From positions 1-39,990 of the forward strand of contig JALHOS010000016.1 of assembly GCA_022842905.1 (NCBI GenBank): DNA of 39,990 bases, read 5' to 3'. The stretch is from Myxococcaceae bacterium. GTDB lineage: Bacteria > Myxococcota > Myxococcia > Myxococcales > Myxococcaceae. Made by a program: the position numbers and the translations under genes. Shown piece after piece: positions 1 through 39,990 of the stretch (within the stretch, counting starts at the first letter, position 1; the number at the start of each line of letters is the position of its first letter). The notes under the pieces are model-generated. The model ran no database searches, was not told where the DNA came from, and saw only the letters and a program-made list of their open reading frames with translations.

Positions 1-12
1 CTCTTCCGATCT
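1..12. other. Illumina adapter remnant
   Basis: The first twelve bases, CTCTTCCGATCT, are identical to the 3' end of the Illumina TruSeq adapter. They sit exactly at the sequence end and are followed directly by coding sequence. This is best read as untrimmed adapter at a contig end, not genomic DNA. Confidence 0.85.
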
Positions 13-226
13 GCGTGGGAGGACTATTGGATCACCTTCCGCGCGAGCCGGAACCTGGCGGAGGGGCAGGGGCTGGTGTTCAATCCCGGCGATCGGCTGC
101 ACACCTTCACCTCGCCGCTGGGGGTGCTGTTGCCGGCGCTGGCCTTCCTGCTGACGGGAAACGGCTCCGACCAGGCCGCGCTGTGGATTTTCCGGGTGAT
201 GAGTGCGCTGGCGCTGGGGGGCGCGG
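13..226 (+). pseudogene. Fragment of a membrane glycosyltransferase-like protein (GT39/ArnT-like)
   Basis: The forward frame from base 13 reads without a start codon through EDYWITFRASRNLAEGQG, then VFNPGDRLHTFTSP, then a hydrophobic Leu/Ala-rich stretch. The pattern D-x-x-I-T-F-R-x-x-x-N-L-x-x-G-x-G-x-V-F-N-P-G-x-x-x-x-x-x-T-S-P is typical of the first periplasmic loop and second membrane helix of bacterial PMT/ArnT-like (GT39-type) membrane glycosyltransferases and related uncharacterised proteins. These transfer sugars from polyprenyl carriers at the membrane. Only about 70 residues remain. The frame loses this character near base 226, where the other strand becomes coding, so the fragment is probably an artefact of a chimeric contig end rather than a true broken gene. 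The family assignment is by motif only. Confidence 0.5.
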
Positions 227-616
227 AGCCGCGGCGAGCTTGGCGACGGCGGCTTCGTCCGCGCTGAGCGCCTGGCTGAGCGAGGCGAGCTGCGCCTTCC
301 ACCCGGCGATGGACTGCTTGAGCGTCACCGACGCGCTCCGCCTCGCCTGAATGGCGGCCTGCCGTGCCTGCCGCGCGGGGACGAGGAGCTGGCCCGTGCC
401 GATCGTCGGCGCGTGGGCCGAAGCCACCCGTTGGGCGAGGGCCGCGTCCTTCGCTCCGCTCGCCTGCGCCTGCGCGACCGCCTGGTTGAGGGCGGCGAGC
501 CGCCGGCTCGCCTCGGTCGCTGCAACCTCGAGCCGCGTCACCTCCGTCGCAAGGGCAGCCTCTTCTTGCGACAACTCCTGCTCCGCGCGGCCCAACTGAA
601 TGTCCTGATCTTCCAT
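227..616 (-). CDS. Coiled-coil protein of unknown function, 3' end lost at a junction
   Basis: The ATG is at 616-614. The product starts MEDQDIQLGRAEQELSQEEA and continues as a charged Ala/Glu/Gln/Arg-rich heptad pattern typical of a long coiled coil, with no signal peptide, membrane helix or catalytic motif that I recognise. The natural sequence seems to run to about base 227. The frame stays open to base 107, but the last part is Pro/Ser-rich and antisense to the glycosyltransferase-like fragment, so I treat it as spurious. It lies 66 bases downstream of the TusA-like gene on the same strand and could be cotranscribed. Its function is unknown. Confidence 0.55.
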
Positions 617-682
617 GTCGGACGCGCATGCTACGCGCCGCGCCGCGCACCGTCCGCTTTTTTCCCGAGGAACGTCGCCAGC

Positions 683-934
683 TTACAGCCCCCCACCCCG
701 CCGAAGGACAGCGCGGAGCGGCGGATCGTCGCAGGCCAGCAGCAGGTGCCCGGTGGACTCGACGAAGGCCTTGAGATCGACCAGCGCCGCCGGGTCGTCC
801 GCCCACAGTTCCACCAGTCGGTGCGCGCGGAGCGCCAGCGCAAGCTCGACGATCGGCAGCGGGCAGGCCTTTCCCCGCGCGTCGACGAGGACGGCTGAAA
901 CTTCCAGGCGGGCCAGGGCATGAAGGCTTCGCAT
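683..934 (-). CDS. TusA/SirA-like sulfur-carrier protein
   Basis: This 83-residue product is the usual length for TusA. After a short leader it has LVDARGKACPLPIVELALAL, which carries the family signature C-P-x-P with the sulfur-carrying cysteine at residue 24. The remainder, including LVELWADDPAALVDLKAF and a final TGHLLLACDD, fits the beta-alpha-beta-alpha-beta-beta fold in which the last strands follow an acidic DDP turn. TusA-like proteins pass persulfide sulfur in tRNA thiolation, molybdenum-cofactor or other sulfur relays; which applies here is not visible. The ATG at 934 gives a normal length. The frame is open further to a TTG at 979, but that would enter the promoter of the divergent triple-DsbA gene. 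Confidence 0.75.
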   Translation of the reverse strand: MRSLHALARLEVSAVLVDARGKACPLPIVELALALRAHRLVELWADDPAALVDLKAFVESTGHLLLACDDPPLRAVLRRGGGL

Positions 935-1008
935 TGCGCGGTCTTCTGCGCGTTTGCTATGCACGCGCGCCTTTTTCAATTCCTCTTCAAGGAGCAGCGA
1001 ACACCTTT

Positions 1009-2964
1009 ATGAAACCCTCAGTCATCGTCGCACTCTTGGTCGGCGGCATCGTCGGCTTCGCCGCCGGAAAGATGTTCACCAACAACCAGGCCGCGCCGTC
1101 GGGCGGCTCGCCGGTCGCCGCGGCGCCCTCACCTTCCCCGAAGGGCAACGCCCCGGCGCCGAGCGCGGACGCGCCGGTGAAGGTCCCGCTCGACGAGTCG
1201 CCGATCACCGGCAACGAGAACGCGCTGGTCACGATCGTCGAGTTCTCGGACTACCAGTGCCCGTTCTGCAGCCGCGCGCACAACACGATGAAGCAGGTCC
1301 AGGACAACTACGGCGACAAGGTCCGCATCGTCATGAAGCAGAACCCGCTGAGCTTCCACCCGCGGGCCAAGCCGGCCGCGCTGGCGGCGCTCGCGGCGGG
1401 CGAGCAGGGCAAGTACTGGCAGATGCACGACAAGATGTTCGCCAACCAGCAGCAGCTGGAGGACGCGAACCTCGAGCAGTACGCCAAGGACATCGGCCTG
1501 AACGTCGAGAAGTGGAAGGCCGACATGAGCAGCGGCAAGTACGACGGCCAGATCCAGAAGGAGCAGGGCCTGGCGCAGTCGATCGGCGCGACGGGCACGC
1601 CGGCCTTCTTCATCAACGGCCGGAAGATCTCCGGCGCGCAGCCGTACGACACGTTCAAGGGCGTGATCGACGCGGAGCTCGCCAAGGCGCAGGAGATGGT
1701 GAAGAGCGGCGTCGCGGCGAAGGACGTGTACGCGCGCATCATGGAGAAGGCTTCGGCCGCGCCTCCCCCGCCGCCCGCGCCGCCTGCGCCGGCCGCTCCT
1801 CCCCCGCCGTCGGTGCGGAAGATCGACGTGCCGGCCGACTCGCCGGTCAAGGGCCCCAAGACGGCCAAGGTGACGATCGTCGCCTGGTCCGACTTCCAGT
1901 GCCCGTTCTGCAGCCGCGTGGTGCCGACGCTCAAGCAGATCGAAGACACCTACGGGAAGGACGTGCGCGTGGTGTTCCGCCACCAGCCGCTGCCGTTCCA
2001 CAACAACGCGAAGATCGCCGCCGAGGCGTCCATGGCCGCGAACGAGCAGGGCAAGTTCTGGCCCATGCACGACAAGCTCTTCGCCAACCAGCAGGCGCTC
2101 GATCGCGCGTCGATCGAGAAGTACGCGGGCGAGCTGGGTCTGGACCTGGGCAAGTTCAAGGCGGCGCTGGACAACGGCAAGTTCGCCAAGAAGGTCGACG
2201 AAGACTCCGCGCAGGGCATGGCGGTCGGCGCCAACGGCACCCCGACCTTCTTCATCAACGGGCGTGAGTTCGTCGGCGCGCAGCCCTTCGAAGCCTTCAA
2301 GGGGATGATCGACGAGGAGATCAAGAAGGCGGACGCGATGCTGGCCAAGGGCGTCAAGCCGGACAACCTCTACGCCGAGCTGATGAAGGAAGCGGCCAAC
2401 GCCCCGGCCCCGCAGGCGGCCCCCGAGCCGGCCCCGGTGGTGGTCAAGGACATCAACCTGGAAGGCGCCCCGGCGAAGGGCCCGAAGAACGCCCCGGTCA
2501 CGATCGTCGCGTTCTCGGACTTCCAGTGCCCGTTCTGCAGCCGCGTCGTCCCGACCCTCAAGGAGATCGAGAAGCAGTACGAGGGCAAGGTGAAGGTGGT
2601 CTTCAAGCACCAGCCGCTGCCGTTCCACAACAACGCCAAGCCGGCGGCCATGGCGTCGATGGCGGCCAACGAGCAGGGCAAGTTCTGGGAGTACCACGAC
2701 AAGCTGTTCGCCAATCAGGGCTCGCTCGATCGCGACGCGCTCGATCGCTACGCCAGCGAGCTGGGCCTGGACATGGGCAAGTTCAAGGCGGCGCTCGATT
2801 CGAACAAGTACGACGCGTACGTCACCGCGGACAGCAACGAAGGCATGAAGATCGGCGCCAACGGGACGCCGACCTTCTTCATCAACGGCCGCCAGGTCGT
2901 CGGTGCACAGCCGATCGACGCGTTCAAGAACGTGATCGACGACGAGCTGAAGAAGAAGAAGTGA
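1009..2964 (+). CDS. Membrane-anchored protein with three tandem DsbA/thioredoxin-like domains
   Basis: The product has 651 residues. The N-terminus MKPSVIVALLVGGIVGFAAG is a single membrane anchor or uncleaved signal, followed by an Ala/Pro/Ser-rich linker, so the domains should lie in the periplasm. Three DsbA-type (Thioredoxin_4/DSBA-like) units follow, each with a C-P-F-C active site (Cys84/87, Cys298/301, Cys507/510) and the matching cis-proline in G-T-P-x-F-F-I-N-G-R (about Pro198, Pro412, Pro621). A proline-rich linker separates units 1 and 2 and an Ala/Pro linker separates units 2 and 3. Units 2 and 3 are much closer to each other than to unit 1, implying a recent internal duplication. 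DsbA-family proteins oxidise or isomerise secreted-protein disulfides, or reduce them. The direction cannot be told from sequence. I chose ATG 1009 because AAGGAG lies upstream and the hydrophobic anchor starts there; a TTG at 934 is less likely. Confidence 0.9.
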   Translation: MKPSVIVALLVGGIVGFAAGKMFTNNQAAPSGGSPVAAAPSPSPKGNAPAPSADAPVKVPLDESPITGNENALVTIVEFSDYQCPFCSRAHNTMKQVQDNYGDKVRIVMKQNPLSFHPRAKPAALAALAAGEQGKYWQMHDKMFANQQQLEDANLEQYAKDIGLNVEKWKADMSSGKYDGQIQKEQGLAQSIGATGTPAFFINGRKISGAQPYDTFKGVIDAELAKAQEMVKSGVAAKDVYARIMEKASAAPPPPPAPPAPAAPPPPSVRKIDVPADSPVKGPKTAKVTIVAWSDFQCPFCSRVVPTLKQIEDTYGKDVRVVFRHQPLPFHNNAKIAAEASMAANEQGKFWPMHDKLFANQQALDRASIEKYAGELGLDLGKFKAALDNGKFAKKVDEDSAQGMAVGANGTPTFFINGREFVGAQPFEAFKGMIDEEIKKADAMLAKGVKPDNLYAELMKEAANAPAPQAAPEPAPVVVKDINLEGAPAKGPKNAPVTIVAFSDFQCPFCSRVVPTLKEIEKQYEGKVKVVFKHQPLPFHNNAKPAAMASMAANEQGKFWEYHDKLFANQGSLDRDALDRYASELGLDMGKFKAALDSNKYDAYVTADSNEGMKIGANGTPTFFINGRQVVGAQPIDAFKNVIDDELKKKK

Positions 2965-3024
2965 GTCGGCGGTAGGAATCCGACTGGGCCCTGCTCACGC
3001 GGGGCCGCTGTCGGGCGCACCACA

Positions 3025-3071
3025 AAGGCCGTCGTTCCGTCGAGGAAAGCTCGAACAGGAACGGCGGCCTT
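3025..3071. terminator. Bidirectional hairpin terminator between convergent genes
   Basis: A 14-base arm AAGGCCGTCGTTCC (3025-3038) pairs with GGAACGGCGGCCTT (3058-3071) with a single G-U pair. The 19-base loop holds a second small hairpin, TCGAG/CTCGA. It lies between the stop of the triple-DsbA gene and the stop of the convergent acetyltransferase gene, as expected for a terminator shared by both. Only short T runs flank it (TT on one side, TTTG on the other strand). Confidence 0.75.
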
Positions 3072-3078
3072 CGTGTGT

Positions 3079-3546
3079 CTAGAGCTTCTTGGTCATCTCG
3101 AGGTGCGGCATGCCGGCCTCCTCGAAGACGCTGCCGTGCGCCGCGTAGCCGTGGCGCTTGTAGAACTCCATGGCCGACAGCTGCGCGTGGAGCATGATCC
3201 CGTCGTAGCGGCGCTGCCGGGCTTCGGTCTCGAGCGCGTCGAGGAGCCGGCTGCCGACGCCGTGCTTGCGCTCCGACTGGAGCACCGCCATGCGGCCGAT
3301 GCGGCCCCACTGGCCCGCGCTGCCGTCCGGAGGCTGCCCCAGCTCGACCAGGCGCCCGGTGCCGACGGCGTGGCCCCCGCGCATCGCCAGCACGTGGAAC
3401 GCCTTGGCGTCTTCTTCGTCGCGCTCGAGCCCTTCGGGCACGCTCTGCTCTTCGATGAAGACGATCTCCCGGATCGCGAGGGCCTGAAACAGCTGGCCGT
3501 CGCCCTTCACCGGGAGCACCCTGACCTCTTCGGAGTTCGCCGCCAT
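3079..3546 (-). CDS. GNAT-family N-acetyltransferase
   Basis: This is a 155-residue protein of the ElaA/GNAT type. It reads IREIVFIEEQSVPEGLERDE near the N-terminus, a common opening of this subgroup. The acetyl-CoA-binding region follows as GRIGRMAVLQSERKHGVGSR, matching the V-x-x-x-x-R-x-x-G-x-G/A motif, and then LLDALETEA and AMEFYKRHGYAAHGSVFEEA, the terminal F-Y-x-x-x-G-F/Y motif. It would transfer an acetyl group from acetyl-CoA to an amine; the substrate is not predictable. The ATG at 3546 gives a normal GNAT start. The frame is open to 3897, but that extension would overlap the MFS gene. The gene is divergent from the MFS transporter with only 28 bases between the starts. Confidence 0.85.
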   Translation of the reverse strand: MAANSEEVRVLPVKGDGQLFQALAIREIVFIEEQSVPEGLERDEEDAKAFHVLAMRGGHAVGTGRLVELGQPPDGSAGQWGRIGRMAVLQSERKHGVGSRLLDALETEARQRRYDGIMLHAQLSAMEFYKRHGYAAHGSVFEEAGMPHLEMTKKL

Positions 3547-3574
3547 CGCGCGGGCCCTGATAGAGCAAAACCCA

Positions 3575-4762
3575 ATGACTGGCCAGCAGGCAGGACAGCT
3601 GCGCACGCTCGGTGGCGCGTACTTCCTGCTCTTCCTGGCGGTCGGGGTCACGCTGCCGTTCCTGCCCGCGTTTCTCCACGGGCTGGGCCTGACGCCCACG
3701 CAGGTCGGCTGGCTGCTGGCGGTGAACCCCACCTTCACGCTCTTCGCGCCGCCGTGGTGGGGAGCGCTCGCGGATCGCTGGGGGCGCCCGGGGCTGGTGT
3801 CCGCCGTGCTGTTCGGCGGGGCTTCCGTCGGCTGGGCGCTGCTCGCGTTCGCCAGCACCGTGTGGAGCGCCGCGGCGGCGCTCGCCGTCATCGCCACGTT
3901 CTCGACGCCGCTGACCTCGGTGCTCGACTCGGTGACGCTGCGCGCGCTCGGGGGCGACGCGGCCGGCTACCCCCGCGTGCGATCGTTGGGCTCGTTGGCG
4001 TTCGTGCTCTCGAGCGTCGGCTTCGGGGTGCTCGCCACCGGCGTCGATCGCTCGGTCGCGCTCTGGCCGGCGCTCTGCCAGGCCGCGGCGGCGCTGTGGT
4101 GTGGGCTGACGCTGGCGCGAAACGAGCCGCGCGGGACCACGTCCGGGAACGTCTCCGGGACCGACTGGGGCGAGCTGCTGCGCGCGCCGGGCCTCGTCTG
4201 GCTGCTGGCGGCGACCGCGCTGCATTGGATCGCCTGCGCGCCGTACCACGGGACCTTGGCGCTGCACGTCCAGGCGCTGGGGCTCGACACCGTCCTCGTC
4301 AGCGCCGCGGTGAGCGTGGGGGTGCTGGCGGAGCTGGCGATCTTCCTGACGTGGACGAAGTGGGCCTCGCGCTTCCGCACGTCCAGCCTGCTGCTCGTGT
4401 CCTTCGGCGCGAGCGCGGTGCGCTGGGGGTTGATGGGGCTGAGCAGCCACCCGGCGGTCTTGGTCGGCAGCTCGGTGCTCCACGGGCTGACGTTCGGCGT
4501 CTTCTACGGCGCGGCGGTCGCGGAGGTCGGCGCCCGGAGCCCACCGACACGCCGCGCTTCAGCCCAGGCCCTGCTCGCCGCGGCCACCTTCGGCGTGGGC
4601 GGAATCGTGGGCTTCTCTGCGTCGGGCTGGGCGTACCAGCGGCTGGGCGGCAGCACGCTTTTCCTGGTCGCCGCGGCGCTCGAGGCCCTGCCCTTCGCGG
4701 TCGCCTTCGTAGGCCTGAGGCGCCGGCCTGCGCCGCCCGCGCACCCTGCCGTGCTCACTTGA
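3575..4762 (+). CDS. MFS transporter (PF12832-like, LacY/nucleoside-symporter type)
   Basis: This 395-residue polytopic membrane protein has about twelve hydrophobic segments. The first, YFLLFLAVGVTLPFLPAFLH, is followed by GLTPTQVGWLLAV and the cytoplasmic loop GALADRWGRPG, which is the MFS signature G-x-L-a-D-r-x-G-R between helices 2 and 3. The opening and the WW-GALADRW motif resemble the MFS_1_like group (PF12832), which includes HsrA, YcaD and phenylpropionate or nucleoside permease-like members. The substrate cannot be read from sequence. It starts 28 bases from the divergent GNAT gene, so regulation may be shared. The gene ends just before a secreted-protein gene on the same strand, and those two may be cotranscribed. 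Confidence 0.85.
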   Translation: MTGQQAGQLRTLGGAYFLLFLAVGVTLPFLPAFLHGLGLTPTQVGWLLAVNPTFTLFAPPWWGALADRWGRPGLVSAVLFGGASVGWALLAFASTVWSAAAALAVIATFSTPLTSVLDSVTLRALGGDAAGYPRVRSLGSLAFVLSSVGFGVLATGVDRSVALWPALCQAAAALWCGLTLARNEPRGTTSGNVSGTDWGELLRAPGLVWLLAATALHWIACAPYHGTLALHVQALGLDTVLVSAAVSVGVLAELAIFLTWTKWASRFRTSSLLLVSFGASAVRWGLMGLSSHPAVLVGSSVLHGLTFGVFYGAAVAEVGARSPPTRRASAQALLAAATFGVGGIVGFSASGWAYQRLGGSTLFLVAAALEALPFAVAFVGLRRRPAPPAHPAVLT

Positions 4763-4812
4763 CGAGAATACAGGACATGGAGCCTCCGTCTCGCGTAGGA
4801 CCTGACCTCGCC

Positions 4813-5898
4813 ATGAGCCGCCGCGCCCTCCCCTGCATCACGGTCGCCCTCGCCCTGCTGGGGTCCTTCCCCGCCGCCGCGCAGCTCGCGGTGCCCGACG
4901 ACATGGATCTCTTCGGCACCGGCAAGGTGTCGCAATTCAAAGAAGAGACCATGGACCGCCGCTTCAAGAAGTCGCGGCTGGGGAAGATGTTGGACACCGG
5001 CTCGGACGATCCGAACTGCGTGGAGCTGCTCGGCGCGCTGTTCACGTCGCTCGCCGAGATCTCGCCCATGCTCCACAAGCGCGACGACAACTTCGTGCTC
5101 GATCCCATCCTCCAGGACGCGCTGGCGAACCAGGCGTCGACGCCGATCTTCCCGGCGCTGGGGTACTTCACCGCCATGGTGCGCCGCGTGCGCATCGAGA
5201 ACCGCCTGCCGGACTCGTGGTTCGAGACGGCCAAGCGCATCAACAGCACGGTGAAGATCATCGACCTGGCCAAGCTCAAGCTGATGACGGACGGCGTGTC
5301 GCTGGTCGACTCGGCGTACTTCAGCATTCCGGTCCTCAAGCAGCGGTACTTCACCGAAGTGAAGGCGTCGAACTCGGCCGTCACGACGGACGTCGCCGGA
5401 GCCTTCCGTGACAAGTACCTCGATCGCGACGTGGCCTGGGGCGGCGCGATCCTGATCGATCTGGGGTCGAACGCCCCGCAGAAGGGCAAGCAGGGCAAAG
5501 GTCGGCAGAAGCTGCGGCCGATCACCCCCGGCGACATGTCGGAGCTGATCGCGGTGCTGGAGTGGATTCCGCCGGACCCGCGCAAGACCTCGCTCGATCT
5601 GGTCGGCGCGATCAAGGAGCGCCCGCCGCCGGTGCGCATCTACGCGAAGCTCGCGCCCAAGCAGTACATCGACCTCGAGAAGATCCCCCGCGGCGGCCGG
5701 CTCATGGTCCGCGGGCGCTTCTGGGAGATGAACCAGACCGTCACCGAGGTGGAGGTGCGCGACGCCCTCCTCTTCCACGATCGCGACTTCGGGGCCGGCG
5801 TCATCCTCGCGCTGCCGGAGCACGTGCAGCAGTGCAGCGCGGCGATCAACGAGCTGACGGGGCTGGCCCCCAAGCAGCCCGGCGGCTTCGCCCACTGA
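4813..5898 (+). CDS. Secreted protein of unknown function
   Basis: The product has 361 residues with a clear signal peptide: MSRRALPCITVALALLGSFP followed by AAAQLAVPDD, with cleavage likely after AAA or AQ. The mature part has LFGTGKVSQFKEETMDRRFK, then DDPNCVELLGALFTSLAEIS with an isolated Cys, and a Lys-rich patch near SNAPQKGKQGKGRQK. The C-terminus, PPVRIYAKLAPKQYIDLEKI through GRLMVRGRFWEMNQTVTEVE, looks like a small beta-barrel (OB-like) domain by its strand pattern. I do not recognise the family. The ATG at 4777 is also in frame but would add 12 polar residues ahead of the signal, so I prefer 4813. It lies 50 bases after the MFS gene on the same strand. Confidence 0.75.
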   Translation: MSRRALPCITVALALLGSFPAAAQLAVPDDMDLFGTGKVSQFKEETMDRRFKKSRLGKMLDTGSDDPNCVELLGALFTSLAEISPMLHKRDDNFVLDPILQDALANQASTPIFPALGYFTAMVRRVRIENRLPDSWFETAKRINSTVKIIDLAKLKLMTDGVSLVDSAYFSIPVLKQRYFTEVKASNSAVTTDVAGAFRDKYLDRDVAWGGAILIDLGSNAPQKGKQGKGRQKLRPITPGDMSELIAVLEWIPPDPRKTSLDLVGAIKERPPPVRIYAKLAPKQYIDLEKIPRGGRLMVRGRFWEMNQTVTEVEVRDALLFHDRDFGAGVILALPEHVQQCSAAINELTGLAPKQPGGFAH

Positions 5899-5991
5899 CT
5901 TGGGGTGGGTGCCGGTCTGCGCGCACCGCCAGAAAACTGGTTGGGTCCGTTCCGCCCGAGGCAGCGGCGCCTCACGACCCGGTGAGGGCCT

Positions 5992-6010
5992 GAAATTCGC
6001 TCGTAATTTC
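5992..6010 (+). promoter_or_regulatory. AT-rich inverted repeat upstream of the FliK-like gene
   Basis: GAAATT (5992-5997) and AATTTC (6005-6010) form a six-base perfect inverted repeat around a seven-base spacer, about 42 bases ahead of the next start codon. It is conspicuously AT-rich in this G+C-rich DNA and could be an operator or promoter element. There is no independent support. Confidence 0.25.
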
Positions 6011-6051
6011 GAACGCTTGGGCCTGGCCCAGCCACTGCACTGCGCCGGGTC

Positions 6052-6771
6052 ATGTCACGAGCCCACGCACTGACCCAGCTGCCCCCTCCGCTGCCGAAGG
6101 CCCGTCCTGCGGGCGCGTCCTTCGCGAGCACGCTCAAGCAGGTGGTGGCCCCGACGGTGGGCGCGCAGCCCAGCAAGCCGCGGCTGAGCGCGGTCGCGGT
6201 CGTGTCGAGCGCCCCCACGGCGCACGGTGCGGGAACGGTCGCGGTGGCCCGAGGTCGGGTGGACGCGGAGGCGAGCCGGCTGAGCGCGACGCGAACGGCG
6301 CACCAGGCTACGGCGCAGGGCCTCGTGCAGGCCCGCCAGACGCACGACGCCGCGGCCAACGTGCAGGTCGACGAGCGCTCGGTCGAGCTGCTGGTGGCCG
6401 AGCTCGATCGCTGCCTGGGGCCAGCCGCCGCCGAGAAGCCCAGCCAGCTGCCGTTCGCCGTCGTGACGCCGCCTCCCGCGCAGGCACCCGTCGTCGAAGC
6501 GCCGCGCGAGCCGCCGACCCCGATTCGGGCGCTCCAGGCGATCGCCCTGGTCGAGCGCATCGAGCTGTTCATGAAGGAGCAGCGACCCGCCTTGGCCCTC
6601 ACCCTCAACAACGCCCTGGCGGCGACGGTGGAGCTCGAGAAGCTGGGCCCCGGCACGGTGGCGGTGACGATCAAGGGCAAGCTCGGCCCGCCCACCCCGG
6701 AAATGGTGTCGCGGCTGCGCGACGAGCTGCGCGAGCGCGGGCTCAAGCTCGGTGCGCTGTCGATCGGGTAA
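6052..6771 (+). CDS. Protein with a FliK/SctP-like C-terminal region
   Basis: The product has 239 residues. The first two thirds are low-complexity Pro/Ala/Val/Thr/Gln-rich sequence with no hydrophobic signal. The last 70 residues form a compact domain: IELFMKEQRPALALTLNN, then ATVELEKLGPGTVAVTIKGK, then PEMVSRLRDELRERGLKLGA. The order (a beta strand with L-G-x-x-x-V-x-I, then a helix with R-L-R-D-E-L-x-x-x-G, then L-G-x-L-x-I) mirrors the C-terminal domain of FliK, which sets flagellar hook length, and of SctP, which sets type III secretion needle length. No secretion-apparatus genes are visible nearby, so the link is structural inference only. An unrelated adapter-type protein remains possible. 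The ATG at 6052 has only a weak ribosome-binding site. Confidence 0.55.
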   Translation: MSRAHALTQLPPPLPKARPAGASFASTLKQVVAPTVGAQPSKPRLSAVAVVSSAPTAHGAGTVAVARGRVDAEASRLSATRTAHQATAQGLVQARQTHDAAANVQVDERSVELLVAELDRCLGPAAAEKPSQLPFAVVTPPPAQAPVVEAPREPPTPIRALQAIALVERIELFMKEQRPALALTLNNALAATVELEKLGPGTVAVTIKGKLGPPTPEMVSRLRDELRERGLKLGALSIG

Positions 6772-6798
6772 GGCCTCGCACCGAGACTTGAGCCGGCG

Positions 6799-7716
6799 TC
6801 ACACCTTCAACCGAATCGCCGACGGCAGCACACGGATCGTCGCCGGCAGCTTGCCGGGTTGCTCTCCGTCGCAGTCGATCAACACTTCTTCGTCGCTGGT
6901 CGCCGTCAGCTCCTTGCAGCGGAACGTGCGCGTCCCCGGGCGCTCGACGTGGCGACCGTTGTACAGGCTGGCCGACTTGAAGACGAAGTCGCTCAGGCCG
7001 TAGCCGGACCACACGGTGACGTCGAACACGCCGTCGGACACGTCGGCCTCGGGGGTCACCTTCATCCCTCCGCCGAAGTACTTCCCGTTCCCCACGGCGA
7101 GCGTGGTGATGAAGAAGTCCTGCGCGGGGCCGCCGTCGAAGGCGACCTTGACCCGCTGATCGGAATACCGGGAGAGCGCGCGGAGCGAGGCGAGCGCGAA
7201 GGACACCTTGCCGCCCAGCGCCTTGGTGGCGCGGTTGGCTTCTTGGTCCACCACGCCGGACACGCCGAAGCTGCACACGTTGGCGAAGTAGCGCAGGCCC
7301 CGCTCACCCTTGGGGCCGGTGAACTCGAGCTGGCCGACGTCGAAGGGCCGGGTGTCCTCCGTGCGCAGCCGCAGCACGGCGCGTTCGAAGTCCGTGTCCC
7401 AGTCGAAGGTGCGCCGGAAGTCGCCGCCGGTGCCGCGCGGGAGCACGCCCAGCGCCGCAGCGGGATTCAGCGCACGGCCGTCGTCGAAGAAGCCGTTGAC
7501 GACTTCGTTGATCGTCCCGTCGCCGCCCACCGCGACGACACACTGGTAGCCCGAGCGCAGCGCCGTGCGGGTGATGCGCGTGGCGTCCAGCGGCTGCTTG
7601 GTGAACTCGACGCCGTAGTCCTGCAGCGAGCGGGCGATCACCGCCGCCAGCTCTGCCCAGCGCTTGCCCGTGGCGCCGTTCGCGCTCTTGGGGTTGACGA
7701 CGAAGAAGGTCTTCAC
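6799..7716 (-). CDS. Diacylglycerol/lipid kinase (YegS/DgkB-like)
   Basis: This 305-residue protein belongs to the diacylglycerol-kinase catalytic family. It starts VKTFFVVNPKSANGATGKRW, the N-P-x-S-G/N-x-G-x-x nucleotide-binding opening, followed by YQCVVAVGGDGTINEVVNGF with the catalytic GGDGT at residues 64-68, and then LGVLPRGTGGDFRRTF, equivalent to the P-L-G-T-x-N-D-F motif but with Gly in place of Asn. The second half has SFGVSGVVDQEANRATKALG and VGNGKYFGGGMKVTPEADVS, typical of the lipid-binding domain. It should phosphorylate a lipid such as diacylglycerol using ATP. The GTG start overlaps the stop codon of the upstream PEGA lipoprotein gene (GTGA), implying translational coupling. 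Confidence 0.9.
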   Translation of the reverse strand: MKTFFVVNPKSANGATGKRWAELAAVIARSLQDYGVEFTKQPLDATRITRTALRSGYQCVVAVGGDGTINEVVNGFFDDGRALNPAAALGVLPRGTGGDFRRTFDWDTDFERAVLRLRTEDTRPFDVGQLEFTGPKGERGLRYFANVCSFGVSGVVDQEANRATKALGGKVSFALASLRALSRYSDQRVKVAFDGGPAQDFFITTLAVGNGKYFGGGMKVTPEADVSDGVFDVTVWSGYGLSDFVFKSASLYNGRHVERPGTRTFRCKELTATSDEEVLIDCDGEQPGKLPATIRVLPSAIRLKV

Positions 7717-8210
7717 GGTCGACTCTCTGGGCTCTTCGGGGGGCGGTAATCCGGAACGGGCAGCGGCGGGTCGATCGCCGGCCTGACGGCGATGCGCCCG
7801 GCCTCCGCGGCGGCGCGCGCGGCGGGCGACACGGGCTCGAGCAGCACCTGGTAGCGCGGGGCCCACTCAGCGGCGAAGGCGAGCCCGAGCAGGCCGACGC
7901 CACCGGTCAGCGCTCCGGCGACGCTGGCGGCCACCACGCGGCCCACGTTCCAGCGGTCAGCGCTGAGCTCTCCGATGAAGTCCCGGTAGCCCGGCGCCGC
8001 CACGCGCAGCCGAAGCCGCGCACCAGCCACGGCGGGCTCGGCGATCGTCACCGGCGCCGAGCCGACCAGGCGATCGTCGACAAAGACGGAGGCGCCGGGC
8101 GCGTTGACGACGACCTGCGTCGCGCTGACGCAGGCGCTCGACGCGAGCGCGACCGCCAGCACGGCCGGACAGCGCCACGGGAGCTGCGCTACATGCCCAC
8201 CCCGAACCAT
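7713..8210 (-). CDS. PEGA-domain lipoprotein
   Basis: The product has 165 residues. The N-terminus ends in VALASSAC, a lipobox with the acylated Cys at residue 27. The mature part begins TQVVVNAPGASVFVDDRLVG and continues with SAPVTIAEPAVAG, LRLRVAAPGYRDFIGEL. This is the PEGA-type beta-sandwich pattern (x-V-x-V-D-G-x-x-V-G-x-x-P, then a G-Y motif) common on bacterial envelope proteins. A glycine/alanine-rich hydrophobic stretch around GRVVAASVAGALTGGVGLLG may be a membrane-interacting segment. It is the first gene of a two-gene unit with the lipid kinase, whose start overlaps its stop. Its ATG at 8210-8208 shares bases with the ATG of the divergent hydrolase. Confidence 0.75.
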   Translation of the reverse strand: MVRGGHVAQLPWRCPAVLAVALASSACVSATQVVVNAPGASVFVDDRLVGSAPVTIAEPAVAGARLRLRVAAPGYRDFIGELSADRWNVGRVVAASVAGALTGGVGLLGLAFAAEWAPRYQVLLEPVSPAARAAAEAGRIAVRPAIDPPLPVPDYRPPKSPESRP

Positions 8211-9315
8211 GGGGCCGTCATCTACCTCAGTGCACGCGCCACGTACGGCGCAAAGGCGCAGGACCTTGCGCCGCGTCGTCTTGACGATCCTGGCGCTGCC
8301 GATCGGCGGCGTGCTGGGCCTGGGCTGCTTCTTCGCCGCGCCGAGGTGGTCGGGGCCCGCCACCCAACACTTCGACGGCACCCGTTTCCGAAACGAAGAC
8401 GCGACCCTGCCCGCGCGCGGCTTCTCGGCCGAAGGGCTGTCGGCGGTGCTGCGCTGGCAGAAAGAGCGCACCCCCACGCCCTGGGGCCCGTACCACGACG
8501 AGCCGCCGGGCCCGCGCCCGCCTGGAGACGTGGGGCATGGGCAGCTCCGCGTCACCTTCATCAACCACGCGACGACGTTGGTGCAGCTCGACGGCGTCAA
8601 CGTGCTCACCGACCCCATCTACAGCGAGCGCTGCAGCCCGGTGAGCTTCGCGGGCCCCCGGCGCGTTCGGCCTCCGGGGACGAAGTACGAAGATCTGCCT
8701 CGCATCGACGCGGTGGTGCTCTCGCACAACCACTACGATCACCTCGACGTCCCGACGCTCCAGCGGCTGCAGGGCACCTGGCCGAACGTGCGCCTCTTCG
8801 CCGGGCTGGGCAACAAGGCGTTCCTCGAGAGCCAAGGCCTGCACAACGTCACCGAGCTCGACTGGTGGGACAGTCGCGCGCTCGGACCCATCACCCTGAG
8901 CAGCGTGCCCAACCAGCACTTCTCCAACCGCGGCCTGGGGGACTCCGACGGCACCCTGTGGACGGGGTGGGTGCTCGCCGGCGCGGCGGGCTACGCGTAC
9001 TTCGCGGGCGACACCGGGTACGGCGCGCACTTCACGCAGGTCCGCGAGCGCTTCGGGCCGGCCCGGCTGGCGATCCTCCCGATCGGCGCGTTCAAGCCGG
9101 AGTGGTTCATGAGCCCGGTGCACATGTCGCCCAAGCAGGCCGTCCAGGCGGCGTTGGACCTCGACGCGCGGTTGGCGGTGCCCATGCACTACGGAACGTT
9201 CTCCCTCGCGGACGACGGCGAGTTCGAACCCGTGCAAGCGCTCGAGCAGGCCCTCGAGGTGCAGCCCGCTTCGTTCGCGGTGCTGGGCTTCGGCGCCGGG
9301 CGGGACGTGCCCTAA
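8209..9315 (+). CDS. Metallo-beta-lactamase-fold hydrolase (NAPE-PLD/UlaG-like)
   Basis: The product is about 368 residues. After a basic leader it has a membrane anchor (VLTILALPIGGVLGLGC), then VTFINHATTLVQLDGVNVLT, a family-typical opening, and the zinc-binding motif AVVLSHNHYDHLDVPTLQRL (His173, His175, Asp177, His178). Later come LGPITLSSVPNQHFSNRG, GYAYFAGDTGYGAHF with the metal-bridging Asp, and RLAVPMHYGTFSLADDG with the terminal His. The whole resembles bacterial proteins related to N-acyl-phosphatidylethanolamine phospholipase D and UlaG. It would act at the membrane on a phospho- or amide-linked lipid or lactone; the substrate is unproven. ATG 8209 is listed, but a GTG at 8230, just ahead of the basic leader, is equally plausible because ATG 8209 overlaps the divergent start codon. 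Confidence 0.85.
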   Translation: MGPSSTSVHAPRTAQRRRTLRRVVLTILALPIGGVLGLGCFFAAPRWSGPATQHFDGTRFRNEDATLPARGFSAEGLSAVLRWQKERTPTPWGPYHDEPPGPRPPGDVGHGQLRVTFINHATTLVQLDGVNVLTDPIYSERCSPVSFAGPRRVRPPGTKYEDLPRIDAVVLSHNHYDHLDVPTLQRLQGTWPNVRLFAGLGNKAFLESQGLHNVTELDWWDSRALGPITLSSVPNQHFSNRGLGDSDGTLWTGWVLAGAAGYAYFAGDTGYGAHFTQVRERFGPARLAILPIGAFKPEWFMSPVHMSPKQAVQAALDLDARLAVPMHYGTFSLADDGEFEPVQALEQALEVQPASFAVLGFGAGRDVP

Positions 9316-9364
9316 GCACGCCGCCCCCCTCGCCAGGACGGCGCCGCGACCGTAGAAGGCGGCC

Positions 9365-11224
9365 ATGACGAAGCGGTCGACGGGGGTGGCGCTCGCGGTG
9401 GCCTTCAGCGGACTGGCCGCCTGCGCCCCGAACAAGCCCGAGGCGATCCTCGTCGCCGTCGACGTACAGGCTGGAGCGCAGACCGAGTGCGTCGTGCTGC
9501 ACTTCACGTCCGGCGAGCGCCGGGCGCAGTCCGACGGGCTCGTGCTGGACGGTGGCGCGACGGACGGCGGCGTAAAGCGGCTGACGTACCAGATCGTGCG
9601 AAAGAGCTGGCCTCAGACGTTGATCGTCGAGGCCGTCGGCTACCAGCGCGACTGCAAGACGCCCGTCAGCCCCGCCGAGCGATCGGGCCAGAAGGGCGTG
9701 GGCTTCACCGCCAACCCGGTGCCGACACCGGCGCTCGTCCTCAAGGCCGGCGAGCGCGCCTGCGCGGACGGCGTGGACGACGACGGCGACGGCTTCACCG
9801 ACTGCAAGGACGAGGACTGTGATCAACAGCCCTGCGCGGAGACGGCGTGCTTCGTCCAGAAGCGCTGCGACCAGCGTACGTGCTCCGGCGGCGTCGAGCG
9901 GACCTGCACCAGCGCGCCGACCACCTGCTTCGAGCCGGTCGGAGCGTGCCGCGGCGACGGGTGCCAGTACACGCTCAAGGCGGCGTGCAGCGACGGCGAC
10001 GCGTGCACGGCCAACGACCGCTGCCAACTGGACGGAGGGTGCGCCGGGACGCGCCTCGACTGCCGGCCGCTGACGACCTGCCGCCGCTTCACCGGCAGCT
10101 GCGTCGACGAGCAGCGCTGCGTGTTCATGGATCTGCCACGAGGGACACCCTGCGACGACGGCGGGGTCTGCGGCGTCGGAGGGAGCTGCCTCCAACCGTG
10201 GCCCTTCCAACCCAGCAACGTGGCCCAGTCTGCGATCGGCATGCCGCAGCCCCCGGTCGTCCTCGACTGCCGTGGGACGATCGACACCACCGCGCTCAAC
10301 GACACCTGGTGCCCCGATGCGGGAGCGCAGCTGGCGGTCCTCCAGCAACCCGACGGAGGCGAGGTGGCGTTCGCGTACGTCGAAGGCCTCGACGTGCGGG
10401 GTGGCGCTCAGCTGGAGGTCCGCGGCGCCCGACCGCTGGTGCTACTCGTCGCTTCCCACGCGACGATCGCCGGGTCGTTCACCCTGCTCAACGCGCCGAC
10501 GAGCTGCACGACCGGCAGCGGCCAAGCCGGCAGCACCCGCGGCGGCGTGGACCGTTCCGGCGGGGGAGGCGGCGGCTTCGGATCATCCGGCGGCCCTGGC
10601 GGTGGCACGAGCGGCCTCTCGGGCGGAAGCGGAGGAATCGTGAACGGAAACGATCGGCTGAGTCCGCTCCGTGGGGGCTGCCCGGGCGGGCTCGGTGGTG
10701 CGTCGACGGCGACGCGCGCGCTCGGAGGCGGAGCACTTCAGTTGTCGGTGGCGGGCACCCTCACCTTCGCAGGCGTCATCTCGGCGCCGGGCGAGGGCGG
10801 AGCGCGGGTCGCCAACCTTCAGGGAGGCTCCGGCGCCGGGAGCGGCGGCGCCATTCTCCTCGAGGCGACGTCCTTTACCGCGCCGGGGGGCACGCTCGCG
10901 GCGAACGGCGGCGGCGGCGGGTGCGGGGGCTACTTCGGCGGCCCCGCGCAGGTCGATGACGGGGCCTCGGGCGGCGCGTCGACCACCTCGGCCGCGGGGA
11001 GCACCTGCGGCATTCCTTTCCCCAAGCCGTTGGGCGGCCCGGGCGGCGCCGGCAGCTCGACGGGCGGCGCTGGTGACTGGAACGGCTTCGCCGGCGGCGG
11101 CGGCGGTGGTGGCGTCGGGCGCATTCGCATTCGCACCCAGCAGGGCTGCGCGGTCGGCGGCATGCAGGCGTCGCCTCGGCCTGTGTACGATCAGGTCGGC
11201 CAGCTGGGTTGTCCGGCCCCCTGA
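9365..11224 (+). CDS. Cys-rich and Gly-rich lipoprotein with a calcium-loop motif
   Basis: This is a 619-residue secreted lipoprotein: MTKRSTGVALAVAFSGLAAC is a signal peptide with a lipobox (Cys20). Residues 30-130 form a plausible beta domain. From Cys133 on there is ADGVDDDGDGFTDCKDEDCD, an EF-hand-like/thrombospondin-3-like Asp-rich calcium loop closed by cysteines, then about twenty further cysteines through residue 275. The middle (about 290-380) is probably a beta-solenoid or sandwich. The last 240 residues have repeated poly-Gly tracts, for example SGGGGGGFGSSGGPGGGTSG and GGGGGGGVGRIRIRTQQGC, reminiscent of the Gly-rich domain PF12810. This composition is common in myxobacterial surface proteins. 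I know no function for it. The gene lies 49 bases after the hydrolase gene. Confidence 0.8.
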   Translation: MTKRSTGVALAVAFSGLAACAPNKPEAILVAVDVQAGAQTECVVLHFTSGERRAQSDGLVLDGGATDGGVKRLTYQIVRKSWPQTLIVEAVGYQRDCKTPVSPAERSGQKGVGFTANPVPTPALVLKAGERACADGVDDDGDGFTDCKDEDCDQQPCAETACFVQKRCDQRTCSGGVERTCTSAPTTCFEPVGACRGDGCQYTLKAACSDGDACTANDRCQLDGGCAGTRLDCRPLTTCRRFTGSCVDEQRCVFMDLPRGTPCDDGGVCGVGGSCLQPWPFQPSNVAQSAIGMPQPPVVLDCRGTIDTTALNDTWCPDAGAQLAVLQQPDGGEVAFAYVEGLDVRGGAQLEVRGARPLVLLVASHATIAGSFTLLNAPTSCTTGSGQAGSTRGGVDRSGGGGGGFGSSGGPGGGTSGLSGGSGGIVNGNDRLSPLRGGCPGGLGGASTATRALGGGALQLSVAGTLTFAGVISAPGEGGARVANLQGGSGAGSGGAILLEATSFTAPGGTLAANGGGGGCGGYFGGPAQVDDGASGGASTTSAAGSTCGIPFPKPLGGPGGAGSSTGGAGDWNGFAGGGGGGGVGRIRIRTQQGCAVGGMQASPRPVYDQVGQLGCPAP

Positions 11225-11335
11225 GCGCGCAACGCAGCACAGGTGTCCGCGCGAGCGCCTCGGACCGGAGGAAAACGAAGACCGGGTTGAGCGCGCCGCC
11301 ATGCATCGATGCCGGTGAGCGGGACAGCTGCCGCG
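11225..11335 (-). pseudogene. Decayed methyltransferase C-terminal tail (outer copy)
   Basis: On the reverse strand one frame reads LNPVFVFLRSEALARTPVL, matching VNPVLVFRRAEALAQAPAL at the end of the intact methyltransferase. Just upstream a second frame reads LTGIDAWRR, matching LIGIDARQH. The two pieces are in different frames, so the copy is frameshifted. It has no start codon or upstream domain and is only a remnant of the last 35-40 codons. Confidence 0.7.
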
Positions 11336-11344
11336 CTCCGGTGA

Positions 11345-11462
11345 CGCTGCGGCGCGAAGCGTGGACGTTTGGGCGAAGGCCTCGGCCCGGCCGAAGAGCA
11401 GGTTCACCGGCAGGTGGCGACGCAAGTCGACGGCGATGCGCCTGACGCGCTGCTACTCCACC
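11345..11462 (-). pseudogene. Decayed methyltransferase C-terminal tail (inner copy)
   Basis: On the reverse strand it reads VE, a TAG stop at 11455-11453, then QRVRRIAVDLRRHLPVNLLF and GRAEAFAQ. This matches VEQQLVRLIGIDARQHLPVN and the following FRRAEALAQ of the intact gene. The Gln-to-stop change is a single C-to-T step. The copy also lacks six bases (two codons), an in-frame deletion typical of DNA that once coded. It abuts the stop codon of the intact gene. Confidence 0.75.
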
Positions 11463-11463
11463 G

Positions 11464-12426
11464 TCACGCCGCGCGGCGCAGCGCAGGCGCCTGCGCGAGC
11501 GCCTCGGCCCGGCGGAAGACCAAGACGGGGTTGACCGGCAGGTGCTGGCGCGCGTCGATGCCGATGAGCCTGACGAGCTGCTGCTCCACCGGCGCGTCGA
11601 GCTCGATCGCCTCCTGGGTCCGACGGCCCAAATGCGAAAGAACGAGCCCAGCCTGCGCCGCCCGGCTGACCAGCACGTCCAGCGGAATGGCGACGTCGTG
11701 CGCGTGAAAGAAGCCGTCGACGAGCCCGCTGAAGGTGTGAATGTCGCGGTAGCCCTCGAAGGCCACGCTCAATCGCCGCCGTTCTTCGAACGGGAGCTGC
11801 CGCAGCACCGACCGACACGCGACGAGCAGCGCGCGGTGCGAGGAGAAGCGCTCCGGTGACACGCCCGCGGCCCGAAAGGTGGCCTGCACGTCGTAGATCG
11901 TCCGGCGGCTGGTGGGCGCGTACACCATCACCCGCAGCGCGCCGCCGGGTTTGAGCCAGCGCGCCAGGTTCTCGAGCACCGCACCCGGATCGGCGCAGTG
12001 GTGGAGCACGCCCGTGCAGACGATGGCGTCGAAGCGCTCGGCCGCGAAGAGCGTGCGGTCATTCAGATCGCCCTGCACCGGAGTGATGGAGCCCAGACCT
12101 CTCCCGAGCAATTGTTGGAGCAGGCGGTGCGGCAGCAGCGCCCAGACCACCCGCGCGAGCAGCACCCGCCAGCGCAGCCGCCTCAAGGATCGTTGAGACA
12201 GATCCACCGCCACGATCTTCCCGCGCGGGTTGGAGCGGGCGACGACGAGCGGCTCGAACGTGCCGCAGCCAGCAACGAGGACGGTGGGCGGCGCGCCCGG
12301 CGTCACCGAGTCGAAGCGCAGCTCCTCGGCCGGTGCAGGGATCGCAACGAGCGGGACATGCCCGGGGTACGGGTGCCGTTCGTACTGCGCGCGCACGGCC
12401 TGCGAAGTGAGCTGCGTCGTCCCCAC
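11464..12426 (-). CDS. SAM-dependent methyltransferase (class I, Methyltransf_12-like)
   Basis: The product is about 320 residues. It has VRAQYERHPYPGHVPL, an opening common in this methyltransferase group, then PPTVLVAGCGTFEPLVVARS (motif I, SAM-binding Gly loop), KIVAVDLSQRSLRRLR (motif II acidic residue), and FDAIVCTGVLHHCADPGAVL followed by LARWLKPGGALRVMVYAP (motifs III-IV). The C-terminal part, from VQATFRAAGVSPERFSSHR to a tail ending RAEALAQAPALRRAA, is not recognisable to me. It should transfer a methyl group from S-adenosylmethionine; the acceptor is unknown. No ATG fits without overlapping the upstream gene; the GTG at 12426 is the first reasonable start, 46 bases after the stop of the epimerase gene. 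It is the last gene of the aspS operon. Its 3' end is repeated twice downstream as pseudogenes. Confidence 0.8.
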   Translation of the reverse strand: MGTTQLTSQAVRAQYERHPYPGHVPLVAIPAPAEELRFDSVTPGAPPTVLVAGCGTFEPLVVARSNPRGKIVAVDLSQRSLRRLRWRVLLARVVWALLPHRLLQQLLGRGLGSITPVQGDLNDRTLFAAERFDAIVCTGVLHHCADPGAVLENLARWLKPGGALRVMVYAPTSRRTIYDVQATFRAAGVSPERFSSHRALLVACRSVLRQLPFEERRRLSVAFEGYRDIHTFSGLVDGFFHAHDVAIPLDVLVSRAAQAGLVLSHLGRRTQEAIELDAPVEQQLVRLIGIDARQHLPVNPVLVFRRAEALAQAPALRRAA

Positions 12427-12472
12427 GAGGCGATCGCTAACCAGCCCGCCCTGCCCTCGCCTTTTCAGCGCG

Positions 12473-13843
12473 TCAGGTCGCTGACGGTGCCGGCCGGCCC
12501 AACGTGAAGCGCAGCGTCTGCTCGAGCTCGGGGTGCACGAACGAGAAGCCGCCGGCCTGCAACACGCCCGGAGCGACGCGCTGGCTGGCCAGCAGCGCCC
12601 CATCTGCCAGCTCACCGAAGGTGGCCCGGAGCATGACCTTCGGCAGCGGCGCGATCGCCGGCCGCCCGAGCACCTTGCCCAGCACCTTCGCGTAGGCCTT
12701 CGACGTCAGCGGCGTGGGCGCGACGAGGTTCACCGGGCGATCGAGCTCAGGCCGCCACAGGGCCCAGTGCAGCGCGCCGATCAGATCTTCGAGGCAGATC
12801 CAGCTCTGCCACTGCTTCCCGTCACCGACCGGGCCGCCGAAGCCGGCCGAAAACGGCACCACCAACTTCTTGAGCGCGCCGCCGGCCGCCGACTGCACCA
12901 GCCCGATGCGCAGCGGGACGACACGCAGGCCCAGCGCCCGGGCCGCGACCGCCTCGGCTTCCCAGTCCATGCACAGCCCCGCCAAGAAACCTGGGCCGGT
13001 GGGCTCACGCTTCCCCATCGCGCTGTCTTCACTGAGCACCTCGTCCCCGCGATCGCCGTAGATGCCGATCGCCGAGCCCGACAGCAGCACGGTGGGCCGC
13101 GCCCTGAGCCCGCCCAGCACGCGCACGAGCTGCCGGGTGAAGTCGACACGGCTGCTGACGAGCAGGGCCTTGCGCTTGGTGGTCCAGCGCTCGTCGGCGA
13201 CGCCCGCACCGGCCAGGTGAATCACTGCGTCGGCGCCCTCGAAGTCGGCCGGATCGAGCGTGTTGTCCGGCCCACGCTTCGCCTTGCGAACGGTGTGACC
13301 GCCGGTCTGGAGGAACGGGATCAGCGCCGAGGCGACGAGCCCGCTGCCGCCGGTGACGGTGATCGTCAGGCGCTTGCGATCGAGGAACGGCGCGTGCCGC
13401 GCCAGATCGAGCCCGAGGACCTCGTGGCGGTAGCTGAACGTGTGATCGAGCCGGCTGGCGGCGTAGCGCGCGCCGACCATGCGCCCGAGCGCTCCGAGCG
13501 GCAGCTCGTAGTCGATCTCGTCTTCCAGAAAAGACCGACCCGCGCCCGCGTCACCGAAGCGGTGGGTGTGCTTCCACGACGCGAACGGCCCGCCCTGCTG
13601 CTCGTCGACGAACAGGTGGCCGTCCTCGAAGGCGGTGTGCACGGCCTTCCAGCGCTGCGGCACCGGCCCGACGGACAGCTTGAGCTGCGTGCTGGCGCCG
13701 ACCTCCAGGCCGCCGGTGCGAGCTTCGATCTCCACGTCGTCCCACGGCGGGCTCAGCCGTTCGAACGCACCCGGCCGCGCGTGCCAGGCGAACAGCTCCT
13801 GGCGCGAGACGGGGAACTCGCTGCGGCGAAGGACCTTGGGCAC
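12473..13843 (-). CDS. SRPBCC-domain and TIGR01777-type NAD(P)-dependent epimerase fusion
   Basis: The product has 456 residues. Residues 1-150 are an SRPBCC/polyketide-cyclase-like domain, with the start LRRSEFPVSRQELFAWHARP and the pattern GPFASWKHTHRFGD then SRLDHTFSYRHEVLGLDLAR, as found ahead of TIGR01777 domains in other bacteria. From about residue 157, RLTITVTGGSGLVASALIPF is the Rossmann G-x-x-G-x-x-G nucleotide site. ADAVIHLAGAGVADERWTTK, VLLSGSAIGIYGDRGDEVLS and GPGFLAGLCMDWEAEAVAAR are hallmark TIGR01777 (YfcH/SDR39U1) stretches. The reaction is unknown in general for this family. The GTG start at 13843 lies 7 bases after the aspS stop, so the two are surely cotranscribed. Confidence 0.9.
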   Translation of the reverse strand: MPKVLRRSEFPVSRQELFAWHARPGAFERLSPPWDDVEIEARTGGLEVGASTQLKLSVGPVPQRWKAVHTAFEDGHLFVDEQQGGPFASWKHTHRFGDAGAGRSFLEDEIDYELPLGALGRMVGARYAASRLDHTFSYRHEVLGLDLARHAPFLDRKRLTITVTGGSGLVASALIPFLQTGGHTVRKAKRGPDNTLDPADFEGADAVIHLAGAGVADERWTTKRKALLVSSRVDFTRQLVRVLGGLRARPTVLLSGSAIGIYGDRGDEVLSEDSAMGKREPTGPGFLAGLCMDWEAEAVAARALGLRVVPLRIGLVQSAAGGALKKLVVPFSAGFGGPVGDGKQWQSWICLEDLIGALHWALWRPELDRPVNLVAPTPLTSKAYAKVLGKVLGRPAIAPLPKVMLRATFGELADGALLASQRVAPGVLQAGGFSFVHPELEQTLRFTLGRPAPSAT

Positions 13844-13850
13844 CGGCGGC

Positions 13851-15713
13851 TCACTTCGCCGGCGGAACCGACTTCACGTACAGATCGCGCAGCTGCTTCT
13901 CGTCGACCTCACCCGGCGCGCCGGTCATCAGGTCGGTGCCCTTCTGCGTCTTGGGGAACGGGATCACGTCGCGCAGCGACTCGGTCTGGGTGATGAGGAA
14001 CGCCAGCCGGTCCATGCCCAGCGCGATGCCGCCGTGCGGAGGCGCGCCGTACTTGAGCGCGTCGAGCAGGAAGCCGAACTTGCTCCGCGCGTCCTCGTCG
14101 CTGATGCCCATGGCCTTGAAGACCTTCGACTGCACTTCGGGATCGTGGAGACGGATCGACCCGCCGCCGATCTCGAAGCCGTTGAGCACCACGTCGTAGC
14201 GGTAGCAGTACACCTTGGCCGGGTCGAAGGACTCGGGCTCGAGGTACTTCAGGCACTCGTCCATGGGCCGGGTGAACGCGTGGTGCGCCGCGGCCCAGGT
14301 CTTCGCGTCTTCGTCGTATTCGAACAGCGGCGGGTTGACGACCCACAGGAAGTTCCACTGCCCGTCCTTGGTGCCGAACTCGGGGATGAGGCCGAGCTTC
14401 TTGGCCAAGTGCACGCGCAGGTTGGCCATGATCGTGTGCACCTGCGACGGCTTGCCGAACTGGAAGAGCAGCAGGTCGCCGTTCTTCGCGCCGGTGGCCT
14501 CGAGGATCGCCGCCTTGAGCTCGGGCTTGGCGTTCTTGAACAGCGGCGCCTGGGTCCAGTCACCGTTGTCGGCGAGCTTCGCGCGGGCGAGCCCTCCGGC
14601 GCCCATGCCCTTGACGTACTCCTCGAGCTTGTCGATCTCGGACCGGGACAGCGCGTGCTTGGCAGGCACCACCAGCGCCTTCACCAGGCCCTTCTGCTGC
14701 ACCGAGTCCCACATGGGCCCGACGCCGCCGTCCGAGCCGAACTTGGCGATCACGTCGTTGAGCTGCGTGTGCTCGAGCGCGAAGCGCAGGTCCGGCTTGT
14801 CGTTGCCGTAGCGGGCCATGGACTCGTCGAAGTCCATGCGGCGGAACGGCGTGGGCAGGTCGATGCCGTGCACTTCCTTCCACAGCTTCTTCAGCAGGCC
14901 TTCGATTACCGCGAAGATGTCGTCCTGCGCGACGAAGGACATCTCCACGTCGATCTGGGTGAACTCGGGCTGGCGATCGAGCCGCAGATCTTCGTCCCGG
15001 AAGCACTTGACGATCTGAAAGTACTTGTCGAACCCCGCGACCATGAAGAGCTGCTTGTAGAGCTGCGGTGACTCGGCCAGCGCGTAGAAGTTCCCCGGGT
15101 TGAGCCGGCTGGGCACCAGGAAGTTCCGCGCGCCGCCGGGCGTGTAGCGGCCCATGAACGGCGTCTCGAGCTCGAGGAAGCCGTTGTCGACGAAGTACTG
15201 CCGCGTGGCGGCGTTGAGCTTCGAGCGCGTCATGATCGTACGCTGGAGCGTGGGCCGGCGCAGATCGAGGTAGCGGTGCGCCAGCCGAATCTCCTCGTTC
15301 GCGCTGGTGTGCTCGGAGATTTCGAACGGCGGCGTCTGCGCCTTGTTGAACACGGTGGCCTCGAGCACGACGACCTCGATCTCCCCCGTGGCCAGGTTCG
15401 GGTTGGTCGCGGGGACCTCCTTGTTCTCCTTCTTCGACCACTGCATGCCGCGGCTGCGCACCGTGCCGCGAATGCCGATGACCCACTCGCTGCGGAAGCG
15501 CTCGGCCAGCGTATGCGCCTCGGCGGCGAGCTCGGGCCCGAAGACGATCTGCGTCAGCCCGTCGCGATCGCGCAGGTCGATGAAGATGAGGCCGCCGTGA
15601 TCGCGCCGGTTCTGCACCCAGCCGAACAGCACGACTTCCTTGCCGATGTCCGAGGCCCGCAGGGCCCCACAGGAATGGGTTCGCTTCGTCTTGGAGATGA
15701 ACTCGGTCGCCAT
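13851..15713 (-). CDS. aspS: Aspartyl-tRNA synthetase
   Basis: This class II synthetase of 620 residues charges tRNA-Asp (or also tRNA-Asn) with aspartate using ATP. The N-terminal OB domain begins KRTHSCGALRASDIGKEVVL and contains VQNRRDHGGLIFIDLRDRDG. The catalytic core shows SPQLYKQLFMVAGFDKYFQI, motif 2 as CFRDEDLRLDRQPEFTQIDV, and motif 3 as GGIALGMDRLAFLITQTESL. A GAD-type insertion occupies roughly residues 290-425, as usual in bacterial AspRS. The length is slightly above the E. coli enzyme. The ATG at 15713 fits MATEFISKTKRTHSC. It heads an operon with the TIGR01777 gene 7 bases downstream and the methyltransferase. It is divergent from the protease-like lipoprotein gene with 75 bases between starts. 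Confidence 0.97.
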   Translation of the reverse strand: MATEFISKTKRTHSCGALRASDIGKEVVLFGWVQNRRDHGGLIFIDLRDRDGLTQIVFGPELAAEAHTLAERFRSEWVIGIRGTVRSRGMQWSKKENKEVPATNPNLATGEIEVVVLEATVFNKAQTPPFEISEHTSANEEIRLAHRYLDLRRPTLQRTIMTRSKLNAATRQYFVDNGFLELETPFMGRYTPGGARNFLVPSRLNPGNFYALAESPQLYKQLFMVAGFDKYFQIVKCFRDEDLRLDRQPEFTQIDVEMSFVAQDDIFAVIEGLLKKLWKEVHGIDLPTPFRRMDFDESMARYGNDKPDLRFALEHTQLNDVIAKFGSDGGVGPMWDSVQQKGLVKALVVPAKHALSRSEIDKLEEYVKGMGAGGLARAKLADNGDWTQAPLFKNAKPELKAAILEATGAKNGDLLLFQFGKPSQVHTIMANLRVHLAKKLGLIPEFGTKDGQWNFLWVVNPPLFEYDEDAKTWAAAHHAFTRPMDECLKYLEPESFDPAKVYCYRYDVVLNGFEIGGGSIRLHDPEVQSKVFKAMGISDEDARSKFGFLLDALKYGAPPHGGIALGMDRLAFLITQTESLRDVIPFPKTQKGTDLMTGAPGEVDEKQLRDLYVKSVPPAK

Positions 15714-15788
15714 AGGCCCCGGCACATACAGGAGCCCACGCAGCGCGTCAGCCGTCACGTACACCCGGCGCTGTAGTAGAAAGCCCGC

Positions 15789-17150
15789 GTGCGTCTTCGT
15801 CGCGTGGCGTGGCTGGCAGCGTGGTCGGTGGTGAACGTCGTGGTGAGCGTCGAGGTGTCCGCCTGCGGGCCGGCGCCCAAGCCGCCGGTGCAGGTGATGG
15901 TGCTGGGGCTGTCCGGCACGAGCATGGAGACGCGGCAGGTCGAGCTCACGTCGATCGCCAACCTCACCAACCTGCGGGGCGGCGTGCTGTCCATGACGGG
16001 CGCGAACCGGGTGACGATCGACCCGAACGATCCGCTCCAGTCCCAGGGCATCGACAACATGACGGACACCCAGCGCTTCGAGGTGCTGGTCAAGGACAAG
16101 GGCGTCGAGCCGCGGGGCCACTTCATCGACCGCGGCGGCGTCTACTGGCCAGGGGACTTCCACACCTGGAACATGGTGACGACGTACTTCAACTTCGAGA
16201 CCGCCTACGGGTACTTCGCGGACCTCTACGGGGAGCAGGACCCGCTGCTCAAGGACATCCGCGGGCTCAGGCTCATGTACTTCCCGGAGTTCCGGCTGCT
16301 CAGCGCCGATCCGCTGACGGACAACGCGCTCTACTACTCCCCGCTGCAGGCGTTCATGATCCTGCCGTTCAAGACGCAGCAGCGGATCCCCTTCGCGATG
16401 AACATGGGGATCATCGGCCACGAGTTCTCCCACCGCGTCTTCAACAGCCGCGTCTACGGCGGCGTCGGCATTCCCGAGGTGTGGAAGGCGGGGAACCTCG
16501 CGTCGCTCAACAACCGCTGGACGGGCCTGCCGATCAACCTGCTGCGCGCGTTCGACGAAGGCCTGGCCGACTACCACGGCTACGCGGTCACCTGCCGCGA
16601 TCCGATCGGCGGCTGCCGGCCGAACTTCCTCAACCTGTCGCTGGAAGATCAGCAGTACGCCAGCCAGCGCGACGTGGGCCGCACGAACGCCTGCCTGACC
16701 TCCACGCTCAAGTCCGCGCTCGAGAGCACGCCGCCCGATGAATGGGTCCGGTCCACCGCCATGTACGTCTACGGCAACATCTGGGCGACGGCGCTGCTGC
16801 AGGGAGGCCTCGCCGCCGGCCAGGAAGGCGCCATGCGCCAGGGGCTGATGAAGGCCATGAACAACGGATCCAAGCCGTACAACGACATCGCGCGGCTCGT
16901 GAGCCAGAACGCGAGCAGCGGCCAGAACTTCACCGTCGAAGCGCTGGCGAACACGATCGTCGAGAACATCTCCGACACGCCGCCCAACCAGAGCGAACTC
17001 AAGCGGCAGCTGTGCAACCAGCTCATCACGCGGCTGGCGATCGACTGCAACAACGGCGGCATGGGGCCCTGCCGGCCCGGCGTCGAGTTCATGAAGGCCT
17101 GCCCTTCGACCTCGGCTCGCCAGAACTTCTGCAAGTACCCGCCCGAATGA
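15789..17150 (+). CDS. Putative zinc metalloprotease lipoprotein (M4/M36-like)
   Basis: The product has 453 residues. The signal peptide ends VVVSVEVSAC (lipobox), so it should be lipid-anchored. The middle has HTWNMVTTYFNFETAYGYFA, a pattern also seen ahead of the active site in thermolysin- and fungalysin-type proteases. GIIGHEFSHRVFNSRVYGG supplies H-E-x-x-H (His211, Glu212, His215), and LLRAFDEGLADYHGYAVTC supplies a downstream Glu257-G-x-A-D, the third zinc ligand of gluzincins. The tail has several cysteines and ends ARQNFCKYPPE. I infer a secreted or anchored peptidase; no activity is proven. The GTG at 15789 gives the signal peptide. Its TGA overlaps the ATG of the next gene (ATGA), so the two are translationally coupled. 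Confidence 0.75.
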   Translation: MRLRRVAWLAAWSVVNVVVSVEVSACGPAPKPPVQVMVLGLSGTSMETRQVELTSIANLTNLRGGVLSMTGANRVTIDPNDPLQSQGIDNMTDTQRFEVLVKDKGVEPRGHFIDRGGVYWPGDFHTWNMVTTYFNFETAYGYFADLYGEQDPLLKDIRGLRLMYFPEFRLLSADPLTDNALYYSPLQAFMILPFKTQQRIPFAMNMGIIGHEFSHRVFNSRVYGGVGIPEVWKAGNLASLNNRWTGLPINLLRAFDEGLADYHGYAVTCRDPIGGCRPNFLNLSLEDQQYASQRDVGRTNACLTSTLKSALESTPPDEWVRSTAMYVYGNIWATALLQGGLAAGQEGAMRQGLMKAMNNGSKPYNDIARLVSQNASSGQNFTVEALANTIVENISDTPPNQSELKRQLCNQLITRLAIDCNNGGMGPCRPGVEFMKACPSTSARQNFCKYPPE

Positions 17151-17932
17151 AGACTCCACGCCTCTGGCAGTGTGCGGCGCTCACGGCGCTCCTGGCCCTG
17201 CCGTCCTTCGCTCAGGAGGACGACGCGCCGATTCCGTACGACGAGGTGCAGGAAGAAGACGTGCCGCGCCCCGTGAAGAAGAAGAAGAAGCGCGCGCGCA
17301 CGCGCACCGAGGAGGACGTGCGCAGCGACGACGAGCGGCTGCGCGAAGAAGACCAGCGCGAGAAGACGATCGAAGAAGAGCAGCTCAGCCGCAACGACGA
17401 TCCAAACCTGGGCCTGGGCTTCGAAGGGGCGCTCGCGGTGATGTTGCTCGAGGCGTCCCAGGGCGGCGTCGACCCCCGCTTCCTCACCGGGGCCCGCGTC
17501 GTCTGGGAGTTCGGGCGGATCATCGACGACCAGGTGCTCCGGGAGATGTTCTTCGTCGACTTCGGTTGGCTGTGGAGCGCGTCGAAGGACGGGACGACGC
17601 AGATCTCCGTGACCTCGAGCCACCACTACTTCACCGTGGCGCCGGCGGTCGGGTACGCGTTCGAGCGGCTGCCGATCCTCGCGTACGCGCAGCTCGGCGC
17701 GGGCGTGAACTTCACGCAGGAGACGGTGCTCATCGCCAACGGCGAGGACATGATCCGCACGCCGATCAGCACCGTGAAACCGCTGATTCAGTATGGGATC
17801 GGGCTCCGGTTTCGCCCCGCGCTCACCGAGAACGAAGCCGTGCGGCTGGCGTTTCGGTTCGAGATCACCCGCTTCGTGCGCGGCTACATGCACGACATGT
17901 TGATCGGCGGCAGCGTCGGCCTCACGTTCTGA
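17147..17932 (+). CDS. Secreted protein with a charged linker and beta-barrel-like domain
   Basis: The product has 261 residues. MKTPRLWQCAALTALLALPS plus FAQ is a signal peptide. Residues 25-85 are highly charged: PVKKKKKRARTRTEEDVRSD, then acidic Glu/Asp-rich helix. The rest, from LGLGFEGALAVMLLEAS to GYMHDMLIGGSVGLTF, alternates hydrophobic and polar residues and ends in a terminal Phe, as outer-membrane beta-barrels do (strands such as YFTVAPAVGYAFERLPILAY). I infer a small outer-membrane barrel with a periplasmic charged tail. It starts within the stop codon of the protease-like gene, so the pair is likely made together, possibly as protease and docking or assembly partner. No known family is recognised. 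Confidence 0.7.
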   Translation: MKTPRLWQCAALTALLALPSFAQEDDAPIPYDEVQEEDVPRPVKKKKKRARTRTEEDVRSDDERLREEDQREKTIEEEQLSRNDDPNLGLGFEGALAVMLLEASQGGVDPRFLTGARVVWEFGRIIDDQVLREMFFVDFGWLWSASKDGTTQISVTSSHHYFTVAPAVGYAFERLPILAYAQLGAGVNFTQETVLIANGEDMIRTPISTVKPLIQYGIGLRFRPALTENEAVRLAFRFEITRFVRGYMHDMLIGGSVGLTF

Positions 17933-17978
17933 GCGGGCGAGAAGAGTCCCTTCCCGTCAGCCAGCGACGAGGCGGCGG

Positions 17979-18007
17979 TTGACGCCATGAGACTGACACC
18001 TTATTGG
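17979..18007 (+). promoter_or_regulatory. Candidate sigma-70 promoter for the twin lipoprotein genes
   Basis: TTGACG at 17979-17984 is followed after 17 bases by TATTGG at 18002-18007. It lies 38 bases ahead of the start codon, which has GGAAGGA as a ribosome-binding site. The -35 is close to consensus and the -10 is partial. The rest of the 113-base gap holds nothing else that I recognise. Confidence 0.35.
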
Positions 18008-18045
18008 GCCGGTCGCTGTCGTTCTCTTTGGAAGGAACCCAACGC

Positions 18046-21000
18046 ATGCACGCACGGATCGTGGCCGCGGCCATCACCTGTCTCGTCGCCTTCGGCTGCC
18101 CCATGCAGACCAAGCCGCCGCCGGAGAGCCCGGCGATCAAGAGCTTCACCGCCAGCGCCAGCCGCATCGTCAGCGGGCAGACGGTGACGTTGGAGTTCGC
18201 GACCGAGCGCACCACGAGCGTGACGTTGATCGACCAGACCGGCCAGGAGATCACCGCGACGTTCGACTCCGCGGCGCAGACCGGCCGCGCGACCGCCATG
18301 CCTCGGCAGTCCGGCTTCTTCGTGCTGCGGGCGATCGGGGACGGCGGCGGCAGCGCGGCGTTCGTGCAGGTCGCGGTGGACGAAGATCTGAAGACCGTGT
18401 TCCTCGCGGCGGTGCCCAACGAGGTGAAGCCGGGTGAGCCGTTCAACCTGGTGTGGTCGGCCTTCGGCGGGAAGAACGTGAAGGTCTCGGAAGGCAACAC
18501 CGAGCTGTCGACGATGGTGTCCGGCACGCTCACGCTGACCCGCGAGAGCAGCACGACGTTCACGCTGAGCGCTTCTGCCTTGGCGGGCGCGCGCACGGCG
18601 ACGGCGGCGGTGACGGTGCAGCCGGTGATCTCGAGCTTCACGGTGGACCCGGCGGTGGCGCGTGAAGGAGGGACCATGAACCTTGCCTGGCGCACCCGTG
18701 GCGCGGACAGCGTGCGGCTGCGCGAAGAGACGTACGGCGAGCTCTACGCCGGCGCGGCGGAGCCTGATGGCGGCGGGTTCACGTTCACGGTGCCTGGGAG
18801 CGACGCGGGCATGACGATCCCCATGGACGGTGGCACCGACGGCGGCGCGGTCGACGCCGGCGCGGCGAGCACGAACAAGCCGCTGCGCTTCATTCTGGAG
18901 GCGACCACCACGGCCCCCGCGCAGATGACGACCGCCGCGGTCAACGCGCGGGTCGGCACCGGCCCCAGCATCACCAGCTTCACGGCGCCCTCCGCGATCA
19001 CCGCGATGAAGGCGTTCAGCGTGGCCTGGGCGACGGCGAACGCGGTGCGCATCGAGCTGTGGGTGAACGGGCTGCCCGTGCTCCGCCCGAACGCGGGCGC
19101 GAACCTGAGCGGCGCCTACGCCGTCGCCAGCATCAGCGCCGACACGCGGTACACGCTGCGCGCCTACGACGGCTCCGGCTTCTACGCCGAGCGCACGCTG
19201 ACGACGGCGCTGGTGGCGCCACCGGCGATCGGCTCCTTCACCATGCCCATGACGGTCGGTTCGCCCGCGACGGCGGCCATGGCCTCCTGGACCACCACGA
19301 ACGCCAGCCGCGTGGTGCTGCACGTCAAGGACGGGCCCAACGTGTACACGACGGACGTCCGCGCCACGGTGGCCATGGGGACGGCGCCGGTGCTGGTGCC
19401 CGCGCCGATGACCTTCGTGCTCGACGCGTACAACGCCGCCGGGGACAAGGCTTCGGCCGAGCGCACGGTGGACGTGACCGCGCCGGTCAGCATCACCGTG
19501 ACGCCGAACCCGACGGTGGCCCCGAGCGTGGTCGAGCTGAGCTGGAACGTCGGGTCACTCAGCGCGTCGGCGCTCCTCGGCCTGCCGCCCCTGAGCTCGG
19601 ACACGATCACGCCGGTGACCGCCTCGACCAACTGGAACGAGCTCGTCGGCGCCCCGCTTTCGCGCCCGCTGACCTTCACGAGCGTGAATGACGCGGTCGC
19701 CGAGCTCGCGCTGCCCGACGCCTTCGTCTTCCCGTACCTCGGGCGCATGGTGAACCGCGTGTGGGTGTCGACCAACGGCTTCGTCGCGTTCTCGTCGGCC
19801 ACGTCGCTGGCGACGAACGCGGACCTGACGTCGACCACCGCGACCACGCCGCCGCTCGTGGCGCCGTTCTGGGACGATCTGACCTTGGGCACCGAGGGTC
19901 GCGTGCTCTGGGCGCTCGAAGGCTCGAGCTTCCCGCGCAAGCTGACGGTGCAGTGGCAGAAGGCGGCGGTCAGCGGCCAGACCGGCAGCGAGCTGACCTT
20001 CCAGGTGCAGCTGTTCGAGAGCGGCCAGTTCTCGTTCCTCTACAAGGACCTCAAGGGCCCGCGCGCGGACGGCAGCTTCGCGTCCGTGGGCTTCACCGGC
20101 GGCCAGAACGTGGGCGGCCGGGCGCACCGGTACAACACGACGACGGCCGGGGCGTTCACCGAAGGTGACGAGCTGGAGTGGTTCAAGGCGGACACCAGCC
20201 GCGCCATGGGCTCGCTCACGCCGCGCGTCACCGCGACGACGCCGCTGGGCTTCTTCGCGCAGACGTCGGCGGGCTACGTGCCGGTGTTCGCCGTCGCGCG
20301 GGCGTTCGCGCCGGGCTCGGTGATCATCAGCGAGGTCATGCCGGTCCCCGCGGCGGGCGTCGCGTCAGGCAAGTGGGTCGAGCTGCTGAACCCGGGCAGC
20401 GAGCCGATCGAGATCGGCGGGCTGACGCTGTCGAGCACGTCGGATCCGATGACGAGCTTCGCGTTCCCCGCGTCGACGACGATCATGCCGCGCGGCTTCC
20501 TGCTGAGCGGGCAGAGCACGGACATGGCGGTCAACGGCGGCGCGCCGGTGACGGTGTCCTGGGGCGCGATCGACCTGCCCATGCAGGATCGCGACGGCGT
20601 GGAGCTGCGGGTTCCGGGCACGCAGCCTGACGGCGGCGCGCTGCAGCCGGTGTCTCGGCTGGTGTGGGGCGCGGCGACGGTTGACGGCGGCATGCCTGGC
20701 GCCGGGGCGACCCCGGGCATGTCCGTGCAGGCGCCGGATCGCACGCTGCCGCCCACGACCTGTTCGCGCATGATGATGTTCGGCGGGTCGGGTCAGACTG
20801 GAACGCCTGGCGCCGCGAACGAGAGCTGCTTCGACTACGCCCTGACGGCGATCCCGGTGGACTTCGAGGACCTGTCCGGCGCGCCGCCCGTCACCTTCAC
20901 GGCCACGGGCTTTGACGCGGAGGACGAGGGCATCGCCACGCTCCCACTGTCCCCCTTCCGCTACTTCGGCATGACGTTCTCGAGCGTCGGCATCTCGACC

Positions 21001-21405
21001 AACGGCTTCATCACGTTCAACGCGATCACGACGGCGGGGCTGTCGAACAAGTCGTCGCCGAGCAGTTCGGAGCCGAGGGGAACGCTCGCGGTGTTCTGGG
21101 ACGACCTCGACACCCTCAACGGCAGCGTCTTCATCGCCCGCCGCGGCAACCGCACGGTCATTCAGTGGAGCCACGCCAACCCGTACTTGTCGCCCTCGTC
21201 GGACATCAACTTCGAGATCAAGCTCTTCGACGACGGCACGGTCGAGTACCACTACGGAGAGATGATCGGCACGGGCACCGACGTCCGCGGCAACAGCGCG
21301 ACGGTCTGGCTCGAGAACCCTGCCGGAACGACCGCTCTCCCGATCAGCATCAACCAGCCCCTGATCGCCCCCCAGACGGCGTACCGCTTCACGCCTCGCA
21401 ACTGA
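18046..21405 (+). CDS. Large lipoprotein: Ig-like repeats, nidogen-like domains and lamin-tail domain (first paralogue)
   Basis: The product has 1119 residues. MHARIVAAAITCLVAFGC is a signal peptide with a lipobox. Six Ig-like units follow (to about residue 540), each of the form S-F-T-x-x-x-x-x-x-x-x-G-x-x-x-x-L-x-W-x-x-x-x-A-x-x-V, for example AIKSFTASASRIVSGQTVTL and VISSFTVDPAVAREGGTMNL. Next is a nidogen/NIDO-like module: NRVWVSTNGFVAFSSATSLA then PPLVAPFWDDLTLGTEGRVL. Around residue 759 is SVIISEVMPVP with KWVELLNPGSEPIEIGGLTL, the opening of a lamin-tail (LTD) domain. A second nidogen-like module around residue 971 has SSVGISTNGFITFN and TLAVFWDDLDTLNGSVFIAR. Such proteins are probably surface adhesins or carbohydrate/protein binders; function is inferred only. 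It is followed after 22 bases by its paralogue. Confidence 0.85.
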   Translation: MHARIVAAAITCLVAFGCPMQTKPPPESPAIKSFTASASRIVSGQTVTLEFATERTTSVTLIDQTGQEITATFDSAAQTGRATAMPRQSGFFVLRAIGDGGGSAAFVQVAVDEDLKTVFLAAVPNEVKPGEPFNLVWSAFGGKNVKVSEGNTELSTMVSGTLTLTRESSTTFTLSASALAGARTATAAVTVQPVISSFTVDPAVAREGGTMNLAWRTRGADSVRLREETYGELYAGAAEPDGGGFTFTVPGSDAGMTIPMDGGTDGGAVDAGAASTNKPLRFILEATTTAPAQMTTAAVNARVGTGPSITSFTAPSAITAMKAFSVAWATANAVRIELWVNGLPVLRPNAGANLSGAYAVASISADTRYTLRAYDGSGFYAERTLTTALVAPPAIGSFTMPMTVGSPATAAMASWTTTNASRVVLHVKDGPNVYTTDVRATVAMGTAPVLVPAPMTFVLDAYNAAGDKASAERTVDVTAPVSITVTPNPTVAPSVVELSWNVGSLSASALLGLPPLSSDTITPVTASTNWNELVGAPLSRPLTFTSVNDAVAELALPDAFVFPYLGRMVNRVWVSTNGFVAFSSATSLATNADLTSTTATTPPLVAPFWDDLTLGTEGRVLWALEGSSFPRKLTVQWQKAAVSGQTGSELTFQVQLFESGQFSFLYKDLKGPRADGSFASVGFTGGQNVGGRAHRYNTTTAGAFTEGDELEWFKADTSRAMGSLTPRVTATTPLGFFAQTSAGYVPVFAVARAFAPGSVIISEVMPVPAAGVASGKWVELLNPGSEPIEIGGLTLSSTSDPMTSFAFPASTTIMPRGFLLSGQSTDMAVNGGAPVTVSWGAIDLPMQDRDGVELRVPGTQPDGGALQPVSRLVWGAATVDGGMPGAGATPGMSVQAPDRTLPPTTCSRMMMFGGSGQTGTPGAANESCFDYALTAIPVDFEDLSGAPPVTFTATGFDAEDEGIATLPLSPFRYFGMTFSSVGISTNGFITFNAITTAGLSNKSSPSSSEPRGTLAVFWDDLDTLNGSVFIARRGNRTVIQWSHANPYLSPSSDINFEIKLFDDGTVEYHYGEMIGTGTDVRGNSATVWLENPAGTTALPISINQPLIAPQTAYRFTPRN

Positions 21406-21427
21406 GCGCCCTCGAGGAACTACGTCC

Positions 21428-24400
21428 ATGCACCGACACTTCTCTGTACTGCTGATTGTCCTCGGCACCGGCGTCCTGTTCGCCTGCCCCACCCCGCCCG
21501 CGGCCCCAAAGCTGCCGACGGTAGGTTCCTTCACCGCCAGCCCCGACACGGTCGCCAAGGGCGGCCAGGTGACCCTCGCGTGGTCCGTCACCGACTCGAC
21601 GACGGTCACGATCGTCAACGCGGCGTCCATGGAGGCCGTGCCCGGCGTCGACGGAAAGGCCGATGGCCAGGCCACCGTCACCATCAACGACCCGAGCGTC
21701 TTCCTGCTGACGGCGACGAACTCCGCGCAGCAGAAGGTCACCGCGACGGCCGCGGTCAGCGTGCAGGGCACGCCGGCCAGCATCACGTTCACGGCGGTGC
21801 CGGCCGAGGTCGGCCCGACCGAACCGGCCACGCTCGTGTGGTCCGCGCAGGGCGCGAAGAGCGTCAGCATCGTCCCCATGGGCGGCGCTGCGCTGAACCT
21901 GGGCATGCAGGTCGAAGCGGGCAGCGTGCAGGTGAACCCCACGGGCGTGGAGACCGTCTACACGCTGACCGCCGACGGGGCGACGCGCACCGCGACGGTG
22001 AAGCGACGCCCGGCGATCGGCATGTTTGAGCTCAGCCGCAGCAGCGGCACCACGGGCGACATGGTGACCGTGTCGTGGCAGACGACGAACGCCACGTCGG
22101 TGACGCTCACGGCGACGGGCCGCGCGATGCCGCTGACCACGGTCAGCGCTGGCGCGATGGTGGCGATGGGGACCTACGCGGACACGCTCGTGGCCGCCCC
22201 GGCCGGCAGCGTAATCACCTACCAGCTCGAGGCCCGTGGACCCGGCGGCGCGAGCACGCAGACGGCGCAGCTGGTCTTCGGCGACGGCCCGCGCATCGTC
22301 AGCTTCAGCGCCCCGCTCTTCGCGACCCCGGACAGCGGCGTGGCCCTGCGCTGGAGCGCCATCAACGCCGACGTCGCTGAGTTGGGCACCGACGGAGGGC
22401 CGCGGCTCTTCACGTCGACCACGCTCGCGGAGGTCACCGACGGTGGCCTGCGCCTGGCGACGCCGTCCGCGCCGACCGAGTACGTGTTGACCGCGCGGAA
22501 CACGATCACCGGGCAGGTCGTGCGTGAAGCGCGGATCGTGACGCCGATCGGCGCGGTCGCGACGCCCACGTTCACCGCGAACCCGATGACCGCGGTGATG
22601 CCAGGCACGCCGGTCACGCTGACCTGGAGCGCACCCAACGCGCGCCGGGCCCGCGTGCTCGAGAACGGCGAGCTCACCGTCGGGTACGTCGAAGGCGTCG
22701 CCGCCGAGATGGGCACCGCCACCGTCTACCCGAATCAGGCCACGACGACGTACACGCTGCGTGTCGACAACACGGTCGACGCGCCGGTCGTCGCCACCCT
22801 CTCCGCGTCGGCCGTGCCGGCGCTGCAGCTCGGCGCGGTCGACGGCGGGCCAATCTTCGACACCGCCACCAACGTGGACCTCGGCTGGAGTCTGGGCGCG
22901 CCCAACGCGCAGCTCGTGGGCTACCCCCACGCCGACATCGTGGCGGGCGGCGCGTTCGACGACATCGCCATGACGGGGACGCCGGTCGTCTTCCCGTCGA
23001 CCAACGACGCCGTTCAGTACGTGGACCTGCGTGGGTTCGAGACCTTCCTGTACGGCGCGCGTATGCCTGAGCGGATCGGCGTGTCGACGAACGGGTGGCT
23101 CAAGTTCACCACCGGCACGATCTCCGCCACGGCCACGCCCGCGACGGGGTTCCCCGGAGGCGCCAGCAGCACGTACGACAACGTCATCGCCCCGTTCTGG
23201 GCGGATCTGGACTTGGGCGGAACGGGTCAGGTGCTCTGGCAGATCAAGGGCGCCGCGCCGAAGCGGACGCTGATCGTCCAGTTCCAAGGCGTGAAAGTCG
23301 CCTCGCAGATGACGTCAACGCTGACGTTCCAGGTGCAGGTGAGCCAAGCGGGCCAGGTTCGGGTGGCCTACGGGACGATGACGTTCACGCCGCCCACGAC
23401 GGCGCCGGTCTTCGGTCTGCAAGGCACTGCAGGGCTCGGCCTGGCAATGACCTACGGTGGCTCCAACACAGCGGTCACCTTCTTCGGGCCCAAGCCTTCG
23501 CCGCTGAGCGTCACCGCCGCGTCGGCGCTGCCGCAGCGAGGCTTCCTCGAGGTGGGCATGGGCCTGATGCGGGTGTCGACCATCACGCCCATTCGCGCGG
23601 CGGATCTGCGGATCAGCGAGGTCATGTACAACCCGGCCCCGGCGCTCACGGCGGGCCAGTGGTTCGAGGTGTTCAACGCGTCGGCCAGCCCGTTCGACGT
23701 CAGCGGTTGGACGATCGACTTCGGTGGCAGCACGCACACGATCGCGCCCGGAACAGTGCTGGCGCCCAGCGCCTTCCACGTCTTCGGCCAGGCGGACGCG
23801 GGCCCGGACAACGACGACGTCGTGACGCACTACGTGTACGGCGGCGGCTTCTCCATGCCGACGACTGCGGGCACCATCACGCTGACGGGACCTGGAATCG
23901 CGGCCCGAGCGCGCTGGGGGGCGACGGACGCGGGCGCGGACGCCGGCGGCACGGTACTCGTGGGCAGCGCTGATGCGGGCGTCGCTGGGTTGTTCGACCC
24001 GACCCCGTACATTCTCGCGTCCGATCCGAGCGGGACGCAGCCCGGCGGGCGGGCGTGCTTTGCGCGGCGGCCCTTCGGTACGCAGGCGCCACAGCAGCTC
24101 GGCAGCCCGGGGACTTCGGAGTCGTGCTTCGGCGTGCTCATGACGGCGATCCCGTCGCGGTTCACCGACATCTCGGGGACGGGCACGAAGGTGACCTTCA
24201 CCAGCCAGGACGACGACTACGCGACGGTCATGGCGACGGGGGCGCCGATCAACCTCGGCGGCGATGGAGGCGTCACGTCGTTCGGCGTGTCGACCAACGG
24301 CTTCCTGGCGCCGACGGTGACCTCGTCGGGCAGCTTCAACGAGACCAGGCCCAACAGCAGCTCTCCGAACGGGGGCCTCGCAGTGTACTGGGACGACCTC

Positions 24401-24736
24401 GTGATCCCCACGTCTGGCGCGGCGGGCGTCTACACGAAGCGCTTCGCCGCCGGCGAGGATCCACAGTCCCCGGGGGCGCACTGGGTGATCCAGTGGACCA
24501 ACATGCTCCAGTACTCCTTCGGCGCGAGCAACGGCGACCTCACGTTCCAGGCGAAGGTCTTCGACGACGGCACCATCGAGTACCACTACGGGACGATGAG
24601 CTGGGCCACGACGGGCGTCAACGGCAGCGCCGCGACCGTCTGGCTCGAGAATGCGACCGGCACCTTCGCCGTCGCGCCCAACGTCAACCAGGGACGGGTC
24701 GTCGGGAACAGCGCGTACCGGTTCACCCGGCAATAG
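21428..24736 (+). CDS. Large lipoprotein: Ig-like repeats, nidogen-like domains and lamin-tail domain (second paralogue)
   Basis: The product has 1102 residues with the same domain order as the preceding gene. The signal is MHRHFSVLLIVLGTGVLFAC (lipobox). Six Ig-like units follow, beginning with TVGSFTASPDTVAKGGQVTL and SITFTAVPAEVGPTEPATLV. The first nidogen-like module has ERIGVSTNGWLKFTTGT and NVIAPFWADLDLGGTGQVLW near residue 540. The LTD opens DLRISEVMYNPAPALTAGQW near residue 725. The second module has SFGVSTNGFLAP and LAVYWDDLVIPTSGAAGV near residue 940 and ends with VKVFDDGTIEYHYG-type text, as in its neighbour. Overall sequence similarity is modest outside the motifs, so the duplication is old. 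GAGGAAC precedes the ATG. It is probably cotranscribed with its paralogue. Confidence 0.85.
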   Translation: MHRHFSVLLIVLGTGVLFACPTPPAAPKLPTVGSFTASPDTVAKGGQVTLAWSVTDSTTVTIVNAASMEAVPGVDGKADGQATVTINDPSVFLLTATNSAQQKVTATAAVSVQGTPASITFTAVPAEVGPTEPATLVWSAQGAKSVSIVPMGGAALNLGMQVEAGSVQVNPTGVETVYTLTADGATRTATVKRRPAIGMFELSRSSGTTGDMVTVSWQTTNATSVTLTATGRAMPLTTVSAGAMVAMGTYADTLVAAPAGSVITYQLEARGPGGASTQTAQLVFGDGPRIVSFSAPLFATPDSGVALRWSAINADVAELGTDGGPRLFTSTTLAEVTDGGLRLATPSAPTEYVLTARNTITGQVVREARIVTPIGAVATPTFTANPMTAVMPGTPVTLTWSAPNARRARVLENGELTVGYVEGVAAEMGTATVYPNQATTTYTLRVDNTVDAPVVATLSASAVPALQLGAVDGGPIFDTATNVDLGWSLGAPNAQLVGYPHADIVAGGAFDDIAMTGTPVVFPSTNDAVQYVDLRGFETFLYGARMPERIGVSTNGWLKFTTGTISATATPATGFPGGASSTYDNVIAPFWADLDLGGTGQVLWQIKGAAPKRTLIVQFQGVKVASQMTSTLTFQVQVSQAGQVRVAYGTMTFTPPTTAPVFGLQGTAGLGLAMTYGGSNTAVTFFGPKPSPLSVTAASALPQRGFLEVGMGLMRVSTITPIRAADLRISEVMYNPAPALTAGQWFEVFNASASPFDVSGWTIDFGGSTHTIAPGTVLAPSAFHVFGQADAGPDNDDVVTHYVYGGGFSMPTTAGTITLTGPGIAARARWGATDAGADAGGTVLVGSADAGVAGLFDPTPYILASDPSGTQPGGRACFARRPFGTQAPQQLGSPGTSESCFGVLMTAIPSRFTDISGTGTKVTFTSQDDDYATVMATGAPINLGGDGGVTSFGVSTNGFLAPTVTSSGSFNETRPNSSSPNGGLAVYWDDLVIPTSGAAGVYTKRFAAGEDPQSPGAHWVIQWTNMLQYSFGASNGDLTFQAKVFDDGTIEYHYGTMSWATTGVNGSAATVWLENATGTFAVAPNVNQGRVVGNSAYRFTRQ

Positions 24737-24754
24737 TGCTGGGCGTCGGGGGCT

Positions 24755-26500
24755 TCAGGGCGACGCGCGCAGCGTCTTCACCTTGAGCCCCACCCGCCGC
24801 ACGCCGCGGAACTCGTCCACACCCACCTGACAGGCCAGATCCACCGGCCCGTCCACCAGCGCGGCGTCCTCGGCCAACCGAAAGCCGATGACGTCGAGCG
24901 CTGGCGCGGCGTCGAGCGTCAGCTTGAGGTGCCCCGGTTCCCCGGGCGACTTGTTGTCCAGCACCCGGGCCGACGCGCGCAGCCCTTTGAGCCCCAGCAC
25001 CGGCGTCGGGTTGCCCATGCCGAACGGCTGCAGCTTCTCGAGCGCGTTGACGGACGCCTCGGTGAGCTCCAGGGGGCTGGCCACGGCGTCGATCCGACAG
25101 CGGGCGCGGAGCTGCTCCGGGGTCAGCCGCTGCGCGCAGACCTCTTCGAACGCCGCGCGCAGCGCCTCGATGCGCCCAGGCTCCACCGACAGCCCGGCGG
25201 CCGCCTTGTGCCCGCCGAACTTGGCCATGTGCTCGCTGCAGGACTTGAGCGCGTCGTACAGGTGAAACCCTTCGACGCTGCGGGCTGAACCACGGCCCAT
25301 GCCTTCGTAGATGCCGACGAGCACCGTGGGCCGGTGGAAGCGCTCCACCACCCGCGAGGCGACAATGCCGACGACGCCGGGGTGCCAGCCGTCCTTCGCC
25401 AACACGAGCCCCTTCGCGCCGCGCAGCACCAGCTCCGTCGCCTGCTCCACCGCGCCGTCCAGCATGGCGCGCTCGATCTGCTGCCGCTCCGCGTTCGCCG
25501 CGTCGAGGGCCCGCGCCAGCGGCAGCGCCGCCTCGAACGTCTTCGACAGCAGCAGCCGCAACCCCACCGACGCGTCGTCGAGCCGGCCCGCGGCGTTGAT
25601 GCGGGGCCCCAACCGAAAGCCGACATGCGACGCGGTGATCCGCTCGACGCTGAGGGCCGCGACGTCCTTGAGCGCGCGCACGCCCGGCCGCCGCCCGTCG
25701 GTCAACATGTCCAGCCCGTGCCTCACGAAGATCCGGTTGACCTGCGTGAGCGGCACGACGTCGGCCACCGTGGCCAGCGCCACCAGATCCAAGTGCTGCT
25801 TCAAATTCGGCTCGGCCTTGCCGGCGAAGTGGCCCTGCTCCCGCAGCACCTTGCGCAGGCCCATGACCAGGTTGAAGCAGACGCCGGCGGCGCACAGCCA
25901 CTTGGTCGGGTAGCCGCACCCGGGCTGGAGCGGGTTCAGCACGGCCAGCGCCGGCGGCATGGTCTCCGGCACGGCGTGGTGATCGACGACGATGACTTGA
26001 AGCCCCAGCGCGTTGGCGCGGCTGACCTCGGCGTGGCTGGTGATGCCGCAGTCGAGGGTCACCAGGAGCTTCGCGCCGCCCTCGGCGATCTTCTCGATCG
26101 CCTTCACGTTGAGGCCGTACCCTTCGCCCAGCCGGTGCGGAATGTACGTGTCCACCTGAAGGCCGACCTCGGCGAGGAAGGACGTGAGCAGCGCGGTCGA
26201 AGACACGCCGTCGACGTCGTAGTCACCGTAGAGGGTGACGCGTTCCTGCTTGAGGACCGCCTGCGCGAGGCGATCGACCGCGGCCTGGAGGCCCTTCATG
26301 GTGAACGGGTCCGGCAGCTGCGCGAGGCCGTCGTTGAGGAAGTCGTGCACCGCCTTGGGCGTGTCGTGCCCGCGCTGGATCAGCACCCGCGCCGCGAGGG
26401 GATCGACGCCGACCTCCTTGGCGATCACCGCTTCGGCCCGCGCCCGCGCCTCGTCCTGCTGAGGCCAGAGCCACACCGTGCCTTCGTCCGAGCCGCTCAT
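24755..26500 (-). CDS. recJ: Single-stranded-DNA-specific exonuclease RecJ
   Basis: This 581-residue DHH-superfamily nuclease degrades single-stranded DNA 5' to 3' in recombination and mismatch repair. The core motifs are RVTLYGDYDVDGVSSTALLT (D-Y-D-V-D-G at 93-98), LLVTLDCGITSHAEVSRANA, and LQVIVVDHHAVPETMPPALA (DHH at 173-175). The DHHA1 part has GFRLGPRINAAGRLDDASVG and later KFGGHKAAAGLSVEPGRIEA, the G-G-H-x-x-A-A-G motif. The C-terminal OB-like region ends with LKVKTLRASP. The length is normal. Its 3' end is convergent with the second giant lipoprotein, 18 bases apart, with no obvious terminator. It is divergent from a small lipoprotein gene. Confidence 0.95.
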   Translation of the reverse strand: MSGSDEGTVWLWPQQDEARARAEAVIAKEVGVDPLAARVLIQRGHDTPKAVHDFLNDGLAQLPDPFTMKGLQAAVDRLAQAVLKQERVTLYGDYDVDGVSSTALLTSFLAEVGLQVDTYIPHRLGEGYGLNVKAIEKIAEGGAKLLVTLDCGITSHAEVSRANALGLQVIVVDHHAVPETMPPALAVLNPLQPGCGYPTKWLCAAGVCFNLVMGLRKVLREQGHFAGKAEPNLKQHLDLVALATVADVVPLTQVNRIFVRHGLDMLTDGRRPGVRALKDVAALSVERITASHVGFRLGPRINAAGRLDDASVGLRLLLSKTFEAALPLARALDAANAERQQIERAMLDGAVEQATELVLRGAKGLVLAKDGWHPGVVGIVASRVVERFHRPTVLVGIYEGMGRGSARSVEGFHLYDALKSCSEHMAKFGGHKAAAGLSVEPGRIEALRAAFEEVCAQRLTPEQLRARCRIDAVASPLELTEASVNALEKLQPFGMGNPTPVLGLKGLRASARVLDNKSPGEPGHLKLTLDAAPALDVIGFRLAEDAALVDGPVDLACQVGVDEFRGVRRVGLKVKTLRASP

Positions 26501-26550
26501 GCTGCGGTCCTGTTACCACGCTGGGGCTGACAGCAGGCCAGCGCCGCGAA

Positions 26551-26574
26551 GACGGCGTCAGGACCCACGCCGTC
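26551..26574. promoter_or_regulatory. Inverted repeat between recJ and the small lipoprotein gene
   Basis: GACGGCGT (26551-26558) and ACGCCGTC (26567-26574) form a perfect eight-base inverted repeat with an eight-base spacer, in the 130-base gap between divergent genes. It could be an operator for either gene or a hairpin in the recJ leader. No further support is visible. Confidence 0.35.
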
Positions 26575-26630
26575 GGTTCCTGTTCCGTCGCGCTGGCGTG
26601 GCTGCCGCGTCCTCACCGATAGTCCGGCCC

Positions 26631-26909
26631 ATGTGGCGCATCTGCTCCGTGGCACTGCTGGTCCTGTCCTGTGGCCCCAAGTCGATCGGCGAAGAGTGCA
26701 CGGTGGCCGCGAAGGACTGCGCCAGCCCGACCAGCTGCATCGCCTCGGGGAGCCGCGACCTCCGCGACGGAGGGCTGACGTGCGACGCCAGCCGCCTGCT
26801 CTGTTCGATCCCCTGCGCGCAAGACGCCGACTGCGCCTCGCTCGGCGCCGGCCACATCTGCGTCAAGGACTGCGCCGCGGGGTCCTGCCTCAAGGGCACG
26901 CGCCGCTAG
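26631..26909 (+). CDS. Small Cys-rich lipoprotein
   Basis: The product has 92 residues. MWRICSVALLVLSC is a short signal with a lipobox at Cys14. The mature part holds ten further cysteines in a regular spacing, including GEECTVAAKDCASPTSC, SRLLCSIPCAQDADCASL and HICVKDCAAGSC. This looks like the small disulfide-rich C-x(4-6)-C modules found in many myxobacterial lipoproteins. The function is unknown. It ends 16 bases from the stop of the convergent SMC-like gene. The ATG at 26631 gives the only sensible signal; longer in-frame starts would overlap the inverted repeat and have no signal peptide. Confidence 0.7.
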   Translation: MWRICSVALLVLSCGPKSIGEECTVAAKDCASPTSCIASGSRDLRDGGLTCDASRLLCSIPCAQDADCASLGAGHICVKDCAAGSCLKGTRR

Positions 26910-26924
26910 CTCGCCCAGCGCGCC

Positions 26925-28829
26925 TCACACCGCCTGCACGTCGTCCGCGTAGACCTTCTGGCTCTTCCCGGCGACCTGAAGCACCTGCGTCATCGCCGAC
27001 AGGTGCTTGAGCATGCGACTGACGAGCTGCTGCTTGGCCGGATCCACCAGCGCCCCGAACACGTCTTCCATGATCACCGGCAGCTGCTGCTGCGCGCTCC
27101 ACTTCTCGACGATCGTCAGGCGCATCGACAAGTAGAGGAGATCGAGGTCCTTCCCCGGCAGCTCCCCCGCGGCGATCGTCCGGCCCGGCGCGGCCACGGT
27201 CGCGGCGCCCGACTTGCCAATGTCCACGTCGTGGTACCGACGATCGGTGAACGCGGTGAAGTACTGGAGCGAACGCTCCCGCAGCACGCTCCACAGCGAC
27301 ACGGGATCGGCAGCGAACAGGTCCCCTGCGAGGCCCAAGAGCGCCGGCGCAGGGTCTTCGAACTGCTCGGCGGACTCGACGGGCACCGCGGTGAACGGCA
27401 CCGTGGGCTGCGCCGCGGACACGGCTTCCGGCTTCTTCTCGGCCTCAGCCACCGCTTCCTTGAGCTCCTCGAGCTCGGCCTGGATCTCCCGCGCGTCGCG
27501 CAGGTACCCACCGCCGCCCATCTGCGTGAGGCGCTCGTGCAGCTCTTCGTACTCGGCCTTGAAGTGCTCGAGCTCGCCCGCCAGTCCAGCGGTCGCGGGA
27601 TCGGCTTCGAGCTGCGCCAGCTCCGCCTCGAGCTGCTGCACCGCGGGCACCATCGTCTCGCGGCGCGCGAGGATCTCCGCGAACTCGTCGCCCGTCGTCG
27701 CGCCCACCTTCTCCATGGCGCCTTCCACCACGCTGACGAGCGCGGTCAGCTCGTCCTTGAGCTTCTTCTCCCGACCTTCGAACACGTCGGACTTGGCGCC
27801 TTCGCGGCTGGCGTACTGGAGCTCTTCGATGAACCTCAGCGCGAGCAGCGCCGCGAACGAGAACGCCGGGATCGCCAGCACCGCCACGTAGTGAATGAGC
27901 CCCGTGGTCACCGCCCCGGCGATCAGCAACACCAGCCCCAGCGCCAGCGCCCCCACGAACCGCAGGTCCTTGTGGAGCGGCTGCACGATGATCTGATCGG
28001 CCACCCCGGCCTGCTCACGTTCGTCGGCCAGCTTGCGCAGCGCCTGGTCGATCTTCTTCTTGTCCGCGTTGAAGGCCCGCACCCGCTGGACGATGTCGTC
28101 CGGCAGCCCGAGCGTCTGCGGTGACGGCGCGGTGGCCAGCTGCTGCCTCGCTTCAGCCACCTTCGCCTTGAGATCGTCGTACGCCTTGAGCGCCGTCTCG
28201 ACCTTGTAGACCTCGGACTGGGCGCCATCGACCCGGAACTGGTACTCGGCCAGCTCCTTCACCGTGGCGACTTCCTTCTCGAGCACCGCCACGCGGGCCT
28301 TGGCTTCGACCAGCTCTTCGGCCGACAGCTGCGGCACCACCTTATGCCCGAAGCTCGACGGGCTCGACCGGACTCCCGACGCGCTCGACTTGCCCTTGCG
28401 GTGTTTGGACGGCAGCTGCGAGACGGTGAAGGTGTACAGGTCCGCGTAGGTGTCGCGGGGCAACAGGCCGACGGTGCCACGGAGCACCTGCGCCATCTCC
28501 GCGCTCTCCGTGGAGACGACCTCGTACTTGTTCGTCTGCGCGTTCATGCGGTGCAGCGCGCCGGCGCCACCCAGCTCACGCACCAGCCGCCACACCTGCG
28601 CATCGTCCCCTTCGAAGGACAGCCCCGCACGGCCGAGCTTGGCGCCGGGCGCGAGGAACGACGACTCGGCGCCACGCCCGTCGGGGTAGGCCAGGGACAG
28701 GTACAGGCCGATCAACGGCGGCGGCAGATCCGCCGGCCCCTGGAGGCCCTGCAGGCTCGGCAAGAAGGCGAAGCGCGCCGAAGGTGAGAACCCGCGAACG
28801 CCCTGCACCGCCAGCTCGAGCAAACGCAT
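26925..28829 (-). CDS. Membrane-embedded SMC/YhaN-like pseudo-ATPase lacking Walker A
   Basis: The product has 634 residues. The start MRLLELAVQGVRGFSPSARF resembles the first strand of YhaN/RecF-type ATPases (R-x-L-x-L-x-x-x-G-F). The region where G-x-x-x-x-G-K-S/T is expected reads FLPSLQGLQGPADLPPPLIG, with no Lys-Ser/Thr pair. Residues 120-140 (GLLPRDTYADLYTFTVSQLP) match the segment that follows Walker A in that family. Coiled coil occupies about 165-290 and 335-470, broken by two membrane helices at 291-334. The C-terminal lobe has LPGKDLDLLYLSMRLTIVEK (signature-like, degenerate) and QQLPVIMEDVFGALVDPAKQ (Walker-B and D-loop-like). I infer a structural relative of membrane YhaN proteins that has probably lost ATP binding. 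It begins 13 bases after rplS and is likely cotranscribed. Confidence 0.7.
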   Translation of the reverse strand: MRLLELAVQGVRGFSPSARFAFLPSLQGLQGPADLPPPLIGLYLSLAYPDGRGAESSFLAPGAKLGRAGLSFEGDDAQVWRLVRELGGAGALHRMNAQTNKYEVVSTESAEMAQVLRGTVGLLPRDTYADLYTFTVSQLPSKHRKGKSSASGVRSSPSSFGHKVVPQLSAEELVEAKARVAVLEKEVATVKELAEYQFRVDGAQSEVYKVETALKAYDDLKAKVAEARQQLATAPSPQTLGLPDDIVQRVRAFNADKKKIDQALRKLADEREQAGVADQIIVQPLHKDLRFVGALALGLVLLIAGAVTTGLIHYVAVLAIPAFSFAALLALRFIEELQYASREGAKSDVFEGREKKLKDELTALVSVVEGAMEKVGATTGDEFAEILARRETMVPAVQQLEAELAQLEADPATAGLAGELEHFKAEYEELHERLTQMGGGGYLRDAREIQAELEELKEAVAEAEKKPEAVSAAQPTVPFTAVPVESAEQFEDPAPALLGLAGDLFAADPVSLWSVLRERSLQYFTAFTDRRYHDVDIGKSGAATVAAPGRTIAAGELPGKDLDLLYLSMRLTIVEKWSAQQQLPVIMEDVFGALVDPAKQQLVSRMLKHLSAMTQVLQVAGKSQKVYADDVQAV

Positions 28830-28842
28830 CGCGCGCGGCAGC

Positions 28843-29226
28843 TTACTTCTGCTGCTCGGCGGCGCCAGCGCTCTCGTTGGCGTCCTGCAGATCGAGCCGG
28901 GCCGCCTTGCCGCGCAGGCTGCGCAGGTAGAAGAGGCGCGCGCGGCGCACGTCGCCGCGGTTGACGACTTCGATGCTCTCGTAGCGAGGCGAGTGCGTGG
29001 GGAAGATGCGCTCGACGCCGACGCCGAAGGACATCTTGCGGACCGTGAAGTTCGCGTCCGTGCCGCCGCGCGTCTTCTTGATGACGACGCCTTCGAAGGC
29101 CTGGGTGCGCTCCTTGTCGCCTTCCTTCACCTTCCAGTTGACGCGGACGGTGTCTCCGGCGCGGAAGTCAGGCACGTCCTTCCGCAGGTACTTCGACTCG
29201 ACGAATTCGATCGCGCTCTGGCGCAT
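28843..29226 (-). CDS. rplS: 50S ribosomal protein L19
   Basis: This 127-residue ribosomal protein has [40 protein letters not shown] and [20 protein letters not shown], all highly characteristic of L19, which lies at the 30S-50S interface. The C-terminal tail [20 protein letters not shown] is normal; the last 15 residues (SAGAAEQQK end) are a variable extension. The ATG at 29226 is clear. It is followed by the SMC-like gene on the same strand with 13 bases between. It is divergent from rplY across 261 bases. Confidence 0.97.
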
Positions 29227-29307
29227 GGCTTCTCTCGCTGCTCGTGTGTTGGGAAAACGAAGGATGGCCCTGCTACCAAAGCCGTCCTGGTCGCGCAAGC
29301 GCGGAGC

Positions 29308-29335
29308 TTGACGGCCCCGGTTCGGGCGACATAAG
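29308..29335 (+). promoter_or_regulatory. Candidate promoter for rplY in the rplS-rplY divergent region
   Basis: TTGACG (29308-29313) and CATAAG (29330-29335) are separated by 16 bases on the plus strand, about 150 bases ahead of rplY. The 261-base gap also holds a small CCTGCC/GGCAGG hairpin in what would be the rplY leader. A rplS promoter should lie on the other strand, but I cannot pick one confidently. Confidence 0.4.
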
Positions 29336-29487
29336 CGAGCCGCCCCGCCGTGAACACCTGGGCGCTTCGGGGCCTGCCACCGGGGCAGGATGCCGGGCGC
29401 TCCAGCCTCTTTCGTTCGCGGCGTCAACGCGGGTCTCGCCGAGCGATCGGCGTACACCCCCTGTGCAGCACGAAAGCGAAGAACGCC

Positions 29488-30228
29488 ATGTCGATCATCT
29501 CTACGCACCTCGAAGCCAAGTCCCGCCAGGGCTCCGGCAAGGGCCCCGCCCGCCGCACCCGCGCCGCCGGCCTCATCCCCGGCGTCATCTACGGCCGCCA
29601 CCTCCAGGCGCCCGTGACCGTCGCGCTCGACCCGAAGGCCGTCCGCGAAGCGGTGGCCACGCCCAAGAAGCTCAACACCATCATCGGGCTCAAGGTCGAC
29701 GGCGGCAGCGAGCAGATGGTGCTGCTCAAGGAATACCAGCTCGACCCCGTGTCCCGTGAGCTGCTGCACGCAGACTTCATCGCCGTGAAGGAGAACGAGC
29801 AGGTCAAGGTCAACATCCCCGTCGTGCTGACCGGCAAGGCCGAAGGCGTGACGAACGGCGGCATTCTCTCGCAGATGCGCCGCGAGCTCGAAGTGTGGGC
29901 GCTGCCGGCGGCGATCCCCCAGAGCATCGACATCGACATCACCGCGCTGAAGATCGGCCACGCGCTCCACATCAACGACGTGAAGCTCCCGGCCGGCATC
30001 AAGGTGAAGACGCAGGTCAACTACACGCTGGCCGTCATCACGGCGCCGGAAGTCGAGAAGGTGGCCGAAGTGGCAGCCACGCCAGACGCGGCGGCGGCGG
30101 GTGCGGCGCCTGCGGCTGGTGCGGCGGCTCCTGCGGCCGGTGCGAAGGACGCGAAGGGCGGCGACGCGAAGGCTGGCGACGCGAAGGCCCCCGCTGCGGC
30201 GGCCAAGCCCGCGGCTGGCAAGAAGTAA
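29488..30228 (+). CDS. rplY: 50S ribosomal protein L25 / general stress protein Ctc
   Basis: The product has 246 residues. The N-terminal L25 domain (5S-rRNA-binding) has [20 protein letters not shown] and [20 protein letters not shown]. The longer TL5/CTC-type C-terminal domain follows, with [20 protein letters not shown] and [20 protein letters not shown]. The last 45 residues are an Ala/Gly/Pro/Lys-rich low-complexity tail ending KPAAGKK, a frequent extension in this phylum. The ATG at 29488 is supported by the conserved opening after it. It is followed by pth, a classic arrangement, with a strong hairpin in the gap. Confidence 0.95.
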
Positions 30229-30264
30229 GCGGCGCGCGCAGTCTTCTGCGGCGTCGTGTCCTGA

Positions 30265-30304
30265 GGCCCTGCCCGCTCGAAGTTCGACTCGAGCCGGCGG
30301 GGCC
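30265..30304 (+). terminator. Strong hairpin between rplY and pth
   Basis: GGCCCTGCCCGCTCGA (30265-30280) pairs with TCGAGCCGGCGGGGCC (30289-30304) around an eight-base loop, with one G-U pair and one mismatch. No T run follows. It could be an attenuating or partial terminator, or an RNA processing site separating rplY from pth. Confidence 0.5.
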
Positions 30305-30352
30305 GTCGTCTGTGCGCGGCGCGATCGAACAGCCGCCGAAGCGGAGAGCGAC

Positions 30353-30931
30353 ATGAAGATCATCAGCGGGCTGGGCAACCCCGGCCGAGAGTACGAGGAG
30401 CACCGCCACAACGTGGGCTTCATGGTCGTCGACGCGCTCGCGCGAGCGCTCAAGGCCAGCTTCACACAACACAAGTTCGACGCCGATCTGGCCACCGCGT
30501 CGCTCGGCGGCGACAGGGTGCTGCTGCTCAAGCCGCAGACGTTCATGAACCTGTCCGGCACCGCGGTGGGCGGCGCCGCGCGCTTCTACAAGGTGGCCCC
30601 CGAGGACGTGCTGGTGGTGCACGACGAGCTGGATCTGCCGTTCGGCCGGCTCGCGCTCAAGTTGGGTGGAGGCACCGGCGGCCACAACGGGCTCAACTCG
30701 CTGCGTGAGAGCTGGGGTGAAGAGACCTACGGCCGGCTGCGCTTCGGTATTGGCAAGCCCACCGGGCCCAACGCGAAGGAACGGGTGGTCGGCCACGTCC
30801 TCGGCGGCTTCTCGGGTGAAGAGCGCAAGCTGTTGCCGGAGCTCATCGACCAGGCCTCGGCCGCAGCCCAGGCCTGGGCGACGCAAGGCATGGCCAAGGC
30901 CATGAACGCGCTCAACCGGCGAGGGGGCTGA
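30353..30931 (+). CDS. pth: Peptidyl-tRNA hydrolase
   Basis: This 192-residue enzyme recycles peptidyl-tRNA that drops off the ribosome by cutting the ester bond between peptide and tRNA. It begins [20 protein letters not shown], with the conserved N-P-G and catalytic His19 in H-N-V-G-F. It continues with [38 protein letters not shown] and [18 protein letters not shown], all invariant family blocks. The C-terminal helix after [14 protein letters not shown] is normal. The ATG at 30353 is preceded by GGAGAG. It is followed by a 129-residue gene with three bases between stop and start. Confidence 0.97.
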
Positions 30932-30934
30932 GCC

Positions 30935-31324
30935 GTGAACGACTTCACGCTCACGGTGCACCCGGCGGAGCGGATCCTCGAGGTCCGCTACCCCAAGAAG
31001 GTGACGCAGGAGAACTTCGAGGTCTACGAAGGCCGGGTGCGCGAGGCGGTGGTCGCGCTCGCCGGCCCGTTCCGCTGCATCGTCGACATGCGCCTGGCTG
31101 GCTTCGTCGCCCCGGAGCTGGCGGAGCGGCTGGCCGCCCTCAACCGCTGGGCCGCCGAGCACGGCATGGACTACTCCGCCCGCATCGTGGACAGCGCCGT
31201 CGGTGAGCTGCAGGGCCACCGCATTCGCCGCGCGTCCGACACCGAAGCCAAGAGCGCGCTGTTCCCCACCCGCGAGGCTGCCTGGGCCGCGCTGTCGGCG
31301 CTCCCGCCGCTGGGCCGCGGGTAG
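30935..31324 (+). CDS. STAS-like protein of unknown function
   Basis: The product has 129 residues. It starts with GTG three bases after pth and begins MNDFTLTVHPAERILEVRYP, followed by ENFEVYEGRVREAVVALAGP, RCIVDMRLAGFVAPELAERL and HGMDYSARIVDSAVGELQGH. The alternating strands and helices and the central C-I-V-D-M-R-L strand resemble STAS/SpoIIAA-like domains or the related small proteins that follow pth in myxobacteria. No membrane segment is present. The family assignment is by fold pattern only. The gene is probably cotranscribed with pth and ends 31 bases from the convergent histidine kinase gene. Confidence 0.6.
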   Translation: MNDFTLTVHPAERILEVRYPKKVTQENFEVYEGRVREAVVALAGPFRCIVDMRLAGFVAPELAERLAALNRWAAEHGMDYSARIVDSAVGELQGHRIRRASDTEAKSALFPTREAAWAALSALPPLGRG

Positions 31325-31355
31325 TCGCCGCGTTGCTCCGCGCCGCGGCGTCGAC

Positions 31356-33449
31356 TCAGGCCACGTTCGACAGCGGCTGCGCGACGTCGATCCGAGGGAG
31401 CTTCAAGGTGAACGTCGCGCCGCGGCCCGCACCTTCGGACTCGACGTCGATCTCCCCGCCGACCCGCTTGACGATGCCGTAGGCGGCCGTCAGCCCCAGG
31501 CCAATGCCCTTGCCCACGCCCCGCGTGGTGAAGAACGGCTCGAACACGCGGCGGAGGTTCTCCTTGGGGATCCCCACGCCGTCGTCGCGGACCTGGACCA
31601 GCACCTCACTCTGCGTGTTCCAGGTGCGCACGGTGATCCGCTGCGTGTCGCGCACGGCCTGGCGGGCGTTGCGCAGCAGGTGGGTCAGCGCTTGATCGAG
31701 CTGGAGCGGAGGGATGTCGGCCATGGCCTTGGCTTCGAGCTCGAGCACCAGGTTCCCCGCTTCCCCCAGCTCCGTGCGCACCGCGCGGCTGACCGACGCG
31801 TTGACGTTCGCCGGCTCCCTGCGGCTGACCTCGAGCCGGGAGAGCTCTCGGAGGCCCTTGACGATCTCCCCGACGCGGCGGGCGCCGTCGAGCGACTCGT
31901 CGATCATCTCCGCGCCGTCTTCGATCGCCTGCGCGTCGACTTCGCCGGCGGCGTTGAGCACGTCGGACAGCTCCGCGAGCCGCCCTTCGTTCACGAGCGT
32001 GAGCGCCTGCGTCAGCGAGCGGACGGGCTCCTTGAGCTCGTCGAGCAGCCCCCGCAGCGTGCGCAGGTTCGACGTGAGGAACCCCAGCGGGTTGTTGATC
32101 TCGTGCGCCGCGCCGCTGGCCAGCTGCCCGACCGCCACCAGCCGCTCGCTCTCCCGCAGCCGATCCTGGAGCTGCCGCGCCTGGGTGACGTCCTGGTACT
32201 GCATGACCGACGCCTTCTCGTGGGGGTCGTCGCTCATCCAGTGGGCGGACGCGCGGAGCAGCGACTTGCGCTTCTCGCCGGGGATCAGCACGTCGACCTC
32301 CGAGACGGACTCGGTGCGCGCCTTGAGCAGCGGGCACCCCGCGCACGGTTGATCGCGCCCGGCCAGAAGCTTGTGGCAGACCTTCCCGGGGACCTCCTGG
32401 AGCTTCAGCTGCACCCGCCGCGCGAAGGCCGCGTTCGCCCGGCGAATCGTGAAGCCGTCGAGCAGGACGATCGGCTCGGCGATCGCGTCGAACGTGCGCT
32501 CCCACTCCGCTTTGGCGCGGCTGATCTGCTGCGTGCGCTCGGCGACCTTTTGCTCGAGGCTCTGATTCACCTGGAGCACCTGCGCCTGGGACTGCCGCAG
32601 CTGCGTGGTGATCTGCGCGTTGTGCACGGCGATCGCCACGTGGGGGGTCAGGTTCACCAGCTGATCGAGCTCGAGCGGCGTGAAGGGCCGGCTCGTCGCC
32701 GAGCGCACCGCCATGAGCACACCGAGCACGTCGCCGGCGACCACGAGCGGCGCGCCGATCACCGAGCCAGTCCGGAAGCCGCTCTTCATGTCGGCGGACC
32801 GGTCGAAGTCCTCACACTGCGCGACGTCGGAGACCAGCCGCGGGCGCGCTTCGAGGGCGATGCGGCCGGCGATGCCCTTGCCCCGCGCCAGCCGGACGCG
32901 ATCGAGCGTGCCGTCTCCGCTGCCCGCCACGACGTCGAAGTACAGCTCGCCGGTGGCTTGGTCGATCAGCAGCAGGCTCGCGCCGTCGGCCTGCGTCAGC
33001 TCCCGCGACTTGGCGATTGCCATGCGGGTCAGCTCGGGCAGGGAGAACTGCGTGGCGATGATCTGCGCGAAGGTGTTGACGCGATCGAACGCCGCCAGCC
33101 GCGCGTCGCTCGTCTGGCCTTGTGCGCGGAAGACCTGCGCCACCAGCTCGTACGGCGTCTGCACGGCGGGCAGCCCCTCGAGCGACTCCGACGGTTCGTG
33201 GTGCAGCGCGAGCACGACCGGCACCGCGCCGGCCGCGCGCAGCCGCTCGCAGTACAGCCGCACCCCAGCGAAGGGCAGCACCAACACCACGCGCGCGGTG
33301 GCGTGCTCCACGTGGCGCAGCGCCTCGTCCTGGTCGGCGGCGTCGACGGCCACGCCCCACGGCGCGAGCATGGCCTGCACTTCGCCAAAGACGCGCTCGT
33401 CCTCCGTCGCCAGGAGCGGCCGAGGAGCGCTGGTTTCCCCGGTTGGCAT
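31356..33449 (-). CDS. Hybrid-type sensor histidine kinase (pseudo-receiver, GAF, PAS, HisKA, HATPase)
   Basis: The product has 697 residues. Residues 1-110 look like a receiver domain without a good phospho-acceptor: the strand reads TARVVLVLPFAGVRLY where Asp would be expected. A GAF domain follows (about 120-280: ELTRMAIAKSRELTQADGAS, GKGIAGRIALEARPRLVSDV). Coiled coil (about 280-315) leads into a PAS domain (315-420) with a Cys358-x10-Cys369-x2-Cys372 set in KVCHKLLAGRDQPCAGCPLL. The HisKA box is ASGAAHEINNPLGFLTSNLR with the phosphorylated His449. HATPase boxes include ALTHLLRNARQAVRDTQ, VQVRDDGVGIPKENLRRVFE and FFTTRGVGKGIGLGLTAAYG. No membrane helix is seen, so it is a cytosolic sensor. 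Its gene follows the response regulator by 38 bases. Confidence 0.9.
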   Translation of the reverse strand: MPTGETSAPRPLLATEDERVFGEVQAMLAPWGVAVDAADQDEALRHVEHATARVVLVLPFAGVRLYCERLRAAGAVPVVLALHHEPSESLEGLPAVQTPYELVAQVFRAQGQTSDARLAAFDRVNTFAQIIATQFSLPELTRMAIAKSRELTQADGASLLLIDQATGELYFDVVAGSGDGTLDRVRLARGKGIAGRIALEARPRLVSDVAQCEDFDRSADMKSGFRTGSVIGAPLVVAGDVLGVLMAVRSATSRPFTPLELDQLVNLTPHVAIAVHNAQITTQLRQSQAQVLQVNQSLEQKVAERTQQISRAKAEWERTFDAIAEPIVLLDGFTIRRANAAFARRVQLKLQEVPGKVCHKLLAGRDQPCAGCPLLKARTESVSEVDVLIPGEKRKSLLRASAHWMSDDPHEKASVMQYQDVTQARQLQDRLRESERLVAVGQLASGAAHEINNPLGFLTSNLRTLRGLLDELKEPVRSLTQALTLVNEGRLAELSDVLNAAGEVDAQAIEDGAEMIDESLDGARRVGEIVKGLRELSRLEVSRREPANVNASVSRAVRTELGEAGNLVLELEAKAMADIPPLQLDQALTHLLRNARQAVRDTQRITVRTWNTQSEVLVQVRDDGVGIPKENLRRVFEPFFTTRGVGKGIGLGLTAAYGIVKRVGGEIDVESEGAGRGATFTLKLPRIDVAQPLSNVA

Positions 33450-33487
33450 CGTTCGAAGCCCTCGAGTCGAGCCGCTTGCGCTTGCCG

Positions 33488-34045
33488 CTACGAGGCCACC
33501 TTGAGCACCACGTCCATGTTCCCCGGCGCGGCTTCGTCGTCGAGCAGCACGAAGCCCTCCGCGTCGCGCACCACGTGGCCAATGCCCGGGTGCTCGTTCT
33601 CGAGCCGCTTGAGCAGGTCGTACTGCCGCCGCACCATGGCCAACAGCCGTCGGTTTTCCCGCTCGAGATCGAGCTGTTCGAAAGCGAGGAACAGCGTCAC
33701 CTTCAGATCCGTGTCGTCCCAGGGCTTGGTGAGGAACCGGTAGATGTTGCCCTGGTTGATCGCGTCGATCGCCGTCTGCATGTCGGCGTGCCCGGTGAGC
33801 ATCAGCCGCATCACGTCGGGGTAGCGGTCGCGGACGAGCTTGAGGAACTCGAGCCCGGTCATGTTCGGCATGAGGTGATCGCTGATCACCATGTCGACCG
33901 GCTGCTTCTTGAGGACCTCGAGGCCCTGCGCCGGCTCGTTGCCGAAGAACAGCTCGTACCCTTCCTTGCGCAGGCTGCGGCGCAGGGCATGGCACACGTT
34001 CTCTTCGTCATCGACGATCAGGATGCGTCGCGGTTGCTGGGCCAT
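33488..34045 (-). CDS. Response regulator with receiver domain and short C-terminal region
   Basis: The product has 185 residues. The receiver domain is canonical: RRILIVDDEENVCHALRRSL (acidic pocket), VDMVISDHLMPNMTGLEFLK with phospho-acceptor Asp56, VMRLMLTGHADMQTAIDAIN with the conserved Thr, and YRFLTKPWDDTDLKVTLF with the conserved Lys. The K-P-W-D pattern is typical of RpfG-like regulators. After about residue 120 there is only a short coiled-coil helix and a small domain ending NMDVVLKVAS, so no DNA-binding or HD-GYP output is present. It probably acts by protein contact or as a phosphate relay for the adjacent kinase. ATG 34045 overlaps the end of the upstream matrixin-fusion gene by 38 bases. 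Confidence 0.9.
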   Translation of the reverse strand: MAQQPRRILIVDDEENVCHALRRSLRKEGYELFFGNEPAQGLEVLKKQPVDMVISDHLMPNMTGLEFLKLVRDRYPDVMRLMLTGHADMQTAIDAINQGNIYRFLTKPWDDTDLKVTLFLAFEQLDLERENRRLLAMVRRQYDLLKRLENEHPGIGHVVRDAEGFVLLDDEAAPGNMDVVLKVAS

Positions 34046-35264
34046 GGGCGTTCTCCATTTCAATTGCACTGCCAGGGACGGGGGTCGGCGAAGTCAGCGG
34101 TTGGACAGCGGGGGCACGGGTCCCCGAGGCGCCCCTGGGGTCGACCGGACCCGCCGGCGCGGCGCGGGTGTCAGACGTCTGACGCGGCAGGCGCTGCAGC
34201 TTGAGGGCGTCGCCCCGGCGAACCAACACGAGCCGGTCGTGGAGGGCGGGAACCGGGTGGTCGACGACCTCTTGGATCAGATCGCCCACACGCCCGCCCG
34301 GCACGACGATCGTCGCCGGTGGGCAGGTCGCACACCCGTCGAGCTCGAGGCTGAGGGTCGTGGTGATGAGCCCACCTCGCAGCGAGGACTGCGCTTTCTT
34401 CACCGTGACGCGGACCGCGTCCGGCGCGTCCTGTGCCTGCGAAGCCCCCGCAGAGCCGATCACCAGCAGCGCCGACACGTGCGCCCGCGACGAGCGTCGA
34501 CGGACCGGCACCAACTTCGGCTGCGGGCGGCGGCGCAGCGCCGCGCTGACGACGATCAACAGCGCGAGGAGCCCCAGGTTGGACGAGCTACTGCACCCTT
34601 GGGCGACGACCAGGGCGTCCGTCTCCAACCCCTGACTGGCCTGCTCAGGAGACGAATAGAGCGCGGCGAGCCCCGCCCTGTCGTCGTCGGCGAGCTGCCG
34701 CTTGCGCAGCTCCCCGGCCGGCACCCGCGGGTACATGACCACGGCCTCGTCGACGTCGTTGTGCATGAGCCCCAGGGCGTGCCCCAGCTCGTGGGTGACC
34801 GCCGTCTGCACGTCGTGCAGGGCCTGGGGCCGGGCCAGGTCGAGCACGCCGAACGTGTGCTGCTCGGCGTTGATCAGCACGTCGGCGTCGACGATCTGGT
34901 CCTTCTTCGCGTCGTACGTCACCAGCGTCGTCGCCAGCGCCCCGTCCGTGTACGGCCAGTCGAACAGCACGATGATGTCGTTCTGGTTGCGCGAGGGATC
35001 CTCGAGGTCCACGCCGACCCGGCGCGCCCGCCCGTCCCGCAGCGACACCGGCACGGTGGGGTCCATGACCTGGGCGAACGTGTCGACCGCTGCGTGAATG
35101 GCGTCCCTCGCCCCGGGAACGTTCCAGCGGGCGACGCTCGCTTCATCGAGCACGAAGTGAACCGGGCCGCGCCAACGAATCACGTCACCCGCCGCGTCCT
35201 TGCGCAGCGAGAACGCCTGCGCAGTCGAAGCGGTCAACAGGAGGATCGCGCACCAGCGGGCCAT
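34008..35264 (-). CDS. Matrixin-like metalloprotease with internal MYXO-CTERM-like anchor, fused to a second secreted protein
   Basis: The frame has 418 codons. MARWCAILLLTASTAQAFSL is a signal peptide. AVTHELGHALGLMHNDVD gives the matrixin zinc motif H-E-x-x-H-x-x-G-x-x-H (His158, Glu159, His162, His168). Residues 221-246, with AQGCSSSSNLGLLALLIVVS then AALRRR, look like a MYXO-CTERM sorting signal: Cys/Ser, hydrophobic helix, Arg cluster. That signal should end the protein, yet the frame continues through PQPKLVPVRRRSSRAHVSAL, which resembles a second signal peptide ending GASQAQDAP, and then a small domain (VRVTVKKAQSSLRGGLIT, ATIVVPGGRVGDLIQEV). The last 60 residues are Pro-rich. A second start (GTG at 34511) could separate two proteins. 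The 3' end overlaps the response-regulator gene by 38 bases. Confidence 0.75.
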   Translation of the reverse strand: MARWCAILLLTASTAQAFSLRKDAAGDVIRWRGPVHFVLDEASVARWNVPGARDAIHAAVDTFAQVMDPTVPVSLRDGRARRVGVDLEDPSRNQNDIIVLFDWPYTDGALATTLVTYDAKKDQIVDADVLINAEQHTFGVLDLARPQALHDVQTAVTHELGHALGLMHNDVDEAVVMYPRVPAGELRKRQLADDDRAGLAALYSSPEQASQGLETDALVVAQGCSSSSNLGLLALLIVVSAALRRRPQPKLVPVRRRSSRAHVSALLVIGSAGASQAQDAPDAVRVTVKKAQSSLRGGLITTTLSLELDGCATCPPATIVVPGGRVGDLIQEVVDHPVPALHDRLVLVRRGDALKLQRLPRQTSDTRAAPAGPVDPRGASGTRAPAVQPLTSPTPVPGSAIEMENAHGPATATHPDRR

Positions 35265-35310
35265 GCGGACTGCCTGAGCACCGCACATGCCGTCGCCAAG
35301 TCGCCGCGCT

Positions 35311-35922
35311 TCATGCCGGCTTTGGCGGGTCCGGCGTGACGGCTGGGTCCACCGCGACTGGCTGAGGCGCCAGGCCCAGCGCCGCACGCAGCACGGTCCG
35401 CAGACGGTGGCACGTCTCCAGGCCATCGGGCCCCACGTCGGCGACCAGCACTTCGCGGAGCACAGAAGGGCCGACCTCGAAGTCGACCAGCAGGCAGGCC
35501 AGGCCGTTGGCCTGCGGGCTCACCTCCACCGCGCGGACGTCAGCGAAGGGGATCCACAGCGAGCTGGGGCGGCCGGCGATCGGCGAGTGGAAGTCCAGGC
35601 GCAGGCGGTGCGTGGCGAAGTTGGCGACGAAGCGGCGCTGAGCGCGGGACAGCCGCTCGGTCCGAATCGCCGCGAAGACCCCAGTCCCGGCCAGCGCCAT
35701 GACCAGCACCAGCAGCCACTCGGGTGCGCCCACAACGTTGGCGGCGACCGCGCCGACGAGCAGCGCCATGGCCACGCCCCAGATCCACGTGCCGGCCGTG
35801 GTCCGCGCCGGCTTGGCCGTCTCGCCGACCAGCATGAACTGGTCGAAGCGCAGGCTCACGTCGCCCAGGACACGGGGCCAGCGACGCTGCTCGAGCGCGG
35901 CGGTGAAGGCGCTCACGCCCAC
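35311..35922 (-). CDS. Membrane protein with two helices, unknown function
   Basis: The product is about 203 residues. After a soluble N-terminus it has TWIWGVAMALLVGAVAANVV and WLLVLVMALAGTGVFAAI, two adjacent transmembrane helices, followed by a cytoplasmic domain that includes LRLDFHSPIAGRPSSLWIPF and ADVRAVEVSPQANGLACLLV. This strand-rich region resembles the PH-like domains that follow paired helices in many bacterial membrane proteins. The C-terminus is Pro/Ala/Val-rich. The start is a GTG at 35922 or 35916. It lies 18 bases after the upstream lipoprotein gene and 46 bases before the matrixin gene, all on one strand. Confidence 0.65.
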   Translation of the reverse strand: MGVSAFTAALEQRRWPRVLGDVSLRFDQFMLVGETAKPARTTAGTWIWGVAMALLVGAVAANVVGAPEWLLVLVMALAGTGVFAAIRTERLSRAQRRFVANFATHRLRLDFHSPIAGRPSSLWIPFADVRAVEVSPQANGLACLLVDFEVGPSVLREVLVADVGPDGLETCHRLRTVLRAALGLAPQPVAVDPAVTPDPPKPA

Positions 35923-35940
35923 CGCCTCACGGCCCGCGGC

Positions 35941-37602
35941 TCAGTTCCGGTGCTGGGTGTTGAGCACGAAGTTGTCGACGTACAGCGACGACTGCTCCGC
36001 CGGCCCCAGGTACGCATTGACGATCGCGTACACCGAAGTCGCCCCGGCCGGAATCGGCTGCCGACGCACCTGCACGTCGCCGTAGCCGCGCACCGCGCGA
36101 TCCGACTCGATCACCGGCCCCGTCGGCGTGTTGAACACCAGCCGCACGCGGACGAACGACGCCGGGTCGGTGAACGTGGCCGCGGAGAACACCTTCGCGT
36201 TGATCACGTCCCCCGCGACGAACTTCCCGCTCAGGCTGAACTGCTTGGTCATGCCCGTGTCCACGCCCGTCGTCCCGCCGGCCCAGGACGCGTTCCAAAG
36301 CGTCGCCCAGTTCTCGGGCTTGAGCGTGAACCAGTCGCCGCCGAACTCGGTCCACCCGGCCGGCTGGTTGTTGCCGTAGGTGTTGTTCTGCGTGGTGGCG
36401 AAGTCGTCGGTGGCGACGGCGGTCGTCGAGTACGTGGTGGCCAGCTCGTAGTCGACGGTGATGCGGTCGTAGAACGCCGCGCCCTGCTCGGTGGCCGCCA
36501 GCAGCATCATCGGCGCGACGGCAATGCGCCGGGTGCTCGCCGGGATCGCCACGTCGTACAGCGCGAAGTCCCGGGTGCTCGAGCCGCGCAGCGGGTGGTT
36601 GGCGCTGACCGACAGGAGCGCGCCCGCTCGGTCGAAGAAGTAGACCACCAGCGTCGTGTCGGTGTTCGCGTCGGTGAACTGGGTCGTCACGTTGGCCTTC
36701 ACCTGCAGGAGCGAGCCAGTCGCCGGGCAGACCGACACGAACTTCCAGAAGCCCGTCGTGGTGGGGATCGGCGCCGCAGCCTCCGCCCCACCCCAGTTCG
36801 GGTTCCACACCCGCGCCGTCTGACCGTCGGTGTACCAGTCGCCGTTGAAGTCACCGTCCCAACCGGCGCTCATGGGCCAGGTGCTGTCGTTCGCCGGCGC
36901 GTTGAACTCGTCGGTGATGAAGTTGGTCGGCGTGTTCAGCGAGCCGCTGGGGCAGTCGGTGCTGCTGCGCACGGTGATGGTGCTGTTCGGCGGGTTGAGG
37001 CCCGTGGTGCCGTTGCCCAGCGTCGTCAGGCCGTTCGGGTTGTTGTTGGTGGCCAGATCGTAGCCCTTGAGGGGCAGCACCACGTTGCCAGGCACTCCGC
37101 TGACGAGCGGCACGTCGACCGCGGCCACGAAGTCGTCCATGGACCCGCTCACCCGCGCGATGAAGGTGATCTTGGCGGTCGTCGGGACCGTGATCGTCAA
37201 CGAGGTGCTGCGGTTGTTCCCCAGCGCGGGCACCAGGAAGGCGTTGGTCCCGACCGCCAGCCCCAGCCCCGCCGCGAGCGTCGCCGCGTTCCCCACACCG
37301 ACCTGACCTTCACGCACGTAGCGGTACAGCGGCGTGCTCGGCACCGTGCCGACGGTGAAGATCGGCGCCAGCGTGATGAGCCCCTGCGTCCAGGCGAAGC
37401 CCGAGCGGTTGGTCAGCGTCACCGTCACCGTGTCTGGCGGCAGCTCGAGCGCCTGCTGCTTGGCCCGCGCCACGATCGGGTCCTTCCCTTCACCCGCCGC
37501 GAAGACACAGTCCGCGGTGCACTGCGTGCTGGGCGTTCCACACGCCGCCAGCGCCACCGCCGCCAACCCCACGCCCCCCCACCGATTGATCGCACGAATC
37601 AT
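35941..37602 (-). CDS. Lipoprotein with carbohydrate-binding-like beta domains
   Basis: The product has 553 residues. MIRAINRWGGVGLAAVALAAC is a signal with a lipobox, followed by GTPSTQCTADCVFAAGEGKD with three cysteines. The rest is Thr/Val/Asn-rich beta sequence. Two related modules stand out: LNTPTNFITDEFNAPANDST with GWDGDFNGDWYTDGQTARVW, and later TDDFATTQNNTYGNNQPAGW with TEFGGDWFTLKPENWATLWN. Each has the D-D/E-F start and W/Y/G-rich strands of beta-sandwich carbohydrate-binding modules. The last strand, AEQSSLYVDNFVLNTQHRN, ends with the V-D-N-F/V motif common in such modules. Function is inferred from fold pattern only. It heads the five-gene minus-strand block and is divergent from the PilZ activator. 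Confidence 0.75.
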   Translation of the reverse strand: MIRAINRWGGVGLAAVALAACGTPSTQCTADCVFAAGEGKDPIVARAKQQALELPPDTVTVTLTNRSGFAWTQGLITLAPIFTVGTVPSTPLYRYVREGQVGVGNAATLAAGLGLAVGTNAFLVPALGNNRSTSLTITVPTTAKITFIARVSGSMDDFVAAVDVPLVSGVPGNVVLPLKGYDLATNNNPNGLTTLGNGTTGLNPPNSTITVRSSTDCPSGSLNTPTNFITDEFNAPANDSTWPMSAGWDGDFNGDWYTDGQTARVWNPNWGGAEAAAPIPTTTGFWKFVSVCPATGSLLQVKANVTTQFTDANTDTTLVVYFFDRAGALLSVSANHPLRGSSTRDFALYDVAIPASTRRIAVAPMMLLAATEQGAAFYDRITVDYELATTYSTTAVATDDFATTQNNTYGNNQPAGWTEFGGDWFTLKPENWATLWNASWAGGTTGVDTGMTKQFSLSGKFVAGDVINAKVFSAATFTDPASFVRVRLVFNTPTGPVIESDRAVRGYGDVQVRRQPIPAGATSVYAIVNAYLGPAEQSSLYVDNFVLNTQHRN

Positions 37603-37736
37603 GTGTGCGGCTGGCCAAGAGCAAGCCGCGTTCCTGGCGCGCCGGCTGGGTGACGCTCACAACCTGCCGCGCTTCGGACACTTTCTTTGCGCGAGGCCTT
37701 GCGCGGCCCCGCTCCGTGCGTGCGACACTGCACGCC

Positions 37737-39488
37737 GTGAAATCCGACACGCAATTGCTTCGGCCCAGAAGGGTGCCCCTCCGTGAGCCGATCCGCCTGT
37801 GGGTGGATGGCGACGAGGTCGCGGGAGTGGCGGTCAACCTGTCGGACGGAGGGCTCGCGGCGCGGCTCGACACGAGCGTGGTGATTCGGCCCGACGCGGT
37901 CGTGCGCCTGCGCGTTCGCCTGCCGCACCAACCGGAGCCGATCGACGTGACGGCGCGCCTGGCGTGGTCGGTCGCGCTCAAGGACGCCGCGGGCGCGGAG
38001 GTGGGCCTGCGGTTCGAGGCGGATCAGGCCCACGCCCACGCGGCGCTGGAGTCGTACCTATCGACGTTTCGCTACCGCGTGCTGGTGGTGGGCGTGCGCG
38101 AGCCGGACGCAGCGACGGTGGCGCAAGCGCTGGGCGAAGCGTGGCAACCCGAAGCGCTCGAGACCACGGGCCAAGTCGCCGCCGCGCTGCTCGACGGCGC
38201 GGTGGGCTTGGTGGTGGTCGACGACGAGGTGGGCGTGGACGAGGTCGCGGCGCTGGTGCGAGCGACGGCCGGGCCGCCCGCGGTGCCACTCGTGGTGCTG
38301 ACGCAGCCCGGGCTCTCGCAAACCGACGGCCTGCTGCGCGCCGAGCCGCGGCTGATCTGCGTGCCGAAGGGCCAGCCCGCGCACCGGCTGGCCGGCCTGC
38401 TGTTCCGCTGCGCGGAGTCCTTCGCGCTGACCGTGGACAACGAGCGCATGGCGGTGGAAGTGGCGGCGGCGGCGGCGACGTCGCTGCGCGAACGCGAGCG
38501 GGTGCTGCGCAGCGTGGCGCCGACGGCGCGGCTGGGCGGGTTCATCGGCGCGTCGAAGCCCATGCAGGCCGTCTACGAGGCGATCGAGCGGCTCGCCCGC
38601 GTCGACACCGCCGTGTTCGTGCTCGGCGAGACCGGCACGGGCAAGGGGCTGGTGGCCCGGGCGATCCACGCGGCGAGCCAGCGCTCCCGCAAGCCCTTCG
38701 TCGTGCAGAACTGCGCGGCCCTCGCCGAGTCGCTGCTGGACAGCGAGCTGTTCGGCCACAGCAAAGGCGCCTTCACGGGCGCGGTGGCGGATCGCGCAGG
38801 CTTGTTCGAGACGGCGAACGGCGGCACCGTCTTCCTCGACGAGATCGGGGAGATGTCGGCGGCCATGCAGGCCAAGCTGCTCAACGTGCTGCAGGACGGC
38901 GAGGTGCGCCGCGTGGGCGCCGCGTTTCCGACGCGCGTGGACGTGCGCGTGGTGTGCGCCAGCCACCGGAACCTGGCCGAGCTGGTGCGCAGCGGCGCCT
39001 TCCGTGAAGACCTGTACTACCGCCTGGTCAACTTCGTGCTGCGCCTGCCGCCGCTCGAAGCGCGGCCCGAGGACATTCGCGCCCTGGCCGAGCACTTCCT
39101 GGCGCAGTTCACCGCGCGCAATCGGCTCCCGGCGCTGCGGCTGGGCGCGTCGTCCGTCGCGGTGCTCGAGCACGCACGCTGGCCGGGGAACGTGCGCCAG
39201 CTCCAGCACTGCGTCGAACGCATGGCGCTCGCGCACACCGGAACTGGCGTGCTGACCGCGGACGACGCCGAGGCCGCGCTCGCGCTGGTGCCCGCAGTGT
39301 CCCCGCAGCGGCCGAGCGCGCCGAGCGGTCCGTTGGCCGAAGCGGTCGATGCGCAGGAGCGGGCGATGATCGACGCGGCGCTCCAGGCTGCCGGTGGGGT
39401 GATCGCCGACGCGGCGCGCGCCTTGGGCGTGGAACGTTCGACGCTGTCGCGGCGAGTCAAGCGGCTGGGGCTGCGTCCGCGGAGCTGA
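37737..39488 (+). CDS. PilZ domain and sigma-54-dependent activator (AAA+ and Fis-type HTH)
   Basis: The product has 583 residues. The N-terminal PilZ domain has both c-di-GMP motifs: RRVPLREPIRL (Arg12-x3-Arg16) and VNLSDGGLAARL (Asn34-x-Ser36-x-x-Gly39). Residues about 112-265 look like a receiver-type fold (GLVVVDDEVGVDEVAALVR, PAVPLVVLTQPG), though phosphorylation is not assured. The AAA+ domain has Walker A VFVLGETGTGKGLVARAIHA (GETGTGKG at 297-304), the sigma-54 contact loop FGHSKGAFTGAVADRAG (GAFTGA at 344-349), the Walker B-like GGTVFLDEIGEMSAAMQAKL and the arginine-finger region FREDLYYRLVNFVLRLPPLE. A Fis-type HTH ends it: DAARALGVERSTLSRRVKRL. It should activate sigma-54 promoters in response to c-di-GMP. 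GTG 37737 was chosen because PilZ starts right after it. Confidence 0.92.
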   Translation: MKSDTQLLRPRRVPLREPIRLWVDGDEVAGVAVNLSDGGLAARLDTSVVIRPDAVVRLRVRLPHQPEPIDVTARLAWSVALKDAAGAEVGLRFEADQAHAHAALESYLSTFRYRVLVVGVREPDAATVAQALGEAWQPEALETTGQVAAALLDGAVGLVVVDDEVGVDEVAALVRATAGPPAVPLVVLTQPGLSQTDGLLRAEPRLICVPKGQPAHRLAGLLFRCAESFALTVDNERMAVEVAAAAATSLRERERVLRSVAPTARLGGFIGASKPMQAVYEAIERLARVDTAVFVLGETGTGKGLVARAIHAASQRSRKPFVVQNCAALAESLLDSELFGHSKGAFTGAVADRAGLFETANGGTVFLDEIGEMSAAMQAKLLNVLQDGEVRRVGAAFPTRVDVRVVCASHRNLAELVRSGAFREDLYYRLVNFVLRLPPLEARPEDIRALAEHFLAQFTARNRLPALRLGASSVAVLEHARWPGNVRQLQHCVERMALAHTGTGVLTADDAEAALALVPAVSPQRPSAPSGPLAEAVDAQERAMIDAALQAAGGVIADAARALGVERSTLSRRVKRLGLRPRS

Positions 39489-39557
39489 CGAACGCCGTTC
39501 GGCGCCTGGGGCGATCTTTCTTCGCGCACCAGCCGTTCGGGGCCACAATGCCGGGTC

Positions 39558-39990
39558 GTGGCAGACGAACGGGTCCGCAAGGCCGTGAGCCTCTTGGTGA
39601 AGCTGTCGTACCCAGGGCTCGACGAGTTCGTGGAGAAGTACGCCACCAACGTCAGCACCGGCGGCATGTTCGTGCGCATGCGCGAGCCGAAGGCCGTGGG
39701 CACGCTGCTGAACTTCAAGGTCGAGCTGGCCAACGGACAGCGCGTGCTGCAAGGCACCGCGTCCGTCCAGTGGGCGCGCGGGCAGAACGACCCCGCGGGC
39801 CCGGCGGGCATGGGCATTCAGTTCATCAAGCTCGACGACACGAGCCGCGCCCTGGTCGATCGCATGGTCAAGGGCACCGCGCCGGTCACCGCGGTCACGC
39901 CCCCGCTGCCTCGCAGCGCGGTCGCCGCCGCCGGGCCACTCGAGCTGACGCTGGACGCGGAGCTGGCCGCCCCGGAGCCGCCGCCGCTGG
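39558..39990 (+). CDS. PilZ-like protein of the Myxococcus TIGR02266 type, cut by the window end
   Basis: The first 144 residues are present; the gene continues past the window. GTG at 39558 gives VADERVRKAVSLLVKLSYPG, then LDEFVEKYATNVSTGGMFVR, then AVGTLLNFKVELANGQRVLQ, ASVQWARGQNDPAGPAGMGI and QFIKLDDTSRALVDRMV. This is the PilZ-related domain found many times per myxobacterial genome (TIGR02266), with N-V-S-x-G-G-M-F for the D/N-x-S-x-x-G motif. The arginine motif is weak (KLSY), so c-di-GMP binding is uncertain. A Pro/Ala-rich linker follows. It lies 69 bases after the PilZ activator gene on the same strand. Confidence 0.8.
   Translation, partial: MADERVRKAVSLLVKLSYPGLDEFVEKYATNVSTGGMFVRMREPKAVGTLLNFKVELANGQRVLQGTASVQWARGQNDPAGPAGMGIQFIKLDDTSRALVDRMVKGTAPVTAVTPPLPRSAVAAAGPLELTLDAELAAPEPPPL

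Follow-up and report, generated by a model that had tools for sequence, protein, structure and literature searches.

The window, a stretch of 39,990 nucleotides from a Myxococcaceae genome, contains an intact gene of a class I SAM-dependent methyltransferase on the reverse strand (11464-12426). The start of this gene is uncertain, GTG at 12426 being the codon picked by the codon model. The product has a significant match to the Pfam family profiles Methyltransf_11/12 (1e-13, 52 bits, cut-offs 21/30) and a weak similarity to the PDB entry 8hkr, annotated as 'protein lysine methyltransferase' (E = 1.9e-14). The methyltransferase gene converges with an open reading frame on the forward strand (9365-11224) that encodes a large protein of secreted type. 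This protein matches the acidic double-disulfide repeat model NF033662 of NCBIfam below its cut-off (6.2e-8, 32.2 bits, cut-off 41) and is otherwise without a family in the Pfam search. A further gene of the window (1009-2964, forward strand) encodes a protein of 651 residues with three DsbA/thioredoxin domains in tandem (three stretches matching Pfam Thioredoxin_4) and has internal DNA repeats of 627-642 nt.

The stop codons of the two convergent genes are separated by 239 nt, and this spacer is filled by two degraded copies of the end of the methyltransferase gene. The repeated unit, as delimited by self-alignment and by alignment with the C-termini of homologues, consists of the final 128 nt of the gene (11464-11591, reverse strand) and includes the TGA stop codon (11464-11466). 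Downstream of it, head to tail and in the same orientation, lie the ghost copies c1 (11342-11463, 122 nt, 79% identity to the gene tail) and c2 (about 11220-11341, about 122 nt, 77% identity). The end of c2 is degenerate and extends to the stop codon of the opposing gene, which forms the boundary of the array. Self-alignment yields direct repeats 11226-11293 and 11470-11537 (82%, spacing 244), 11394-11474 and 11522-11602 (78%, spacing 128), and 11327-11400 and 11449-11522 (72%, spacing 122).

In Smith-Waterman local alignment with the gene tail, c1 scores 100 and c2 scores 92, whereas 2000 dinucleotide shuffles gave a mean of about 21 and a best score of 37. Thus the two degraded tail copies described in the original prediction are real and stand well above shuffled DNA. 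The lesions named there were also observed. In c1, a CAG codon is changed to TAG (11453-11455), two codons are lost by an in-frame deletion of 6 nt, and the terminal stop codon has disappeared; in c2, the frame is disrupted by deletions of 5 nt and 1 nt. The protein-level resemblance is still visible in the translated copies (HLPVN, RAEAFAQ, RSEALAR). However, the exact spacing of 122 bases applies only to the C-terminal halves, as the unit within the gene is 128 nt long. Both c1 and c2 are 6 nt shorter than this unit through different deletions, and since these losses are unrelated, the even 122-base step is a coincidence.

Divergence and origin of the copies

A three-way comparison covered 114 sites, of which 67 are identical in all copies and two differ in all of them. 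Private changes number 3 in the gene tail, 22 in c1 and 20 in c2, the difference between the tail and the ghosts being significant in both cases (p = 1.6e-4 and 4.9e-4 for c1 and c2). The tail and the ghosts thereby provide a built-in rate comparison, 3 versus about 21 changes. The short branch of the gene tail shows that it is under selection. On the contrary, c1 and c2 drifted with no detectable constraint: their changes are spread evenly over codon positions (9/5/8 and 5/7/8) and lean to A+T (20 GC>AT changes versus 9 AT>GC). A branch of three changes is short even for coding sequence, and gene conversion or a recent bottleneck may be involved.

The ghosts are only weakly similar to each other (67%) in comparison with their identity to the gene tail, and jointly depart from the tail at most at 3 of the 114 sites, so that the divergence is star-like. 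Therefore c1 and c2 arose at nearly the same time, with no common history beyond the first duplication. Such similar ages call for a single triplication or for two duplications close in time. The overall pattern fits one constrained copy, the tail, and two released copies of about equal age.

Homologues of the methyltransferase with 35-37% identity come from uncultured deltaproteobacteria and a Polyangium bin. The homologues L037-L040 align through the tail of the methyltransferase (ELCANPVLWFARG versus HLPVNPVLVFRRA). Most homologues run on past the shared tail with a further C-terminal region, which the window protein lacks. Since the C-terminus is shared by the homologues, the tail is old coding sequence, copied from the gene into the spacer, and the alignments indicate that the methyltransferase gene seeded the array. 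The opposite possibility, a repeat exapted as the methyltransferase tail, is ruled out, as the tail is common to the homologues. The search of 147 genomes of the class (E<=1e-10) produced no homologous locus save one partial relative, and no orthologue good enough for comparison of the spacers was found in the family, order or class.

Tail copies in this genome and its relatives

The survey sample comprised 1.64 Mb of this genome, that is, 80 pieces of 20 kb (L044-L123) and the window, with our own gene models made by a codon model trained on the sample. A gene end was considered positive if a 50-nt window of it recurred at 74% or more in non-coding DNA beyond the gene, no farther than 700 nt away. 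With these thresholds, which were chosen while examining this genome, the 3' end was positive in 15 of 1353 predicted genes, the methyltransferase gene among them. Seven were positive at the 5' end, some of them apparently with wrongly assigned starts. Thus the retention of tails only, considered unusual in the original prediction, has parallels at 14 other gene ends in 1.64 Mb. Gapped alignment recovered 14 of the 15 3' cases, with 1-5 copies each at 76-96% identity, and the other arrays mostly contain frame-breaking indels.

The ten host genes that were checked are mutually unrelated; they include genes encoding Ham1 (ITPase), acyl-CoA thioesterase, GNAT acetyltransferase, TetR regulator and M50 protease. 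A blastn comparison of 32 arrays with the sample revealed no family linking the tail arrays. Insertion of a dispersed repeat element at gene ends is ruled out, as the arrays have no common sequence; one weak match in the genome, at C191, falls within a gene for outer-membrane efflux and resembles a chance hit of GC-rich sequence. A contig-end artefact is also ruled out, the distance of the tail arrays from the contig start being 4.9 kb or more. Separately, the genome has a dispersed repeat of about 65-75 nt, found at several sites (L059, 9641-10101, with matches in L076 and L084).

Tandem arrays of any kind were counted in spacers at least 60 nt long. They are present in 16 of 82 convergent spacers (about one in five), 13 of 287 co-directional and 4 of 154 divergent ones; the respective counts in the relatives G006, G022 and G045 are 4/68, 4/269 and 0/141. 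Counted by 3' ends, convergent spacers are enriched in arrays about twofold (p = 0.04). The 3' and 5' gene ends at array-bearing spacers are overrun about equally (19/45 and 7/21, p = 0.59), and thus the arrays fill convergent spacers and spill over their edges, with no particular preference for stop codons. Repeats confined to coding sequence are not in excess (33 per Mb versus 40-50). Examples of arrays in convergent spacers of this genome are found in L094 (12071-12734), L060 (15997-16657), L067 (17976-18514) and L052 (8700-9191); spacer arrays of this genome often extend into gene tails.

The same tail-copy test found no positive genes among 1032 in 1.2 Mb of G006, G022 and G045 (Fisher p = 2.7e-4 versus this genome), and the difference for arrays over all spacers is also significant (p = 1.8e-4), these three genomes being not the closest relatives (aspS identity 70-72%, closer ones being at 79-85%). 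In the closest relatives, G015, G017, G012 and G003, no array was observed downstream of two orthologues in a few loci, L186 having only 61 nt of downstream sequence. The Ham1 (ITPase) gene has an array downstream in this genome (L121) and unrelated arrays in G022 and G011 (L194, L196), and none in seven other relatives examined.

The genome-wide excess of arrays, obtained from one genome and a small sample of three relatives, is suggestive. Tolerance in convergent spacers, an argument also made for REP sequences (PMC1525189) and for VNTRs at stop codons in Yersinia pestis (PMC3689786), explains the location of the arrays, but not by itself the difference between genomes. One possibility, which we regard as tentative and rather doubtful, is a process of this lineage, whether mutational or selected, by which tail-anchored units of 60-200 bp are amplified again and again in convergent spacers, giving private arrays at about 1% of genes, with few in close relatives.

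Interpretation of the locus

The best explanation of the locus is tandem duplication of a unit of about 128 bp ending at the stop codon, followed by neutral decay of the extra copies (probability about 0.85). The segment, which starts 125 nt inside the coding sequence of the methyltransferase and ends with the stop codon, would have been duplicated head to tail twice, about simultaneously, the probable mechanism being slippage or unequal exchange. The unit adjoining the gene body remained the working C-terminus, kept by selection, whereas the two distal copies became spacer DNA between the convergent genes and drifted. Their persistence may be due to the absence of a promoter in a convergent spacer and to the fact that a duplication including the stop codon spares the protein. 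The locus is one of a set of private, locally made tandem arrays that are common in convergent spacers of the 1.64 Mb sample. Taken alone, it is an ordinary fossil of tandem duplication with an ordinary mechanism.

It is unlikely that the array was selected as DNA or RNA, for instance, as a buffer or a terminator between convergent transcription units. Such selection agrees with the exact filling of the spacer at the methyltransferase locus, with the arrays downstream of the Ham1 gene in G022 and G011, and with the preference for convergent spacers over co-directional (p = 5e-5) and divergent (p = 2e-5) ones. However, tolerance alone predicts the same location bias, and 3' ends are not overrun more than 5' ends once an array is present. 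Moreover, there is no motif common to the arrays, and the copies drift. No stable fold or terminator was found: the Rfam and tRNA scans of the array gave no matches, the terminator scan of 11225-11463 detected no terminator-like site, and the folding of either strand of each copy as RNA was no better than that of shuffles (z from -1.5 to +1.5). No function can be shown for the ghosts, and they are unable to supply a working tail.

The original prediction allowed for duplication of the 3' end alone or for decay of whole paralogues, and only the former agrees with the data. Tandem gene duplication with subsequent decay is common in bacteria. Here, however, two whole tandem paralogues would have to lose everything but their tails, and both ghosts start at one unit boundary and follow the copy before them without a gap, an arrangement that would not result from two independent deletions. 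No remnant of the methyltransferase domain is seen between the copies, and there is no other full copy, as the protein search of the genome produced only the gene itself, c1 and one weak methyltransferase elsewhere. Besides, the same pattern occurs at unrelated genes. Decay of paralogues is thus very improbable.

Even less credible is the suggestion that the tails are spare cassettes for swapping of the C-terminus by recombination (tail replacement or recombination seeding): although head-to-tail copies beside a coding end can recombine, and the ghosts retain some protein-level resemblance, c1 has an internal stop and no terminal one, c2 has a broken frame, the ghost changes have no third-position bias, the conserved gene tail with only three changes bears no sign of swapping, and the mild third-position excess of mismatches in 14 pooled arrays (129/125/175 by codon position) is explained by constraint on the genes' own tails.

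Known systems and implications

Mycobacterial interspersed repetitive units (MIRUs) are tandem repeats of intergenic regions that reportedly overlap the stop and start codons on their flanks. Their sequence is common to different loci, unlike that of the arrays considered here. REP sequences are preferentially sited in convergent spacers, a position in which an insertion leaves coding and regulatory DNA unharmed (PMC1525189). The arrays resemble REP/BIME in this preference, but REPs are a dispersed palindromic family, whereas each array described here is private to its locus and made from the neighbouring gene. Among the VNTRs of Yersinia pestis, ten loci are listed whose unit contains the stop codon of an ORF, and the authors consider this overlap to be of little harm to the ORF (PMC3689786). 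Arrays overlapping stop codons are therefore already known as a kind. The methyltransferase array is similar to these minisatellites, being a tandem array with one unit containing an ORF stop codon; however, the Yersinia units are mostly of 7-21 bp and near-identical (PMC3689786), whereas this array has three strongly decayed copies of a 128-bp unit.

The genome-wide frequency of such arrays matters more than the single locus. If tail arrays truly build up in a fifth of convergent spacers with no rise in coding repeats, the lineage would be a natural system for studying whether short tandem duplications are driven by convergent transcription or by defects of repair.
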